A stretch of DNA of 64,000 bases from Thermosulfurimonas marina. Lineage in GTDB: Bacteria > Desulfobacterota > Thermodesulfobacteria > Thermodesulfobacteriales > Thermodesulfobacteriaceae. A program made the position numbers and the translations under genes. How positions within the stretch are numbered: position 1 is the stretch's first letter; each line of letters starts with the position of its first letter. The notes below the pieces were generated by a model that saw nothing but the letters and a program-made list of their open reading frames with translations, had not been told where the DNA came from and searched no databases. The stretch covers positions 1,178,001 to 1,242,000 of the forward strand of contig NZ_CP042909.1 of NCBI RefSeq assembly GCF_012317585.1, given 5' to 3'. Positions 1-64,000 of this stretch are shown here, one piece after another.

Positions 1-266
1 CCGAGGTCCTGGAGGTCCTGGAGTCTGGGGCCGGGCGTTCCCTGGTGCTGGCGGCCAAAAAGGCCAAGTTTTTGAAGGAGGACTTTTCCCCCCATTTTTC
101 GGTAAAGAATATGCTCAAAGACCTGGACTATCTTTCGGAGATGGCCCGCAAGATCCGGAAAGGACTTCCGGTGACCGCTGAGGTCCGGGAGCTTTACCGG
201 AGCGCCCTGCGCCGCGATCCGGAAAAGGATTTTCTCCTGGTATGGGAGGTCCTCCGCGACCTATAA
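1..266 (+). CDS. 3-hydroxyisobutyrate dehydrogenase-family oxidoreductase, C-terminal end (5' partial)
   Basis: The frame is open from base 3 to a TAA at 264-266, so the gene starts outside the window. The visible 87 residues are helical. A hydrophobic helix leads into the segment FSVKNMLKDLDYLSEMARK, a later G-LPVTAEV stretch and a Y-RSAL segment. In the 3-hydroxyisobutyrate / beta-hydroxyacid dehydrogenase family, the C-terminal all-alpha domain carries the catalytic Lys-Asp helix (KD-L) followed by a 'P' segment facing the substrate. The KDLDY motif and spacing fit. These enzymes oxidise beta-hydroxyacids or reduce short aldehydes with NAD(P)H; the substrate cannot be told from this fragment. 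Its stop overlaps the 3' end of the convergent methyltransferase gene by 6 bp. The family call rests on the C-terminal domain only. Confidence 0.6.
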   Translation, partial: EVLEVLESGAGRSLVLAAKKAKFLKEDFSPHFSVKNMLKDLDYLSEMARKIRKGLPVTAEVRELYRSALRRDPEKDFLLVWEVLRDL

Positions 267-1364
267 ACCCTTTAGAAAGGCGCAGCGGAGGCCCCCATGT
301 TCGGTGACCAGGAGAGTCCGGAAGGTGAGGCCGGTCAGCTTCTCTAAGGCCCTTTTCCGGTGAGAGGGAAAGATGAGGGTGAGCCGCCAGCCGGAAAAGC
401 GTTGACGGAGGATTTCTCCCAGCGTGCGGTAAAGGCCCTCCGGGTTCCGAAGACGCACTCTCCGGCCATAGGGAGGATCGGTTACCAGGTAGCCCGGGCC
501 GCCTTTCGGGGGCGCTAAAGTTTTTAGCTCACACTGGAATACCTTTACCCAGGCCGAAAGGCCCAGGGCTTCCAGGTTTTTCCGGGTGGCGGAGACCATG
601 TCCTCGGAGGCGTCAGCCGCGAAGATGAGCGGTTGGGCCGGAGGAGGCTTTTCTCGGGCCCGGGCCTTCTCCTTGAGGGCTTCCCACAGTTCGCGTGGAA
701 AGTGAGGCCAGGCCTCAAAAGGAAAGCGGCGCAGGAGCCCCGGAGCCCTTCCTGCGGCCAGCATGGCCGCTTCGGCCGGAATGGTCCCGGTGCCGCAGAA
801 GGGGTCAAGGAGGGGGGCCTCCCTTTCCCAGCCCGAGGCCAGTACCAGAGCCGCGGCCAGATTTTCTCTTAAGGCCGTGAGCCCTTGGCCTATCTTGTAG
901 CCTCGGCGAAAGAGATCCCCCGAGGGGTCAAGACTTATAGTGCAGACATCCTTTACCACCCGCACCACCACGGCCAGCTCTTCTTCTCCTTCCCGAATGG
1001 ACCTTCCCCGCTTCCGGGAAACCACTTCCTCCAAACGTTCCCTGATGGCCCCCTCGTGATAAAGACGAGAACGATAGGAAGTTACCCGAAACCGGACGCG
1101 GAAATTTTCGGGAATCCAGATCTCCCAAGGGATTTTTGCGGCCTGACGCTTGAGCTCCCCGAAGGTTTCCGCTCGGAAACGGGCCAGGCGCAGCAGAATG
1201 CGGCTCGCCACCCGCAGCCAGAGGTGGGCCAGAAGCATCTCTCGCCAAAGCCCTTGAAAGACCACCCCTCCTTCGATCTTTTTTCCCGAAAGGCCCAGGG
1301 CTTGAAGCTCTTGGGCCACAAAATCTTCCAGCCCCGGAGGACAGACCGCCAGAAACTCCCACAT
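261..1364 (-). CDS. THUMP-domain class I RNA methyltransferase (RlmL/TrmN-like)
   Basis: This 367-residue protein has an N-terminal THUMP RNA-binding region, about residues 40-150, and a C-terminal Rossmann methyltransferase. The SAM/N6-adenine-type motifs are visible as DPFCGTGT starting near residue 187 and TDPPYG near residue 295. That pairing is typical of the RlmL N-terminal half and the YpsC family, which make m2G in 23S rRNA; a tRNA m2G enzyme (TrmN/Trm14) is the main alternative. I chose the ATG at 1364 because it has a GGAG box seven bases upstream and begins MWEFLAVCPPGLEDF, which matches the usual family start; an in-frame TTG 66 bases upstream lacks a ribosome site. It is divergent from the molybdoenzyme gene. 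Its 3' end overlaps the preceding plus-strand gene by 6 bp. Confidence 0.85.
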   Translation of the reverse strand: MWEFLAVCPPGLEDFVAQELQALGLSGKKIEGGVVFQGLWREMLLAHLWLRVASRILLRLARFRAETFGELKRQAAKIPWEIWIPENFRVRFRVTSYRSRLYHEGAIRERLEEVVSRKRGRSIREGEEELAVVVRVVKDVCTISLDPSGDLFRRGYKIGQGLTALRENLAAALVLASGWEREAPLLDPFCGTGTIPAEAAMLAAGRAPGLLRRFPFEAWPHFPRELWEALKEKARAREKPPPAQPLIFAADASEDMVSATRKNLEALGLSAWVKVFQCELKTLAPPKGGPGYLVTDPPYGRRVRLRNPEGLYRTLGEILRQRFSGWRLTLIFPSHRKRALEKLTGLTFRTLLVTEHGGLRCAFLKGL

Positions 1365-1473
1365 TTTGCCCTCTCCGAAGACCAAACTATAGCCTCTCAA
1401 GAATCTCGAGAGGTTTTTATGATAGGTCAAATCGATAATTTTTACAAGTGTACTTTAATAAAAACAGTATTAA

Positions 1474-1501
1474 TTGCAAAATCGATCGTTATGATTAAAA
1501 T
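1474..1501 (+). promoter_or_regulatory. Putative sigma-70 promoter of the molybdoenzyme operon
   Basis: TTGCAA (1474-1479) and TAAAAT (1496-1501) are separated by 16 bp, inside an unusually AT-rich intergenic stretch (about 1415-1515) in a GC-rich neighbourhood. The start codon at 1535 lies 33 bases further on. The stretch also contains a repeated AAATCGAT motif (about 1428 and 1478) and an imperfect palindrome around AAGTGTACTT (1446-1455) that could bind a regulator. No recognised operator could be named. Confidence 0.45.
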
Positions 1502-1534
1502 TGCCGATCAATTTGGGGCGAATTGGAGGAGGGG

Positions 1535-4500
1535 ATGTTCGGGCGCAGGGATTTTCTCAAGCTGGTGGGAGGGGTACTCCTTTGGAGTGGTGTGGGCCCA
1601 GCGGAAAAAGTCTTGGCTGCGGCGGGGATAAGCTTCGCGTCTCAGAGATGTATCGGTTGTCAGGCTTGTGTGCTGGCTTGTCAGAATGCCCGGGGGCTCT
1701 CTCCGGAGGAGCGGTTTGCAGAGATCCGCTTTGTGGAGTGGGGCCGTTTCCCTCAAGTGCGCGGAAGGTTTGAAAGGAAGCTCACCGGTTGCGATCTCTG
1801 TGTGGGGCGGCCCTGGCCTCCAGTTTGCGTGCAGGTCTGTCCCACCGGGGCTTTGTATCTGGCAGGAATCCCCAAAAAGGCGCCCCCCGTTCTAAAGAAC
1901 GGGGAGCGGCTGATCCATACGGTTTGTCTGGCCTGCAATGCCAGGTGCGGACTACGGGTCAGGGTGCAGGGGGCGCGGCCGGTTTCCTTTGAGGGGAACC
2001 CTTATCATCCTTACAATCGGGCCGCGGGTGGACCGTTGGCGTATGAGAGCCCCTTGAAAGTGGCCCTTTCCGAACCTGCGGCCACCTGCGGAAAACCTCA
2101 GTGTGATCTGGATTATCTAGAAAACCCCTATCGACTGCGGGTGCCCCTTAAGCGGAACGGACCGCGAGGTTCAGGAAGGTTTAGACCCATCTCCTGGGAG
2201 ACCCTTATAAGGGAGATCGCCGAGGGCGGAAGGCTCTTTGCCCATCTTGGGGACAAGCGGCACTATCCCGGTCTTAAAGAAATCCTTTCCGACGAACCCT
2301 TAGATCCTTCGGCTCCAGAACTCGGCTCCCGGCGCAATCAGCTGGTATGGCTCACCGGGCGTTCCCAGGGCGGACGCAAACACTTTATTGCCCGCTTTGT
2401 GGAACAAGCTGTAGGTTCGGTGAACCACATAGCACACACGGACATCTGTGGTCTGGGATTTCGTATGGGGAATTACATACTCACCGACGGTGCTGCGGTA
2501 GAGATGAAGGGGGACGTGAAGAGGGCCCGCTATCTTCTGGTCTTTGGGGCCAACTTCTTTGCCGCCGGACAGCCGGGGCTTTCCACCCTGGGGGCGCTAC
2601 TGGCCCAACGGGTTGCCTCCGGAAAGTGCCGGGTAGTCCTGGTGGATCCCCGAGGCCACGAAGGCCTCTCTATTGTTCATGAGTGGCTTCCTGTGCGTCC
2701 CGGAGAAGACGGGGCCCTTGCCCTAGGTCTGGCCCGGGTGCTTCTTGAGGAAGGACTTTATGACCGGGAGTTCCTGAGCCTGCCATCTCTTTCCGCGGCC
2801 CAGGCCGCCGGAAGAAACGTTTTTACCAACGCCACCCATCTGGTGGTGGTCGAGGAGGACCATCCCCTTTACGGGCGTTTCCTCCGGGTGCGGGATCTCT
2901 CCCATCTTGAGGGAGAGGCCGAAGAACCTGTGGTGCGGACGGAAAAGGGGCTTTTGGCCGCCGGGCAGGCCCCCCGCGCGGAGCTTTTCTGGGAGGGGCG
3001 GGTGTCCCTCCGGGAGGGGCATGCGGTCCGGGTGCGCACGGCCTTTTCCCTTCTTAAAGAAGCGGTCTTGGAGCACCCTCTCGGCCACTATGCTGAGCGA
3101 GCCGGGATCCCGGAGGACACCCTTCGCCGGGTGGCCCGGGAGTTTGCTGCAGCTGCTCCCTATGCGGCGGCCTTTGCCTATCACGGAGGGGGAAACTATC
3201 TGGGTGGGGCTTACGCCAGCTACGGCATCGCCCTTCTCAACCTTTTGGTGGGAAACGTCAACCGCCGTGGAGGGTATTTGCCCCAAGGGCCCGGGGCTGC
3301 AGACTGGCGCCAGGGACCCTACAACCTTAAAGATTTCCCTGGGGCCCGGAAACCCCGGGGAGTGAGGATTTCCCGAGAAAAGGCTGCCTACGAGGGAACC
3401 TCGGAATTTCGGCGCCGAGGTTATCCGGCCCCCCTTCCCTGGTTCCCCTTTACCAAGGGAGGCCTCTCGGTCTCGGCCCTCGAAGGGATTGCCCGGGGAT
3501 ATCCTTATCCCATCAAGATCTTGGTGACTTATTTTTTTAATCCGGTCTATAGCGTGCCCGGAGGCAAGCGTTACGAGGAAGTGCTCTCCGATCCGGAAAG
3601 AGTGCCCCTTTATATTTCCATCGATCTCACGGTAAACGAGACCAACATCTTTGCGGACTATATCGTTCCAGATGTGACTTATCTTGAAGGCCACTACGGT
3701 TTCCTCACTCCCCATGCCCCGGGAGAATGTTTTACGGCCGTGCGTACCCCGGTGGTGGAGCCCCGTACTGGACGCACCCCTGACGGGCGGCCTTTTTGTC
3801 TGGAGACCTTTCTCATTGATCTTGCCGAATACTTAGGGCTTCCCGGCTTCGGAAAGGGGGCCATTCCTGGGCGGGATGGAAGGAAGTATCCCCTGCATCG
3901 GGCCGAGGACTTTTACCTGCGGGGGGTGGCCAATCTTGCCGAAAACGCCGGGGTGCCGGAGGCCCCGGTGGAGGAGGTGCGTTTTGTGGAAAGAAATTAT
4001 CCCGTAGCCGCACACCGCGAGATACTCCAAGAGAAGGAATGGCGCAGGGCCTGCACGGTGCTTTCCCGGGGTGGGGTCTTTCGGTCGGAGGATTCCCTCT
4101 TTGACTCCCAGGGCAATATGCGCTCGGTGCTCTCTGGAAAGGTCCTCTGTGTCTGGAACGAGCGTCTGGCCACTTCCGGTCCGGGCCTTTCTCCGGAGCG
4201 CTTCCACGGCACGGTGCGTTATCGGGAAAGATCCAGCGGAGATTCGGGGCAATTTCCCTTTTTCCTGGTGACCTATAAACTCCCTCTCCATACTCAGTCG
4301 CGGACTATTTGTTATCGTAAAGCCCTGGCCCTTCTTCCGGAACCTCCTCTTTATTTGAATCCTGAGGACGCCCGGCGCCTTAAAATTTCCGATGGGGAGA
4401 GGGTGCGTCTGGTCTCCGGGGCCTGCCCGGAGGGACTGCTGGTCACGGCCCGTCTCTCCCAAAGGGTACGGCCAGGGTGCGTGGCCCTAGCCCATCATTA

Positions 4501-4714
4501 CGGGCACTGGCAACACGGGGCAAGCGAAATGAAAATCGAGGGGGCGGCGGAGGCCCTCTTTGGGGGATCAAAAGTGGCCCGAGGAGAGAAGGTGCTCCGG
4601 GATCCGGCTCGCGCTCGCGGGGCAGCCCCTAATCTTTTGGCCGAGGTGCGGCTAGATCTCCTCGGGGGCATTCCCGACTTCAGCCTCCACCGGGTGCGTG
4701 TGGAAAAACTTTAA
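1535..4714 (+). CDS. ttrA: TtrA-like molybdopterin oxidoreductase with N-terminal Tat signal and fused ferredoxin domain
   Basis: This 1059-residue exported molybdoenzyme starts MFGRRDFLK, a twin-arginine Tat signal. Residues 39-49 hold CxxCxxCxxxC and residues 86-102 hold CxxC-x8-CxxxCP, ligands for two [4Fe-4S] clusters of DmsB/TtrB type. The catalytic subunit follows, with CxxCxxxC at 131-138. Its fourth Cys is probably C185 or C190, as in tetrathionate reductase A, where it lies far downstream. NPYHPYN, the long PLKR-GPRGSG segment and HTDICG with C305 as likely Mo ligand also match TtrA. Tetrathionate reductases reduce S4O6(2-) to thiosulfate in the periplasm; another sulfur or arsenic oxyanion is possible. 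Normally TtrB is separate and TtrC anchors the complex; neither is adjacent here. ATG 1535 was chosen for the GGAGG before it and for the signal. Confidence 0.8.
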   Translation: MFGRRDFLKLVGGVLLWSGVGPAEKVLAAAGISFASQRCIGCQACVLACQNARGLSPEERFAEIRFVEWGRFPQVRGRFERKLTGCDLCVGRPWPPVCVQVCPTGALYLAGIPKKAPPVLKNGERLIHTVCLACNARCGLRVRVQGARPVSFEGNPYHPYNRAAGGPLAYESPLKVALSEPAATCGKPQCDLDYLENPYRLRVPLKRNGPRGSGRFRPISWETLIREIAEGGRLFAHLGDKRHYPGLKEILSDEPLDPSAPELGSRRNQLVWLTGRSQGGRKHFIARFVEQAVGSVNHIAHTDICGLGFRMGNYILTDGAAVEMKGDVKRARYLLVFGANFFAAGQPGLSTLGALLAQRVASGKCRVVLVDPRGHEGLSIVHEWLPVRPGEDGALALGLARVLLEEGLYDREFLSLPSLSAAQAAGRNVFTNATHLVVVEEDHPLYGRFLRVRDLSHLEGEAEEPVVRTEKGLLAAGQAPRAELFWEGRVSLREGHAVRVRTAFSLLKEAVLEHPLGHYAERAGIPEDTLRRVAREFAAAAPYAAAFAYHGGGNYLGGAYASYGIALLNLLVGNVNRRGGYLPQGPGAADWRQGPYNLKDFPGARKPRGVRISREKAAYEGTSEFRRRGYPAPLPWFPFTKGGLSVSALEGIARGYPYPIKILVTYFFNPVYSVPGGKRYEEVLSDPERVPLYISIDLTVNETNIFADYIVPDVTYLEGHYGFLTPHAPGECFTAVRTPVVEPRTGRTPDGRPFCLETFLIDLAEYLGLPGFGKGAIPGRDGRKYPLHRAEDFYLRGVANLAENAGVPEAPVEEVRFVERNYPVAAHREILQEKEWRRACTVLSRGGVFRSEDSLFDSQGNMRSVLSGKVLCVWNERLATSGPGLSPERFHGTVRYRERSSGDSGQFPFFLVTYKLPLHTQSRTICYRKALALLPEPPLYLNPEDARRLKISDGERVRLVSGACPEGLLVTARLSQRVRPGCVALAHHYGHWQHGASEMKIEGAAEALFGGSKVARGEKVLRDPARARGAAPNLLAEVRLDLLGGIPDFSLHRVRVEKL

Positions 4715-4725
4715 AGGAGGTCCCC

Positions 4726-5751
4726 ATGAGAAAAGGAAATAGCTTGGTATTGGTGGTCCTTCTTTTGTTTTGTTGGATTGTTTCCGTCCGGGCTGCAGAA
4801 CAAGTCTCCGGCTGGGTGACCTGGAGGGTGGGGCTCAAGCCTTCAGAGGGGACGCAGCGCATCCGCCTGTGGCTCCCCTATCCCCCCACCAATGCCTGGC
4901 AGCGGATTTCTTCTCCCCGCGTTTACGGAAACTACGACTATCAAGGGACTTTTACCGACGAGAAAGGCAATCTCGTCCTTTATTTTGAATGGCACAAACT
5001 GGAGGGCCCTGCGCCAGAGGTCGTGGTGAGCTATCGGGTGGAGTGTCGGGAGCGGGTGGCCCGGGACTTTGAACGAGAAAAGGACCTTCCGGTGGACCGG
5101 GCCGCTTTTAAGGAGGCCCTTTCAAGTAACGCCTATATTGATCTCCGGGACCCTCGTCTGAAGGCCATCTTGGCCCAAATCCTTCCCGGAAAACGCACGG
5201 CAGTGGAAAAGGCCCGGGCCATCTACGACTGGGTGGTGAGGAATATGCGGCGTGACCCCCGGGTCAAGGGTTGTGGCCCGGGGCTGATCTGTAATACTCT
5301 CAGCCGGCGCTGCGGAAAGTGCGCAGACCTCAATTCCGTTTTTGTGGCCCTTTGCCGGGCCGCGGGCGTTCCGGCTCGAGAAATCTTCGGTCTGAGGCTC
5401 TCCCGAGAGGTTCGAGACACTCTCTCCGGGGGTCAGCACTGCTGGGCGGAATTTTATGTCCCGGGCTACGGATGGGTGCCGGCAGATCCGGCCGATGTCC
5501 TCAAGGCGGCCTTGGTCAAGGGGGTCTCCCCCACCGGTCCAGAGCTGGCCTCCTTAAGGGAATATTTTTTTGGGGCGGTGGAACCTTATCGGATAGAGCT
5601 TTCTCGGGGCCGGGGCCTGCGGCTCAATCCCCCTCAGGCCGGCCCACCGGTCAACTATTTCGCCTATCCCTATGTGGAATTCGACGATCAGCCTGTAGAT
5701 CCCTTCGGCCCGGAGGTGGACTTGGAGATCCTCTGGGAGCGAGCTAAATAA
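4726..5751 (+). CDS. Secreted transglutaminase-like domain protein
   Basis: This 341-residue protein begins with a signal peptide (residues 1-23, hydrophobic LVLVVLLLFCW, cleavage after VRA). A beta-rich N-terminal half of about 110 residues precedes a transglutaminase-like papain-fold core. The catalytic triad is visible: C199 in RRCGKCADLNSVF, H238 in GQHCWAEFY and D254 in PADPAD. The Cys-rich lead-in (GCGPGLIC) is common in bacterial secreted members. These proteins usually act as periplasmic peptidases or peptide-crosslinking enzymes; the substrate is unknown. It starts 11 bp after ttrA with an AAAGGAGG box and is followed after 6 bp by a methyltransferase gene, so the three probably form one operon. 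A role in maturing or holding the exported molybdoenzyme is only a guess from position. Confidence 0.8.
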   Translation: MRKGNSLVLVVLLLFCWIVSVRAAEQVSGWVTWRVGLKPSEGTQRIRLWLPYPPTNAWQRISSPRVYGNYDYQGTFTDEKGNLVLYFEWHKLEGPAPEVVVSYRVECRERVARDFEREKDLPVDRAAFKEALSSNAYIDLRDPRLKAILAQILPGKRTAVEKARAIYDWVVRNMRRDPRVKGCGPGLICNTLSRRCGKCADLNSVFVALCRAAGVPAREIFGLRLSREVRDTLSGGQHCWAEFYVPGYGWVPADPADVLKAALVKGVSPTGPELASLREYFFGAVEPYRIELSRGRGLRLNPPQAGPPVNYFAYPYVEFDDQPVDPFGPEVDLEILWERAK

Positions 5752-5757
5752 GGTTTG

Positions 5758-6285
5758 ATGGAATGGCTGTTCTTGTTCGGGCTAGGGGCAGGGGTGGCGG
5801 CCCTCCTGCTCTATGCCCTCTCCGTGGTCCTGGTCCTCCCCAAGACGCGGGGGGCCATGTTTGTAGGGACCTCCCGGAGACGGATCCGGGCGGTTCTCGA
5901 GGCCCTGGAGCTTTCGCCCACCGCCCGGGTGGTGGATCTCGGCTGCGGGGACGGACGCTTTCTGCGGGCGGTGTGGCGGCGGTTTGGGGTACGGGCCTTA
6001 GGCTACGAGATCAATCCCCTGGCCTGGTTTCTGGCCCGGGGGCTTAATTTTCTTTTCCGGATTCCGGCAGAGGTGCGCTTTGGAGATTTCTGGGAGGCTG
6101 ATCTTTCGGACTATGACCTTATCTTCTGCTACCTCTTTCCGGACCTCATGTCCGCCCTTTCCGAAAAGATTTCTCGCGAGGCCCGGCCCGGGACTCTGGT
6201 AGTGAGCGCTAATTTTCCCCTTCCGGGTCTTAAGCCCCAGCGGGTCCTTCAGGTAGGGGAGCCCATCTATTTTTATCGGCTCTAG
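5758..6285 (+). CDS. Membrane-anchored class I SAM-dependent methyltransferase
   Basis: This 175-residue protein has one N-terminal transmembrane helix (about residues 5-24, LFGLGAGVAALLLYALSVVL). A Rossmann methyltransferase core follows, with motif I VVDLGCGDGRF around residues 59-69 and an acidic motif II (GYEINPLAW). The remaining motifs are short, and no substrate-binding domain is seen. Similar anchored small methyltransferases are widespread and uncharacterised. It starts 6 bp after the transglutaminase-like gene, with AGG four bases before the ATG, and is the last gene of the ttrA cluster. The RNase P RNA gene comes toward it from the other strand with a 13 bp gap. Confidence 0.75.
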   Translation: MEWLFLFGLGAGVAALLLYALSVVLVLPKTRGAMFVGTSRRRIRAVLEALELSPTARVVDLGCGDGRFLRAVWRRFGVRALGYEINPLAWFLARGLNFLFRIPAEVRFGDFWEADLSDYDLIFCYLFPDLMSALSEKISREARPGTLVVSANFPLPGLKPQRVLQVGEPIYFYRL

Positions 6286-6298
6286 TCTTAAAAAAGAG

Positions 6299-6682
6299 GG
6301 AGAGGGCCGGTCATAAGCCGGGTTCTGTAACCCGAAGGCCTTACGGCCTTCCGGGCGGCGGTCATTCCTCTGGGCGGCCGGTTGCCCGGCCGCTCTAGCG
6401 GCCTACCCGGGGGCTTCGGGCGGGCCACCCTCAAGCGCCCCCCTATGCGGCCTTTCTCCGGGCGGGGTTTGCCGTGCCTCCCTCCCTTGCGGGAGGGAGC
6501 GGTGGGCTCTTACCCCACCGTTTCACCCTTACCCCGGGCCAAGGCCCGAGGCGGTCTCTTTTCTGTGGCACTTTCCAGGGGTTACCCCCTCCGGGTGTTA
6601 CCCGGCGCCCTGCCCTGTGGAGCCCGGACTTTCCTCCGGAGGCCCGAAGACCTCCGGCGACCGCCGACCGACCCTCTCCCTT
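6299..6682 (-). ncRNA. rnpB: RNase P RNA (bacterial type A)
   Basis: Read on the minus strand, this is a complete RNase P RNA of about 384 nt. The P1 helix pairs the 5' GGGAGAGGGTCGGTC with the 3' GACCGGCCCTCTCCC. Conserved type A blocks appear in order: GAGGAAAGTCCGGGCTC, ACAGGGCAGGGCGCC-GGTAACACCCGG, AAACGGTGGGGTAAGAGCCC, GGCAAACCCCGCCCGGAG, the GGCCGCATAGG block and the 3' TACAGAACCCGGCTTATGAC. The gene ends in CTCTTTTTTAAG, giving a U-run at complement 6290-6297 that can act as terminator. It catalyses 5' maturation of tRNA precursors together with RnpA. Ends are set from the P1 helix and could be off by a few bases. Confidence 0.96.
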
Positions 6683-6687
6683 TCCAA

Positions 6688-6715
6688 ATTTAAGCCCTTC
6701 GCTCCCTCCTCTCAA
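6688..6715 (-). promoter_or_regulatory. Putative rnpB promoter
   Basis: On the minus strand, TTGAGA (complement 6710-6715) and TTAAAT (complement 6688-6693) are separated by 16 bp. The predicted 5' end of RNase P RNA lies about six bases after the -10 box, the expected distance for a sigma-70 start. Confidence 0.55.
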
Positions 6716-6722
6716 GGAGGGA
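6703..6722. repeat. Perfect 8-bp inverted repeat between rnpB and ku
   Basis: TCCCTCCT and AGGAGGGA flank a four-base CTCA spacer. The repeat covers the -35 box of rnpB on one strand and ends directly before a TTGAAG (6723-6728) that could be the -35 of ku on the other. It may be an operator or a transcribed hairpin. It lacks a T-run on either strand, so it is not a typical terminator. Confidence 0.5.
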
Positions 6723-6770
6723 TTGAAGAAGGGGGAAAAACTGAGGTAAAAAGGATAATAGGAGGAAACG

Positions 6771-7568
6771 ATGAAGGCCCTCTGGTCCGGGGTGCTCAAG
6801 ATTGGTCTGGTTACTATCCCGGTTAAGCTTTATCAGGCGGTGGTCAAACGTTCCCTCTCTTTCCATCTGGTCCATAAGGGCTGCGGCTCGCGCATCAATT
6901 ACCTCAAGTATTGTCCCCGTTGCGGGCGTACCCTGGAAGATGAGGAGATCCAGAGGGCCTATTTCCTGGATAAGGAACATTTCGTGATCATTGAAGACGA
7001 AGAGCTGGAGAATCTCCGTCCGGCCTCCACCAAGACCCTAGAGATCCGCTCTTTCGTGAAGCCCGAAGAAGTGCCTCCCATTTACTATGGGGATCCCTAT
7101 TATCTCCTTCCTGACGGGGAAGGGGCCCGGGAGGCCTTTGAGGTCTTTTATCTGGCCATGGAAAGACGGGGGCGGGCCGCTCTGGGTTCGGCGGTTATCC
7201 GTCAACGGGAGCATCCCTTTCTCTTAAGGCCCTATGAGGGGAAGCTGCTGGCCGCCAGTCTTCACTTTCAGCATGAGGTGGTGGCTGCGGAGGAACTGGG
7301 GCTGACCCTCGAGGAAGAAAAGGTAGACCCTCGCTATCTCCGGCTGGCCGAGGAACTGGTGGAAAGTTTTACCGAGCCCTTCCGGCCGGAGACCTTGGTG
7401 GATCACTATACCCAAGCCCTTCTGGAGCTCATTGAGGCCAAGGCCAAAGGGGAACGCTACGAGGTGCGCCCGGAGGAGGAGAGGGCCAAAGTCATCAGCT
7501 TTATGGAGGCCCTAGAGGCCAGCCTGCGGGAGGCCGACCGGCGCAAGAGGCTCAAGAAGGCCGCTTAA
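6771..7568 (+). CDS. ku: Bacterial Ku protein (NHEJ DNA-end binding)
   Basis: This 265-residue protein has the standard bacterial Ku length and opening, MKALWSGVLKIGLVTIPVKLY, with the family segment LHK-GCGSRINYLKYCP-CG. A CPxCGR pair and the EDEELENLRP motif of the Ku bridge region follow. The C-terminus is Lys/Arg-rich (ADRRKRLKKAA), as in other bacterial Ku proteins where it helps recruit ligase and bind DNA. It forms a homodimeric ring on DNA double-strand ends. An AGGAGG box lies seven bases before the ATG. The ligase gene starts on the base after its stop codon, so the two are surely co-transcribed. Confidence 0.95.
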   Translation: MKALWSGVLKIGLVTIPVKLYQAVVKRSLSFHLVHKGCGSRINYLKYCPRCGRTLEDEEIQRAYFLDKEHFVIIEDEELENLRPASTKTLEIRSFVKPEEVPPIYYGDPYYLLPDGEGAREAFEVFYLAMERRGRAALGSAVIRQREHPFLLRPYEGKLLAASLHFQHEVVAAEELGLTLEEEKVDPRYLRLAEELVESFTEPFRPETLVDHYTQALLELIEAKAKGERYEVRPEEERAKVISFMEALEASLREADRRKRLKKAA

Positions 7569-8480
7569 ATGCTCCCCCGGGTCATCAAACCTATGTTGGC
7601 CAAACTCTCCGAACCCTTTGACTCTCCCCGTTTCCTTTACGAGATCAAATGGGACGGCACCCGGGCCCTCTTCTTTCTGGAAGGGAGCGCCCTGCGTATC
7701 CAAAATCGCCGCCTACGGGACATTACCTACCGCTATCCGGAGTTCTGGGGACTTCCGCAACTCTTTTCCCGCTCCGGTCTGGTACTCGACGGGGAGATCG
7801 TGGTCCTTTCTGGAGGGCGTCCCTCCTTCCGTCTTCTCCAGGAGAGGGAACATGTGGCCAGCCGGGTAAAGATCGAGGCCCTTTCTCGGCGGCTGCCCGC
7901 CACCTATATGGTCTTTGACCTCCTCTATCTAGAGGGCCGTTCTCTCATGGAAACCCCCCTCCGAGAGCGTCGCCGGATCCTGCGGGAGATTCTTCCGGAA
8001 TCCCCCTATCTGGTGGAGTCCCGCTATGTGTTGGAAAAGGGGCGGGCCTTTTTCGAGAAGGTGGTCTCCGAGGGGTTTGAAGGGGTAATGGCCAAGGATC
8101 TGGAGAGTCCCTATCTTCCGGGAAAGAGAGTGGACTTCTGGCTAAAATTTAAGGCTCGGGGCCGGTGTACCTGTCTTATTGTAGGTTACCTCCTGCGTCC
8201 GGATGGGACCCTCAAAAGCCTCCTCTTGGCCGAACCCACCCCCGAGGGGCTGGTCTACCGGGGAAGGGCTGCCAGCGGGCTTTCCCTACCGGAGGCAGAC
8301 CGACTCCTTTCCCGCCTTCGGGCCTTAGAGGTTCCTTCTCCACCCCTTCTCCGGGGGCGACGTTTTCCTCAAGGGGCCCGCTGGGTCTCTCCCGAGCTCT
8401 CCTGCGTGGTCTCCTATCAGGAGGTTACTTCCGAGGGGCGCTTCCGGGCCCCGGTAGTGGAGAAAGTGGAGGGGCTTTGA
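7569..8480 (+). CDS. ATP-dependent DNA ligase, LigD ligase-domain type
   Basis: This 303-residue protein has the adenylation domain with motif I EIKWDGTRA; K27 is the nucleophile that becomes AMP-linked. Motif III is LDGEIVV, motif IV FEGVMAK and motif V WLKFK. An OB-fold domain occupies residues about 205-300. It corresponds to the ligase module of LigD without the polymerase or 3'-phosphoesterase modules, which are not encoded beside it. Coupled directly to ku, it should seal DNA ends in a minimal non-homologous end-joining system. Its 3' end overlaps the convergent flavoprotein gene by 64 bp. Confidence 0.93.
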   Translation: MLPRVIKPMLAKLSEPFDSPRFLYEIKWDGTRALFFLEGSALRIQNRRLRDITYRYPEFWGLPQLFSRSGLVLDGEIVVLSGGRPSFRLLQEREHVASRVKIEALSRRLPATYMVFDLLYLEGRSLMETPLRERRRILREILPESPYLVESRYVLEKGRAFFEKVVSEGFEGVMAKDLESPYLPGKRVDFWLKFKARGRCTCLIVGYLLRPDGTLKSLLLAEPTPEGLVYRGRAASGLSLPEADRLLSRLRALEVPSPPLLRGRRFPQGARWVSPELSCVVSYQEVTSEGRFRAPVVEKVEGL

Positions 8481-9586
8481 GAGGCCTCCTCCCGAGCTGC
8501 ACAATATTCCTCCAGCAGTTCGTCCAGGAGTTCCTTCACGGACACGATGCGGTCTACCCGCCAGGCGTTGGCCCCGGCGAAGACAAAGCCGGCCTCAAGG
8601 TTTCCCCGTTGGGCGTTGATAAGGGCCGCGGCAATGCAGTAAGGGCTTTTCTGATAGTCACAAGTGCGCAGGCAGTGGTACATGCATTTGTAGGGACGCT
8701 TTTCCCCGGCCTCTACGGCCTGGAGAAACGGCCCTTTCAGGGCCCTTCCTGGAAGGCCCACCGGGCTCTTAATGATGGTGAGATCCTCCCTGCGAGCCCT
8801 GAGGAAAGCCTCCTTGAAGGCCGGGGAGGCATCGCATTCCTGGGTGGCTACGAAACGGGTCCCCATCTGGACCCCGGCTGCTCCGAGTTGGTGAAGATAG
8901 CGGTAGATATCGCGTCCGGTATAGATCCCGCCGGCGGCGATTACCGGAATGGACCTTCCGGCCTTCTCCTCAAAGGGCCGAATGACTTTAATGACTTCAG
9001 GGATCTGCTTTTCGAGCCGAGAATCTTCGGACTCCAATTTTTCAATCTCAAAGCCCAGATGGCCTCCGGCCTTGGGCCCCTCCACTACCAAGGCGTCCGG
9101 GACCAGGCCGTAACGGCTCCACCAGCGTTGGGTCACCAGCTTGGCTGCCCGGGCTGAAGACACGATAGGGACCAGTCTGGTGGGGGCGCCTTCTGGACGC
9201 AGTTCTGGAAGATTGAGGGGGAGCCCGGCCCCGGAGAAGATGACGTCTGCCCCGGCCTCGCAGGCCGCCTTCACCAAAGGTTCGTAATCTGTAAGGGCCA
9301 CCATAATGTTCACGCCGAGGATTCCCTCCGGGGCCTTCCTGCGGGCCTCGGCTATCTGGCGCTTGAGTCCCCGGATGTTGGCCTCGGTGGGATTTTTAAA
9401 GAATTCGGCCTCTCCCTCAAAAAAGCCCACCAGGGCCGCAGAAATTACTCCTACGCCTCCGGCCCGAGCTACAGCTGAGGCCAGGCCAGAAAGAGAAATC
9501 CCTACACCCATCCCTCCTTGAACGATGGGCAGGCGCGCCACCAGACCGCCGATCTCTAGGGGAGGAATTTCACAGGGATAGGTCAT
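8417..9586 (-). CDS. Nitronate monooxygenase / 2-nitropropane dioxygenase-family flavoprotein
   Basis: This 389-residue FMN-dependent TIM-barrel protein has the family N-terminus PIVQGGMGVGISLSGLASAVA, GADVIFSGAGLP in mid-barrel, EGPKAGGHLGF and VIAAGGIYTGRDI near the phosphate-binding site, then GVQMGTRFVAT. A C-terminal extension includes four Cys (CMYHCLRTCDYQKSPYC, about residues 318-334), typical of the longer anaerobe members and possibly metal-binding. True nitronate oxidation is unproven for this clade; FabK-type enoyl reductase is another possibility. I chose ATG 9586, which sits behind AGGAGGT; a GTG two codons upstream overlaps the box. It follows trpB by 9 bp and is likely co-transcribed with it. 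Confidence 0.85.
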   Translation of the reverse strand: MTYPCEIPPLEIGGLVARLPIVQGGMGVGISLSGLASAVARAGGVGVISAALVGFFEGEAEFFKNPTEANIRGLKRQIAEARRKAPEGILGVNIMVALTDYEPLVKAACEAGADVIFSGAGLPLNLPELRPEGAPTRLVPIVSSARAAKLVTQRWWSRYGLVPDALVVEGPKAGGHLGFEIEKLESEDSRLEKQIPEVIKVIRPFEEKAGRSIPVIAAGGIYTGRDIYRYLHQLGAAGVQMGTRFVATQECDASPAFKEAFLRARREDLTIIKSPVGLPGRALKGPFLQAVEAGEKRPYKCMYHCLRTCDYQKSPYCIAAALINAQRGNLEAGFVFAGANAWRVDRIVSVKELLDELLEEYCAAREEASQSPSTFSTTGARKRPSEVTS

Positions 9587-9595
9587 GGGCACCTC

Positions 9596-10960
9596 CTAGA
9601 TTCCAGTGGGAAATTTAGGGAGCCTTTCCAGGGCCTCGCGGATCTTCTCTTCGGGGTATTCATAGTCTTCAAGTTGACCTTCCAGATAGGCGTCATAGGC
9701 GGAAAGATCGAAGTGCCCGTGGCCGCTGAAGTTGAAGACGATGACCTTCTCTTCTCCGGTCTCCCGGGCCTTTAAAGCCTCATCAATGGCCGCCCGGATG
9801 GCGTGGCTGGTCTCTGGGGCGGGAACGATCCCTTCGGTACGCGCAAAGAGCACCGCGGCCTCGAAACAGGCCGTCTGGGGATAGGCCCGGGGCTTGACCA
9901 CCCCGGCCTTTACCAGTTGGCAGACCAAGGGGGCGTCTCCATGGTAACGTAGACCCCCAGCATGGATCCCCGGGGGCTCGAAGGTGTGTCCCAAGGTGTG
10001 CATGAGAAGAAGAGGGGTGAGACCGGCGGTGTCTCCGTAATCGTAGGTGTAGACTCCTTTGGTAAGAGTGGGACAGCTTGCCGGCTCCACGGCAAGAACC
10101 TCGGCCGAAAGGCGGCCCTCAAGGATCTCGCCGATAAAGGGAAAGGTGAAGCCCCCGAAATTGCTCCCCCCGCCTACGCAGGCGATAAGCACATCCGGTT
10201 TCTCTCCCACCAAGGAAAGTTGCCTCTGGGTTTCCAGGCCGATTACCGTCTGGTGAAGGAGGACGTGATTGAGGACGCTTCCCAGGGCGTAATTGGTGTC
10301 CTCGTGGGTGGCGGCATCCTCTACGGCCTCGGAGATGGCGATCCCTAGGCTCCCCGGGGTTTCAGGGTTTTGGGAAAGGATGCGCCGGCCGGCCTCGGTG
10401 CGCTCCGAAGGGGAAGGATAGACTTCGGCCCCCCAGAGGTGCATGAGGGTGCGCCGGTAGGGTTTTTGCTGATAGCTCACCCGCACCATATAAACCGTGC
10501 ATTCGAGGCCAAAGAGCCGGCAGGCGAAGGAAAGGGCGCTTCCCCACTGTCCGGCCCCGGTCTCCGTGGCTAAGCGTCGGATACCTTCTACTTTGTTGTA
10601 GTAGGCCTGAGCCACGGCGGTGTTGGGCTTGTGGCTTCCCGGAGGGCTCACACTTTCGTCCTTGTAGTAGATGCGGGCTGGGGTTTTAAGCTCCTCCTCC
10701 AGGGCCAGAGCCCTTCTCAAGGGGGTAGGACGCCAGAGGCGATAGACCTTTCGGACCTCCTCCGGGATTTCGATCCAGGGCTTGGGGCTCATTTCCTGTT
10801 CGATCAGGGCTTGGGGAAAGATGCGCCGCAGGTCCTCGGGGTTTATGGGCTTTCCGGTGCGGGGATCAAGGGGCGGGGCCGGAGGCTCGGGCAGCCGAGG
10901 GATAAGGTTGAACCAGGCCTCAGGGAGTTCCTCTTCCGGGAGCAGGATTTTTCTTTCCAA
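9596..10960 (-). CDS. trpB: Tryptophan synthase beta subunit, TrpB2 type
   Basis: This 454-residue PLP enzyme condenses indole with serine. The long N-terminal section (about 60 residues more than classic TrpB), the RPTPLRRA motif and GSHKPNTA with the Schiff-base lysine K111 mark the TrpB2 branch, which does not need TrpA and is thought to recycle free indole. ETGAGQWG and [10 protein letters not shown] are the ammonium and phosphate loops. No trpA or other trp genes are next to it. The start is a TTG preceded by GGAGGGGG four bases upstream; no ATG fits better. The neighbouring flavoprotein lies 9 bp downstream. Confidence 0.92.
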
Positions 10961-11057
10961 ATAACCCCCTCCTTACGCGTTTTTCAGATTTTACCAGAGC
11001 CCGCCGCCGACGCCAATTCAGTAAATTAGACGAGTTCCTTTATAGCCAGGCCACGGC

Positions 11058-11756
11058 TTATGGCCAAAGGAGGGAGAGCTCTTTTTTTAAAAGTTCGATG
11101 TTGTCTGTGGCCACGCTGTCTACACCTCTTTGGAAGAGTTCCAGGGCTTTTGGAGGTTCGTTTACCGTCCAGGCTACTACATAGAGGCCCAGCCGGTGGG
11201 CAAAGTTTACCGCTTTTTCGGTGGCCAGAGGGTACTTGGGAAGGACTAGACGGCAGCCGAGCTTTTTGGCCTCGGGAATCCTGCCCGGGGGTTTAAAGTA
11301 AATCAGCCCGGTTATAAGCCTTCCTCGGGCAGGCTCCAAGGCTTCGGGATGGAAGCTAATCAGCGCCGTCCACTCCTGCGCTCCTCTATCTTCTACCAGC
11401 CGGATTACTTCGGAGGCGGTTTGGGGGTTTTTGACCTCCAAGAACATCCCCGCTCGTCCGTTTACCAGTTCCAAGGCCTCCTCAAGCCGGGCCAGCCGAT
11501 AGGACCCTTTCCGGATCCGGTGCAGATCTTCCCAGTTGCTTTCCTCTATATCTAGATCTACCCCGAAGGTCCTTTTCAGATTTCGGTCGTGACTCAAGAC
11601 GAGAAAACCATCTTTGGTCCTCTGGAGGTCTACTTCTACAATATCCGCACCGGCCTTAAGGGCCCCTTCCAGGGATTCCAGAGTATTTTCGAGAAACTTT
11701 GCGGGAAACCCTCGGTGGCCTACCAAGGCCTTCCTTTTTAAGGCTTCGAGCACCAT
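11058..11756 (-). CDS. Glycerophosphodiester phosphodiesterase (GDPD)
   Basis: This 232-residue TIM-barrel protein has the GDPD metal and acid-base residues. HRG at 14-16 precedes FLENTLES, GADIVEVDLQRTKDG gives the E-D metal pair, and LSHD supplies the second catalytic His. MFLEVKNP follows, with the conserved Glu and Lys. It hydrolyses deacylated phospholipid headgroup diesters to glycerol-3-phosphate plus alcohol. There is no signal peptide, so it is cytoplasmic like UgpQ. It is divergent from katG with a 152 bp gap and lies 97 bp upstream of trpB on the same strand. No strong ribosome site is visible before its ATG. Confidence 0.93.
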   Translation of the reverse strand: MVLEALKRKALVGHRGFPAKFLENTLESLEGALKAGADIVEVDLQRTKDGFLVLSHDRNLKRTFGVDLDIEESNWEDLHRIRKGSYRLARLEEALELVNGRAGMFLEVKNPQTASEVIRLVEDRGAQEWTALISFHPEALEPARGRLITGLIYFKPPGRIPEAKKLGCRLVLPKYPLATEKAVNFAHRLGLYVVAWTVNEPPKALELFQRGVDSVATDNIELLKKELSLLWP

Positions 11757-11840
11757 GGTCTATTTAAGGATTTCTAACTTTCTTCTCCATGTCAACGATT
11801 CCCGGTTCAAGCAGATCTTGCGGGGTTGCCCCACGGCCCC

Positions 11841-11870
11841 TTGACAGAAAGCCCCCCCGGATACTATAAT
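11841..11870 (+). promoter_or_regulatory. Strong consensus sigma-70 promoter of katG
   Basis: TTGACA (11841-11846) and TATAAT (11865-11870) are both exact consensus hexamers, 18 bp apart, with katG starting 38 bases later behind AAAGGAGG. An imperfect AT-rich block follows the -10 (TATAATCACTTTTAAATTA). It overlaps the region where PerR/Fur-type repressors often bind, but I cannot align a full operator to it. Confidence 0.75.
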
Positions 11871-11908
11871 CACTTTTAAATTAAAAAAATTCTAAAGGAG
11901 GGTTTGTC

Positions 11909-14071
11909 ATGAAAAAGAAGGTCCGGAAGAGGTGGATTACGGACTGGTGGCCTAATAGGCTCAACCTCAAGGTCTTGCGACAGAACAGCCCCGAGGTCAA
12001 TCCCTATGGCCCGGATTTCGACTATGCCAAAGAGGTCCAGGGACTGGATGTGGAGGCGGTAAAGGAGGACCTCAAGGCCCTAATGAAGACCTCTCAGGAC
12101 TGGTGGCCCGCAGATTTTGGGCACTACGGTCCGCTTTTCATTCGCCTGGCCTGGCATAGCGCCGGAAGTTACCGCATTTACGATGGCCGGGGAGGGGCCC
12201 GGGAGGGCAGCCTCCGCTTTCCTCCCCGGATCAACTGGCCGGACAATATTGGACTGGACAAGGCCCTCCGTCTCCTCTGGCCCATCAAGAAGAAGTACGG
12301 CCGGAAACTTTCCTGGGCGGATCTTATTATTCTGGCCGGAACGGTGGCCCTGGAGGACATGGGGGTCAAGATCTTAGGATTTGCCCTAGGCCGAGAGGAT
12401 ATCTACGAGCCGGACGAAAGCCCGGACTGGGGCCCGGAAGAGGAAATGCTCACCAGTCACCGGGGGCAAGGAGGAAAGCTCGAAAGGCCCTATGCGGCCA
12501 CGGAAATGGGCCTGATTTACGTAAATCCCGAGGGCCCGGGAGGCAATCCCGATCCTGTGGGCTCGGCCAAGGAGATCCGGGTGGCCTTTTATCGTATGGG
12601 GATGGACGACGAGGAGACCGTAGCCCTCATTGCCGGAGGGCACGCCTTCGGAAAGTGTCACGGCGCCGGACCGGGAAAGTATCTAGGGCCGGATCCCAGT
12701 TCCTCCCCCATCGAAGAGCAAGGCCTGGGCTGGAAGTACGGCTATCGCAGCGGCAAGGGGCCAGATACCTATACTTCCGGCTTTGAGGTCATCTGGTCCC
12801 CCACTCCTACTAAATTCGGGATCCAGTATCTCCACCTACTTTTCAAGCACGATTGGGAACTGGAAAAGAGCCCGGACGGCAAGCACCAGTGGGTGGCCAA
12901 GGACGCCCCGGAGATCGTCCCCGACCCTTATGATCCCCAAAAGAAACACAAGCCCCGGATGCTCACCGCAGACCTGGCTCTAAAATTCGACCCTGCCTAT
13001 AGCAAGATCGCCAAGCGCTTTCTGGAAAACCCCGAAGAGTTCGAAAAGGCCTTTGCCCGGGCCTGGTATAAGCTTACTCACCGGGATATGGGGCCCAAGC
13101 GGTATTATCTGGGGCCTTATGTGCCGCAAGAGGAATTTATCTGGCAGGATCCCCTTCCTCCCCGAGATTTTGAACCGCCGGAGGAAGCAGAGCTTGAGGA
13201 ACTCAAAAGGCGGCTTCTTGAGACCGGTCTGGGGATAGCCCGCATGGTCTATACGGCCTGGGCCTCGGCTTCCACTTACCGGCATTCGGATCGGCGGGGC
13301 GGGGCCAACGGGGCCCGGATCCGCTTCTATCCCTTGAACCGCTGGGAGGTCAACCATCCGGAGGACCTGAAGGAAGTCCTGGCCGCTTACGAAAAGATTC
13401 AGCAGGCCTTTAACCAGGAGCAGGAAAGGAAGGGCTCCCCGCGCCGGGTCTCCTTCGCAGACCTTATCGTCCTGGGGGGCTGTGCCGCGGTAGAGGAGGC
13501 CGCCCGCCAGGCAGGTTTCGAGGTGAAGGTCCCCTTTAAGCCCGGAAGGGTGGACGCCCGGGAGGACCAGATCGAGGTAGCCTTCTACCGCGAGATAGAA
13601 CCTTTCGCCGAGGGCTTCCGCAATTACTTCCGCGACCCTTCCCGGATCGACGAAGGCTGTGTTTTCACCACCCCTGAGTATTTCCTGGTGGATCGGGCCC
13701 AGCTTCTGAGGCTCACCGTGCCGGAGATGGTGGTCCTGGTGGGCGGATTGCGGGCCCTGGGGGCTACCTATCGCTATCAAGGGTACGGCGTGCTTACCGA
13801 GCGTCCCGGGGTGCTCACCAACGACTTTTTCGTAAACCTCCTGGACATGGGGGTGGAATGGAAGCCCGCGGACGACTACCGCTACCTCTTCAAGGGCTAT
13901 GACCGTAAGACCGGAGAGGCCCGGTGGAGGGCCACCCGGGTGGACCTCATCTTCGGTCACCATGACGAATTGCGGGCCGTGGCCGAGGTCTATGCCGCCG
14001 ACGACGCCCGAGAAAAATTTGTGCGCGATTTTGTGGCTGCCTGGTCCAAGGTCATGCACCTGGACTTCTAG
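11909..14071 (+). CDS. katG: Bifunctional catalase-peroxidase
   Basis: This 720-residue protein is the full two-domain KatG. The active N-terminal domain has distal R79, W82 and H83 ([10 protein letters not shown]) and proximal H245 ([10 protein letters not shown]). The Met-Tyr-Trp adduct residues needed for catalase activity are all present: W82, Y204 in [10 protein letters not shown] and M230 in YRMGMDDEE. The C-terminal domain is the usual heme-free duplicate. It degrades H2O2 in the cytoplasm. The N-terminus MKKKVRKRW has no cleavable signal. It sits behind a consensus promoter. An AhpD-like peroxidase gene begins 56 bp downstream, giving a small peroxide-defence locus, unusual but known in anaerobes exposed to oxygen. 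Confidence 0.97.
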
Positions 14072-14107
14072 GTTATCGAGCCCCCCTCTTTTGGAGTAGA
14101 ATATGGG

Positions 14108-14126
14108 AAAATCCCGAAGGAGGGGG
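14108..14126 (+). repeat. Leader repeat, copy 1 (before the selenoprotein gene)
   Basis: These 19 bases (AAAATCCCGAAGGAGGGGG) are identical to 14750-14768, before the CBM48 gene, and include the ribosome binding site. The similarity extends upstream through GGAGTAGAATA (14093-14103), against GGAGTAAAATA (14733-14743), which contains the presumed -10 boxes. In this copy GGGA-AAA-TCCC could fold into a small hairpin next to the ribosome site. Confidence 0.6.
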
Positions 14127-14127
14127 C

Positions 14128-14685
14128 ATGTCTTATTTCCTTGAAGTGGTGGAACCGGAAAACGCCCAAGGTCAACTGAGAAAGGTTTATCAAAGGCTCA
14201 AGGGGATGTTTGGTCTGGTTCCCAAGGTCTTCATCGCCCAGAGTTTGAGGCCGGATCTCCTTGAACCTTTGGTGGAATATGTGGACCGCCTCCTGATAAA
14301 GGAAGGGGCCTTGCCAAGGGGGACAAAAGAACTTATCGCGGCCTATGTTTCCAAACTTAACGCCTGTGAGTACTGACTGGATGCCCATAGCGCCATGGCC
14401 ATGGCGCAGGGTTATACTCTGGAGGAAATTCAGAATATCCTGGAAGATATAGAAGGAACTCCTTTCCTCGACCAGAAGACCAAACTCCTTTTACGCCTGG
14501 CCGAACGGGTTACCCGTGAACCTTACAAAATTCACCAGAAATTCATTCAGGGGCTTCGGGAACACGGGTTGAAAGACGAGGAGATATTCGAGGCTATTGC
14601 GGTGGGGGCTTTTTTTAATTTTATGACTCGGATGGCCGATGCCCTTGGGGCCCCGGTAGAGGGTTTTACCTCCACCGGATCCTAG
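14128..14685 (+). CDS. AhpD/CMD-family peroxidase-related selenoprotein (in-frame TGA read as Sec)
   Basis: Two open frames, 14128-14373 and 14377-14685, are in the same frame and separated only by TGA at 14374-14376. Read as selenocysteine (U), they give one 185-residue AhpD-like protein whose core reads KLNACEYULDAHSAM. In the AhpD/carboxymuconolactone decarboxylase family this site is CxxCxxxH, where the second Cys, near the His, is the peroxidatic residue. Here it is U83, with C80 as resolving partner and H87. Upstream helices (LVPKVF, RGTKELIAAYVS) and the downstream repeat half (LTREP, GAFFNFMTRMADALG) are normal for the peroxidase-related subfamily. A perfect stem-loop follows the TGA at the spacing of a bacterial SECIS. 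It lies 56 bp after katG. A nonsense mutation is the alternative, but hairpin and motif position argue against it. Confidence 0.85.
14390..14407 (+). promoter_or_regulatory. Putative bacterial SECIS hairpin
   Basis: GCGCCAT-GGCC-ATGGCGC forms a perfect 7-bp stem with a GG-containing four-base loop. It begins 13 bases after the TGA, with the apical loop about 20 bases after it. A lower stem is possible between ATGCCC (14381-14386) and the GGGTTAT starting at 14409, with small bulges. Stem size, loop Gs and spacing resemble the SelB-binding upper hairpin of E. coli fdhF. The element is inside coding sequence, as expected in bacteria. Confidence 0.75.
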
Positions 14686-14714
14686 ACCCTCCCAGGGATC
14701 TCGGATAGGGTGGC

Positions 14715-14743
14715 TTGGGCCGTCCTTTCCTTAGGAGTAAAAT
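14715..14743 (+). promoter_or_regulatory. Putative promoter of the CBM48 gene
   Basis: TTGGGC (14715-14720) and TAAAAT (14738-14743) are separated by 17 bp, 28 bases before the ATG. The -10 to ribosome-site stretch closely matches that of the upstream selenoprotein gene (see the leader repeat). Confidence 0.5.
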
Positions 14744-14749
14744 AACCAA

Positions 14750-14768
14750 AAAATCCCGAAGGAGGGGG
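14750..14768 (+). repeat. Leader repeat, copy 2 (before the CBM48 gene)
   Basis: This is the second copy of the 19-base leader containing GGAGGGGG. It lies three bases before the ATG at 14772 and is identical to 14108-14126. Two neighbouring but unrelated coding sequences therefore share a leader, which suggests local duplication of the control region or a common post-transcriptional signal. Confidence 0.6.
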
Positions 14769-14771
14769 GGT

Positions 14772-15053
14772 ATGCTCCAGAAGAAAAGCAAAGGCGGAAG
14801 ATGCTGGGTGACCTTTACGCTCAAGGCCAGTGAAGGTGAGGAAGCCTTTGTGGTGGGAGAGTGGAATAACTGGAAACCTCAGAAGATGCGCCGCAAAAAG
14901 GACGGAACTTTTTGGTTTGCCCGGGCCTTTCCTGTAGGCAAGACCTACCGTTTCCGCTATCTTCTCGGAAACGGGTGTTGGCTAAATGACGAGGCGGCCG
15001 ACGGCTATTGCCCCAATCCCTTTGGGAGTGAAGACTGCGTGCTCCAGACTTAG
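14772..15053 (+). CDS. Stand-alone CBM48 (glycogen-binding / isoamylase N-terminal) domain protein
   Basis: This 93-residue protein is essentially one early-set beta-sandwich, with VTFTLKA, VVGEWNNWKP and KTYRFRYLL. The GEWNNW motif and the terminal GCWLNDEAADGYCPNPFG segment are typical of CBM48/AMPK-beta glycogen-binding modules. In starch-processing enzymes this module holds the glucan; here it stands alone, so it may tether a partner enzyme or sense glycogen. ATG 14772 lies three bases after GGAGGGGG; an upstream in-frame start at 14715 would add a basic, unrelated stretch. It runs toward the glycogen cluster and overlaps malQ by 4 bp on the other strand. Confidence 0.85.
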   Translation: MLQKKSKGGRCWVTFTLKASEGEEAFVVGEWNNWKPQKMRRKKDGTFWFARAFPVGKTYRFRYLLGNGCWLNDEAADGYCPNPFGSEDCVLQT

Positions 15054-16522
15054 GCCCTTCCGGTGAGGCGAAGGAGGGAGAGGGCTTCCGGGGAAAGGGC
15101 CGCTTCCAGTTCTCCGGGGCGCAGACGCCATTCCCAGTTACCCTCTGGGCGGGAGGGGTAGTTGAGGCGGGCCTCCTCGCCTAGCCCCAAGAGGTCCTGC
15201 ACCGGAATGATGCTCAGGCGGGCCGGAGAGGCGTGGGCCAGGCGAATGAGGTCGCGGGGTATCTCTTCGGCGCAGAGGGCCTTTCCCAAATAAAGTTCCA
15301 GGCGCTTCCGGGCTTCGGCAGAAAGCTCTCTTTCGAACCAGCCTCGGGTGGTATTGGTGTCGTGGGTGCCGGTATAGACCACACTTTGGGACTCGTGGTG
15401 ATGGGGAAGATAGGGGCTGTCGTCTTCAAAAAAGGCAAAAAGCAGGACCTTCATCCCCGGAATACCAAAGCGCTTTCTTAGGGCGTGGACCTCCGGGGTG
15501 ATGTAGCCCAGATCTTCGGCCACAAAGGGGGGATCCCAAAAGCGCCGAAAGACGGCCTTGAGAAATTCCTCTCCCGGCACCGGGACCCATTCCCCACAGG
15601 TAGCCTCCGTGGCCCCGTAAGGGATCTCCCAGCAGGCGGACAGGGCCCGAAAGTGGTCCAGGCGCAGGAGATCAAAGAGCCGGAGGTTGTGCTCCAGCCG
15701 GGCCAGCCACCAGGAAAAGCCCTCTCTTTTCAACCTTTCCCAGTCGTAGACCGGGTTGCCCCAGAGTTGGCCGGTAGCGCTAAAGTAGTCCGGAGGAACC
15801 CCGGCCACCCGGAGGGGCCGCCTCTCCTCATCCAGCTTGAAGACCTCTGGAAAGCGCCAGACTTCAAAGCTTTCATAACCGGGATAAAAGGGAAGGTCTC
15901 CGAAAAGGGAAATCCCCCGGGCGTGGGCGAACTCTTGGAGTTCCTTCCATTGGCGGAAAAAGAGATATTGTTGGACGAGGACGTGGTGGATCTCTGGAGA
16001 AAGATCCTTGCGGGCCTGCTCCAAGGCCGCCGGGTCGCGAAATTTGAGTTCGGGTTCCCACTCCGGCCAAGGGCCCAGGGCCTCACTTAGGGCGGCAAAG
16101 AGAGCGTAATCCTCAAGCCAGAAGGCTTCCCGGCGGCAGAAGGCCTCAAAGTCCGGCCCGGGGCGAAAGCGGGTTAGGGCCCGGGAAAGGATTTCTCGTT
16201 TCCAGGCCATTACCGCCGGATAGTCCACCCGGCCCTCCGGGAAATCCGGGGGCGAAATTTCCTCCGGATGGAGGAGCCCGGTCTGGACCAGTTTTTCCGG
16301 GCTGAGGAGCAAGGGGTTTCCGGCAAAGATCGAGGGCGAAAGATAGGGGGAATTTCCGTAGCGGGGATGAGTGGGGTTTAAGGGCAGGATCTGCCAGACC
16401 CGGTAGCCGCTCTGGGAAAGGAGTTCCACGGTGCGAAAGGCTAAAGGGCCCAGATCACCGATCCCGTAAGGGGAGGGAAGGGCGCTCAGGGGAAGAAGGA
16501 CTCCGGCGCGTCTAACCTTCAT
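15050..16522 (-). CDS. malQ: 4-alpha-glucanotransferase (amylomaltase, GH77)
   Basis: This 490-residue GH77 enzyme has the normal amylomaltase length. The family start [16 protein letters not shown] and [14 protein letters not shown] are present. The catalytic Asp nucleophile is in [10 protein letters not shown], the acid Glu in [10 protein letters not shown] and the third Asp in [13 protein letters not shown]. It transfers alpha-1,4 glucan chains between acceptors and, with GlgP, recycles maltodextrins from glycogen. Its start overlaps the end of glgB by 11 bp, so it is translated in the same operon. Its stop overlaps the convergent CBM48 gene. Confidence 0.96.
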
Positions 16523-18428
16523 CCGGCCCCCGGAAATAAAGGACGGAAAGGGGAGGAAGGATCAGATTGAGAGAAAAGGGGCGGCCATGGGCGGGATGGG
16601 CCTCGGCCGTGACCCCTCCGAAGTTCCCCCAGCCTGAACCTCCGTACTCCTGGGCGTCCGTATTGAGGATCTCCGTGTAAAATCCCGACCGGGGAACTCC
16701 TATACGATAGTTCTCCCGGGGCACCGGGGTAAAATTGCAGACCACCACCAAAAACTCCTGCCCTTTGCGGTCCCAGCGTAGAAAGGAGAGGATACTCTTT
16801 TCCCAGTCGTGAAAATCAATCCATTCGAAACCCTCCGGGGAGAAATCGAGCTCGTGGAGGGCCGGGTGGCTGCGGGCCAGACGGTTGAGATCGCTTACCA
16901 AGCGTTGTACTCCCCGGTGCTCCGGGTATTCCAAAAGGTGCCAGTCCAGACTTTCCTCGTGAGACCATTCTCGCCACTGGCCGAACTCTCCGCCCATAAA
17001 AAGGAGCTTTTTGCCGGGATGGGCCCACATATAGGCCAAAAGGGCCCGCAAATTAGCGAATTTCTGCCAAGGGTCTCCCGGCATCTTGGAAAGAAGGGAT
17101 CCTTTGCCGTGAACCACTTCGTCGTGGGAAAGAGGCAAGATGAAGTTCTCGGAGAAGGCGTACCAGAGACTGAAGGTGAGCTTGTCATGGTGATACTTAC
17201 GGTAAATGGGGTCCTTGGAGAAGTAAAAGAGGGTGTCATTCATCCAGCCCATGTTCCACTTCATCCCGAAACCCAGCCCTCCCATGTAGGTGGGGCGGGT
17301 GACCATGGGCCAGGCCGTGGACTCCTCGGCGATGGTCTGGATGCCCGAAAACTCCGCGTAAAGGCTGGCGTTTAACTGCTGGAGAAAATCGATGGCCTCA
17401 AGGTTTTCCCGCCCTCCGTAAATATTGGGGACCCATTGGCCTGGGCCCCGAGAGTAGTCCAGGTAGAGCATGGAGGCCACGGCGTCGATCCTCAGGGCGT
17501 CGGCGTGATAGACCCTGACCCAAAAGTGGGCCGAACTCAAGAGAAAGCTCCGGACTTCGGGTTTTCCGTAGTCGAAGATGTAACTTTTCCAGTCGGGATG
17601 GAAGCGCTTGCGGAAGTCTTCGTATTCGTAAAGGTGGGTGCCGTCGAAAAAGGCCAGGCCGTGACCGTCGGTAGGGAAGTGGGAAGGTACCCAGTCCAGA
17701 ATGACTCCGAAGCCTGCCTGATGGAGATAGTCCACCAGATACATGAAGTCCCGGGGGGTGCCGTAGCGGCTGGTGGGGGCAAAGTAGCCCAGACACTGAT
17801 AGCCCCAGGAACCGTAAAAAGGGTGCTCCATCACCGGGAGGAACTCCACATGCGTAAAGCCCATCTCCCTTAAATATTCGGCCAGGAGGGGGGCCAGCTC
17901 CCGGTAGGTGAGAAAGCGGTTTTCTTCCTCCGGAACCCGGCGCCAGGAGCCCAGGTGCACCTCGTAGATGAGCCAAGGGGCCTCAAGGGCATTACGGTTT
18001 CGGCGCTGATCAAGCCACTTTCGGTCTCCCCAAGCGTAAGAGAGGTCCCAGACGCGGGAGGCCGTGCCCGGAGGCGTCTCGAAAAAGAAGGCGAAGGGGT
18101 CGGCCTTTTCGAAGTGATAGCCGTTTTTCGTGTGAAGATAGTACTTGTAGAGACTGCCCTGGAGGACTCCGGGGACGAAACCTTCCCAGATGCCGGAGCC
18201 ATCTTCCCGGGCCCTTAAGGGGTGAGCCCCGCGGTCCCAGCCGTTGAAGTCTCCGATAACCGACACATACTGGGCGTTGGGGGCCCAGACCGCGAAGTAG
18301 ACCCCGGAGGTGCCCTCAAGCTCCAGGAGATGGGCCCCGAACTTTTCGTAAAGCCGGGTGTGGGTGCCCTCCCGAAAGAGATAAACATCAAGCTCGCTGA
18401 AACGGGTATAATCGTAACGTACGTTCAT
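16512..18428 (-). CDS. glgB: 1,4-alpha-glucan branching enzyme
   Basis: This 638-residue protein has a CBM48 N-terminal domain ([20 protein letters not shown]), a GH13 barrel and a C-terminal beta domain. Catalytic residues are the Asp in [13 protein letters not shown], the Glu in [10 protein letters not shown] and the Asp in [15 protein letters not shown]. The [10 protein letters not shown] motif separates branching enzymes from other GH13 members. It makes alpha-1,6 branches in glycogen. It is tightly linked to glgA (4 bp overlap) and malQ (11 bp overlap). An AAAGGG box precedes the ATG. Confidence 0.97.
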
Positions 18429-19834
18429 CTTTTCCCTTTCAAAAGGGACCGGTAGAGGCGGAGATAGGCCTTGGCCGAGCGTTCCCAGGAGAAATCAAGC
18501 CGCATGACCCTTTGACGGAGCTTCTGGAAGTGCCGGGGATGGGTATTATAGAGTTCGGCAGCCCGTTTGACTCCGCAGAGGAGGTCTTCCCGGGTGGGAT
18601 CCGGAAAAAGGAAGCCGTAGCCTCCGGGGTAGGAGACATCCACCAGGGTGTCGGCCAGCCCCCCGGTGCGGCGAGCCACCACCAGGGTGCCGTAACGCAT
18701 GGCGATGAGCTGGGTGATCCCACAGGGTTCAAAGACCGAGGGCACCAGGATGTAATCCGCTGCGGCGTAAACTTTGCGGGACCAGGCCTCGTCAAAGACG
18801 ATTTGGGCGAACATGTTGGGGTAGCGCCGCTCAAGACCGTAAAATTGAGGGCCGTATTCTCCCTCTCCGAGAAAGATGAAAAAGGCGTTCACCCGCCCCA
18901 GATCCGGAAGGGCGGAAAGGAGGACCTCTACGCCCTTCTGGTGGGAAAGACGATTGATGAAACAGAAAAGGGGCTTTTCCGCAAAAAAGGCCGCCACTCC
19001 CAGCTCCTCGAGCATGGCCTGTTTGTTGGCTTCCTTTCCCGAAGGGTCGCGGAGGCTGTAGTTCTGGTAAATATGGGGGTCGGTCTCCGGATTCCAGAGC
19101 TGGTAGTCGATCCCGTTTAGGATCCCGTGGAGCTTGTGACGGTGTTTGAAAAGCACTCCTTCCAGCCCGTAAGCGTACTCGTAGGTGAGGATCTCCTGGG
19201 CGTAGGTGCGGCTTACCGTAGTTACGGCGTCGGAAAAGACGATGGCCCCTTTCATGAGGTTGATCTTTCCCCAGAATTCCAGCGCCTCCATGTGGTAGAG
19301 GGACCAAGGGAGTTCCAGCCGCACCAGGCTTTCCTTTTCGAACATCCCCTGGAAGGCCAGATTGTGGATGGTGAAAAGGACGGGCTGGGGGAAGCGGTAG
19401 ATCTCCCGGTGGAGCACCGGATAGAGGGCGGTCTGCCAGTCGTTGGCGTGGATGAGGTCTGCGGAAAGAAGTCCCGCCCCCAGGGCCTCGGCCACGGCCC
19501 AGCAAAAGCCTCCGAAGCGGAGGTCATTGTCGGGATAGCTTCCACCCGGCGGGCCGTAAATATAAGGGCGATCGTAAAGCTCGGGTTGTTCGAAAAAGAA
19601 ATGGTTGTCCTTACGAAAGAGGCGGAAGGTGTAGGGGCGTCCGTTCAGGCGGACCTGGAGGGTTTTTTCTAGAGGGACCAGCCCCTCCCAGGGGACTTTT
19701 TGGTAAAGGGGCATGGCCCGCAGGACCTTTACCCCTAAGTTCTCTAGGGCCCGAGGCAGAGAATAGGCCACATCGGCCAGCCCCCCGGTCTTGGCATAGG
19801 GGAAGATCTCGCTAGCGAGGAAAAGCACCTGCAT
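18425..19834 (-). CDS. glgA: Glycogen synthase (ADP-glucose type, GT5)
   Basis: This 469-residue GT5 enzyme has the KTGGLADV loop near residue 15 that binds the nucleotide-sugar phosphate. HANDWQTAL and the C-terminal catalytic segment [19 protein letters not shown] follow, then [10 protein letters not shown]. It elongates glycogen from ADP-glucose (UDP-glucose use is possible in some thermophiles). It starts the tight glgA-glgB-malQ unit behind an AAAGGAA box, 53 bp after the GH57 gene. The GlgC that would supply ADP-glucose is not in the window. Confidence 0.96.
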
Positions 19835-19887
19835 GTTCGTTCCTTTGGTGAGAACTTTCCGAAAATTTTAACCTAGAGGAGGGGCCT

Positions 19888-21348
19888 TCACCAGGGACGA
19901 TCGAGGGAGGAGGGCCCTTTTCGGCCGAGTTCCCGATAGACCCTCCGGAGGTTGGCCCGAAAGAGATGGTCAAAGCGGTCGAGGAGGGGGGTGGTGAGCC
20001 CCTCTCCGTACCACCAGAACCAATCACTGCCTTCGGCCCGAAGGAAGTATTCTCGGGCCTTTTCCGGGAAACCCTCTTGTCGCAGGAGGACTCCGGCCTG
20101 GCCCAGAAGTTCCCAGGCCCGGTTCTTGGCCGGATGCCCCAACCACTTACGGAAGTTCCCGAAGATCCAGCTTCCGGCCTTGAGGCGGGGGAGGTCCTCT
20201 TCCGGAAGCTCTTCCCGGGAAAGGACCTCTTCCAGGGTCAGAGTCTCGATCCAGGGGGTCTCGGAAAGCCTCCGGTAAAGGAGTTCCCGGAAGGGAAAAC
20301 CGTTTTCCGGGTAGTATTCCCAGCAGTTTTCTCCGTCAAGGAGCACGGTCACTACCGGGTTTTCCACGGTCTCGTAAATCTCTCGCAGGCGGCCCAGGAA
20401 CTCCTCCACCGCGGCCTCCGGGGCCCAGTGCTGATAGGCGAAGCCGATGCGGTCGCTCAGAAACTGATCCCGGAAGAGGATCACCGTCTCCCCGAAGCGG
20501 AAGCGCCGGTAAAGGCGGGGAGGGTCTTTGCCCCCCAGGGCCGCCCAGAGGAGGCTTTCGTCGGTGGCCAGGATCCGGGCCCCGGACCGGGAAAGAAGCT
20601 CTACCGCCGCCCGGCTTACGGCCCCTTCGGCCGGCCAGACGGCTCGGGGGACCTGACCGAAGATTTCTCCGAAACGGGCCAGGGCCCGGTGGACTTGCAT
20701 TTCAGCCGTTTCCGGAAAAGGCTCCAGGGCGGGAAGGGGGACTTCCGGATCGTTTTCCCGGGCGGAGGAGGGGTCAAGGAGAAGGGGAAGGAGGGGATGG
20801 TAGTAGGGGGTAAGGGAGAGTCCTAGGCGGCCCTCCTCCCAAAGCCTGCGATAGTAGCCCGGGATTTCGGCCAGGAACCTACGGGCGGCCTCCAGGAGGG
20901 CCGCTCCTCCCTCCTGAAGGGCCTCGGAATGTCTTTCCCGGAAGGCCTCTCCGCACCACACCCGGAGATAGGCCTCGCGTCTTTCTTCCAGGCTCCGTTC
21001 CGGCTCAAGGAGGAGGGGCTCCCGGCGCTTTAGGGGCTCCGGAAGAAGGGCGATTAGGGTATGCAGAAGGTCCTTTTCCGTCTCCGAGAGTCGGGGCTTT
21101 TCCAGGATCTCCAGCAAGGGGTCCCGGGCCCTTCCCTGCGCATAGGCCTCGAGCTGATCCAGAAGCACAGGGACCAGGTTGAAGTTGGCCTTAAGGGTGG
21201 GGAAGCGGGAAAGGTGCCAGGGCATCTCGTAGTAGTCCTTCAGGGCGTGAAGAAAGGTCCAGGGAAGGACATAGAGCCCGGTCTCCGGGTCCTCGTAAGG
21301 GGGCTGGTGCATGTGCCACCAGAAGACGAGATAGAGTTTTTTTCCCAA
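19888..21348 (-). CDS. GH57-family alpha-amylase / glucanotransferase
   Basis: This 486-residue GH57 enzyme has family motif 1 at the start (WWHMHQPPYEDP). Motif 3 contains the catalytic nucleophile E241 (VWPAEGAV), and motif 4 has the acid Asp (ILATDES). Later comes VVTVLLDGENCWEYYP, and the helical C-terminal region is complete. GH57 covers alpha-amylase, 4-alpha-glucanotransferase, amylopullulanase and branching activities, and I cannot assign one; the glycogen operon suggests degradation or trimming. The start is a TTG, MGKKLY, with AGGAG ten bases upstream. It follows glgP by 12 bp. Confidence 0.88.
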   Translation of the reverse strand: MGKKLYLVFWWHMHQPPYEDPETGLYVLPWTFLHALKDYYEMPWHLSRFPTLKANFNLVPVLLDQLEAYAQGRARDPLLEILEKPRLSETEKDLLHTLIALLPEPLKRREPLLLEPERSLEERREAYLRVWCGEAFRERHSEALQEGGAALLEAARRFLAEIPGYYRRLWEEGRLGLSLTPYYHPLLPLLLDPSSARENDPEVPLPALEPFPETAEMQVHRALARFGEIFGQVPRAVWPAEGAVSRAAVELLSRSGARILATDESLLWAALGGKDPPRLYRRFRFGETVILFRDQFLSDRIGFAYQHWAPEAAVEEFLGRLREIYETVENPVVTVLLDGENCWEYYPENGFPFRELLYRRLSETPWIETLTLEEVLSREELPEEDLPRLKAGSWIFGNFRKWLGHPAKNRAWELLGQAGVLLRQEGFPEKAREYFLRAEGSDWFWWYGEGLTTPLLDRFDHLFRANLRRVYRELGRKGPSSLDRPW

Positions 21349-21360
21349 AGGGGTACGCTC

Positions 21361-23493
21361 CTAAGCGGTTTTTTCTTCTGGGGAGGCCTTTTTCGAGGAG
21401 GCCAGGAATTCCTCGTAGGCCTGGTCGATCTTTTGGTAAAACCGGGCTACGTATTCCTTGAACATGCGTCGGGCACAGAAGCGGGGCACGATGCTCTTCA
21501 TGGCCTCTTTCATCTTCTGCACCCAGGCCCGGGGAATCCCCGTCTCGTCCCACTGATAGTAAAGGGGGACCACTTCTTCTTCCAGGATGCGGTAGAGGGC
21601 CTCGGCGTCCTGGGGATCACGGTCTCCCTCTACCGGCTCTTCCCCGAAGGCCCAGCCGTTTTTTCCGTTGTAGCCCTCCACCCACCAACCGTCGAGGATG
21701 GAAAGATGGAGGACTCCGTTGATGGCCGCCTTCATTCCACTGGTGCCGCAGGCCTCAAGAGGAGGAAGCGGATTGTTCAGCCAGACATCCACCCCCTTGA
21801 CCATGTAATAGGCCAATTCCTGGTCATAGTCTTCAATGAAGGCAATGCGGCCCGCGAGCTCCGGGTCCTTGGCCAGGAGGACGATCTTTTGGATCATCTG
21901 CTTTCCGGGTTGATCCTGGGGATGGGCCTTGCCGGCAAAGATGATCTGGACCGGCCTTTCGGGATTAAGGAGGATCCGCTTTAAGCGCTCGAGGTTGTGG
22001 AAGATGAGGGTGGCCCGCTTGTAGCCGGTCATGCGCCGGGCAAAGCCCAGGGTAAGAAAGTCCGGGTCCAGAAAGGCCCCCTGGGCGATGACCAGGGAGG
22101 GATCAAAACTCTTTTCCGCCCAGCGCTTGCGTAGGCGCTCTTTGATGAGATGGAGGAGTTCCACCTTGTTGTCCCGATGGACCTTCCAGAGGATTTCGTC
22201 GGGAATAAGATCTACCAGTTGCCAGAGGGCCTCGCTTTCGTGGACTTCAAGCCACCGGGCCCCCAGGTAATCGCTCAGGAGCACCCGCAGGTCGTCGTCG
22301 ATCCAGGTGGGAAGATGCACTCCGTTGGTTACGTAATCGATGGGGACCTCCTCTTCGGAGCGCTCCGGCCAGAGAAAATGCCACATCTTGCGGGAGACTT
22401 CTCCGTGGCGGCGGCTTACGGCGTTTGCGTAACGGGCCAGGCGCAGGGCCAGGATGGTGGAGTTGAAGCCCTCGGAAGGGTTCTGGGGATTGGTCCCCAG
22501 GTCCAGGAATTTTTCCCGGTCAAGTTCGTATCTTTCCCAGAGGAAGGCAAACTGTTTTTCAATAAGGGCGAAGGGATAGGTGTTGATGGCCGCCCGGATG
22601 GGGGTGTGGGTGGTAAAAAGCGAGGTCTCCCGCACCATCTCCCGGGCCTCTTCGAAAGAAAGCCCCTGTTTGTGGAAATAAAGCAGGCGAGCCACCAGAG
22701 CCAGGGCCGCATAGTCCTCATTGATGTGTACTCCGGAAATTTCGATCCCCAACCGGTGAAGAAGGCCCATACCGCAAAAGCCTAAGACAATCTGCTGCTT
22801 GAGGCGGGTCTCTTGATTAGGGGTATAAAGCTGGTAGGAAATTTCCCGGTTCCAGGGGGCGTTCTCCTCCACGTCGGTGTCCAGGAGATAGAGTTTGATC
22901 CGCCCTACCGAGACCTCCCAGACTCCGGCGTAAACTTTTTCGTCATAGCAATAACCATAAATCTTGAGCCACTGACCGTTTTCGTCAAAGACCTTGCGCA
23001 CCGGCATTTCTTCTTTGTGGATGTGATTGAGGACGTCTTCCTGCCAGCCGTCAGGACGGATGCGCTGGCGCACGTAGCCCTGGGGATACATGAAACCGAT
23101 CCCCACCAAAGGGAAGTCGAGGTCGCTGGCCTCCTTAAGGATGTCTCCGGCTAGAAGCCCCAGCCCCCCGGCGTAGATGTAGAGGCTGTGGTGAAGTCCG
23201 TACTCCGGGGAAAAGAAGGCGATGGGCCGCCGGCACTTGGAGCAGTAAGGCCCCGGGGTCTCCAGATAGCTCCGGTAGAGCTGGTAAACGTAGCCCAGCT
23301 GATTCAGGAATTCTGGCTTTTGGAGGACCTTATTGACGCATTCGGTGCATTCGAGGAGCTTGACCGGGTTTTCCCGGAATTCCTCCCAGAGGATGGGGTC
23401 GATCATCCGGAAGAGCTTTTTCCCCTCCGGGTTCCAGCTCCACCAGAGGTTAAAGACCAGCTCCTTGAGCTGGTCCCAGTGTTCTAAAGGCAA
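21361..23493 (-). CDS. glgP: Alpha-glucan (glycogen) phosphorylase, short type
   Basis: This 710-residue GT35 enzyme is shorter than E. coli GlgP and matches the bacterial/archaeal short branch with a distinct N-terminal domain. Active-site pieces are FFSPEYGLHHSLYIYAGGLG near residue 105 and the PLP-lysine segment EACGTSGMKAAINGVLHLS. The Cys in EACGTSG is a minor variant of the usual EASGTSG. Two CxxC pairs, around residues 48-51 and 83-86, could bind metal. It releases glucose-1-phosphate from glycogen. The start is TTG behind GGAGG; it is first in the glycogen cluster, and the upstream 68 bp gap to the cbi operon may hold its promoter. Confidence 0.94.
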   Translation of the reverse strand: MPLEHWDQLKELVFNLWWSWNPEGKKLFRMIDPILWEEFRENPVKLLECTECVNKVLQKPEFLNQLGYVYQLYRSYLETPGPYCSKCRRPIAFFSPEYGLHHSLYIYAGGLGLLAGDILKEASDLDFPLVGIGFMYPQGYVRQRIRPDGWQEDVLNHIHKEEMPVRKVFDENGQWLKIYGYCYDEKVYAGVWEVSVGRIKLYLLDTDVEENAPWNREISYQLYTPNQETRLKQQIVLGFCGMGLLHRLGIEISGVHINEDYAALALVARLLYFHKQGLSFEEAREMVRETSLFTTHTPIRAAINTYPFALIEKQFAFLWERYELDREKFLDLGTNPQNPSEGFNSTILALRLARYANAVSRRHGEVSRKMWHFLWPERSEEEVPIDYVTNGVHLPTWIDDDLRVLLSDYLGARWLEVHESEALWQLVDLIPDEILWKVHRDNKVELLHLIKERLRKRWAEKSFDPSLVIAQGAFLDPDFLTLGFARRMTGYKRATLIFHNLERLKRILLNPERPVQIIFAGKAHPQDQPGKQMIQKIVLLAKDPELAGRIAFIEDYDQELAYYMVKGVDVWLNNPLPPLEACGTSGMKAAINGVLHLSILDGWWVEGYNGKNGWAFGEEPVEGDRDPQDAEALYRILEEEVVPLYYQWDETGIPRAWVQKMKEAMKSIVPRFCARRMFKEYVARFYQKIDQAYEEFLASSKKASPEEKTA

Positions 23494-23561
23494 GGGAGGC
23501 CTCCTTCAAAATTTGGATATTACTTTAGACTACCCCGGATCCCTCTCCAGGGAAAGCCTCC

Positions 23562-25289
23562 TCAAAACCTTCGGCCGCGGTAGCCTCGAGGAGTGACCAG
23601 CCAGCGTTCCAGGCGCAGGGTCTCGCTGTTTCCCACGAAGACCGTGGTCTGCATATCCACCGCCTCTGCCGGAAGGTCTCCCAGGGTGGTAAGGAGAACG
23701 GCTTCCTCCGGTCTTCCGGCGGCCCGAACCAGGCCCACCGGGGTCTCCGGAGGACGATGGCGCAGGAGGATCTCCCGGGCCCGCAGGAGGTGGTGGGTCC
23801 GGAGGCGGCTTCGGGGGTTGAAAAGCACGATCACCAGGTCGGCCTCCGCCGCGGCGGAAAGGCGCTTTTCGATAAGCTCCCAGGGGGTGAGACGGTCGGA
23901 AAGACTTATGACCGCAAAGTCGTGCATAAGCGGGGCTCCCAGCCGGGCGGCACAGGCGTTTAAGGCCGAAAGCCCGGCCACCACCTCTATTTCTATGGAA
24001 GAAAGGACCCCCCTTTCCCGGGCCAGTTCAAAGACCAGGCCGGCCAGTCCGTAGATCCCCGGATCTCCCCCGGAGACCAGGGCCACTTTTCGCCCTTCCC
24101 GGGCCCACTCCAGGGCCCGCTCCACCCGTTCCACCTCCCGGGTCATGCCGCTCACAAAGACCCTCTTGTCCCGAAGGAGGGAGGATACCTGCTCTACATA
24201 GCGACCGTAGCCTACCACCCACTCGGCCTCTCGCAGGACCTTTCGGGCTGCAGGGGTCATCTCCTCCAGCCCTCCGGGGCCGATTCCTACTACCGAAAGC
24301 CTTCCTTTGGGCGGAGGGGCCAGGGCCACAGCCAGGGTCACGTTTCCCCGTTTTACTTTGGGGACCAGGAGTTTTCCCCCAGGGCCTGCAGAGAGTAAGG
24401 CCGCAGGCTCGGCCACGGCCAGGGCCCCGGTGTGCTGGCCTGCGGCGGAGGCCGAAAGCCTCCGGCGCTTTACCTCCTCGTTTAAGGCCTCGGCGGCAAA
24501 GCCCCGCACCTCCCAGTCCTTTCCCGAGACCCACTGCCGAAGGCCTTCCTCGGAAAGTTTCCTTTCTAAGGTGGCTACGGCCCGCACGGCCTCGGGACGA
24601 AGCCCCATCTCCTCAAAAAGGCTCTGGAAGGCCTCTTCAAATTCCCGGGCCGGGGTTCCCTGGTTGAAGCCCACCCCCAGAAAGAGGGCCCGGGGCAGGG
24701 CCTGAAGCTGATCTTCCCGAAGGGTAAAGCGGCGGTAACTCACCAGGAGATGGGCGGCCTCCGGCGCCTCCACCTCTTTCCATTCCGGAGGGAGGGGAGC
24801 CGGCCAGTCCCGAAAGACGAACAAATGCCCCCTTTCGAGATACTCTCGGGTAAAACGGGGAAGCCTCTCCTCGGGAAGGAGGAGGAGACGGTGTTCTTCG
24901 GCCCAGAGGTCTGGGGCAGGAAGGCCCGAAAGATCCGAGGCCGTGGTGAGGACCACTTCGGCCCCCAGGAGGGTTCCTATCTCCTGGCAGAGGGCGTTGG
25001 CCCCGCCGAGGTGTCCGGAAAGAAGGGGGATGACGAAGCGCCCGGTCTCATCCATTACCAGGACCGCGGGATCGGTCTTTTTATCCTTTATGTAAGGGGC
25101 AATGCGGCGCAGGGCTATTCCGCAGGCCCCGACAAAGATGAGGGCCGCCCCGGAGTGCCAATAAGGGGAGAGATCTCGAGCCTCCGGAGAAAGGATTTGG
25201 GCCTTGGGGAAAAAATCCGAAAGCCTTGCGGCCAGCCGCCGCCCCCGTTCGGTAAAGGCCAGGAGATAGATCTTTTCAGGAACGGGCAT
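23562..25289 (-). CDS. cbiGH: CbiG-CbiH fusion: cobalt-precorrin-5A hydrolase and cobalt-precorrin-3 C17-methyltransferase
   Basis: This 575-residue fusion has the CbiG part at residues 1 to about 330, with FVGACGIALRRIAPYIKDK and LLSGHLGGANAL in its N-terminal domain. The C-terminal CbiG domain carries FLGVGFNQGTP. A class III tetrapyrrole methyltransferase (CbiH/CobJ) follows from about residue 333, with VVGIGPGGLEEMTP, the SGGDPGIYGLAG loop, GLSALNACAARLGAPLMHDF and the FNPRSR substrate motif. CbiH does the C17 methylation and ring contraction; CbiG opens the delta-lactone. Both are steps of the anaerobic cobalamin route. This order of fusion is known in other bacteria. It is the last gene of the cbi operon and overlaps cbiF by 14 bp. 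Confidence 0.93.
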   Translation of the reverse strand: MPVPEKIYLLAFTERGRRLAARLSDFFPKAQILSPEARDLSPYWHSGAALIFVGACGIALRRIAPYIKDKKTDPAVLVMDETGRFVIPLLSGHLGGANALCQEIGTLLGAEVVLTTASDLSGLPAPDLWAEEHRLLLLPEERLPRFTREYLERGHLFVFRDWPAPLPPEWKEVEAPEAAHLLVSYRRFTLREDQLQALPRALFLGVGFNQGTPAREFEEAFQSLFEEMGLRPEAVRAVATLERKLSEEGLRQWVSGKDWEVRGFAAEALNEEVKRRRLSASAAGQHTGALAVAEPAALLSAGPGGKLLVPKVKRGNVTLAVALAPPPKGRLSVVGIGPGGLEEMTPAARKVLREAEWVVGYGRYVEQVSSLLRDKRVFVSGMTREVERVERALEWAREGRKVALVSGGDPGIYGLAGLVFELARERGVLSSIEIEVVAGLSALNACAARLGAPLMHDFAVISLSDRLTPWELIEKRLSAAAEADLVIVLFNPRSRLRTHHLLRAREILLRHRPPETPVGLVRAAGRPEEAVLLTTLGDLPAEAVDMQTTVFVGNSETLRLERWLVTPRGYRGRRF

Positions 25290-26025
25290 AGAGTCGGGAG
25301 CGCGTCTTTTGGGGTGTGGAGGCGGCCTCCAGGGCTTGGCCTACATAGATGAGGGCCGTCCGCCGGATCCCCGCCTCCGAGACCATCTGCGAAAGCTCGG
25401 CGAGCTTTCCCCAAAGAAGGCGTTCTTCGGGAAAGCCCAACTTTTCGGCCACCACCACCGGGGTCTCCGGGGGTAGTTTTTCTAAGAGGGCCCTCTGGAT
25501 CTCCTCCGCCCGGTGCACACTCAAAAAAAGGACCAGGGTGACCTCGGGTCGGGCCCACTCTTTAAGGTCTTCGAGACGGGGTCCGGGAGTGCGTCCCCCG
25601 AGGCGGGTGAAGATTACCGTCTGGGCCACCTCCGGGGCGGTGAGCTCGATCCCCATCCGGGCCGCCCCCAGGGAGGCCGAACTCACCCCGGGGATGACCT
25701 CGTAAGGGAGGCCTCGGGACCGAAGGGCCGCCGCCTCTTCGTTGAGGGCGCTGTAGAAGGCGGTGTCCCCGCTATGGAGCCGGGCCACGATTTGGCCTTT
25801 CCTTGCCCCTTCGGCCAGGACCTCCACGATCTCCTCCAGGGTCCTTCCGTGGGAGTCCCAAAGGAGGGCCCCCTCCGGGGCCAGGGAAAGGACCTCCTGC
25901 CGGAGGAGGCTTCCGGCGTAGACCACAGTCTGGGCCTGAGAGAGCACTCTCTGGGCCTTTACCGTAAGGAGATCCGGATCCCCGGGCCCGGCTCCGATGA
26001 AATAGACTTTACCCTTTTCCACCAT
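25276..26025 (-). CDS. cbiF: Cobalt-precorrin-4 C11-methyltransferase
   Basis: This 249-residue class III SAM-dependent methyltransferase has the CbiF/CobM signatures: FIGAGPGDPDLLTVKAQRVL at the N-terminus, HSGDTAFYSALNEEAAALR (the SAM loop), EVIPGVSSASLGAARMGIELT and VIFTRLGGRTP. It methylates C11 of cobalt-precorrin-4 in anaerobic cobalamin synthesis. It overlaps both neighbours (17 bp with cbiET, 14 bp with cbiGH), indicating coupled translation. Confidence 0.95.
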   Translation of the reverse strand: MVEKGKVYFIGAGPGDPDLLTVKAQRVLSQAQTVVYAGSLLRQEVLSLAPEGALLWDSHGRTLEEIVEVLAEGARKGQIVARLHSGDTAFYSALNEEAAALRSRGLPYEVIPGVSSASLGAARMGIELTAPEVAQTVIFTRLGGRTPGPRLEDLKEWARPEVTLVLFLSVHRAEEIQRALLEKLPPETPVVVAEKLGFPEERLLWGKLAELSQMVSEAGIRRTALIYVGQALEAASTPQKTRSRLYARS

Positions 26026-27241
26026 CTTCGGGCTCCAAGCTTACCACAAAGACCGGGGTTTCCGGAAAGAGGGCCAGATCCGGTCCCAGGGGACGGGCCC
26101 GACAGACGGAGATCTGGGAAAGCTTTGGAGAGAAGGCCCTTCGCCGGGCCAGGGCCAGCACCCGGTGGAGGTGGGAGAGAAGGACTAGGGTGAGGACCAC
26201 CGGCCCCCGGGATCTTTCCAAGGCCAGATCCAGGATCTCTTCCAGGCGACCTCCGGAGCCCCCGATGAAGACCCGGTCCGGGGTGGGAAGTCCTTCTAAG
26301 GCCTCCGGGGCCTCTCCGGCCACCACCTCCAGGTTAAAAAGACCCAGGCGCCGTCGGTTTTTCCGGAGATGGTCCAAGGCCTCGGGCGAACGCTCTACGG
26401 AAAAGACCCGGAGGAGGGGAAAGGCCCGGGCCGCCTCCACACTCACCCCTCCGGCCCCGGCCCCTATGTCCCAGAGGACTCCCCTTTCCGGAAGTCTTAA
26501 GGCGTGAAGGACCACTGCCCGCACTTCCTCCTTGGTAATGAGTCCTCGGGGATGGGAAATTTCCGCGGTGGAAAGTCCTAACCCCCTCTCTCTCCCCGGG
26601 CCTTCATAGTGTAAGAAGACCAGATGGGGATAGGCAAAGTCTTTCCGGAGCGCTTCCTCGGGAGATCCCTGCCAGAAGGCCTCCCCGGGAAGTCCAACCC
26701 TCTGGGCCACGATGAGGGTTACGCCCTCGGCAGACTCCTTTTCCACCAGAAAGCGGGCCATCTCTCGGGGGCCAAGATCCGGATCGGTAAAAACTCCCAC
26801 CTTTCCGTAAAGCCGGAGAAGCCCGGGAAGGTCCTCCAGACCAAAGGCCCGCTTCCCGCCGTGAAGGCTTACAAAAAAATAGTCTTCCAAGGGGTAGCCT
26901 AGGCGGGCCAGGGCCTTCTGGGCGAAGCTGGGGGCGGGATAAAGGGCCACCCTCTCTTTTCCAAAACGCCTCACCAGGACTCTTCCGGCCCCAAAAAAGA
27001 GGGGGTCCCCGCTGGCCACCAGGCCCAGGGGACGGTCCTCCTTGCGGGCCTCCTCCAGGGCCTCCAGGGCCTCGGAAAACCTCCGGTAAGGCGAAAGGAG
27101 CTCGGAAAGCTCCGGGGCTGCAAGGTGTACGGCCTCCAAAAGTTCGTGGGAGACCAAGACCCGGTGGAGTCTTTTAAGGGCCGCAAGTCCGGAAGGGAGA
27201 AATTCTCCGGAAAAACCTACGACCACAATCTTAAAATTCAA
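26009..27241 (-). CDS. cbiET: CbiE-CbiT fusion: precorrin-6Y C5,15-methyltransferase (decarboxylating)
   Basis: This 410-residue two-domain protein has CbiE, a class III methyltransferase at residues 1 to about 205, with IVVVGFSGE at the start and the SGDPLFFGAG loop. CbiT, a class I methyltransferase, occupies about 220-400 with LITKEEVRAVVL, then WDIGAGAGGVSVEAA and RVFIGGSGGRLEE. Together they methylate C5 and C15 and remove the C12 acetate carboxyl. The start is TTG, placed behind GGGAGGTGG. It overlaps the cbiD stop by 11 bp. Fused forms are called CobL in the aerobic pathway; the neighbours cbiD and cbiG indicate the anaerobic version. Confidence 0.94.
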   Translation of the reverse strand: MNFKIVVVGFSGEFLPSGLAALKRLHRVLVSHELLEAVHLAAPELSELLSPYRRFSEALEALEEARKEDRPLGLVASGDPLFFGAGRVLVRRFGKERVALYPAPSFAQKALARLGYPLEDYFFVSLHGGKRAFGLEDLPGLLRLYGKVGVFTDPDLGPREMARFLVEKESAEGVTLIVAQRVGLPGEAFWQGSPEEALRKDFAYPHLVFLHYEGPGRERGLGLSTAEISHPRGLITKEEVRAVVLHALRLPERGVLWDIGAGAGGVSVEAARAFPLLRVFSVERSPEALDHLRKNRRRLGLFNLEVVAGEAPEALEGLPTPDRVFIGGSGGRLEEILDLALERSRGPVVLTLVLLSHLHRVLALARRRAFSPKLSQISVCRARPLGPDLALFPETPVFVVSLEPEDGGKG

Positions 27242-28322
27242 AGACCACCTCCCGCCGATAGTTTACCAGGACCACCGAAAGGTTAAGGCCGGGGGCCAGG
27301 GTCTGGGCCAGGGCCTTGGCCCGGGAAAGGACCGCCCGGAAGATTCCTTCCTGGGTCTTGCGGGGCAGGGTCTCCAGAAAAAGAAAGACCTCGCGGGCAG
27401 TGTTGAAGGGCTTTTCCGGAAAGGGCGGGGCCAGACCCAGCTTTCGCAAAAACTCCAGGGCTTCCCGGCCCCGGATTACTCCGTGGCGGACATGGGTGGT
27501 AAAGCCGTAGGGCTCAGGAACCCGGGGAGGCTTTTCCACACAGAGGGCGCACTTGAGGAGTTTGGCCCACTGGCCACAGAGGACCGCCTTTTGAAAACCG
27601 GCCTCCCGGGTCTTTTTCAGGGTGAATTCCAGATAGTCCCCCATGAGGATGTAAGCCTCTTCCGGGAACCCGTAGGTCTTTTGGTGGGCCATCTCCGAGG
27701 TTCGCCCGAAGGAGAGGACCACTTGAGAGAGTCCCACCGCCCGGGCCACGGAAAGGCAGCTCTCGATGGTGGCCAGCCAGGCTTCGGCCGAAAGGGGTTT
27801 CACCAGGCCGGTGGTCCCCAGGATGGAAAGGCCCCCGATAATCCCTAGCCGAGGGTTTAAGGTCTTCTGCGCCAGGGTTTCCCCTCCGGGGACCGAGATC
27901 TCTACCTCGAGCCCCTCAGGAGGAAAGACCTCGGCCAGGGCCTCCTGGATCATGCGCCGGGGCCCGGGATTTATGGCCGGCTCTCCCGGAGGCACCGGGA
28001 GCCCGGGTTTGGTTACCCGTCCTACGCCGGGGCCGGCTTTGAAAAGGAGGCCTTTAGTCCTCCCGGGCCGCAGACAGACCCGGATCTCCGCCCCGTGGGT
28101 CACGTCGGGGTCATCCCCGGCGTCTTTGATCACTGCGGCCTCGGCGGTGTGGGGGCCGGTTTTTCTGGCCCAGGCCACCGGAAGCCGGCGGCGCCTCCCG
28201 TCAGGAAAGGGGATCTCTACCTCCCGGGGGGTTTCTCCTTTCAAGGCCAGAGCCGCGGCCTTGGCGGCGGCCGCCGCACAGGCTCCGGTGGTGAAACCCT
28301 CCCTAAGACGCCTTTTCTTCAT
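27231..28322 (-). CDS. cbiD: Cobalt-precorrin-5B C1-methyltransferase
   Basis: This 363-residue CbiD has the family start LREGFTTGACAAAAAKAA, then the hallmark DAGDDPDVTHGAEI, GVGRVTKPGLPVPPGEPAINP and GIIGGLSILGTTG. CbiD methylates C1 of cobalt-precorrin-5B and is the marker gene of the anaerobic (early cobalt) route. I chose the ATG at 28322 because the conserved start lies just after it; the upstream 126 bases in frame are antisense-like. The ATG lies inside the 3' end of cbiC, a 20 bp overlap. Confidence 0.95.
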   Translation of the reverse strand: MKKRRLREGFTTGACAAAAAKAAALALKGETPREVEIPFPDGRRRRLPVAWARKTGPHTAEAAVIKDAGDDPDVTHGAEIRVCLRPGRTKGLLFKAGPGVGRVTKPGLPVPPGEPAINPGPRRMIQEALAEVFPPEGLEVEISVPGGETLAQKTLNPRLGIIGGLSILGTTGLVKPLSAEAWLATIESCLSVARAVGLSQVVLSFGRTSEMAHQKTYGFPEEAYILMGDYLEFTLKKTREAGFQKAVLCGQWAKLLKCALCVEKPPRVPEPYGFTTHVRHGVIRGREALEFLRKLGLAPPFPEKPFNTAREVFLFLETLPRKTQEGIFRAVLSRAKALAQTLAPGLNLSVVLVNYRREVVFEF

Positions 28323-29154
28323 GGAGCATGTGTAAGAGGGCGTTGACCGCGGCTGCGGCCAGGGCTGAGCCCCCGAAGCCTCCCAGATTGGTAAGATGGG
28401 GGAGAGGACTTTCGGCCAGAAGGAGCTTGGCCTCTGCCGCCCGCACAAAACCCACCGGAAAACCGATCACCGCCACCTCCCGGGGAGACTCCCGAAGGAT
28501 CTTCAAGGCCTCAAGGAGGGCCGTGGGGGCGTTGCCCAGGGCCAGAAGACTGATTTCGGGATATTTTTCCAGGGCCCGCCTGAGGCCCCAGGCGGTGCGG
28601 GTAAAGCCCGAAGGCGGGCTTTCGGCCTCGGAAAGGGCGCTATAGACCTTTACCCCCAGGGCCTCACAGAGCCGGCGGCTTATCCCCGCCCGGACCATTT
28701 CTACATCTGTAAGAATGGCCCTTCCTTCCTTAAGGAGCCTCCGGGCGGTGGGCAGGAAGTCCGGATGGATTAGGAGACTTTCGGCCAGGGCCAGCTCTCC
28801 TGCAGCATGCACCAGACGGAGGACCAGAGGGTGGAGGGCCTGGGGAAAGCGAGAAAGATCACAGAGTCCACGGAGGATCTCAAAGCTTTGGGCCTCAATT
28901 TCTGCAGGCTCGGGAAAGGCTTCGAGATCGGAAAGGGCCTCGCGTCCGTCCCGTATCTCCATCCCGGGAGGGATTTTTAGGGAGACTGGTCGGGGGCCGA
29001 GGAAGGCCAAATGTACCCTGCGCACTCCCCTCCGGGAAAGCTCTTCCAGACGGGCGGAAAGATCCTCGGGAGAGACCACCTCAAAGCGCCCCTTTAACTC
29101 CGGGGGAAGCCCGCGTATATTCCTTTCCACTACGGCAATAAAGACCGTTCCCAT
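28303..29154 (-). CDS. cbiC: Precorrin-8X methylmutase with an extra N-terminal region
   Basis: Residues from about 78 form a normal CbiC/CobH. FPEPAEIEAQSFEIL leads into it, the catalytic His is in LRLVHAAGE, then comes ILTDVEMVRAGI, and the end has VIGFPVGFVRAAEAK and PHLTNLGGFGGSALAAAAVNAL. It moves the methyl group from C11 to C12 to give hydrogenobyrinate-type corrin. The first 77 residues (MGTVFIAVVERNIRGLP..) are not part of the family, yet read like real coding sequence with alternating helix and strand. Without them the gene would start near an ATG at 28962. It is first in the cbi operon. The proposed ATG shares a CATG with the opposite-strand permease start, so one of the two starts may be wrong. 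Confidence 0.85.
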   Translation of the reverse strand: MGTVFIAVVERNIRGLPPELKGRFEVVSPEDLSARLEELSRRGVRRVHLAFLGPRPVSLKIPPGMEIRDGREALSDLEAFPEPAEIEAQSFEILRGLCDLSRFPQALHPLVLRLVHAAGELALAESLLIHPDFLPTARRLLKEGRAILTDVEMVRAGISRRLCEALGVKVYSALSEAESPPSGFTRTAWGLRRALEKYPEISLLALGNAPTALLEALKILRESPREVAVIGFPVGFVRAAEAKLLLAESPLPHLTNLGGFGGSALAAAAVNALLHMLHEEKAS

Positions 29155-30154
29155 GGGCGAAAGTGTAATCCGGGGCGCGGGCCCCTACAAGCGGCGCTTC
29201 CGTTGGACCTTGGCCGGGCTGGCCCTGGCCCTCCTAGGGGTCCTTCTCCTTTCGGTGGCCTTCGGGGCGGTATCTTTGAGGTTTCCCCTGGATGAGCTCT
29301 CCCGGGAAATCCTCTTTCGGGTGAGGCTTCCGCGGGTGGTCCTGGCGGCTCTAGTGGGGGCGGCCCTTTCCCTTTCCGGACTTTACTTTCAGTATGTGAT
29401 GCAGAATCCCCTGGCCGACGCCTTCACCACCGGGGCCGCGGCCTCTTCGGCCCTGGGGGCGGTCCTCGCCCTCCTTTGGGGCCCGGCGGGGATGCTCCTT
29501 CCCGGGGCTTTGGGAGGGGCTCTTTGCGGACTTTTGTTGGTCCTGCGGGTGGCCTCGGTGGGCGGACGTATCCTTCCGGTAACCATGCTCCTTTCCGGGA
29601 TCGTGGTGAGCACCTTTTCCTCTGCGGCCATAAGCCTCCTCAAGTACCTGGCCGAGGAGTCTCTGGGAACCATGGTCTTCTGGCTCATGGGGGGCTTTCA
29701 GAACGCCTCCTGGGGGAAGTTGGGATGGCTGGTCCTGGTCCTGGCCCTAGCCCTTCTGCGAGGGCTTTCCCGGGCTCCGGCCTTGGATCTTCTGGCCTTC
29801 GACGAAGAAAGCGCCCTTTCAACCGGGGTGCCGGTCTACCGGCTTCGGCGGGAGTTTCTCTTCTGGGGGGCGCTTCTTTGCGCGGTGAGTGTGGCCTTTT
29901 CGGGGATTATCGGCTTTGTGGGCCTCATCGTTCCCCATTTGTTGCGGCTGGCGGGCTTTTACCGGGCCCGGGAACTGGCCCCCCTCAGTCTTCTTTTCGG
30001 GGCGTCCTTTATGGCCCTGGCGGATCTCCTTTCCCGCACCCTCCTTTCCGGGGGTCAGGAAATTCCGGTGGGGGTCTTCACCTCCACCCTGGGAGGGATC
30101 TTTTTCCTCCATCTTCTGGTGCGCCGGAGGCGCGAACTCTATGAACTTGCTTGA
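29153..30154 (+). CDS. btuC: FecCD/BtuC-family ABC transporter permease
   Basis: This 333-residue permease has about ten predicted membrane helices. Family signatures are PRVVLAALVGAALSLSGLYFQ, NPLADAFTTGAAASSALGAV and FSGIIGFVGLIVPHLLRL, the last being the coupling-helix region, plus GGQEIPVGVFTSTLGG. BtuC/FhuB/FepD relatives import cobalamin, heme or iron chelates with a periplasmic binding protein. Divergence from the corrin genes favours cobalamin, cobinamide or a related chelate. The ATG at 29153 has no ribosome site and abuts the cbiC start; a TTG at 29210 is the next candidate. The ATPase gene overlaps its end by 14 bp. Confidence 0.85.
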   Translation: MGESVIRGAGPYKRRFRWTLAGLALALLGVLLLSVAFGAVSLRFPLDELSREILFRVRLPRVVLAALVGAALSLSGLYFQYVMQNPLADAFTTGAAASSALGAVLALLWGPAGMLLPGALGGALCGLLLVLRVASVGGRILPVTMLLSGIVVSTFSSAAISLLKYLAEESLGTMVFWLMGGFQNASWGKLGWLVLVLALALLRGLSRAPALDLLAFDEESALSTGVPVYRLRREFLFWGALLCAVSVAFSGIIGFVGLIVPHLLRLAGFYRARELAPLSLLFGASFMALADLLSRTLLSGGQEIPVGVFTSTLGGIFFLHLLVRRRRELYELA

Positions 30155-30893
30155 ACTTTCCGAATTCCGGGTGCAAAGGAAGGGCTTTGAGGTTTTCCTT
30201 CCGGGTTTTGTCCTCCGGGAGGGAGAAAGGGTGGCGGTGCTCGGGCCTAACGGGTCCGGAAAATCCACCTTCCTTGCGGCCCTGGCCGGTCTTCTTCCCT
30301 TTGAAGGCCGTTATCTCCTCCTGGGAAGGTCCTTCGGGGGCCTTTCCGAGGCCGAGCGCTACCGGTGGTTGAGCTATCTTCCTCAGGGAGGGCGGGTAGG
30401 GCTTCCCTTTGAGGTCTTTTACATAGTCCTCACCGGACGCTATCCGCACCTTTCTGGGGGCGACTACCGCCGGGTCGACCTTCAGGCCACGGAGGAAATA
30501 TTGCGGGCCTTGGATCTGGAGGCCCTTTCCGGGCGGATCTTTTCCGAGCTCTCCGGAGGGGAGCGCCAGAGGGTGTGGCTGGCCCGGGCCCTCAATCGCG
30601 GGGCCCGGGTGCTTCTCCTCGACGAACCCCTAAGCGGAATGGATTTCCGGCATCAGGCCCTGGTCTTGAAGCGCCTGCGGGAGGAGACCGCCCGGGGGGC
30701 GGGGATCCTGGCGGTGCTCCACGAGGTGGACCTTGCGGTGCGTCACTTTGAAAGGTTTATTCTCTTCAAAGGGGGCCGGGGCCGGGTACTTGCCCGGGAG
30801 GATCTTCGGGCGGAGATCCTGGAAGAGGTCTTCGAGGTGCCCATAAGATTTTGGGAAGATTCTGGCCAAATCCGGGTCCTTACGGAGGTCTGA
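30141..30893 (+). CDS. btuD: ABC transporter ATP-binding protein (BtuD/FecE family)
   Basis: This 250-residue ATPase has Walker A GPNGSGKST near residue 37, a Q-loop (LSYLPQGG), signature ELSGGERQRVWLARAL, Walker B VLLLDEPLSGMD and an H-loop His (VLHEVDLAV). It supplies energy for the adjacent permease. The ATG at 30141 lies 14 bp before the permease stop, and the binding-protein gene follows after one base, so the three genes form one operon. Confidence 0.92.
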   Translation: MNLLELSEFRVQRKGFEVFLPGFVLREGERVAVLGPNGSGKSTFLAALAGLLPFEGRYLLLGRSFGGLSEAERYRWLSYLPQGGRVGLPFEVFYIVLTGRYPHLSGGDYRRVDLQATEEILRALDLEALSGRIFSELSGGERQRVWLARALNRGARVLLLDEPLSGMDFRHQALVLKRLREETARGAGILAVLHEVDLAVRHFERFILFKGGRGRVLAREDLRAEILEEVFEVPIRFWEDSGQIRVLTEV

Positions 30894-30894
30894 G

Positions 30895-31689
30895 ATGAAA
30901 AAAGGCCTGGGGATCCTTTTTGCGCTTTGGGTCTTTTGGGCCTCTCCCCTTCAGGCGGCCCGGGTGGTGGTCCTCTATCCGGCGGCAAGTTCCGTCCTTT
31001 ACGCCTTGGGGGTGTCGCCGGAGGAAGTGGTGGGAGTCACCCGGCACGAGAAGATCTATACCCGGGCCACGAAGGTGGGCTCTCACCTGCGGCCCAATCT
31101 GGAGTTGGTGCGGGCCCTCAAGCCGGACCTGGTGATCGTGGGCTCGAAAAAGGCCTTTCCCGAGGAGGCCGCGCGCCATCTGGGGCTTCCGGTCTTCCGC
31201 TACGACCCCCGGACGGTGCGGGAGATCCTGGTGAAGGTGCTGGAGCTGGGCCAAAGGCTCGGGCGGGAGAAGAGGGCCCAGGCCCTGGTGCAGGAGCTTT
31301 CCGGAAAGCTCCGGGCCTTAAAACCGGTCTCCCCTCCGGTGCGGGTGATCTACGAGGTCTCGGCCGAGCCCCTCAAGGTGGCCGGGGCGAAAAGTATCGT
31401 GAACGACGTTATCCGCCTGGCTGGAGGGGTGAACCTCATCCAGGCCCCGCGCAAACACGTCCTTCTTTCCCCGGAAAAGGTCCTGGCCCTGGCCCCGGAG
31501 GTTTATCTCTATCAGGTAGGCCCCATGAATCCCCATCCCCTCCCTCCGGAAAAGCGTCCCTATTTCCGGGGTCTGCGGAGCCGTCTCGTCCAAGTGGAGG
31601 AATTGCGCTACGCCCGTCCGGGGCTTGAGGTCTTTTCCGCGGTGCTGGAGCTCAACGGGCTCTTTCTCAAAGTGCGGGCCGGGCGTTGA
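30895..31689 (+). CDS. btuF: Periplasmic chelate-binding protein (BtuF-like)
   Basis: This 264-residue protein has a signal peptide (MKKGLGILFALWVFWASPLQA). It has the two-lobe TroA-type fold of BtuF/FepB: RVVVLYPAASSVLYALG, the ...VGSHLRPNLELVRALKPDLVIV segment, and a rigid linking helix followed by AGAKSIVNDVIRLAGGVNLI. It lacks a lipobox, so it should be soluble. The ligand is not readable from sequence; the adjacent cobalamin genes suggest a corrinoid. Its ATG is one base after the ATPase stop, with GGAGG in the ATPase coding end. Confidence 0.85.
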   Translation: MKKGLGILFALWVFWASPLQAARVVVLYPAASSVLYALGVSPEEVVGVTRHEKIYTRATKVGSHLRPNLELVRALKPDLVIVGSKKAFPEEAARHLGLPVFRYDPRTVREILVKVLELGQRLGREKRAQALVQELSGKLRALKPVSPPVRVIYEVSAEPLKVAGAKSIVNDVIRLAGGVNLIQAPRKHVLLSPEKVLALAPEVYLYQVGPMNPHPLPPEKRPYFRGLRSRLVQVEELRYARPGLEVFSAVLELNGLFLKVRAGR

Positions 31690-31719
31690 GTCCTTCTTCC
31701 CAAGGCTTATCTTTAAGCC

Positions 31720-32481
31720 ATGGCCCTCATCAAGTTTCTGGGGACCGCCGGGGCCCGCTATGTGGTAGCCCGGCAGTTGCGGGCCTCAGGGGGAGTTTAT
31801 CTGGAAAGCGAGGGGACGCGTCTGGTCCTGGATCCGGGCCCGGGGACCCTGGTCTATATGGCCAAAGAGGGCCTGCGGGTGGAAAAGCTTCACGGGATAG
31901 TGGTCACCCACGGGCACCTAGACCACGCCGCAGATCTCAACATCCTGGTGGACGCCCTTACTGAAGGAGGGCTCAAACGTCGGGGCCGGGTCTTTCTCCC
32001 CCGGGAGGCCCTTTACGGGGAAAACGCGGTTCTTCTGCCCTACCTCAGGCCTTATCTGGAGGAGATCCAGATCCTTACCCCCCAGACCGATTATCGCCTG
32101 GGAAACCTTTCTTTCTGCACCTCCGTGCGTCACCACCACCCTGCCGAGACCTACGGGGTGATCTTCGAGCTCGGGGGCAAGCGGGTGGGCTTCATGGTGG
32201 ACACCCTTTATTTCCCGAAACTTCTCGAAAGTTACCGGGGCTGCCAGGTCCTGGTCCTCAATGTGGTGCGCTACAAGCCCCATCCTTCCCCGGAGGTCCA
32301 GCACCTCTGCGTGGCCCATGTGCGGGAGATCCTGGAGCACCTCAAGCCGGAAAGAGCCGTTCTTACCCACTTCGGGATGACCATGATTCGGGCCAACCCC
32401 AAACAGGTGGCCCAAAGGCTGACCAAAGAAACCGGGGTCCCGGTGGTGGCTGCCTGGGATGGGATGGTCCTTGAGCTATAG
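31720..32481 (+). CDS. MBL-fold (beta-lactamase superfamily) metal hydrolase
   Basis: This 253-residue metallo-beta-lactamase fold has the metal motif [10 protein letters not shown] around residue 67 and LDPGPGTL before it. [10 protein letters not shown], the FMVDT Asp and the final His in VLTHFGM follow. It resembles the RNase Z/PhnP-like and phosphodiesterase branches in overall order, but it has no exosite arm, so tRNA processing is not indicated. Its substrate is unknown. It lies 30 bp after btuF on the same strand and may be co-transcribed. Its stop overlaps the hslU stop by 6 bp from the other strand. Confidence 0.85.
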
Positions 32482-33795
32482 GATGAAGCGCGAAAGGTCG
32501 AGGTCTCCGGCGATTTCGGCCAGCTTCTCCCGTACATACTCTCCGTTGATGACCACTCGGGTGGGGGCGATGTCCGGGGCGGAGAAGGAGACCTCCTCCA
32601 GGAGCTTTTCCATCACCGTGTAAAGGCGCCGGGCCCCGATGTTTTCGGTGCGTTCGTTGACCTCGTAGGCGATGCGGGCGATTTCCCGGAGACCGTCTTC
32701 GGTGAATTCCAGCTCCACCCCCTCCGTGGCCAGCAGGGCCTGATATTGCTTGACCAGGGCGTTTTCCGGTTCGGTGAGGATGCGCACGAAATCTTCCTGG
32801 GTGAGGGGTTTGAGCTCCACCCGAATGGGAAAACGGCCTTGAAGTTCGGGGATGAGGTCCGAGGGCTTGGCGATATGGAAGGCCCCGCTGGCGATGAAAA
32901 GGATATGGTCGGTGCGCACCATTCCGTAGCGGGTGTTGACCGTGGTCCCCTCCACGATGGGGAGAAGATCCCGCTGGACGCCCTCTCTGGAGACATCCGG
33001 GCCGTGCCCTTCTCCCCGGCTGGCAATTTTGTCGATTTCGTCAATAAAGATGATGCCGCTGGTTTCCGTGCGCTGAATGGCCTCTCGGGTGACCTTTTCC
33101 ATGTCGATGAGTTTTTCCGCCTCCTGCTTGGTAAGAAATTCCAGGGCCTCGCGGACCTTCAGGCGCCGCCTTTTAGGCCGCCGGGGGAAGAGAGAGCTCA
33201 TCATCTCCCGGAGTTGCTGCTCAATTTCTTCCAGCCCCGAGGCCGCAAAGACCTCCACCATGGGGCTCGGGAGGCGCTCTTCGATATCGATCTCCACGTA
33301 GCGCTCATCGAGCCTTCCGTCCCGAAGCATCTGCCGAAACTTTTCCCGGGTCTCGGAGTCTCCTTCCGGGCGATGGGGGACCGGAGGGACCAGAAGATCC
33401 AGGAGACGGTCCTCGGCCAGGCGTCGGGCCCGCTCCTTGACCCTTTCCTGCTCCTCGGCCTTGACCATCTGGACCGCAATGTGGGTGAGGTCCCGGATCA
33501 TGGACTCCACATCCCGGCCCACATAGCCCACCTCGGTGAACTTGGTGGCCTCCACCTTGAGAAAGGGGGAGCCGGAGAGTCGGGCCAGGCGCCGGGCGAT
33601 TTCCGTCTTGCCCACCCCGGTGGGCCCGATCATGATGATGTTTTTGGGGTAGATTTCGTCCCGCAGGGGAGGAGGGACCTGTTGCCGGCGCCAGCGGTTG
33701 CGCAGGGCGATGGCCACGGCCTTTTTGGCCTCGGTCTGGCCTACAATAAATTTGTCCAATTCGGCGACGATTTCTCTAGGGGTAAGGGGTTTCAT
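32476..33795 (-). CDS. hslU: HslU ATPase subunit of the HslVU protease
   Basis: This 439-residue AAA+ unfoldase has the HslU start [17 protein letters not shown] and Walker [10 protein letters not shown] at residues 57-65. The pore motif region [10 protein letters not shown] follows, then the I-domain (about 105-235), Walker [13 protein letters not shown], the sensor arginines and the C-terminal tail ending RFIL. The tail inserts into HslV to activate it. It unfolds substrates for the HslV peptidase chamber. Its ATG overlaps the hslV stop by 4 bp. Confidence 0.97.
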
Positions 33796-34319
33796 AGTTC
33801 CTCGACGGTGATCTCCTGGTTGGTGTAGATGCAGAGTTCTCCGGCCAGACGCAGGGCCTCTTCGGCGATCTGGCGGGCCGAAAGATCGGTATGTTTGAGA
33901 AGGGCCTTGGCGGCGGCCAGGGCCATGGGGCCCCCGGAGCCGATGGCCAGCACCTCCTCGTCGGGCTCGATCACGTCTCCAGCCCCGGAGATGAGCAGGA
34001 TTTTTTCCCGGTCGCAGGCGATAAGAAGGGCCTCCAGGCGCCGCAGAAGCTTGTCGGTGCGCCAGTCCTTGGCCAACTCCACCGCGGCCCTTACCAGGTG
34101 CCCGCTATAGAGTTCGAGTTTTTTCTCCAGGCGTTCAAAGAGGGTGAGGGCATCGGCGGTAGAGCCGGCAAAGCCCACCAGCACCTGGCCCTTATAAAGG
34201 CGGCGTACCTTGCGGGCCCCGTGTTTAATGATGGTCTCTCCCAGGGTGACCTGTCCATCGGCGGCCAGCACCGTGCGCCCGTTTCTGCGAACCGCCACCA
34301 CGGTGGTGCCTTTCAGCAT
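33792..34319 (-). CDS. hslV: HslV peptidase subunit
   Basis: This 175-residue proteasome-like peptidase, residues [12 protein letters not shown], exposes T5 as N-terminal nucleophile after removal of [42 protein letters not shown] and the [16 protein letters not shown] segment match the family. The ATG at 34319, behind AAGG, gives the expected length; the frame stays open further upstream inside xerC but is unrelated there. It forms the double-hexamer protease with HslU. Confidence 0.97.
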
Positions 34320-34323
34320 GACC

Positions 34324-35226
34324 TTAATCCTTATCACGGCGAGGCCTTTTGGCAAGGGCCCGGGGGTGGGCCGCATCGTAGATGCGGGAAAGATGTCCCA
34401 GATCGAGTCGGGTGTAGCGCTCGGTGGTGGTGAGCCGGCTGTGCCCCAGCATCTCCTGAATACTCCGGAGATCCGCCCCGGATTCCAGGAGATGGGTGGC
34501 AAAGGAGTGCCGCAGGGCATGGGGATGGACCCCGGAAAGGCCCAGGGCCCGGGCATGGGCCTTGACCAGACGCTGAAGACTGCGCGGGGAGAGGGCCTCC
34601 CCGTGGCGGTTGAGAAGGAGATGGCTCTCCTCTTTTTTTCGGGCCTTAAGGAAGGCCTCCCGCACCGGAAGATAGTTCCGCAGAGCCTCTACGGCCTTGC
34701 GGCTTAAGGGGACCACCCGTTCCTTGCGTCCCTTGCCCCGCACCCGTACGAAACGGGCCTCCAGATGAAGATCCGTGAGTTTTAGAGCGCAGACCTCTGA
34801 GGCCCGCAACCCCGAGCCGTAAAGGAGCTCCAAGGCTACCCGGTCGCGCAGGGCGAAAAAGTCCCCCCCTTGCGGGGCCTCCATCAGGGCCAGGGCCTCG
34901 TCCACGGTAAGCACCCGGGGGAGATCCCGGGGAAGCCTGGGCCCGGAAAGGGCCAGGAAGCGGGTCTCCTCCAGGACCCCTCTCTTGAGAAGATAACGGT
35001 AGAAACTCCTTACGGCCGAGAGCTTGCGGGCCAGGGTCCGGGCCGAAACCCGGGGCCGGAGGCGCATCACAAAGGCCCGCAGGTCCTGGAGGTCGGCCTC
35101 AAGCGGGGACCGTCCGGAAAGAAAAGCGAAGAAATCTCGGAGATCCCGGGCGTAGGCCCGGAGGGTATGCGGCGAATACCCCCTCTCCTGCTGGAGATGC
35201 CTCAAAAACTCCTCAAGGAGCTCCAC
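34324..35226 (-). CDS. xerC: Tyrosine recombinase XerC/XerD type
   Basis: This 300-residue protein has an N-terminal SAM-like DNA-binding domain (about 1-85). The catalytic domain has the full residue set R141 (GSGLRASEV), K165, H236 and R239 (HPHALRHSF), H262 and nucleophile Y271. Length and position directly before hslV-hslU match the xerC/codV-hslVU arrangement of many bacteria. It resolves chromosome dimers at dif. The GTG start is behind GGAGAGG and overlaps the upstream kinase gene by 14 bp. No mobile-element features are nearby, so it is a housekeeping Xer. Confidence 0.93.
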
Positions 35227-37042
35227 CGGCCCTCTCCACCGCCTGCCGCAGGTCCTCCAAGGAAAAGGGTTTGGCCAGAGGGATCAGTCTCCCGCGGAGC
35301 TCCGGAAGGCTCTTTTCGATGGTCTCCCGGGGATAAGGCGAGGCGATGATGACCTTCATCTCCGGAAATCTGGAGGCCAGCTTTCGGATCTCCTCTTCTT
35401 TGGGGCCACTGCGCATGCGGATGTCGGTAAGAAGGATTTGGGGGACAAAGCCTTCTTCAAGGATCCTTTCGGCCTCGGCAAAACCCCGGGCCAGCCGGGG
35501 CCGATAGCCCAGATACTCTAAGAGGTCCTTCAGGGTCTCTAGAAGGATCTGGTTTTCTTCCACTACCAAAAGGGAGAGGCCTTCCGAGGGCCCCTCTGCT
35601 CTGGGGGAATCGGCCAGGGGAAGATAGAGGCGGAAGACCGCCCCTCCTTCAGGATGGTTGTAGGCCGCTATATGTCCTCCGTGTTGTTTTACCAGGGAGT
35701 AGATCGTGGCCAGACCCAGTCCGGTGCCCTCTTTTTTGGTGGTGAAATAGGGTTCAAAGAGGTGGGAGAGGGCCTCCGGGGAAAGCCCCGGGCCACGGTC
35801 GCGAAAGGTAAGAAGGGCGTAAGGGCCGGGCTTAAGGTCCAATACTCGGGCGCTTTCTTCCGGGAGTTCCACCTTTTCCAGACGGATCCAGATCTCCCCC
35901 TCTCCCTCCATGGCCTCCCGGGCGTTGGAGGCCAGATTGAGGAGGATCTGTTGCAGGGCCACCGGGGAGAGACGCACCAGGAGGTTGCCTTCCGGGGCCT
36001 CCAGGTGGAGGCGGATTTTGGAGCCCAGAAGTCTCTCCAGGGTTTCCCGCAGGCGATGAAGGGCCCGGGCCAGATCCAGGATCTCGGCTTGGGAAGTCCG
36101 CTTTCTCACGAAAAAGAGGAGTTCCTGACTCATGCGGCGCCAGCGATGGATGAGTTCTTCCATACGCTCCAGGTTTTCCCGAATATTTTCCGGTCGGTCG
36201 AGCTTGAGGAGGCTTACACTGATGTAGCCTTGGAGGGCCATGAAAAGATTGTTGAGTTCGTGAAGGAGGACCCCGGTAAAACGTCCCAGGCTCTCCATCT
36301 TTTGGATCTGAAAGTGCTCCTCCTGGAGGCGCTTCTGCTCCGTGATGTCCACGGCCATGCCGATGATGACCGGAATTCCCTCCGGATCTTCCACCCGCAT
36401 GCAGTTCCAGAGGAGATAGTGGAGGCGGCCCCTCCGGTCGCGGACCGGAAGCTCCACCCCACGCTCAAAGATCCCGCACTGTACCTTTTCGCAATGCTTC
36501 TTCCAGTCCGAAAGGGCTTCCTCCGGGGCCAAAAGCTCAAAAACACTCTTTCCCAGGGCCTCTTCCCGAGAAAAGCCCGTGATCTCTTCAAAGGTCCGGT
36601 TGATAAAGGAAATCTTTCCTTCACGATTGAAAAGGACGAGAACCGGATTTTCCTCAAGGATTTTATGTAAAAAGGCCCGTTCCTTCTCAATTTTTTCTTC
36701 TAAGAGTTTCTTTTCGGTTATGTCTAAGATTATAGAGAGGTAGGCCCGTTCATCTTCCAAGGGAAAGGGCAGGCTTCGCACCTCAAACCAGCGCCGGTCT
36801 TTGGGACTGTGAATTTCTTGCAGGACGCTTTTCCCCTCCCTTAAGACCTCATCTTTTTTGCACCAGGGACAGGGATCTTCTCGATCGTGAAAGACCCGGT
36901 AGCAGAGATCTCCCACCGGGTCCCGGCCGCAGCGCTCCCGGAGCTTTCGGTTGGCGTAAAGGACCCGATAGTCCCGGGAGACCACCGAGACCAGGCCCGG
37001 GAAGAGATCCAGGATGGTCTGGTAAAAGGCCTCGCTTTTCAT
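35213..37042 (-). CDS. PAS-PAS hybrid sensor histidine kinase with C-terminal receiver
   Basis: This 609-residue cytoplasmic protein contains PAS 1 (about 8-110), PAS 2 (about 125-235), a HisKA domain with the phospho-His in LLHELNNLF, and HATPase with NLASNAREAM, DRGPGL and EGTGLGLAT. A receiver (about 480-605) follows, with phospho-Asp in LLTDIRM and Lys in AKPFSL. There is no transmembrane helix. PAS 1 carries Cys at 38, 47, 58 and 61 (CY..PCPWC), a pattern seen in redox- or metal-sensing PAS domains. It is first in an operon-like run with xerC-hslV-hslU. The ATG at 37042 (MKSEAFYQ) was chosen; a TTG 15 bases upstream is possible. Confidence 0.88.
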   Translation of the reverse strand: MKSEAFYQTILDLFPGLVSVVSRDYRVLYANRKLRERCGRDPVGDLCYRVFHDREDPCPWCKKDEVLREGKSVLQEIHSPKDRRWFEVRSLPFPLEDERAYLSIILDITEKKLLEEKIEKERAFLHKILEENPVLVLFNREGKISFINRTFEEITGFSREEALGKSVFELLAPEEALSDWKKHCEKVQCGIFERGVELPVRDRRGRLHYLLWNCMRVEDPEGIPVIIGMAVDITEQKRLQEEHFQIQKMESLGRFTGVLLHELNNLFMALQGYISVSLLKLDRPENIRENLERMEELIHRWRRMSQELLFFVRKRTSQAEILDLARALHRLRETLERLLGSKIRLHLEAPEGNLLVRLSPVALQQILLNLASNAREAMEGEGEIWIRLEKVELPEESARVLDLKPGPYALLTFRDRGPGLSPEALSHLFEPYFTTKKEGTGLGLATIYSLVKQHGGHIAAYNHPEGGAVFRLYLPLADSPRAEGPSEGLSLLVVEENQILLETLKDLLEYLGYRPRLARGFAEAERILEEGFVPQILLTDIRMRSGPKEEEIRKLASRFPEMKVIIASPYPRETIEKSLPELRGRLIPLAKPFSLEDLRQAVERAGGAP

Positions 37043-37118
37043 TAAAGTGTAGAGCAATGGAGATAATCTTGAAACTATTTAAACATCTTTTAAAGGGATA
37101 AGCAATTCATGAAGGGTT

Positions 37119-38795
37119 ATGGAAAGATTAAAAAAGATCCTTCTGCGGATTGACGGGCGAGGTTACGGGGCCTACCGGGAGCTTCTCGGGCGTTATCGCT
37201 TTCCGGGGTTCGAATTGGTGGTGGACAAGGTGCAGGCCGATCCCTTCGCCCCTCCAAGCCGGGTGCGGGTGCAGGTGCCGGCGGAGGTGGCCCGTTTCCC
37301 GGAGGCTTCTTATAGCAACTTCTCCCGCCGGGTGGGTCTAGAGAACTATCTGGCCGATCGCTTAAGTCGCCTGGCCCGCAAACTTTCGGAACGCCGGGGC
37401 TCGGGGAAGAGCGGGCTCATCCAGGTCCACGGCCCGGGCCAGGAGATCTTGCCGCGCACCGCGGTTACCGTGGGCCCCGGAGGGGAGGTCACGGCCCGGA
37501 TCTTCGTGGGGCTTCCGGCGGCCGGCCGCCGGGTGCTGGCTCGCCAGGCCTGGGAGCTTTTGGGAGAGGACCTTCCGTACCTGGTGCGCCAGGGGCTCCT
37601 TTTTGAAAACCTGGATCGGGACGAACTCTGGCGTTTCGTGGAGACCAACGAGGATGCCGATTTTTTACGGGCCAGGCTTTCGGAATGGCGTCTCGTGGCC
37701 TTTGTGGCCGAAGGAGCCATCCTTCCCCGGGCCTCCGGGGTGGACCCCCGTCCGGCCCGAGAGGCCGTGCCTTTTGCACCTCCCCCGGAGCTCACCCTGG
37801 AGGTGGAGCTCCCTAATCGGGGACCGGTGCGGGGCCTGGGCCTTCCGGAAGGGGTGACTCTTATTGTGGGCGGGGGCTTTCACGGGAAATCCACTCTGCT
37901 TCGGGCCCTGGAGCTGGGCGTCTATAATCACCGGCCCGGGGATGGACGGGAACTGGTGGTCTCCCGCTACGAGACGGTGAAGATCCGGGCCGAAGACGGT
38001 CGGGCCGTAACCGGAGTGGACATTTCTCCCTTTATCAATAATCTCCCCTTCGGGAAGGATACCCGGGAGTTTGAAACCCCCTGCGCCTCGGGTTCTACCA
38101 GCCAGGCGGCCAACATTATGGAGGCCCTAGAGGTGGGGGCCCGGGTGTTGCTGCTGGACGAGGACACTTCGGCCACCAACTTCATGATCCGGGATGCCCG
38201 TATGCAGGCCCTGGTAAGCAAGGAAAAGGAACCCATCACCCCCTTCCTCGACCGGGTGCGCGAGCTCTATGAGCGCTGGGGGGTCTCCACCGTTCTGGTC
38301 ATGGGAGGCTCTGGGGACTATTTGGAGGTGGCCGATACGGTAATAGCCATGGATCATTACCGTCCGCAGGAGGTCACGGCTCGGGCCCGGGAGATCGTGG
38401 CCGCCTATCCCTCCCGCCGCCGACCGGAGGCCCCGGAGCCCTTAAAAGAGATTCCCCGCCGAAGGGTCCTGGCCGACGGTCTTCGGCCTCCCCTCAAGCT
38501 CAAGGTCCAGGCAGTAGAGGGCCTGGTCTTGGGCCAGGAGCGCCTTGATCTTTCGGCGGTGGAACAGCTGGTTTCCGCGGATCAGGTGCGGACCCTGGGG
38601 CTTATCTTGGCGGCCATGCACGATCGGTGGCCGGGATCCCTTGCCGAGGCCGTGGCCGAGGCCGAAAGGAGGCTCCTTGAGGAGGGCTTTGGCTGGCTGG
38701 CGGAAGAAAGGGGGGACCTGGCCTTTGTGAGGCGCTTTGAGCTGGCCGCGGCCCTCAATCGCCTCAGGACCTTGAAGGCCCGGCCGGAAAGATGA
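37119..38795 (+). CDS. ABC-class P-loop ATPase (PF09818 / COG3044 family)
   Basis: This 558-residue protein opens with an RNA/DNA-binding-like region, RIDGRGYGAYRELLG. The ATPase core has Walker A GGGFHGKSTLL near residue 255, FETPCASGSTSQAANIMEA as a signature-like segment and Walker B VLLLDEDTSATNFMIRD. The family is conserved in bacteria and archaea, and the trypanosome member MRB1590 is an RNA-binding ATPase; the bacterial function is unknown. There is no membrane segment. Its TGA overlaps the ATG of the downstream penicillin-binding protein (ATGA), so the pair is co-transcribed. Confidence 0.88.
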   Translation: MERLKKILLRIDGRGYGAYRELLGRYRFPGFELVVDKVQADPFAPPSRVRVQVPAEVARFPEASYSNFSRRVGLENYLADRLSRLARKLSERRGSGKSGLIQVHGPGQEILPRTAVTVGPGGEVTARIFVGLPAAGRRVLARQAWELLGEDLPYLVRQGLLFENLDRDELWRFVETNEDADFLRARLSEWRLVAFVAEGAILPRASGVDPRPAREAVPFAPPPELTLEVELPNRGPVRGLGLPEGVTLIVGGGFHGKSTLLRALELGVYNHRPGDGRELVVSRYETVKIRAEDGRAVTGVDISPFINNLPFGKDTREFETPCASGSTSQAANIMEALEVGARVLLLDEDTSATNFMIRDARMQALVSKEKEPITPFLDRVRELYERWGVSTVLVMGGSGDYLEVADTVIAMDHYRPQEVTARAREIVAAYPSRRRPEAPEPLKEIPRRRVLADGLRPPLKLKVQAVEGLVLGQERLDLSAVEQLVSADQVRTLGLILAAMHDRWPGSLAEAVAEAERRLLEEGFGWLAEERGDLAFVRRFELAAALNRLRTLKARPER

Positions 38796-40783
38796 GGCTT
38801 ACCTATTATCATCTCTCGCTTCTTCTCCTTTCCGCAGCCCTTTTGGCCTTCGGGCTCATCCTGGGTGGGCTCTATTTTTATTTTCAGCTTGAGCTTCCGG
38901 ATATCTCCGCCCTCAAGAACTATCGCCCTCCGGCGGTCACCGTGGTCTATGATCGGAACGGCCAGCCCTTGGCCTACTGGTATCGGGAGCGTCGCTTCCC
39001 GGTGCCCCTTTCCAAGATGCCCTCCTATCTCATCCAGGCCTTTGTGGCCGCCGAAGACGCCCGGTTCTATGAGCATCCGGGGATAGATCTGGTGAGTATC
39101 CTGAGGGCCCTTCTCGCGGATATCCGGGCCGGAAGGGTGGTCCAAGGGGGAAGCACCATCACCCAGCAGGTGGCCCGGGCCCTTCTCCTTTCCCGGGAAA
39201 GGACCCTTTCGCGCAAGATCCGGGAGGCCATCCTGGCCTGGCGCATCGACAAGGCCCTCAGCAAGGACGAAATCCTGAACATCTACCTTAACCAGATCTA
39301 TCTGGGGGCCGGGGCCTACGGGGTGGAGGCTGCGGCCCTTACCTATTTCGGAAAACACGTCTGGGAACTGAGCCTTCCGGAGGCGGCCCTCATCGCCGGG
39401 CTCACCCCGGCCCCGAGCCGCTTCAACCCCCTGCGCAATCCGGAGGCGGCCCTTCGGCGCCGGGCCTACGTCCTGCGGCGCATGATGGAGGAGGGCTATA
39501 TCCGTCCGGAGACCGCTCAGGCGGCGGCCAAGGCCCCCCTAAAACTCAACCCCATGGATTTTTCCCCCGACCCCCGGGCAGGCTATTTCCTGCAGGTAGT
39601 AAGGCTGCGCCTGGAAAAGATGTTCGGCCGGGAGCGTCTGGAGACCGGAGGCTACCGCATCTACACCACCCTGGATCTTTCCTGGTGGGAAAGGGCCCGT
39701 CCGGCGGTCCTCAAGGCCCTTTCGGCCATTCCGGCCCGGCATGGCTCCAAAGAGATTCCCCAGCTGGCTGTGGTCTGTGTGGAAAACGAAAGCGGAGCCC
39801 TCCGTCTTTTGGTGGGAGGGCGGGATTTCGGGGAGAGTCAATTCAATCGGGCGGTCTATGCTCGACGTCCTCCGGGCTCAGCCATCAAACCCTTTCTCTG
39901 GGCCCGGGCCCTGGAGGACGATCTTTTGCGCCCGGATTCCCTGGTGATGGATGAGCCGGTGGTGCTCCCCGGGGCCGAGCCGGAAAGCTTCTGGCGACCC
40001 CGGAATTTCGACCACCGCTACCTGGGCATTATTTCCCTGCGCTACGCCCTAGTGGAGTCCCGCAATACCGTGGCGGTAAAGATCGCCCGGGCTCTGGGCC
40101 TGGGGGAGGTGGAGGAGACCCTGGTGGGGCTCCACCTTACGGAGAATCTCCCCCGGAATCTCTCCGTGGCCCTGGGGAGTCTGGGGGTCTCGCCGCTGGC
40201 CCTCACCCGGGCCTATACCACCTTCCCGGAAGGAGGGCAGATGATCGAGCCCCATCTGGTGGAGGCCATCTACGACCGAGAGGGGAATCTCCTCTATCAG
40301 GCCTCGCCCCGGAGGCGCCGGGTCTTCTCTCCGGAGACAGCCTACGTGATGACCTATTTTCTGAAAGAAGTGGTCCGCGAGGGCACCGGGCGCTGTGCCC
40401 GGGCCCTGGGAGTGCCGGTGGCCGGAAAGACCGGGACTACCGACCGCTATCAGGACGCCTGGTTCGTGGGCTTTACTCCGGTTTATACCTGCGGAGTCTG
40501 GGTGGGCTACGATCAGCCGCAAAGCCTGGGAAGACTGGAAACCGGGGGTCGGGCGGCCTGTCCGGTGTGGCTGGCGGTCATGGAGGCCGTGCCGCAACCG
40601 CCCAAGGATTTCCCGGTCCCCGAGGACATAGCCTTTGTGCCCTTTACCGACCGGGTGCCCGGAGAAGGGAAGGAAGAACTCTGGCTCCCTTATCCCGAGG
40701 ACAAGACCCCAGAGATCCGGGAGGTTCCACCTCTCAGGCCTCGGAGAGGCTTTCCTCTAAAATGGCTCTTCTGGTGGCGCTGA
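38792..40783 (+). CDS. mrcA: Class A penicillin-binding protein (PBP1A-like)
   Basis: This 663-residue bifunctional peptidoglycan synthase has an N-terminal TM helix (about 8-32). The GT51 glycosyltransferase carries the catalytic Glu in AAEDARFYEHPGID, GGSTITQQVARALLL and the RKIREAILAWRI motif. The transpeptidase has SxxK in PPGSAIKPF, SxN in VESRNTVAVK and KTG in VAGKTGTTD. It polymerises and crosslinks murein in the periplasm. It is shorter than E. coli PBP1A and has no room for the OB-fold (ODD) domain. Its 3' end overlaps the convergent CBS-ACT gene by 50 bp. Confidence 0.95.
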   Translation: MRLTYYHLSLLLLSAALLAFGLILGGLYFYFQLELPDISALKNYRPPAVTVVYDRNGQPLAYWYRERRFPVPLSKMPSYLIQAFVAAEDARFYEHPGIDLVSILRALLADIRAGRVVQGGSTITQQVARALLLSRERTLSRKIREAILAWRIDKALSKDEILNIYLNQIYLGAGAYGVEAAALTYFGKHVWELSLPEAALIAGLTPAPSRFNPLRNPEAALRRRAYVLRRMMEEGYIRPETAQAAAKAPLKLNPMDFSPDPRAGYFLQVVRLRLEKMFGRERLETGGYRIYTTLDLSWWERARPAVLKALSAIPARHGSKEIPQLAVVCVENESGALRLLVGGRDFGESQFNRAVYARRPPGSAIKPFLWARALEDDLLRPDSLVMDEPVVLPGAEPESFWRPRNFDHRYLGIISLRYALVESRNTVAVKIARALGLGEVEETLVGLHLTENLPRNLSVALGSLGVSPLALTRAYTTFPEGGQMIEPHLVEAIYDREGNLLYQASPRRRRVFSPETAYVMTYFLKEVVREGTGRCARALGVPVAGKTGTTDRYQDAWFVGFTPVYTCGVWVGYDQPQSLGRLETGGRAACPVWLAVMEAVPQPPKDFPVPEDIAFVPFTDRVPGEGKEELWLPYPEDKTPEIREVPPLRPRRGFPLKWLFWWR

Positions 40784-41459
40784 TATCCCGCGGGCGGATC
40801 CGGGTGACGTCGTCCCGGGCCCAGTAACGCACCCGATAGCGGGCCTGAAGCTCCTCAAGGAGCTTTTGAAATTCCTCCTCCGGAAGATCGGTCAGGCGCA
40901 CAAAGACCTGCCGTCTCTGAGGCTCCAGCTCTTCCCGGTAGGTAAGGATGCTTACAATCTGGGCCCCGTGGCCTACAATCAGCCGGGTGACCTCATCCAG
41001 GGTGTCGGGATCCTCCAGGATGAGCCCCACCTGGATGGGACCGTGATAGACACCGGTAATGTTTACAAAGAGCTTGAAGATGTCCGTCTGGGTAATGATC
41101 CCCACCACCTGCCCCTCTTCGTCCACCACCGGAAGCCCGGAGATCCGGTTTTCTAACATGAGAACGGCGGCATACTCTACGGTGTCCTCCGGCCGCACGG
41201 TGATAGGGTCCGGGGTCATGATGTCCTTGACCCGCACCTCCGAAAGAAGATAGTAGAGTTCGTGCACGTCGAGGGCCGTGGCCTTAGAGGGGGTGGCCTC
41301 TTTGATGTCCCGATCGCTGATGATGCCCACCAGTTTCCCCCCGCGCACCACGGGGATCCGCCGGATGCCGTGCTCTTTCATGATTTGGGAGGCCTTCATG
41401 ATGGAGGCGTTCTCATCCAGTACAATGACCTCCTTGGTCATCCAGTCCTTGACCAGCAT
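40734..41459 (-). CDS. CBS-pair and ACT domain regulatory protein (AcuB-like)
   Basis: This 241-residue protein has two CBS motifs: VKDWMTKEVIVLDENASIM with GKLVGIISDRDI, and VKDIMTPDPITVRPEDTVE with GQVVGIITQTDIF. An ACT-like domain follows at about 145-215 (IQVGLILEDPDTLDEVTRLI). CBS pairs bind adenine nucleotides and ACT domains bind amino acids, so this is a small-molecule sensor; the partner is unknown. Similar proteins are called AcuB in Bacillus. The ATG follows AAGGAGG closely. It overlaps the PBP gene at its 3' end. Confidence 0.88.
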   Translation of the reverse strand: MLVKDWMTKEVIVLDENASIMKASQIMKEHGIRRIPVVRGGKLVGIISDRDIKEATPSKATALDVHELYYLLSEVRVKDIMTPDPITVRPEDTVEYAAVLMLENRISGLPVVDEEGQVVGIITQTDIFKLFVNITGVYHGPIQVGLILEDPDTLDEVTRLIVGHGAQIVSILTYREELEPQRRQVFVRLTDLPEEEFQKLLEELQARYRVRYWARDDVTRIRPRDISATRRAILEESLSEA

Positions 41460-41527
41460 ACCTTCCTCCTTGGGGATCTCTCCCCATTATGCCCTCGGGT
41501 TCTCCGGTTGGCAACCTTTAGACCTTC

Positions 41528-41555
41528 TTGCGGTTTGAAAAAGCCCCGCTATAGT
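41528..41555 (+). promoter_or_regulatory. Putative promoter of yjbQ-ssb
   Basis: TTGCGG (41528-41533) and TATAGT (41550-41555) are 16 bp apart, 20 bases before the yjbQ ATG. They lie in the only plus-strand intergenic gap that could drive yjbQ and ssb. Confidence 0.5.
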
Positions 41556-41575
41556 GTCTCTAGAGGAGGGTGGTT

Positions 41576-41965
41576 ATGGAGGTCATCACGGTTAAAAGTA
41601 CGGCTAAGGCCCAGCTTATCGACATTACCGAGGAGGTGGCCCGGCGGGTGGCCGGGGTCAAAAGTGGGGTCTGTTTCCTCTATGTGCCGCACACCACGGC
41701 GGGAATCGTGATCAACGAGGGGGCGGACCCGGCGGTGGCCGAAGACATCCTCAGGGTTTACGAACGCCTGGCCCCTTATGATTTTTCCTACCGGCACCTG
41801 GAGGGCAACTCTCCGGCCCATGTGAAGGCCAGCCTTACCGGGCCGTGTCTTTCGGTATTGGTGGAGGAGGGGCGTCCGGTCCTGGGGACCTGGCAGCGCA
41901 TCTTCTTTGCCGAATACGACGGCCCCCGCACCCGCAAGGTCTATCTCAAGGTCCTGGAGGATTGA
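41576..41965 (+). CDS. yjbQ: YjbQ family protein (UPF0047)
   Basis: This 129-residue protein covers the whole UPF0047 fold. Signature pieces are VPHTTAGIVINEGADPAV, with the conserved His and Glu, then HLEGNSPAHVKASL, and GTWQRIFFAEYDGPRTRKVYL at the end. E. coli YjbQ has weak thiamine-phosphate synthase activity, and the fold suggests a metal-binding enzyme; the real role is uncertain. ATG 41576 was chosen over a GTG two codons earlier because GGAGGG is well spaced to it. ssb follows after 3 bp. Confidence 0.92.
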   Translation: MEVITVKSTAKAQLIDITEEVARRVAGVKSGVCFLYVPHTTAGIVINEGADPAVAEDILRVYERLAPYDFSYRHLEGNSPAHVKASLTGPCLSVLVEEGRPVLGTWQRIFFAEYDGPRTRKVYLKVLED

Positions 41966-41968
41966 TTT

Positions 41969-42391
41969 ATGAGCGTAAACAAGGTCATTCTCATCGGCCG
42001 CCTGGGGGCGGATCCGGAGATCCGCTATACCGCCGACGGACAGGCCGTGGCCACCTTCCGGGTGGCCACCAACGAGGTCTGGGTGAAAAACGGCGAGCGT
42101 CAGGAGCACACCGAATGGCACCGCATTGTGGCCTTCGGGCGTCTGGCCGAGATCTGCGGGGAGTATCTTTCCAAGGGGCGACAGGTCTACATCGAGGGGC
42201 GGATCAGGACGCGCTCCTTTGAAGATCGGGAGGGCCAGCGGCGTTGGGTGACGGAGATTGTGGCCAATGACATGCGTATGCTCGACGGCCGCCGGGATCA
42301 GGCCTTCACCGGGGCCTCTCCGAGTCCTTCCTCTCCTTCTCCCACGGAGACCATTCCGGAGCCCCCTCCAGACGACGATCTTCCCTTCTGA
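41969..42391 (+). CDS. ssb: Single-stranded DNA-binding protein
   Basis: This 140-residue SSB has an N-terminal OB fold ([52 protein letters not shown]), a short Ser/Pro linker and the acidic protein-recruiting tip DDDLPF. It coats ssDNA during replication and repair. The last 86 bp, covering linker and tip, are also the antisense of the hemA 3' end, so both tails share sequence. It lies 3 bp after yjbQ. Confidence 0.97.
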
Positions 42392-43691
42392 AGGCCTCCT
42401 CGAGTTCTCCGTCCAGGTCGAAGACCCGGCGCACCGTACCGATGGCCTCCCGCCCCAGGCGGTGGTAGCCGGCCTTAAGGTAAAGGATGGGGGCGTGGAG
42501 GAGTTTCTGGACGATGGCCTCGGTCATGACCTCCAGGGCCTCTCGCTCCTCCTCGGAAAGATTCTGCAGGCGGGGGAGGGTCCGGGCCAGCTCCCGCCTC
42601 CGGATCTCCTCTGCCTTTTCCCTCAGGGCCTTAATGGTGGGATAGACCGCCAGCTCCTTCAGCCACCTTTCGAATTTGAGAACCTCTTCTTCGATCAGGC
42701 GTTCGGCCCGCAGGGCCTCCTTTTTCCGTCGGGCGAGATTTTCCTCTACCACCTGTTTGAGGTCGTCGATATCAAATACATAGACGTTTTCGAGCTCGTT
42801 TAGGCCCGGATCCACATCCCGGGGAACGGCGATATCCATCAGGAAAAGAGGCCGGTGCTTACGGGCCCGCAGGAGGGGGCGGACCAGATCCGGAGTGATC
42901 ACGAACCCCGGGGCCCCGGTGGAGGAAATTACGATGTCCGCGGAAAGGAGACCCTCGGAAAGTTCCGCCAGACTGAGGGCCTCCCCTCCGTAACGTTCGG
43001 CAAGCTCTATGGCTCGGGAAAGGGTGCGGTTGGCCACCAGAAGCCGGGCCGCCCCGGCGGAAAGGAGGTGCTGGGCCGCAAGTTCGGCCATCTCTCCGGC
43101 CCCCACCAGGAGGATCACCTTCCCCCGCAGGGAGCCGAAGATCTTCTTGGCCAGCTCCACGGCAGCGTAACTCACCGAGACCGCGTAGGAGCCGATGCCC
43201 GTTTCCGTGCGCACCCTTTTGGCCACAGAGAAGGTCCGATGAAGAAGGCGATTCAGGATGGGCCCGGTGGACCGAAAGCGGCCGGCGGCCTCCCGGTAGG
43301 CCTCTTTCACCTGTCCCAGGATCTGGGGCTCTCCCAGGACCAGGGAGTCCAGCCCGCAGGCCACCCGGAAAAGATGCCGCACGGCCTCCAGATCCTCGAA
43401 AACATAAAGATGGGGTTCAAAGTGTGGGCGGGCCAGGCCGGTCTCCCGGGCCAAAAAGTCCTTGAGCCCGGAAAGGGTGCGCTCCCGCTCCGGGGTCACC
43501 AAAAGGTATTCCACCCGGTTACAGGTGGAAAGGTAATAGGCCTCTTCCACCTCCGGGAGATGGGCCTTGAGGCGCGCCAGGGGATGTTCCCCCCGCTTTT
43601 CCAGGGCAAAGCGTTCGCGCACCTCCACCGGAGCCGTACGGTGATTAAGCCCTACCAGAAGGATCTTTTCCCTCTCAGGACCATCGACCAT
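42306..43691 (-). CDS. hemA: Glutamyl-tRNA reductase
   Basis: This 461-residue HemA has [15 protein letters not shown] at the start and the catalytic C57 in STCNRVEYL. The [14 protein letters not shown] segment and the NADPH Rossmann motif [15 protein letters not shown] follow, then [11 protein letters not shown] and the long dimerisation helix. It makes glutamate-1-semialdehyde from Glu-tRNA, the first step to tetrapyrroles including heme and cobalamin. The C-terminus is extended by about 30 charged residues, which lie opposite the ssb tail. It overlaps the upstream ccsA stop by 17 bp, a common hemA neighbour. Confidence 0.96.
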
Positions 43692-44502
43692 AGGAATGTA
43701 ACCCCGGCATCCACAGATTAATCACCCAGAAGCTTACTATCCAGACCAAAAAGCCCAAAAGGGCCATATAGGCCGCCCGGCGTCCTCGCCAGCCTACGAT
43801 GAGACGCTCGTGAAGAAGCGCGGCATAGATCAGCCAGAGGATAAGGGACCAAGTCTCCTTGGGGTCCCAGCTCCAGAAGCGCCCCCAGGCCTTCTCCGCC
43901 CAGAGGGCCCCGGTAACGATCCCCAGGGTAAGAAGAGGGAAGCCGTACTTGAGACACTTTTCGTTTAGGCGATCCAGGGACTCCAGCGGAGGAAGCCTCC
44001 GGAAAAGGCCCCCCAGGTGTTTGCGTTTGAGTTCCCGCTCCTGAAGGAGATACATCACCGCGGCCACGGCGGCGATGAGAAAAAAGGCGTAGGAGGCCAG
44101 AGAAATAAGGGCGTGCACCGGAAACCAGAAACTCTGCAGGATGGGGGGGAGAGGCCAGAGGGCTTCCGGGGCCTTCCAGGCAGCAATCATGAGAAGGAGG
44201 ATCAGGGGGGAAAGGAAGGTCCCCAGGGTGTAGACCTTGGGCCCCCGCCAGGAAAGAAGAAAATAGGCCCCCACTACCGCCCAGGCCAGAAAGGAGGTGG
44301 CTCCGTGGAAATTGGCCACCGGAGGGGCCTTGAGGATCTTGAGCCCGGCCAGCAGGGCCCCGGTGTGGAGCAGCCAGCCGCAGGCCAGCACTCCCCGGGC
44401 CCCCCGCAGGGCCTCCGGCTTCAGGGTGTAAAAATAGATGAAAAAACCCACCGTGGCCACGAGATAAAGCAGAAAGGCCAGCCGAAAAAAGAAGACCTCC
44501 AT
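43675..44502 (-). CDS. ccsA: CcsA/ResC-type cytochrome c assembly protein
   Basis: This 275-residue integral membrane protein has about eight helices and the tryptophan-rich heme-handling motif WGRFWSWDPKETWSL. Flanking His residues are in SFWFPVHALIS and LLHERLIVG. In system II cytochrome c maturation this protein presents heme to apocytochromes with CcsB. I chose the ATG at 44502, with GGAGGG just upstream; a TTG 45 bases earlier has none. It precedes and overlaps hemA, a common pairing (HemX-like in some genomes). No ccsB is visible beside it. Confidence 0.88.
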   Translation of the reverse strand: MEVFFFRLAFLLYLVATVGFFIYFYTLKPEALRGARGVLACGWLLHTGALLAGLKILKAPPVANFHGATSFLAWAVVGAYFLLSWRGPKVYTLGTFLSPLILLLMIAAWKAPEALWPLPPILQSFWFPVHALISLASYAFFLIAAVAAVMYLLQERELKRKHLGGLFRRLPPLESLDRLNEKCLKYGFPLLTLGIVTGALWAEKAWGRFWSWDPKETWSLILWLIYAALLHERLIVGWRGRRAAYMALLGFLVWIVSFWVINLWMPGLHSYGRWS

Positions 44503-44549
44503 CAAGCCCTCCAGGGCTAGCTTAGCCCGGTCTAGAGGGGAATTCAAGC

Positions 44550-47500
44550 CTAAAGCACCAGGCGGCGCTCGCGTTTGATGCGGTGGTCCAGGTAATAGAG
44601 CACCGGGACCACCATACGGGAAAAGAGGGTGGAGGCCACCTCTCCGGCCATGAGCGAAAGGGCCAGGCCGTTAAAGATGGGATCAAAGAGGATGACGAAG
44701 CTGCCCACCACCACGGCTGCGGCCGTAAGGAGCATGGGCCGAAAGCGTACCGCCCCGGCGTCAATCACCGCCTCCTCCAGTTCCCAGCCCTGGGCCAGGC
44801 GGAGCTCGATGAAGTCCGCCAGGATGATGGAGTTGCGCACCACGATTCCCGCCCCGGCAATGAACCCGATCATGGAGGTGGCGGTGAAAAAGGCCCCGGT
44901 GAGGGCATGGGCCGGGAGGATGCCGATCAGGGAAAGGGGAATGGGGGCCAGGATCACCAGGGGCACGGTGTAGGACTTGAACCAGGCCACCACCAGGAAA
45001 TAGATCAGGACCAGGCAGGCGGCAAAGGCCAGCCCCAGATCCCGAAAGACCTCGTAGGTCACCTGCCACTCCCCATCCCACTTCACGGCCCACTGCCGGG
45101 CCGAAAAGGGTAGATGGGTATAAAGGATCTGGATGGGGCTTCCGTCCGGGGCCCGCAATTTGTGCAATTCCCTATTGATTTTGAGGATTCCGTAAATGGG
45201 GGCCTCTTCCCGACCGGCCATGTCTCCCACTACGTAGACCACGGGGTGGAGATTCTTGTGGTAGATGGGGTGGGGGAGCAGGCGCTTTTCCCAGGAGGCG
45301 ATCTCGGAAAGGGGCACCAACCTCCCGGTGGCACTCTTTACCCGGATCTCCGAAAGGTCCGGAAGAGAAGAGCGCTCGGCCTCCGGAAAGCGCACCCGGA
45401 GGTAAATGTCCTCCCGGGCCGTGGGATCGTGGAAGAGCCCCAGGACCTTTCCGGGAAGGGCGATCTCCAGGGCCTCGCGCACCCGCTCCGGACTTACCCC
45501 GGAAAGGGCGGCCTTGACCCGGTCTACCTTAAGGCGCCACTCCACCTGAGGCTCGGTCATGTACCAGTCCACATCCACCACTCCCGGGGTGCGGGAGAAG
45601 ATCTCCTTGATCCTGCGGGCCAGCTCGATCTGGGCCTCATAGTCCGGCCCGTAGACTTCGGCCACCAGCGACTGGAGGACCGGGGGCCCCGGGGGCACCT
45701 CGGCCACGGTGACCCGGGCCCCGTAGCGCCGGGCCACCTCGGTCACCAGAGGCCGCACCCGCTTGGCGATGTCGTGACTCTGGAGCTTGCGGTGGTGCTT
45801 GTTGACCAGGTTGACCTGGATGTCGGCCACGTGGTCGCCCTGCCGCAGGTAGTAGTGACGGATGAGGCCGTTAAAGTTGAAAGGGGCCGCGGTCCCCACG
45901 TAAAGCTGCATGTCGGTGATAAGGGGCTCTTTCATGAGGGCCGTGGCCATCTCCTCCGTGGCCTTGAGGGTCTCCTCCAGGGAGCTCCCCTCGGGCATGT
46001 TCACGATGATCTGGAATTCGTTTTTGTTGTCAAAGGGGAGCATCTTCACGTAGACCACCTTGAAGTAGATGAGCGCGCAGGAAAGGAGAAAGAGGACCCC
46101 TACGGTCAGAAGAAAGGCCCAGCGCCAGAGGATACTCCGGATGAGGTGCCCCATAAACCAGCGATAGGCCCGGGTGATTAGGGTCTCCCGGGTCTCGTGC
46201 TTGATGTCCTTGGGAAGGAGGTGGTAGGCCGTCCAGGGGGTGATGACGAAGGCCACCATGAGGGAAAGGAGCATGGCCACCGAGGCCCCCACGGGCATGG
46301 GTCGCATGTAAGGCCCCATGAGCCCCCGGACGAAGCCCATGGGGGCGATGGCCGCGATCACCGTGAGGGTGGCCAGGATCAGGGGGGCCTGGACCTCCAC
46401 CACCGCCCCTACGATCACGTCCCGGAAGGATTTGCCCCGATTTTCCGGAAGGTGGAGGTGGCGGACGATGTTTTCCACGTCCACAATGGGGTCGTCTACC
46501 AGGATACCGATGCAGAAGATGAGGGCGAAAAGGGTCACCCGGTTCAGGGTATAGCCGTAGAGATAATAGACCAGGAGGGTGATGGCCAGCACCGTGGGCA
46601 CGGCCACCAGGACCACCAAACTGGCCCGCACCCCCAGAAAAAGGGCGATGAGGACGGCCACGGAGACCGTGGCGATGATCAGGTGCTCCAGCAGGGTGTC
46701 GGTTTTGTCCTTGGCCGTTTCCCCGTAGTTGCGGGTGACGGTCACGTGGAGGTCCCGGGGGATGAGGTCCCCCTTGAGGGAATCCACCTTGGCCAGGATC
46801 TTTTCCGCCAGGCGGGTGGCGTTCCAGCCCTTGCGCTTGGCGACAGCCAGGGTCACCGCAGGATAGAGCCTGCCCGGCTCTCCCTGGACTCCGGCCTTGC
46901 GGGCCGCCGGGCCGGGGACCATGAAGACGTAGTGTTCTGGCTCCTCCGGCCCGTCCACGATCCGGGCCACATCCTTGAGAAAGACCGGCCGACCCGCCAC
47001 GGTCTTGAGGACCGTGTTTTCCAGATCCTTGAGGTCGGAGAAAAAGTTGTCCAGACGGACGGTGAAGGCCTTTCCTCCCTGGCGGTACTCGCCCACCAGA
47101 CGGGCCTGATTCTGCCCCTGAATGATCCGGGCCACTTCCACCGGATCCAGGCCCAGGGCGTAAATTTTTTCGGGCTCAAGCTCTATACGCACCTCCCGCC
47201 GGAGGCCCCCCTTGATAAAGGTCTCCGAGATCCCGGGGATGTTCCGGATCTCGTCGTCCACCCGGGCTACGATCTGCCGCAGGCGGAAGGCGTCGTAGCC
47301 CGGCCCCCAGAAGGTGAGGGTCACGATGGGTACATCGTCGATGGAGCGGGGCTTAAGGAGAGGCATGGAACAGCCCGGGGGAATCCAGTCCAGATGTTGA
47401 TAGAGCTTATCGTAGGTCTTGACCAGGCTCTTTTCTGTGTCCTCTCCTACATAAAAGCGCACCACCGTAAGGGCCCGGCCGTTCATGGCCGTGGAGTAGA

Positions 47501-47759
47501 CATATTCCACCCCCGGGATCTCCCAGAGGAGCTTTTCCATGGGGTTGATCACCCGCTGTTCGATCTCCTTGGCCGTGGCCCCGGGCATCTCCACAAAGAT
47601 GTCGATCATGGGGACCACGATCTGGGGTTCTTCCTCGCTGGGGGTATTGATTACCGCAAAGACCCCCAGGGCCAGCATGGCCATCACGATAAGGGGGGTG
47701 AGCTTGGAATCTACGAAATAATTGACGATGCGGGCGATAAAGCCGCGGGCCTCGTACAT
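44550..47759 (-). CDS. RND-family efflux transporter permease
   Basis: This 1069-residue inner-membrane pump has twelve predicted helices and two large periplasmic loops. N-terminal features are PSEEEPQIVVPMIDIFVEMPGA and EQRVINPMEKLL. TM4 carries the Asp pair in CIGILVDDPIVDVEN that relays protons in hydrophobe-type RND pumps. C-terminal GAGIVVRNSIILADF is the matching repeat. The substrate (metal, antibiotic, lipid) cannot be read from sequence. It is third in the tolC-adaptor-pump operon, 3 bp after the adaptor gene. Confidence 0.93.
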   Translation of the reverse strand: MYEARGFIARIVNYFVDSKLTPLIVMAMLALGVFAVINTPSEEEPQIVVPMIDIFVEMPGATAKEIEQRVINPMEKLLWEIPGVEYVYSTAMNGRALTVVRFYVGEDTEKSLVKTYDKLYQHLDWIPPGCSMPLLKPRSIDDVPIVTLTFWGPGYDAFRLRQIVARVDDEIRNIPGISETFIKGGLRREVRIELEPEKIYALGLDPVEVARIIQGQNQARLVGEYRQGGKAFTVRLDNFFSDLKDLENTVLKTVAGRPVFLKDVARIVDGPEEPEHYVFMVPGPAARKAGVQGEPGRLYPAVTLAVAKRKGWNATRLAEKILAKVDSLKGDLIPRDLHVTVTRNYGETAKDKTDTLLEHLIIATVSVAVLIALFLGVRASLVVLVAVPTVLAITLLVYYLYGYTLNRVTLFALIFCIGILVDDPIVDVENIVRHLHLPENRGKSFRDVIVGAVVEVQAPLILATLTVIAAIAPMGFVRGLMGPYMRPMPVGASVAMLLSLMVAFVITPWTAYHLLPKDIKHETRETLITRAYRWFMGHLIRSILWRWAFLLTVGVLFLLSCALIYFKVVYVKMLPFDNKNEFQIIVNMPEGSSLEETLKATEEMATALMKEPLITDMQLYVGTAAPFNFNGLIRHYYLRQGDHVADIQVNLVNKHHRKLQSHDIAKRVRPLVTEVARRYGARVTVAEVPPGPPVLQSLVAEVYGPDYEAQIELARRIKEIFSRTPGVVDVDWYMTEPQVEWRLKVDRVKAALSGVSPERVREALEIALPGKVLGLFHDPTAREDIYLRVRFPEAERSSLPDLSEIRVKSATGRLVPLSEIASWEKRLLPHPIYHKNLHPVVYVVGDMAGREEAPIYGILKINRELHKLRAPDGSPIQILYTHLPFSARQWAVKWDGEWQVTYEVFRDLGLAFAACLVLIYFLVVAWFKSYTVPLVILAPIPLSLIGILPAHALTGAFFTATSMIGFIAGAGIVVRNSIILADFIELRLAQGWELEEAVIDAGAVRFRPMLLTAAAVVVGSFVILFDPIFNGLALSLMAGEVASTLFSRMVVPVLYYLDHRIKRERRLVL

Positions 47760-47762
47760 GGA

Positions 47763-48923
47763 CTAAGCCCCCTCTATCCGGTCCCCTTCACGCAGCCCGA
47801 GAGGCGGGTGGACCACCACCCGCTCCCCGGCGGAGACCCCGGAAAGGACCTCCACCACGGCCTCGCATTCTACCCCTGGGCAGGCCGGAAGAAGTTTCCC
47901 CTCGTGTCGGAAGAAGGTCTTGCCGAGACGCACCACCCGCAGGCTCACCCGGCCGTCCTTTTCCACCACAAAAAGGGCCCGAAAACCTCCGCGATCCACC
48001 AGGGCCGCTCGGGGGACGAAAAGACCCTTTCTTTCCCCGATCGGGAAAAAGACCTGGGCGTAGCTTCCGGATGGAAGGGGAAAATCCGGGGGAAGGTCGG
48101 CCTTGACCGTAAAGGTGCGGCTTTCCGGACTTACGGCCGGGACCACCTCGGTCACTTTGAGCTTCAGGGAGCGGCCTGCGGCGGGGAAGGTGGCCCAGAT
48201 CTCCAGGCCCGGGGCCACTCGCTCGAAAAATTCCTCCTCCACCTGAAAGACCAGGCGTTTTCCGGCCTTCCGGCTTTCCACCTCCAAAAGCGGCTCCCCG
48301 GGACGGACGAAGGTCCCCTCATCCACCCACTTGCGGACCACCCTTCCCGAAAAGGGGGCCCGGAGGACCGTGTAGGGAAGGAGGCTCCGGACTTGGTTGA
48401 GACGGGCCTCGATCTCCTTCATGCGGGCCGCCAGAGCCTCTTTCTGGGCCGAAAGAGCTTCGTACTCCGACTTTTTGGCCTCAAACTCTTCGGCGGTGGC
48501 CGCCTCTTCTTTGTAAAGCTTGGCGAAACGCCGATATTCGGCCTCGGCAAACCGCAAGCGGGCCGAGACCGCGGAAAGCTCATGGGAAAGGGCGCGATGG
48601 GCCTCAGAGAGGGCCCGGATCCTTTCCCGGATCTCCTGATCGTCCAGCCGGAGGAGCACCTCTCCCTTCCGCACCCGATCGCCTTCGGCTACCCGCACCT
48701 CCCGCACGAATCCCCCTACCTTGGAGGAAAGTCGGGCCCTTTCCCGGGCCTCCACCGTACCGGGAAGCTCCCGGTAAAGGGCTACCCTTTCTTCTTTGAG
48801 GGTCAGGGTTTGAGCCTTAACCGTGCGGCCGGCTCCCGGGGTTTTCCTTTCCGGGGCCTCCTTGCCGCAGGCCCCGATTACCAAAAGCAATACCAGGGCC
48901 AGGAACCCTTTAAGGTTTTTCAT
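47763..48923 (-). CDS. RND periplasmic adaptor (membrane fusion) lipoprotein
   Basis: This 386-residue adaptor starts with a lipoprotein signal ending VIGAC. A lipoyl half (GTVEARERARLSSKVGGFV), a long coiled-coil hairpin (about 90-175, with heptads such as ALSAQKEALAARMKEIEARL), the second lipoyl half (VLRAPFSGRVVRKWVDEG) and beta-barrel and membrane-proximal domains follow. It links the pump to the TolC channel. The ATG at 48923 sits behind GGAGG; sequence upstream in frame is the complement of tolC and not part of it. It overlaps the tolC stop by 14 bp. Confidence 0.93.
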   Translation of the reverse strand: MKNLKGFLALVLLLVIGACGKEAPERKTPGAGRTVKAQTLTLKEERVALYRELPGTVEARERARLSSKVGGFVREVRVAEGDRVRKGEVLLRLDDQEIRERIRALSEAHRALSHELSAVSARLRFAEAEYRRFAKLYKEEAATAEEFEAKKSEYEALSAQKEALAARMKEIEARLNQVRSLLPYTVLRAPFSGRVVRKWVDEGTFVRPGEPLLEVESRKAGKRLVFQVEEEFFERVAPGLEIWATFPAAGRSLKLKVTEVVPAVSPESRTFTVKADLPPDFPLPSGSYAQVFFPIGERKGLFVPRAALVDRGGFRALFVVEKDGRVSLRVVRLGKTFFRHEGKLLPACPGVECEAVVEVLSGVSAGERVVVHPPLGLREGDRIEGA

Positions 48924-50277
48924 GGCAGGCCTCCGCAGGGGTTGGCTTGCGGCCCATAAGGCCGGAGACGAAGCGCAGGCGGGCGGCTGCCAGGCGCAGG
49001 TGGTAAAGGGCCTCAAGATGCATGAGACGGGCCCGTTTGAGGGCGGTCTCCGCCTGCTGAAGCTCCACCAGGAGGGCCAGACCCGCGGCATAGCGCTTCT
49101 GGATGAGTCTCAGACCCTCTTCGGCCTGGGCTACGGATTTTTCGGTGACCTCCACCTGTTTGCGGGCCGTGGAAAGGGCAGAGAGGGCCTCGGTGACCTG
49201 ATGGGACACCTCGCGCCGATATTGACGCAGTCGGGCCTCGGCGGAAAGAAGCTCGGCCCGGGCCCGGGAAAGGGCCGCCCGATCCCGAAATCCTTTAAAA
49301 ATATTGAAGTTCACCTCGGCCATTAAAGTATAGGCCTCTCCGTCGGCCCCTCCGGTGAGGGGGTCTTCGGCGTTGGTTTCGTAAATCCCCTTGAGATTCA
49401 CCGAGGGCAGAAACCGCCAGCGGGCCTCCTTGACCGCCAGCCGGGCCTGACGCACCCGGGCCTCCTCCACCCGCAGGTCCGGACGCCACCTCTGGGCGGC
49501 GCAAAGCCAAACCTTCTCTGTTGTGGTCTCCGGAATCCTAAAAGAAGAGGGCTTCTCTAGATCCCAGCGGGTCTCAAGGGGGGTCCCTAAGACCAGGTTC
49601 AGGGCCGAAAGGGCCACCCGCAGGTCGTGCCGCCCGGCCTCGAGGTCCCTTTCCTGGCGAGCCAGAAAGACCCGGGCCTCAAGGAGATCCGACTTAAGGG
49701 CCCGGCCGGCCCGAAAACGACTCTCCACCACCTGGAGATTTTCCCGCGCGGTGCGTACGGCCTCCTCTAGTACCTGCACCCGCTCTTCGGCCAGAAGGGC
49801 CTCGAGGTAGGTCCGTTCCACCTCGAAAAGGACCCGTTCCCTTACGGCCTCCAGGTAATCTTCGGCCTGGGCCAGGGAAAGACGTGCCCGGCGAAGGCCC
49901 AAGATCTCCCGGCCCTGGTTGAAGATGGGCTGAGTAAGCACGAACTGGGTCTGCCAGTTGGTATAGTCCACGGGATGATTGAGGTGATCCAGGTAAAAAT
50001 CCTCGGCCTTGAAGTTCTTCTGGGCCAGCTTGTAGGAGAAGACCTGCACGGGGCTGTCCGTGCGGGCGTAGACTAGACGGAGGTCTATACGAGGAAGGAA
50101 GGCCCCCCGGGCCTCCTTTACCCCGGCCCGGGCCGCGGCCACCTCCTCCCGCGCCGCCTTGATCAGGGGATTCTGCGCTAGAGCCAATTGACGGGCCTTC
50201 TCTAGGGTGAGGGGCTCGGCGGCCGCGAGCCCCACCCACCAGAGGACCATCCCCAAGGCCCAGAAGATCCTCCACAT
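48910..50277 (-). CDS. TolC-family outer-membrane efflux protein
   Basis: This 455-residue protein has a signal peptide (MWRIFWALGMVLWWVGLAAA) followed by the repeated TolC pattern. Repeat 1 is PLTLEKARQLALAQNPLIKAA with long helices, and repeat 2 has WRPDLRVEEARVRQARLAVKEARW. The end lacks an obvious second hairpin remnant. It forms the outer-membrane duct of the RND system. The ATG at 50277 was chosen for GGAGGG four bases upstream. It is first in the operon with adaptor and pump. Confidence 0.92.
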   Translation of the reverse strand: MWRIFWALGMVLWWVGLAAAEPLTLEKARQLALAQNPLIKAAREEVAAARAGVKEARGAFLPRIDLRLVYARTDSPVQVFSYKLAQKNFKAEDFYLDHLNHPVDYTNWQTQFVLTQPIFNQGREILGLRRARLSLAQAEDYLEAVRERVLFEVERTYLEALLAEERVQVLEEAVRTARENLQVVESRFRAGRALKSDLLEARVFLARQERDLEAGRHDLRVALSALNLVLGTPLETRWDLEKPSSFRIPETTTEKVWLCAAQRWRPDLRVEEARVRQARLAVKEARWRFLPSVNLKGIYETNAEDPLTGGADGEAYTLMAEVNFNIFKGFRDRAALSRARAELLSAEARLRQYRREVSHQVTEALSALSTARKQVEVTEKSVAQAEEGLRLIQKRYAAGLALLVELQQAETALKRARLMHLEALYHLRLAAARLRFVSGLMGRKPTPAEACHEKP

Positions 50278-50337
50278 AGCACCCTCCACTATAAGGACCT
50301 TTCCCCTTCCTGGCAAGGGGGGTTTGCCTCGCGATCT

Positions 50338-51042
50338 CTACCAATCTTTCTCTTTCTTTTTCTTTCGGGCCTCTTTCCAGGGAAGACGCTTCTTTTTTCC
50401 GCGGGTGAGTTTACGCCAGGGGACTTCGGTATCCGGGCGGAAGGGGATGATGGGTTCGGGTTCGGGCTCCGGCTCTTGGGATTTGGGGGCGTAGCGGGCC
50501 CGAAACTTTTCGTCCACCCGGGGTCCTTTGAGGGCCGCGGGTGGAAGCCAGGCCGAAAGATAGAGTTTCTCGAGGAAACGCAGAAAGATCGCCCCCTCCC
50601 TTGCGGCCCGGAGGGGATCTACCTCCACCAGAAGGGCTCCTCGTCTGCGGGCCAGGCGCTCGGCCAGATCCCTCTCCGGGCTCATCAGGGCCGGCTGCGG
50701 GTTGCGCCAGCCCTCCTCGGAGACCCGGATCCAGGCCCGGGGCTTTACCGGAAGCCAGAGCCTTTGGGGGAGGTCTTCGGTATAGGCCGGGGCCCCGTAG
50801 TGTCGGGTGCGGGCCCTCACCCTCCCGGCCTCCGGGAGATACTCAAAGGTTTCCCGGCCAAAGACCTCCAGGGCTACCTCCAGCTCCCGGCGTCTTACTC
50901 CCCGGAAACCCTCGGTCTCGCTCAGGGCCTGATGAAGATCTTTGAGCTTTACAAAACCGGATTCATCTGGTATGAGCCCAAACTCGTCCGGCCGCCAGGC
51001 CAGGATATAAGAAACCATCTTAAGAAGCGCCTGCGGTTTCAT
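50338..51042 (-). CDS. Tpt1/KptA-like protein lacking catalytic residues
   Basis: This 234-residue protein aligns with RNA 2'-phosphotransferases (KptA, Tpt1). LLKMVSYILAWRPDEFGL matches the 'FLSFVLRHKPE..G' helix, then come RVRARTRHYGAP and the end LEKLYLSAWLPP. The catalytic Arg-His of 'LRH' is replaced by A15-W16, and the NAD+-binding HGT stretch appears as LPVKP, so transferase activity is unlikely. The last about 55 residues are low-complexity, Glu-Pro repeats then Lys/Arg-rich (RGKKKRLPWKEARKKKKEK), suggesting nucleic-acid contact. It is divergent from rpoD. No good ribosome site precedes the ATG. A repurposed NAD- or RNA-binding protein is the likeliest reading. Confidence 0.7.
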   Translation of the reverse strand: MKPQALLKMVSYILAWRPDEFGLIPDESGFVKLKDLHQALSETEGFRGVRRRELEVALEVFGRETFEYLPEAGRVRARTRHYGAPAYTEDLPQRLWLPVKPRAWIRVSEEGWRNPQPALMSPERDLAERLARRRGALLVEVDPLRAAREGAIFLRFLEKLYLSAWLPPAALKGPRVDEKFRARYAPKSQEPEPEPEPIIPFRPDTEVPWRKLTRGKKKRLPWKEARKKKKEKDW

Positions 51043-51075
51043 GAGCCCGAAGAATGCTTAACATTTTAAAAGGGC

Positions 51076-51104
51076 TTGTCAATGACCGAAAGGTTTGTTA
51101 TAAA
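51076..51104 (+). promoter_or_regulatory. Putative promoter of rpoD
   Basis: TTGTCA (51076-51081) and TATAAA (51099-51104) are 17 bp apart, about 35 bases before the rpoD ATG. A second TATAA-like stretch (51106) follows. This is one of the better matches to consensus in the window. Confidence 0.6.
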
Positions 51105-51138
51105 CTATAAGTTCATACGGAAAGGGTGGTGAGATCCT

Positions 51139-52473
51139 ATGAGTACCCGTAAGGAGCTTGAGAAAAAGCTACTGGAGATGGGGAAGGAGGGGGCCATCAC
51201 CTACGAGGCCCTCAACGAGATCCTTCCGGAAAACTATGACGATCCGGAGAAGATCGAGGAGATCTTTGATTTTCTTTCCCGGAACAACATCGAGATCCTG
51301 GACGAAAAACAACTTTATGAAAAGGAAGAGTGGGTAGAAAAGGAGGCCCAGAAGAAGATCCAGGAGCTTTCCACGCTTTCGGAGACGGAGCTGGAGCCCT
51401 CGGAGGAGCCCGAGCCCACCACTGAGTCGGAGGAGGTCACCAGCCTCTATCTCAAGGAGATGGGTAAATACCCCCTCCTTACCCCGGAAAGGGAGGCGGA
51501 GCTTTCCAAGATCATTCGGGGCGGCTTTTATGCCATCGTGGAGGCCTTTGAGAACTTCCCGGAGGATCTTCCCGAGATTCGGGCCATGAAGGAAGAAATC
51601 GCCCTCTGGCGCAAGCGGGATCCGGGGCTCAAGCCCAAAAAGAGCCTTCTCAATATTCTGGTGAAAAAGGCCCGGGAACTTTCCGCCAGGTATCCGGATC
51701 ATCCTCAGGTCCAGGACCTCCGCCGCCTGGTGGAGGAAAAGGCCGCGGAGATCGAGGCCGCCAAGGACGAAATGGTCAAGGCCAATCTGCGCCTGGTGGT
51801 CTCCATTGCCAAACGATATATCGGGCAGGGGCTTCCCCTCTCCGACCTCATTCAGGAAGGGAATCTGGGGCTTATGCGGGCGGTCTTTCGTTTTGACTAC
51901 CGCAAAGGGAATAAGTTCAGCACCTATGCCTCCTGGTGGATCCGTCAGGCCATAACCCGGGCCATTCTGGACAAGACCCGCACCATTCGCCTTCCGGTAC
52001 ACTTTCTGGAGTTACGCAGCCAGTTCTTCAAGGCCTTCTACGAGTTGGTCAAGGAACTGGGGCGAGAGCCTACTCCGGCAGAGCTCTCCGAGCGTACAGG
52101 CCTTCCCCAGGAGAAGATCCTCACCATCTTTGAGGCCTCGAGAGAGCCGGTCTCCCTGGAACTGCCCATCGGCGATGAGGACAGCACCCTGGGAGACTTC
52201 ATCGAGAACAAGGACAGTCCCTCCCCTTATGAAGAGGTCAAGGACCGGGATCTTTCCGAAAAGATCCGCAGTCTCCTTTCCACGCTCTCTCCCCGGGAGG
52301 AAAAGATCATTCGCCTGCGCTTCGGGATCGGGGAGGAGGGTGAATATACCCTGGAGGAGATCGGCAAGCGCTTCGGGGTCTCTCGGGAGCGCATCCGGCA
52401 GATCGAAAAAAAAGCCCTCTCCCGGCTGCGCCAGATGACCGAACAGGAAAACATCAAGTACAAGGAGAAGTAA
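51139..52473 (+). CDS. rpoD: Housekeeping RNA polymerase sigma factor
   Basis: This 444-residue sigma-70 has region 1.1 (about 5-55, ITYEALNEILPENYDD), region 1.2 (SLYLKEMGKYPLLTPEREAEL) and a short non-conserved linker. Region 2 (NLRLVVSIAKRYIGQGLPLSDLIQ and SWWIRQAITRAI), region 3 and region 4 with the RERIRQIEKKALSRLR helix-turn-helix follow. Region 1.1 and full region 4 make it the primary sigma factor, shorter than the proteobacterial 600-residue type. A secreted small protein starts directly after its stop. Confidence 0.96.
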   Translation: MSTRKELEKKLLEMGKEGAITYEALNEILPENYDDPEKIEEIFDFLSRNNIEILDEKQLYEKEEWVEKEAQKKIQELSTLSETELEPSEEPEPTTESEEVTSLYLKEMGKYPLLTPEREAELSKIIRGGFYAIVEAFENFPEDLPEIRAMKEEIALWRKRDPGLKPKKSLLNILVKKARELSARYPDHPQVQDLRRLVEEKAAEIEAAKDEMVKANLRLVVSIAKRYIGQGLPLSDLIQEGNLGLMRAVFRFDYRKGNKFSTYASWWIRQAITRAILDKTRTIRLPVHFLELRSQFFKAFYELVKELGREPTPAELSERTGLPQEKILTIFEASREPVSLELPIGDEDSTLGDFIENKDSPSPYEEVKDRDLSEKIRSLLSTLSPREEKIIRLRFGIGEEGEYTLEEIGKRFGVSRERIRQIEKKALSRLRQMTEQENIKYKEK

Positions 52474-52971
52474 GTGCTCCGGCGGCTCCTTTTAGCGCTC
52501 CTTGTTCTGGCCCTCGCCTTTCCCCTTTGGGCCTTGAATTATACCGATCTTTATCCTTATCTGCCGGAGCTTCCGGGTTTTAAGGCCTCAGAGCCCACGG
52601 GCATGAAGGTGGCCACTCCGGGTGGGGAGATGGTGAGTGCGGAAAGAAACTATGAGGCCGGGCCCCGCAGACTCACCGCCCGCATCTTGATGGGGCAGAT
52701 GGCCGCGGGCCTCTGGTTCCCCTTCGCCATGCAGATCTCCTACGATACTCCGGAGGAAAAGCTGGAATCCCTCAAGATCGAGGGGCTTCCGGCCAAAAGA
52801 ATTACCCACAAAAAGAGCCCCGGAGGGACCCTCCTGGTCCTCCTTTCCCGAGAAAAGACTGCCCTCCCGGCCCTTTTTATGCTGGAATGTCAGGGGATGG
52901 TCCCGGCCGAGGTGGAGCCTCTCCTCAAACACTTTCGTCTTTCGGAGCTGGCCCGCAAGCTTAACCCCTGA
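52474..52971 (+). CDS. Small secreted protein of unknown function
   Basis: I do not recognise this 165-residue protein. It starts with GTG immediately after the rpoD stop, so it is read through with rpoD. The N-terminus is a clear signal peptide (MLRRLLLALLVLALAFPLWA). The mature part is a mixed alpha/beta domain with a conserved-looking run LPELPGFKASEPTGMKV and a C-terminal amphipathic helix. It has one internal Cys (LECQG) and no other known motif. Related short proteins are found beside sigma or transport genes of sulfur bacteria, but this is a weak impression. Its end overlaps the convergent gene by 11 bp. Confidence 0.7.
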   Translation: MLRRLLLALLVLALAFPLWALNYTDLYPYLPELPGFKASEPTGMKVATPGGEMVSAERNYEAGPRRLTARILMGQMAAGLWFPFAMQISYDTPEEKLESLKIEGLPAKRITHKKSPGGTLLVLLSREKTALPALFMLECQGMVPAEVEPLLKHFRLSELARKLNP

Positions 52972-53575
52972 GGGCTTCGGCCAGATGGTGCAAGAGTTCC
53001 CGGGGATGGGCATAACTTTCCTTTTGGGCGGCAATTTCTGAGAGTTCGCGGTCTTTTACCCTTAAGCCCGAGAGTCTTTCGGCCACCTGGGCTCCGGAAG
53101 CCGGAAAATGGAGCCCTTTGATCCGGGCCAGGACCTCGGCCGGCCAGCCCACCCCCAGGATCTTGGCCCCTTCCTCAATAACACTGGAAAAGAAGATCAG
53201 GGCGTCCCGGCCTTCCTTGATTTCCCGATAGGCCATCTTGGCCAGTCCGCCTGCGGTGTGGGCCTTGGGAGTCTTCTCCTGGAGTTCCCCCTCCAGTTTC
53301 ATCATCACCAGTTCCGGGTCGGCACGCAGGATGTTGCGTACCGTCTGGCGGGTGAGCCCCAGGAAGGCGGCGATGTCGTCCTCGGTCTTGAAGGTTTCTT
53401 CGGCCAGCACCACCGCGTAAGCGGCCTCCATGAGGCTGGTCACCCAGGTGAGGTTGCGCAGTTCGATAAGTTTGCGAGGACCCCCTAGGATCTCTAAGGC
53501 CTTGAGAAAGACCCGCAGGGCCTGGGCGTCTACATCCCTTTCCTTGATCTCTTCCGCTCCCACCACGATGGGCAT
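52961..53575 (-). CDS. Putative helix-turn-helix regulator (near-KaiC-domain-like)
   Basis: This 204-residue protein has a helix-turn-helix in the middle (EDDIAAFLGLTRQTVRNILRAD, about 64-85) and a helical C-terminal domain rich in Glu, Lys and Ala. The layout resembles the 'near KaiC' probable regulatory family in archaea and thermophilic bacteria, but I am only moderately sure. It has no enzyme motifs. The GGGGGGTGAG box precedes its ATG. It is divergent from fmdE with a 120 bp gap, so it may regulate that gene; this is inferred from position only. Confidence 0.55.
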   Translation of the reverse strand: MPIVVGAEEIKERDVDAQALRVFLKALEILGGPRKLIELRNLTWVTSLMEAAYAVVLAEETFKTEDDIAAFLGLTRQTVRNILRADPELVMMKLEGELQEKTPKAHTAGGLAKMAYREIKEGRDALIFFSSVIEEGAKILGVGWPAEVLARIKGLHFPASGAQVAERLSGLRVKDRELSEIAAQKESYAHPRELLHHLAEALRG

Positions 53576-53695
53576 TTTCTCACCCCCCGGAAAATCTTTT
53601 CTAAAGTAAAATTAAGCATCCTTTTTCTGGAGGCCAGTTAGCTTTTGGCCTTCGGTGCGGTAGATTAAAGACAACCTAAGAGAAGGAGGCCTCCC

Positions 53696-54316
53696 ATGTC
53701 TATCTTTGAGGAGCCCTTTGAGAAGATCCTTGAGGAGTCCGTGAGGGTCCACGGCCATCTCTGTGCCGGCCAGGTGCTGGGGGTGAGGTTGGCCCTCCTG
53801 GGCCTGCGCCTCATCGGCATCAAGGACCCTAGGGGAGCGGACCGCAAGAAATTTCTGGTCTTTGTGGAGATGGACCGCTGTGCCACCGATGCCGTACAGT
53901 CGGTCACCGGGGCCAGCCTGGGCAAACGCTCCCTCAAATTCTACGACTACGGGATCATGGCCGCCACCTTTGTCCATCTGGGGACCGGGCAGGCCTTCCG
54001 GGTGATCGCCCGGGAGGAGGCCCGGGAACTGGCGGACCGCTATTTTCCGGAGATTCCGGACAAATATCGGCGGCAGCTTGAGGCCTATCGGGTCATGCCG
54101 GAGGAGGAGCTTTTTGAGGTTCAGGAGGTGGAGGTCCCGGTTTCGGAATTCGACCTTCCCGGAAGACCTCGCCGCAGGGTCAGGTGTGAGGTCTGTGGGC
54201 TTTACGTGCAGGACGGTCGAGAGATAGAGCGGCAGGGCCGCATCATGTGTCGGCCCTGTGCCGAGGGAGGGTACTTCCGTCCGAAAGGGCCCCGGACCAG
54301 GCCTCCGAAAGCCTGA
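53696..54316 (+). CDS. fmdE: FmdE family protein with C-terminal zinc finger
   Basis: This 206-residue protein has the FmdE N-terminal core (RVHGHLCAGQVLGVRLALLG), with conserved His and C23, FVEMDRCATDAVQSVTGASLG and LKFYDYG. A C-terminal CxxC-x17-CxxC zinc finger follows (CEVCGLY...CRPCAEGGYF). FmdE was named from the molybdenum formylmethanofuran dehydrogenase operon, but it also occurs in organisms without methanofuran, where it probably helps a molybdenum or tungsten enzyme. An AAGGAGG box precedes the ATG. Its 3' end overlaps holB by 74 bp, and a regulator gene is divergent. Confidence 0.92.
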   Translation: MSIFEEPFEKILEESVRVHGHLCAGQVLGVRLALLGLRLIGIKDPRGADRKKFLVFVEMDRCATDAVQSVTGASLGKRSLKFYDYGIMAATFVHLGTGQAFRVIAREEARELADRYFPEIPDKYRRQLEAYRVMPEEELFEVQEVEVPVSEFDLPGRPRRRVRCEVCGLYVQDGREIERQGRIMCRPCAEGGYFRPKGPRTRPPKA

Positions 54317-55229
54317 AAAGGAGATAAAGAAGGCTCAATTCCACGTTAGCATAATTTTCGAGGTCCTGCCGTATCCTTTCCACTTCTTCGGCGAGCTGGA
54401 GGGCTCCGGCCTCCGGGGCCGGAGAGGGGAGCCCTGGAGGATATTGGGTAAGCTTGCGCCGGGCCAAAAAGGAATACCAGAGCCAGAGGCGCAGGAGAAA
54501 GAGGAGGTCCGGGAGATGGTCTTTGCGACCTGCGAGGTCTTCCACCGTGCGAAGACGTCGGCCCGGGTCCTTGCTGCGGGCCGCGGCCACCAGCCGGTGA
54601 AGCCCTTCCAGAAGCCCGACTTTCGAAAATTGGAGGGCCCTTCCCGGGCTGCCCTCGGAAAGGAGGGCCAGGGCCCGGGCCTCCTCTTCCGAGAGGGCGA
54701 AGCGTTCCCGTAGGAGCTCCTCCAGGGTCTCCGGAGAGAGGGGCCGGAAGCGCACCACCTGGGAGCGGGAGACGATGGTGGGCAGGAGTCTTTCCGTGGA
54801 GAGGGCGGTAAGGAAGAAGTGGGCGTAAGGCGGGGGCTCCTCCAGCGATTTGAGCAGGGCGTTGGCCGCTTCAGGGGTGAGTCTTTCGGCCTCCTCCACC
54901 AGGATGACCTTGGCCGGGGCCTCCAGAGGGGCATGTCTCAGGAAGCGTTCGGCCTCCCGCACCCGGGCGATGGAGATCTTTTCTCCCTCCCGGGAGAGGA
55001 CCAGGAAGTCGGGGTGGGTTCCCCGCTGGAGTTTTCTACAGGCCCGGCAATTTCCGCAGGCCCCGCCGGTTTCACAAAAAAGTTCGGCCACCAGGGCCCG
55101 CACCGCGGTGGCCTTGCCCGTCCCCTCCGGCCCCACCAAGAGATAAGCATGGGCCAGGCGTCCGCTCTCCAGGGCCCGGCGGAAGAGTTTAACCGCCGCG
55201 GGCTGCCCACGAAGGTCTTCCAGCCGCAA
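54243..55229 (-). CDS. holB: DNA polymerase III delta' subunit (clamp loader)
   Basis: This 328-residue protein has an AAA+ clamp-loader domain with P-loop GPEGTGKA and a Cys-rich zinc module (CETGGACGNCRAC). LVEEAERLTPEAANALLKSLEEPP (Walker B/SRC-like) and TIVSRSQVVRFRPL follow, then a C-terminal helical collar. Delta' primes the clamp loader at the replication fork. It shares 41 bp with the murA end and 74 bp with fmdE, so both its ends are overlapped. Confidence 0.94.
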   Translation of the reverse strand: MRLEDLRGQPAAVKLFRRALESGRLAHAYLLVGPEGTGKATAVRALVAELFCETGGACGNCRACRKLQRGTHPDFLVLSREGEKISIARVREAERFLRHAPLEAPAKVILVEEAERLTPEAANALLKSLEEPPPYAHFFLTALSTERLLPTIVSRSQVVRFRPLSPETLEELLRERFALSEEEARALALLSEGSPGRALQFSKVGLLEGLHRLVAAARSKDPGRRLRTVEDLAGRKDHLPDLLFLLRLWLWYSFLARRKLTQYPPGLPSPAPEAGALQLAEEVERIRQDLENYANVELSLLYLLFRLSEAWSGALSDGSTLPRHRADT

Positions 55230-56505
55230 AGGACTCCTCCCTCCGTCTTCGGATCCGGGCCCCCAAAGCCCTCAACTTCTCCTCCAGGGCCTCGTAGCCC
55301 CGGTCCAGGTGTTCCAGGCCGTAGACCCGGCTCACTCCTTCGGCCGCCAGGGCGGCCAGGACCAGAGAGGCCCCGGCCCGAAGATCGTGGGCCTTGACCT
55401 CCGCGGCCCGAAGGGGAGTGGGCCCGCGCACAAAGGCTATTCCCCCCTCCTGCTCGATATCCGCTCCCATCCTCTGGAGTTCCGGAACGTGCCGGAATCT
55501 CTCCTTGAAAAGATTCTCTGTGATCCGGGAGATTCCATGAGCCTGAGTGAGGAGGACCATGATCTGGGCCTGGAGATCCGTGGGGAATCCGGGGTAAGGG
55601 GCGGTGACCACCTTGAGGGGACGCAGGGGACCTGTGGCCCGGGCGTAAACGCGGTCGGCCTCCCATTCCACCTCCAGACCGGCCTCACGCAGCTTAAGAA
55701 GCGGGGCCTCCAGATATTGGGGCTCGGTCCCGGCCACGGTGATTTCCCCTCCACAGAGCCCGGCCAGCATGAGATAGGTCCCGGTCTCGATGCGATCCGG
55801 AATAATGGTTACCGGCTCGGAGGGAGGGGTAAGCTCCCGGCCCCCTTCGATCTCCAGCACTCCGGTCCCCAGGCCCCGGATCTTTGCCCCCATGGCCTCC
55901 AGGAACCGTCCCAGAAACTCTACCTCCGGTTCCCGGGCGGCGTTGACTATCCGGCTCCGGCCCCGGGCCCGCACGGCGGCCATAAGGAGATTTTCGGTGG
56001 CCGTGACCGAGGGGAAATCAAGGACGATTTCCGCTCCCCGCAATCCCTGGGGAGCCTCCACCCAGATCTCGTTCTGGTCTTCGACCCTGGCTCCCATAAG
56101 GGCCAGCCCCCGGGTATGGAGGTCCACCGGTCGGGGACCGATGGGGCAACCTCCGGGTTTGGCCACCCGGGCCCGGCCGAATCTTGCGGTCAGGGCCCCC
56201 AGCACCAAAATGGACCCCCGCATACGGCTGACCAAGGCGTAAGGGGCCTCCCAACCCTCCACCCTCTGGGTGTCCACCACCAGGAGGTCTTCCTCCCACC
56301 TGAAGGAGGCTCCCAGATATTCCAGGAGCTCCAGCATGGTATAAAGATCAAGGAGCCGAGGTACCCGGGCCAGGCGGTAGATTCCGGGGACGAGTAAAGT
56401 GGCGGCCAGGACCGGAAGGACCGCGTTTTTGGCCCCGCTCACCCGGACCTCCCCGGAAAGCTCAAATCCGCCCTCGATCTCGAGATATGGGGTGTCCTCT
56501 TTCAT
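55189..56505 (-). CDS. murA: UDP-N-acetylglucosamine 1-carboxyvinyltransferase
   Basis: This 438-residue MurA has inside-out alpha/beta barrels. Substrate-binding K26-N27 are in VSGAKNAVL. The catalytic loop holds C120 in KPGGCPIGPRP, the residue alkylated by fosfomycin, so the enzyme should be sensitive. SVTATENLLMAA and PGFPTDLQAQ are family signatures. It makes the first committed peptidoglycan precursor from PEP and UDP-GlcNAc. A C-terminal basic tail (RRREE...AARGG) is present. It overlaps prmC by 4 bp and holB by 41 bp. Confidence 0.96.
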   Translation of the reverse strand: MKEDTPYLEIEGGFELSGEVRVSGAKNAVLPVLAATLLVPGIYRLARVPRLLDLYTMLELLEYLGASFRWEEDLLVVDTQRVEGWEAPYALVSRMRGSILVLGALTARFGRARVAKPGGCPIGPRPVDLHTRGLALMGARVEDQNEIWVEAPQGLRGAEIVLDFPSVTATENLLMAAVRARGRSRIVNAAREPEVEFLGRFLEAMGAKIRGLGTGVLEIEGGRELTPPSEPVTIIPDRIETGTYLMLAGLCGGEITVAGTEPQYLEAPLLKLREAGLEVEWEADRVYARATGPLRPLKVVTAPYPGFPTDLQAQIMVLLTQAHGISRITENLFKERFRHVPELQRMGADIEQEGGIAFVRGPTPLRAAEVKAHDLRAGASLVLAALAAEGVSRVYGLEHLDRGYEALEEKLRALGARIRRRREESFAAGRPSWAARGG

Positions 56506-57332
56506 CGGAAAACTCCTACGCGGTCATAGCCCAAAAGATCCCGATAAAATTTCACCTGCCAACCCTCTCTTGCGGCCAAATCCTCCACAGCCCTCCTTTG
56601 ATTATATCCAATTTCTAAAAAGAGCTTACCCCCGGGGCGGAGGTATCTTCGGGCTTCGGCCAGAGTACGCCGGATATAGTCCAGGCCCTCCGGGCCTCCG
56701 TCCAGGGCCTCCCGGGGTTCATACTCCCGCACCTCCCGGGGAAGCTCCTCCCATTCGGCCCGGCTCACATAGGGAGGATTGGAAACCAGAGCGGCGAAGG
56801 CCGGAAAGACCTTAAGGGGAGAGAGCCAATCTCCCTGAACCAGGAGAACCCTTTTTTCAAGTCTGTAGCGGGCCACGTTTTCCCGGGCTACGGAGAGGGC
56901 CTTTCTGCTGCGGTCCACCCCGATCCCCTTTGTGAAACGTCCTTCGAGAAGGAGGGTTATCAGGACCACGCCGGAGCCTACGCCCAGCTCCAGGACCGGT
57001 CCCGGGGGAAGATCCTCGGAAAGGACGGCCTCGACCAGGATTTCGGTCTCCGCCCGGGGAATGAGGACCCCGGGTTTTACGGAAAAGGTCCGTCCGTAAA
57101 ACTCCACCTCTCCCAGGAGATAGGCCAGGGGAATCCCCCGGGCCCTTTCCTCAAGGAGTCGCCGAAAGGTTTCCTCCGGGACCCCTCTTTCAAGATGGAG
57201 GTAGACCTCAAGGGGTTTAACTTCCAGGAGATGGGCGAGAAGGGCTCGGGTTTCCGCGAGGGCCTTTTCCGGGGGGAGGCCGGCCTCTACCAGGAAAGCT
57301 TTTCCCAGGGCCAGGGCCTCCCGCACCCGCAT
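56502..57332 (-). CDS. prmC: Peptide chain release factor N5-glutamine methyltransferase
   Basis: This 276-residue PrmC/HemK has an N-terminal helical bundle (about 1-85, RVREALALGKAFLVEAGL) followed by a Rossmann methyltransferase with LELGVGSGVVLITLL and the catalytic SNPPYVSRAEW. The conserved E-PR-ALDGGPEGLDYIR pattern follows. It methylates the Gln of the GGQ motif in release factors RF1 and RF2. It is followed by murA (4 bp overlap) and preceded by a methyltransferase gene (1 bp overlap). Confidence 0.95.
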   Translation of the reverse strand: MRVREALALGKAFLVEAGLPPEKALAETRALLAHLLEVKPLEVYLHLERGVPEETFRRLLEERARGIPLAYLLGEVEFYGRTFSVKPGVLIPRAETEILVEAVLSEDLPPGPVLELGVGSGVVLITLLLEGRFTKGIGVDRSRKALSVARENVARYRLEKRVLLVQGDWLSPLKVFPAFAALVSNPPYVSRAEWEELPREVREYEPREALDGGPEGLDYIRRTLAEARRYLRPGGKLFLEIGYNQRRAVEDLAAREGWQVKFYRDLLGYDRVGVFR

Positions 57333-57952
57333 TAAAATCCTTTGGGACGCAAGCGGTTGAGTACGATCTCGTAGACTTCGTCTCCGGAACGCAGGCGCCT
57401 CAGGCTGTGGGCTACTTCAAATTCTACTTCCGCCCGCTTCAAAAAGGGCACCAGGACCCGGGCCCGCTCCCGGGAATGGGCCAGATAGATCTCCCCCCCG
57501 GGAAGGAGGTAGCGCCGGAAGATCTGAAGAAGGGGCTCAAAAAGACGGCCGGCATAGACCACCTCGGCCCCCAAAATGATCTCAAATTCCCCCAGGTCCG
57601 CAGGTTCAAACCAGTCGAGCCGGGCCACCCGCACCTTAAGGCCATTGGCCTCGGCCGAACGGCGGATCAGTTCCAGCGGGCGAGACTCATAGTCGGTAAG
57701 GGTTACCTGGTGGCCGAAGGCCGCAGCGGCAAGTCCGGGGAGCCCCAGACCGGCCCCGATCTCCAGGATCCTCTTGGGGGGCTTAAGGGTGGCCACGAAG
57801 TCCGCCAGCACCAGAGAGGCCTCCCAGACCTTGGCCCAGAAGGGGAAATCTGCAAGGCCCTGCCCCTCCTCAAGATAAAAATCAAGATCCCGGGGCTTGA
57901 AAAGGACCAATTCTCGATCCCGCACCTTTACGGTTTCTTGGGTGAGATTCAC
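57332..57952 (-). CDS. Class I methyltransferase, lysine-methyltransferase (METTL-16B)-like
   Basis: This 206-residue methyltransferase has motif I RILEIGAGLGLPGLAA, a DYESRPL acidic loop and LGAEVVYAGRLFEPLL near motif IV. The N-terminal segment and WAKVWEAS (a 'W-x-x-x-W' start) resemble the METTL protein-lysine methyltransferase group (ETFBKMT-like) and bacterial relatives of nicotinamide methyltransferases. The target is unknown. It sits between uppP (4 bp overlap) and prmC (1 bp overlap), so it is co-transcribed with a cell-wall and translation set. Confidence 0.8.
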   Translation of the reverse strand: MNLTQETVKVRDRELVLFKPRDLDFYLEEGQGLADFPFWAKVWEASLVLADFVATLKPPKRILEIGAGLGLPGLAAAAFGHQVTLTDYESRPLELIRRSAEANGLKVRVARLDWFEPADLGEFEIILGAEVVYAGRLFEPLLQIFRRYLLPGGEIYLAHSRERARVLVPFLKRAEVEFEVAHSLRRLRSGDEVYEIVLNRLRPKGF

Positions 57953-59652
57953 GGTCCCCTCCTTCGGTCCAATTTTACCTTAATATAGCGTAGGCATCCC
58001 TTTCGCCAAACTTTAAGGCGCAGGATCTGTCCGGGTTCGCGGGCCAGGACCAGGGCCTCGAGTTCGGCCGGCTCGTGTAGAGGACGCCCGTCCGCCTCAA
58101 GGAGGAGGTCTCCTCCGAGGGGATAGACCCGGTTACCCAGGGCCTGGACCTCCGTTCCGGCAAGAAGGCCCGCCCGCGCGGCGGGGCTTCCGGGATAAAC
58201 CCGCAACACCAGGAGCCCGTGAGAGCTTTCCATCTTAAGGGCCTTCTGTAAGACCGGGGTCAGAGGGACGGTTTCTACCCCCAGCCAGGCCCATTCCACC
58301 TTTCCCTGGGAGAGGAACTTTTGGGTGGCGAGCTTCAACAGCCAGCCCGGAAGCGCGGAACGCACCCCCGAGGGGCCGGACCGCACAAAGCCCACCAATT
58401 TTCCTTGGGGGGAAAAGAGAAAGCCTTCTTCGGACACCGGGATATAGACCCCGAAGCGGGCCCCTTCCCAGAGACCGCGGGCCCTCTCCACCCGGGGGGC
58501 CTCCACCACCCAGGCGGGATACACCCGGAGGGGGGAAGAGGAATTCACCAGGCGAAGAAAGGTCCCGGCCGCCGGAAAGGTTTCGGCAAAGGCCAGGCGT
58601 TGTCTTTCTTTTACCTGCTGGGGCAGGCGCAGGAAGGCCAGCCCCAGGTAGGGGTCGTAACTTTCGAGGCGTGCCGGAAAGCTCCGGCCGTCGGAAAGGA
58701 CGGCCTCAAGAAAGGGGGCGCCCTTGACCTTCTCGTAGTCGGCCAAGAGAAAACGCCCCCCGGGAAGGAGGAGGGCCGGAGTAAGACTCTCTGACGAGGG
58801 GTTAGAAAGCTTCTCCGGAGGAACCTCCCGGACCAGTACGGTTACCACCCGGGAGTAAGGGGAGGCGGCCCGGGCCGGAACCCCGGAAAAAAGAAAGATC
58901 AGGAGGGCCAGGAGGAGGCGATAGGCCACAAAGGGATAGAAGCTGTGTCGGCGCAGGAAGGAAAAGAGAAAGGCTATGGCCGCAAGACCAGCCAGAAAGG
59001 CCCCCAGAAAGCCCACCAACATAAGAGAAGGGGAGAGCCCCTCGGCCAAACCCTTGAGCCCTCCCACCAGGCCGGCCCCGGCGATGATGGGGGCCGAAAG
59101 GAGGAAGGAAAAGCGGGCGGCCTCCGAGCGGGAGAGGCCCAGAAGAAGGGCCGCGGCCATGGTGATGCCGCTGCGGGAGGTCCCGGGAAAGAGGGCCAGG
59201 GCCTGGGCCAGGCCTATAAAAAGCGCCTCTCCTACCCCCAGGTCCTCGGCCCGGCGGCTCTTCTTTCCCAGGATCTCCCCCAAAAGAAGGGGAAGACTCA
59301 TGAAGGCCAGAAAAAAGGCCACGGAATGGGGGGTTCGGAACCGGCTCTCGATGACTTCCTCCAGGAGAAGTCCGGCCAGCCCTCCGGGTATGGTGGCCAG
59401 GAGGATGAGGGCCAGAAGCCTCCGTGGCCGCTCTCCGGAAGGGAGGGCCCGCCACATCTTCAGCCAGTCCCTCCGGAAATAAAGAAGGACCGCCAGTAGA
59501 GTCCCCAGGTGGATGAAGGCGTCAAAGGCCAGGCCTCCCCGGAACTGCAAGAGGTCTTCCAGGAGCACCAGATGTCCGGAGCTGGAGATGGGAAGAAACT
59601 CCGTAAGCCCCTGGAAGGCTCCCAGAAGGGCGGCGGGAAGGAGCTCGGCCAT
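57949..59652 (-). CDS. uppP: Undecaprenyl-diphosphatase fused to inactive HtrA-like domain and PDZ
   Basis: The first about 258 residues are a full UppP/BacA, with QGLTEFLPISSSGHL at 14-28 and PGTSRSG at 156-162, its active-site motifs. They include the final TM, YRLLLALLIFLF. The frame continues through SGVPARAAS, a signal-peptidase-like AxA site at 260-262, into about 305 extra residues. Residues about 290-425 align with HtrA proteases: GRFLLADYEKVKGA stands for 'GYILTNNHVV.GA' and SPQGKLVGFV for 'DAQGKVVGI'. The His, Asp and Ser are all missing. A typical HtrA PDZ follows (about 456-560; WLGVETVPLTP, GSPAARAGLLAGTEV). It recycles undecaprenyl carrier lipid and probably adds a periplasmic docking module. 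I know no such fusion. Confidence 0.87.
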   Translation of the reverse strand: MAELLPAALLGAFQGLTEFLPISSSGHLVLLEDLLQFRGGLAFDAFIHLGTLLAVLLYFRRDWLKMWRALPSGERPRRLLALILLATIPGGLAGLLLEEVIESRFRTPHSVAFFLAFMSLPLLLGEILGKKSRRAEDLGVGEALFIGLAQALALFPGTSRSGITMAAALLLGLSRSEAARFSFLLSAPIIAGAGLVGGLKGLAEGLSPSLMLVGFLGAFLAGLAAIAFLFSFLRRHSFYPFVAYRLLLALLIFLFSGVPARAASPYSRVVTVLVREVPPEKLSNPSSESLTPALLLPGGRFLLADYEKVKGAPFLEAVLSDGRSFPARLESYDPYLGLAFLRLPQQVKERQRLAFAETFPAAGTFLRLVNSSSPLRVYPAWVVEAPRVERARGLWEGARFGVYIPVSEEGFLFSPQGKLVGFVRSGPSGVRSALPGWLLKLATQKFLSQGKVEWAWLGVETVPLTPVLQKALKMESSHGLLVLRVYPGSPAARAGLLAGTEVQALGNRVYPLGGDLLLEADGRPLHEPAELEALVLAREPGQILRLKVWRKGCLRYIKVKLDRRRGP

Positions 59653-60590
59653 CAGAAGAGCCTCTTTTTGATGAAATAGCCCGTAACCAGAACGGAAAGC
59701 CCGAAAGAGACCAGGAGAATCCCCCAGAAGGCGTGGGGATTTTCCTGAAAGGGCAGGCGCACATTCATACCGTAGAGGCTGGAGATCACGGTGGGGATAG
59801 CCAGGACGATGGCCAGGGCCGTGAGAAATTTCATGACCACGTTGAGGTTGTTTCCGATGATGGAGGCGTAGGCGTCCATGGTGCCGGTGAGAATGTCCGA
59901 ATAGATCTTGGCCATCTCGATGGCCTGACGGTTCTCGATCTGGATGTCCTCCAGGAGCTCCAGGTCTTCTTCCGAAAGGCGGAGATAGCGTCCGGACTGG
60001 ATCCGGGAAAGGACCACGTCGTTTCCCCGGAGGGCGGTGTTGAAATAGACCAGGCTCTTTTCCAGGCTCAGGATCTTAACCAATTCTCGGTTGCGGAAGG
60101 AGCGGTAAAGTTCCCTCTCGTAGTCATCGATCAGACGGTCCATTAGGCGGAGATAGCGCAGAAAGAGATTGGTCACACAGTAAAAGAGGAGAAAGAGGAA
60201 GGTGGTGGGTCGGGCGAGATCCACGGGCAGAAAACGCCCCGCCTGAGAGATCACCTCCTCAAAGACCAGGTTTTCCTTAAGGCAGACGGTGACTACCGCC
60301 TTCTCGGTGACGATGATTCCCAGGGGTACGGTCTCATAACGCAGGATGTCTCCCTGGTGCCGAGGATCCGGGACGTGAAAGATGATGAGAAGTTGTTTTT
60401 CCTCCACCTCTACCCGCGGCCTTTCTTCCTCGTCCAGGGGATAGCGCAGGAATTCCGGAAGGATCCCGAAGCGCCGTTCCGCGAAGCGCAACTCCTCCTC
60501 CGAAGGGGCGGTGAGGATCAGCCAGCTCTGGGGACAGGCCTCTTCCGCCGGCAGGAGGAATCCGTTTTCCGAACAGTAGATCCGCAACAT
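59652..60590 (-). CDS. corA: CorA-family magnesium/divalent cation transporter
   Basis: This 312-residue protein has a long cytoplasmic helical funnel with a beta-alpha N-terminal domain. Two C-terminal TM helices follow, with the signature YGMNV at 273-277 directly after the first, then the periplasmic loop PFQENPHAFWG and a basic KKRLF end. The pore-lining helix is preceded by VVMKFLTALAIVLAIPTVISS. It is a homopentameric Mg2+ channel. The stop overlaps the uppP ATG (ATGA). No strong ribosome site is seen before its ATG. Confidence 0.94.
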   Translation of the reverse strand: MLRIYCSENGFLLPAEEACPQSWLILTAPSEEELRFAERRFGILPEFLRYPLDEEERPRVEVEEKQLLIIFHVPDPRHQGDILRYETVPLGIIVTEKAVVTVCLKENLVFEEVISQAGRFLPVDLARPTTFLFLLFYCVTNLFLRYLRLMDRLIDDYERELYRSFRNRELVKILSLEKSLVYFNTALRGNDVVLSRIQSGRYLRLSEEDLELLEDIQIENRQAIEMAKIYSDILTGTMDAYASIIGNNLNVVMKFLTALAIVLAIPTVISSLYGMNVRLPFQENPHAFWGILLVSFGLSVLVTGYFIKKRLF

Positions 60591-60608
60591 GGCTCCAATT
60601 CTAGCACT

Positions 60609-61484
60609 TCACTCCAGATTTTGCACCTGTTCCCGCATTTTCTCAATGGTGCTTTTGACCTCTACCGCCAGATGAGAGATTTCCGCCGAGGCCGCTTTGT
60701 TGGCCAGGGTATTAATCTCCCGAAACATCTCCTGACACAGGAAGTCCAGTTTGCGTCCGCAGGGGCCCGAGGCCTCCAGGACCTCCCGGAAATGGCGCAC
60801 ATGGGCCCGCAGGCGGTCGAGCTCCTCGGTAAAATCCAGGCGGTCGGCCAGAAGGGCCGCTTCCTGATGGAGTCTTACCGGATCGAGCCCGTGGTCCGCA
60901 AGGAGGCTTCGGAGCCTTTCTTCAAGTCTTTGCCGGGCCTCGGTCAGGTGGGAATCCTTGAGGGCGGCCAGGCGCTCGATCCAGCCCGAAAGTTCCTCAA
61001 GAAGCCCCTCAAGGGCCTTTTTGAGGAAGGCCCCTTCCCGAGTCCGCATCTCTTCCACTTCCCGGAGGGCCTCCTCCAGGGCCGGCCCGAATTCTTCCCA
61101 GAGTTCCTCAAGCGGGGGGGCTTCCTCGCTCAGGTCGAAGATCTCCCGCAGGCGCAGGAGGTCTCCCAGCTGAATCTCTCCGGAAAGCCCGAATTCTGCC
61201 CGCAGACTGCGCAGGAGGGTCAGATACTGGGAGAGGAGATCTCGGTCGGCAAAGACCCGGGCCGTGGCCGGGGGCACCCCGGAGAGTCGGGCCTGAATCT
61301 CGAAACGACCGCGGTGAAAGCGCTCCTTGAGGACCCTTCGGATGCGCTCTTCAAGCGGTTGATAGCGCCGGGGAAGGCGCAGGAGGACCTCCATGAAGCG
61401 GTGGTTGAGGCTCTTGACCTCTACCTGGAGGACGAAGCCTTCGCCCTGCCGTTCCCCTCGTCCAAAGCCGGTCATGCTCTGCAT
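60609..61484 (-). CDS. yicC: YicC-family endoribonuclease
   Basis: This 291-residue YicC/YloC has the N-terminal start MQSMTGFGRGE, EVKSLNHRFMEVLLRLPR and the C-terminal DUF1732 half with FLCQEMFREINTLANKAA and a coiled end. E. coli YicC is an RNase that acts on the RyhB small RNA in stationary phase. It starts the minus-strand run yicC-corA-uppP; the Cys-rich gene is divergent 59 bp away. GGAGGAGG is close to its ATG. Confidence 0.94.
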   Translation of the reverse strand: MQSMTGFGRGERQGEGFVLQVEVKSLNHRFMEVLLRLPRRYQPLEERIRRVLKERFHRGRFEIQARLSGVPPATARVFADRDLLSQYLTLLRSLRAEFGLSGEIQLGDLLRLREIFDLSEEAPPLEELWEEFGPALEEALREVEEMRTREGAFLKKALEGLLEELSGWIERLAALKDSHLTEARQRLEERLRSLLADHGLDPVRLHQEAALLADRLDFTEELDRLRAHVRHFREVLEASGPCGRKLDFLCQEMFREINTLANKAASAEISHLAVEVKSTIEKMREQVQNLE

Positions 61485-61543
61485 GCTCCACCTCCTCCGG
61501 ATCGGCCTTCTTTTTACTCCTGGATCGTGTTAAATAAAAGGGC

Positions 61544-62107
61544 ATGCGCTATCTGAAAGAGCCCCGCCCGGACCCCACGCGCCTGATTGAGGAGAAGCTT
61601 TCCGTGGCCGAGGAGCTTTACCATCTCTGGGGAGAAAGCTTTCGGGCCGATCCCGAGGTGCCCTCCCTCCTCGAGGCTTACCGGCAGGCCGTGGAGGCCT
61701 CCAACCGGGCCATGGAGGAGGCGGGGACCTTTCGGGAATGCTATGTCTGCAGTGTGGAAGACGGTCAGGGTTGCTGTAAGATCGGGCTGGAAAACGAGTG
61801 CACGGTCCTTATCCTCCTCCTGAACCGGCTTCTGGGCGTGGAGCTCCCTCAGAAACGGGAGGTGCCGGGGCGTTGTTTTTTTGTGGGTCCTCGGGGGTGC
61901 AAGATCCTGGCCCGCCCTATGCTCTGTCGGGACTACTTCTGCCGGCGGCATCACCAGAAGGTGCCGGAGGCGGCCATGATCCGGGTGACCCAGGTGCTGA
62001 ACGAAGAACTGACCTTGCTTTACCGGATCACGAGCCTTCTCCGGGCCCGTCTGGAATTCTGGACCGGGGATTTCCTCCAGGAATTGGACCTTACCGGTTA
62101 TACTTAG
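61544..62107 (+). CDS. Cysteine-rich protein, YkgJ/UPF0153-like
   Basis: This 187-residue protein has nine cysteines at 66, 69, 77, 78, 86, 111, 119, 128 and 133. The order (CxxC, CC, then GRCFFV, RGCKI and RPMLCRDYFC) resembles the YkgJ/UPF0153 metal-chelating fold, but the first CxxCxxCC is stretched by seven residues, so it is a divergent member or a related family. A helical N-terminal segment is typical of neither. It has no signal peptide. It probably binds Zn or an Fe-S cluster; the role is unknown. Start ATG 61544, with weak AAAGGG. pal follows 13 bp later. Confidence 0.65.
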   Translation: MRYLKEPRPDPTRLIEEKLSVAEELYHLWGESFRADPEVPSLLEAYRQAVEASNRAMEEAGTFRECYVCSVEDGQGCCKIGLENECTVLILLLNRLLGVELPQKREVPGRCFFVGPRGCKILARPMLCRDYFCRRHHQKVPEAAMIRVTQVLNEELTLLYRITSLLRARLEFWTGDFLQELDLTGYT

Positions 62108-62120
62108 GAGGGGGTGAGCT

Positions 62121-62726
62121 ATGCGTGGGTTAATCTGGATGGTTGTGGGGCTGTTTCTTCTTTCGGCCTGTGCCCAAAAGGAGATTTCTTCGGGGCCCGT
62201 GCCTCAGGCCCCGGTCTCTCCGCCGGAAGAGGCCGTAAGCCCTCCTCCGAGCCCTCCGGTGGCCGGGGAAAGGCCTTCCGGGGTGAAGGGCCCGCCGGCC
62301 TTTTCCGAAGAGAGTCTCGAGGCCGCGGCCCGCAAGGCCCGGGAACTTCCTCCGGAAGAACGCTTGCGCCTTTACGGGCGGAGCACCCCCCCGCTTAAGG
62401 CCATCTTTTTCGATTTCGACGACTACCGGATTCGCCCGGATATGATTCCCCGCCTCGAAGAAGATGCCCGTTTTCTCCTGCAGCATCCGGAATACCGGGT
62501 GGAACTTCAGGGAAATTGTGATGAAAGGGGAGACCGGGATTACAACCTGGCCCTCGGCGAAAAACGGGCCCTGGAGGTCAAGAAATATCTGGAAAATCTG
62601 GGGGTCTCTCCGGAGAGACTCTCCACGGTAAGTTTTGGCGAGGAACGCCCGCTAGCTCCCGGGCACAATGAGGCGGCCTGGGCCCTTAACCGGCGGGTAG
62701 ACCTGGTGATCCTCAAAAATCCCTAA
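62121..62726 (+). CDS. pal: Peptidoglycan-associated lipoprotein (OmpA-family)
   Basis: This 201-residue lipoprotein has a lipobox LLSAC (Cys near residue 17), a Pro/Ser-rich linker and a C-terminal OmpA-like domain. IFFDFDDYRIRP and the peptidoglycan-binding motif QGNCDERGDRDYNLALGEKRA are the Pal signature (Glu-Gly-Asn-Cys in other bacteria; here Gln replaces Glu). It links the outer membrane to murein, usually with the Tol system; tolQRAB are not in the window. GGAGGGGG precedes the ATG. skp follows after 11 bp. Confidence 0.9.
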   Translation: MRGLIWMVVGLFLLSACAQKEISSGPVPQAPVSPPEEAVSPPPSPPVAGERPSGVKGPPAFSEESLEAAARKARELPPEERLRLYGRSTPPLKAIFFDFDDYRIRPDMIPRLEEDARFLLQHPEYRVELQGNCDERGDRDYNLALGEKRALEVKKYLENLGVSPERLSTVSFGEERPLAPGHNEAAWALNRRVDLVILKNP

Positions 62727-62737
62727 AGGAGGGCGAG

Positions 62738-63271
62738 ATGCGTAGAGGATTTTTTCTACTGTTGGTCCTGGGCTTGCTTCTCGGGACCTCGGTCAAGGCT
62801 GCGGAGCTGAAGATTGCGGTCATCGATCTGCAGAAGGTGGTGCGTTCTTCCAAGGCCGGACAGGAGGCCATGCAGAAGCTCCAGGCCCGCTTAGAAAAAT
62901 GGAAGGCCAAGCTTGAGGCCAAACAGAAAGAGATCAAGGCCTTTCAGGAAGAGATGCAGAAAAAGGCCCCTCTCCTTTCCGAGGAGGCCCGGGCGGAAAA
63001 ACAGCGGGAATATCAGAAGATGCTCCGGGAATTTCGGGCTATGCAGGAGGACGCCCAGTTCGAGATGAAAGAGGAGGAAAAGAAGGCCCTGCAGCCCATC
63101 TTTAAGGATCTGGAAAAGGTCCTCAAGGAGCTGGCCCAGAAGGAGGGCTATGACCTCATTCTCGAAAAGAACATGCCCGGGGTCTACTGGGCCTCTCCCA
63201 AGATCGACATAAGCGAGCACGTAATCCAGCTTTACAATCAGTATCTGACCTCTAAAGGGACCCAAAAGTGA
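62738..63271 (+). CDS. skp: OmpH/Skp-family periplasmic chaperone
   Basis: This 177-residue protein has a signal peptide (MRRGFFLLLVLGLLLGTSVKA), a short beta segment (KIAVIDLQKVVRSSKAGQEAM) and a long coiled coil (about 45-135). The C-terminal EGYDLILEK segment and the ASPKIDISEHVIQLYNQ end match Skp. It holds unfolded outer-membrane proteins. It follows pal and overlaps the glucokinase start by 4 bp. Confidence 0.92.
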   Translation: MRRGFFLLLVLGLLLGTSVKAAELKIAVIDLQKVVRSSKAGQEAMQKLQARLEKWKAKLEAKQKEIKAFQEEMQKKAPLLSEEARAEKQREYQKMLREFRAMQEDAQFEMKEEEKKALQPIFKDLEKVLKELAQKEGYDLILEKNMPGVYWASPKIDISEHVIQLYNQYLTSKGTQK

Positions 63272-64000
63272 TTCTGGCCGCAGACATCGGGGGGACCCGG
63301 TCTCGTTTGGGCCTGGGGACCCTCGAGGGTCCGTTTCGTCTAAGCCGGGTGGAGATCTTGGAAAATGCCGCCTTTAGAAGTCCGAAGACCCTTCTCAAGC
63401 GATACCTTTCCACCCTTTCCGAGGTCCCGGAGATGGGGGTCCTGGCGGTGGCCGGGCCGGTGCAGGGGAGACGGGCCCGGCTTACCAACCTGGGCTGGAA
63501 GGTGGATGCCGGAGAGCTTGAGCGGGCCCTGGGCTTTCCTTTTTTTCTCCTGAACGATCTCGAGGCCGCGGCCTACGGGCTTTTTAAGGTCCCGGCCTCG
63601 GAGGTAGAGAAGATCAAGCCGGGCAGGAGACGCGGGGCGGTGGTGGCGGTCCTGGGGGTGGGGACCGGGCTGGGAGAGGCCCTCCTGGTGCGCCATTTTC
63701 CCCTGGCCCTGGCCAGCGAGGGGGGGCATGCGGAATATCCGGTGGATACCGAGGAGGAATGGGGGCTTTATCGGTTCCTCAAGGGGCGTTTCGGTCACGT
63801 AAGCCTCGAACGGGTGATCTCCGGCCCGGGGCTTTCCAACGTCTATGCCTATTTTTCAGGACGGGAATCTTCTCCGGAAGAGATCCTGGCTGCGGCCCGG
63901 AAGGGAGAAAGGGAGGCCCTTTCGGCGGTGAGACTGGTGGTTCGGGCCCTGGGCCGGGAGGCCTCCTCCCTGGTCCTCAAGGCCCTGGCCCTTTCCGGGG
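63268..64000 (+). CDS. glk: Glucokinase, N-terminal part (3' partial)
   Basis: The GTG at 63268 overlaps the skp TGA, and the frame stays open to the window end (244 complete codons). Family motifs are AADIGGTRSRLGL (phosphate loop), VAVAGPVQGRRARLTNLGW, FFLLNDLEAAAYG with the catalytic Asp, LGVGTGLGEALL and ASEGGHAEYP. This is the Glk type (PF02685), not the ROK type with zinc. It phosphorylates glucose with ATP, which fits the glycogen and maltodextrin breakdown genes in the same window. The missing 3' part could not be checked. Confidence 0.88.
   Translation, partial: MILAADIGGTRSRLGLGTLEGPFRLSRVEILENAAFRSPKTLLKRYLSTLSEVPEMGVLAVAGPVQGRRARLTNLGWKVDAGELERALGFPFFLLNDLEAAAYGLFKVPASEVEKIKPGRRRGAVVAVLGVGTGLGEALLVRHFPLALASEGGHAEYPVDTEEEWGLYRFLKGRFGHVSLERVISGPGLSNVYAYFSGRESSPEEILAAARKGEREALSAVRLVVRALGREASSLVLKALALSG

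Follow-up and report, generated by a model that had tools for sequence, protein, structure and literature searches.

The window analyzed here, a 64-kb stretch of Thermosulfurimonas marina DNA that belongs to a closed 1.76-Mb genome, contains a catalase-peroxidase gene (katG) followed by an ahpD-like gene whose reading frame includes a TGA codon with a hairpin-forming palindrome behind it (Table 1). When the TGA is taken as a residue, translation of positions 14128-14685 yields a single frame of 185 residues, and this codon (number 83, in the context ...NACEY-U-LDAHSAM...) is the only interruption. The initial annotation had described frame, TGA and palindrome as a probable selenoprotein gene, and on re-reading the sequence we found its coordinates and distances exact to the base, including the 56 bp that separate the end of katG (14071) from the ATG at 14128. 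Scanning the 64-kb window by codon usage for TGA codons with coding sequence before and after them in the same frame picked up three places. Only the ahpD-like gene also has a SECIS-like stem and homology that extends through the TGA; the other two look like neighboring genes that share one frame.

Table 1. Features of the katG/ahpD-like locus (positions are those of the window).
Feature	Position	Strand	Basis or remark
Consensus sigma-70-like promoter of katG (TTGACA, 18 nt, TATAAT, 12/12)	11841..11870	+	sequence
katG, catalase-peroxidase, upstream neighbor	11909..14071	+	TIGR00198, 1235 bits
Strong Shine-Dalgarno-type stretch AGGAGGGGG before ATG 14128	14118..14126	+	sequence
ahpD-like selenoprotein gene, 185 residues, predicted Sec at residue 83	14128..14685	+	stop TAG 14683-14685
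In-frame TGA, putative selenocysteine codon (CxxU)	14374..14376	+	Cys/TGA column in homologs; kept in the G192 ortholog
Extended SECIS-like hairpin with lower stem	14386..14411 (limits approximate)	+	fold
Perfect 18-nt palindrome GCGCCATGGCCATGGCGC, apical stem-loop of the putative bacterial SECIS	14390..14407	+	fold, geometry

A 19-nt leader, AAAATCCCGAAGGAGGGGG, stands in identical form before the ahpD-like gene (14108-14126) and before the next gene (14750-14768; ATG at 14773), the product of which weakly resembles a glycogen-binding/CBM48 domain. No further copy of the leader was found in the genome with up to two mismatches allowed, and the repeat may stem from duplication of the 5' leader or point to control common to both genes.

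The predicted product matches the TIGR01926 model ("peroxidase-related enzyme") with 113.7 bits against a cut-off of 81.8 and additionally matches Pfam CMD (72.4 bits) and the AhpD core model TIGR00778. An AlphaFold2 model with U83 replaced by Cys (mean pLDDT 92.6) shows one compact all-helical domain that spans the TGA, with residue 83 inside a helix formed by residues 81-93, and its best matches among solved structures are the same-length AhpD-like peroxidase-related proteins 6k40 (TM 0.85) and 2prr (TM 0.84). The classical AhpD model whose members have AhpC as partner (TIGR00777) gave only 24.4 bits against a cut-off of 191.95. There is also no ahpC beside the gene; the genome's one match to the C-terminal domain of 1-Cys peroxiredoxins is found at 1437372, at a distance of about 245 kb.

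The AhpD-like debrominase Bmp8 resembles the model as well (TM about 0.8), which means that the fold by itself is compatible with more than one reaction. The product may thus be a selenoprotein that is not a peroxidase, e.g., a Bmp8-like reductase or dehalogenase or an adaptor in disulfide or metalloid redox reactions, a reading that we consider quite possible though not the favored one. It would agree with the weak peroxidase activity of AhpD-like proteins such as PA0269 (PMC3141380) and with the surroundings of the only close ortholog, which we recovered from a genome of another family (G192; 65-66% identical) after searching 395 genomes in the phylum. This ortholog is flanked by genes for an FMN reductase and a flavodoxin, with a divergent Crp-type regulator and a nitroreductase nearby, and neither katG among the scanned neighbors nor any association with ahpC was found at its locus. 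However, it is a single case, the window gene itself adjoins katG, and the E-CxYC-H relay of its product agrees with the peroxidase-active type of AhpD.

The initial annotation had gone further and proposed a peroxide defense pair of a selenoprotein and a heme enzyme, for which adjacency to katG was the sole basis. This linkage is conserved neither at the G192 locus nor within the order, where none of the other katG genes that we recovered (some of them cut by contig ends) lies beside an ahpD match. A functional link to KatG is possible from adjacency, but as a conserved unit the pair is not supported. The closest relatives of the katG gene (78-84%) are found outside the genus. The ahpD-like gene is absent from the five other genomes of the same genus that we examined, an ahpD-like Sec gene was found in one genome of the order, whose size and gene content point to a probably thermophilic sulfur bacterium, and the eight genomes of G192's family contain no second close ortholog. 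The close group has two known members, the window gene and its G192 ortholog, and a contig scan with the protein query alone returned only five distant relatives of 27-30% identity. Horizontal transfer would be the simplest reading of this distribution.

The genome encodes the machinery for selenocysteine that the selenoprotein reading calls for, i.e., a tRNA-Sec (anticodon TCA, 83.9 bits), selA and selB as well as a selD with a score over the cut-off. This selD (L018 1489-2535) is likely a selenoprotein gene itself because a TGA interrupts its own frame where Sec is usual in SelD (KAAG-U-AAKL) and a 9-bp SECIS-like stem stands behind this codon, with a loop that starts 20 nt after the TGA as in the ahpD-like gene. 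The genome of the close ortholog also encodes selA, but almost every genome tested has this gene, including those with Cys forms of the protein, and its presence is therefore not discriminating. One genome that is reported complete (G227) has a TGA-bearing AhpD-like homolog (L089) and no selA over the cut-off, for which contamination, an assembly gap or a relic are alternative explanations.

At L001 268-1596 (G000:C1 1437291-1440382), an ORF that contains two CxxCH heme motifs and, named by inspection, resembles MauG/cytochrome c peroxidase has the tRNA-Sec gene directly downstream of it. This MauG-like ORF is itself placed after the genome's one match to the peroxiredoxin C-terminal domain, and an ORF that by inspection looks like a transposase is found on the other side of the tRNA-Sec gene.

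The palindrome GCGCCATGGCCATGGCGC begins 13 nt past the TGA and folds into a 7-bp stem with a GGCC loop at a TGA-to-loop distance of 20 nt; positions 14384-14412 fold with -15.3 kcal/mol (z = -2.2). An Rfam search over positions 14000-14800 with E-values up to 10 returned no SECIS family and chance matches only, and we therefore judged the hairpin by a published geometric model of bacterial SECIS elements (PMC13188914), counting stem scores of at least 6 as meeting this model. The hairpin lies inside the published limits. The same stem score is reached at 49 of the 1,288 TGA triplets on both strands of the window, and 14 of these 1,288 match both stem score and fold energy. Among 20,000 synonymous recodings of the peptide, 458 (2.3%) attain the stem score and 301 (1.5%) attain score and energy together. 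By itself, the hairpin is therefore a 1-4% event and only moderately unusual. A much stronger test comes from the homologs, where a stem that fits the model follows 16 of 18 TGA codons versus one of 32 Cys codons (P about 9e-8, which is indicative given that the rows are related and not independent).

The same homologs bear on the identity of residue 83. Among the 48 with long matches, the codon at this column is TGA in 18 and encodes Cys in 29, and about 50 homologs, with a single exception, have either Cys or TGA there, as would be expected of the Sec/Cys alternation that the initial annotation had suggested. One further candidate for an internal TGA (L023) was rejected, its codon at this column being TGT. 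In an alignment of 21 sequences (A1), no variation was seen at C80, C/U83 and H87, and conservation of E68 is at least 90%. Four changes are needed to place the Sec and Cys labels on the tree, in which the window gene and its G192 ortholog form a separate branch (support 100/99).

Some genomes show further variation on the Sec form. In the genome G069, at least four AhpD-like homologs (L046, L084, L085 and L100) have TGA at this position, which amounts to an expansion of Sec forms. One of these (L100; SPYU..R) and a homolog from another genome (L092 of G153; CPFU..N) are divergent and lack parts of the CxxU-xxx-H motif, such that Sec is retained where the resolving Cys or the His is not.

Whether the TGA is a functional codon or a lesion can be judged from the G192 ortholog. 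It has its TGA at the same codon as the window gene, with 56 of 82 residues identical before it and 62 of 97 after it. Both halves of the gene are under purifying selection, with pN of 0.24 before and 0.21 after the TGA against pS of 0.77 and 0.85, i.e., synonymous sites are saturated. The stem arms of the hairpin are identical in the two genes (GCGCCAT..ATGGCGC), while the loop differs (GGCC in the window, GGTG in G192). The initial annotation had named decayed 3' halves in close homologs as evidence against its reading, and the half behind the TGA is undecayed in this ortholog.

We therefore reject the view that the TGA is a sequencing error or arose recently by nonsense mutation from TGC or TGT in an ahpD gene that used to be of the Cys type. 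The absence of the gene from the five other genomes of the genus is what a decaying acquired gene might show, but the TGA and the frame downstream of it have been kept in an ortholog of another family with 66% identity until silent sites were saturated, which neither a nonsense mutation nor an error can explain; many further homologs have TGA at the same column and the genome has complete Sec machinery, so that a pseudogene is highly improbable. Equally implausible, and likewise rejected on the G192 ortholog, are two separate proteins with the TGA as a true stop (with the 3' half translated from a separate start, or with function residing in the first 82 residues alone), for which in-frame ATG codons are available past the TGA in the SAMAM stretch, but which would split the active-site pair C80/83 over two chains and cut a single compact domain within a helix, whereas the Cys homologs are continuous and, on inspection of the sequence, the internal ATGs are not directly preceded by a Shine-Dalgarno-type stretch.

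The locus is thus best explained by an intact gene that encodes a single-domain AhpD-like selenoprotein of the CMD superfamily (TIGR01926), in which UGA would be read as Sec through tRNA-Sec, SelB and the hairpin at 14386-14411. We hold this reading with high confidence on the combined sequence evidence, and the selenoprotein proposed by the initial annotation is borne out by the machinery, the Sec/Cys column, the G192 ortholog and the hairpin geometry alike. Because of the hairpin, SelB would deliver Sec-tRNA at the UGA, and Sec at residue 83 would complete an active site C80-x-x-U83-x-x-x-H87 with E68 standing where AhpD has the Glu of its proton relay. Most likely, the protein is a thiol/selenol oxidoreductase. 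Aided by E68 and H87, the selenol of U83 would attack a peroxide, a disulfide-type or a related substrate; C80 would then resolve U83 as a selenenylsulfide, which a cellular reductant, possibly thiol-, lipoyl-, thioredoxin- or flavin-linked, may reopen.

Automatic annotation that lacks a Sec-aware model would probably report this gene as frameshifted or truncated and miss the active site, and none of the NCBIfam (seleno)protein models scores over its cut-off for the window protein. The gene would add one more user of Sec on the peroxide/thiol side of anaerobe physiology, and the set of Sec and Cys forms assembled here (18 versus 32) is a clean one for testing what selenium contributes to an AhpD-like enzyme. 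It leaves existing knowledge of the AhpD-like family unchanged and, while useful for annotation, will not surprise a specialist.

Among characterized relatives, the proton relay of Mycobacterium tuberculosis AhpD comprises Glu118, Cys130, Cys133 and His137, and its mechanism requires both cysteines (PMC3141380); the second of them may or may not be the peroxidatic residue that the initial annotation had named. The spacing of these residues (Glu-12-Cys-x-x-Cys-3-His) equals that of E68, C80, U83 and H87 in the window protein, though the two proteins differ in chain topology and His132 of the mycobacterial enzyme corresponds to Tyr82, as in PA0269 (PMC3141380). The solved structures 6k40 (from D. 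radiodurans), 2prr, 2oyo and 3c1l share length, fold (TM 0.79-0.85) and the CxxC/U-H motif with the window protein, but are only 25-30% identical to it and have Cys in place of its predicted Sec. Two NCBI-named (seleno)protein families, NF041238 (AhpD_rel_CFYUT) and NF053654 (YciW-related), likewise have an AhpD-like core with CxxU, but the window protein falls well below their cut-offs with 60 bits against 175 and 41.7 bits against 310, respectively.

The closest known system is the AhpD-like CxxU selenoprotein family, which the initial annotation had rightly called an established class. An AhpD-like protein (COG2128/TIGR01926) with this motif has been a predicted selenoprotein since 2005, with 27 sequences from the Sargasso Sea (PMC1088965); the family ("AhpD-like 1") has 299 sequences in GOS (PMC2398784) and is listed in Table 1 of PMC13188914. 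With it, the window gene has in common a TIGR01926 score over the cut-off, CxxU with the TGA at the second Cys of CxxC, the existence of Cys homologs, a hairpin of SECIS-like geometry past the TGA and a predicted redox function, all in a genome with Sec machinery. We tentatively considered that the window gene and its G192 ortholog form a distinct, Sec-only AhpD-like lineage with its own substrate, fed by flavodoxin/FMN reductase instead of lipoamide/AhpC and exchanged between anaerobes independently of katG, but regard this as rather unlikely. As judged from sequence, the window gene is a new, divergent member of a selenoprotein family that earlier work had predicted in other bacteria, and together with its G192 ortholog it occupies a branch of its own at about 28-31% identity to the other Sec members.
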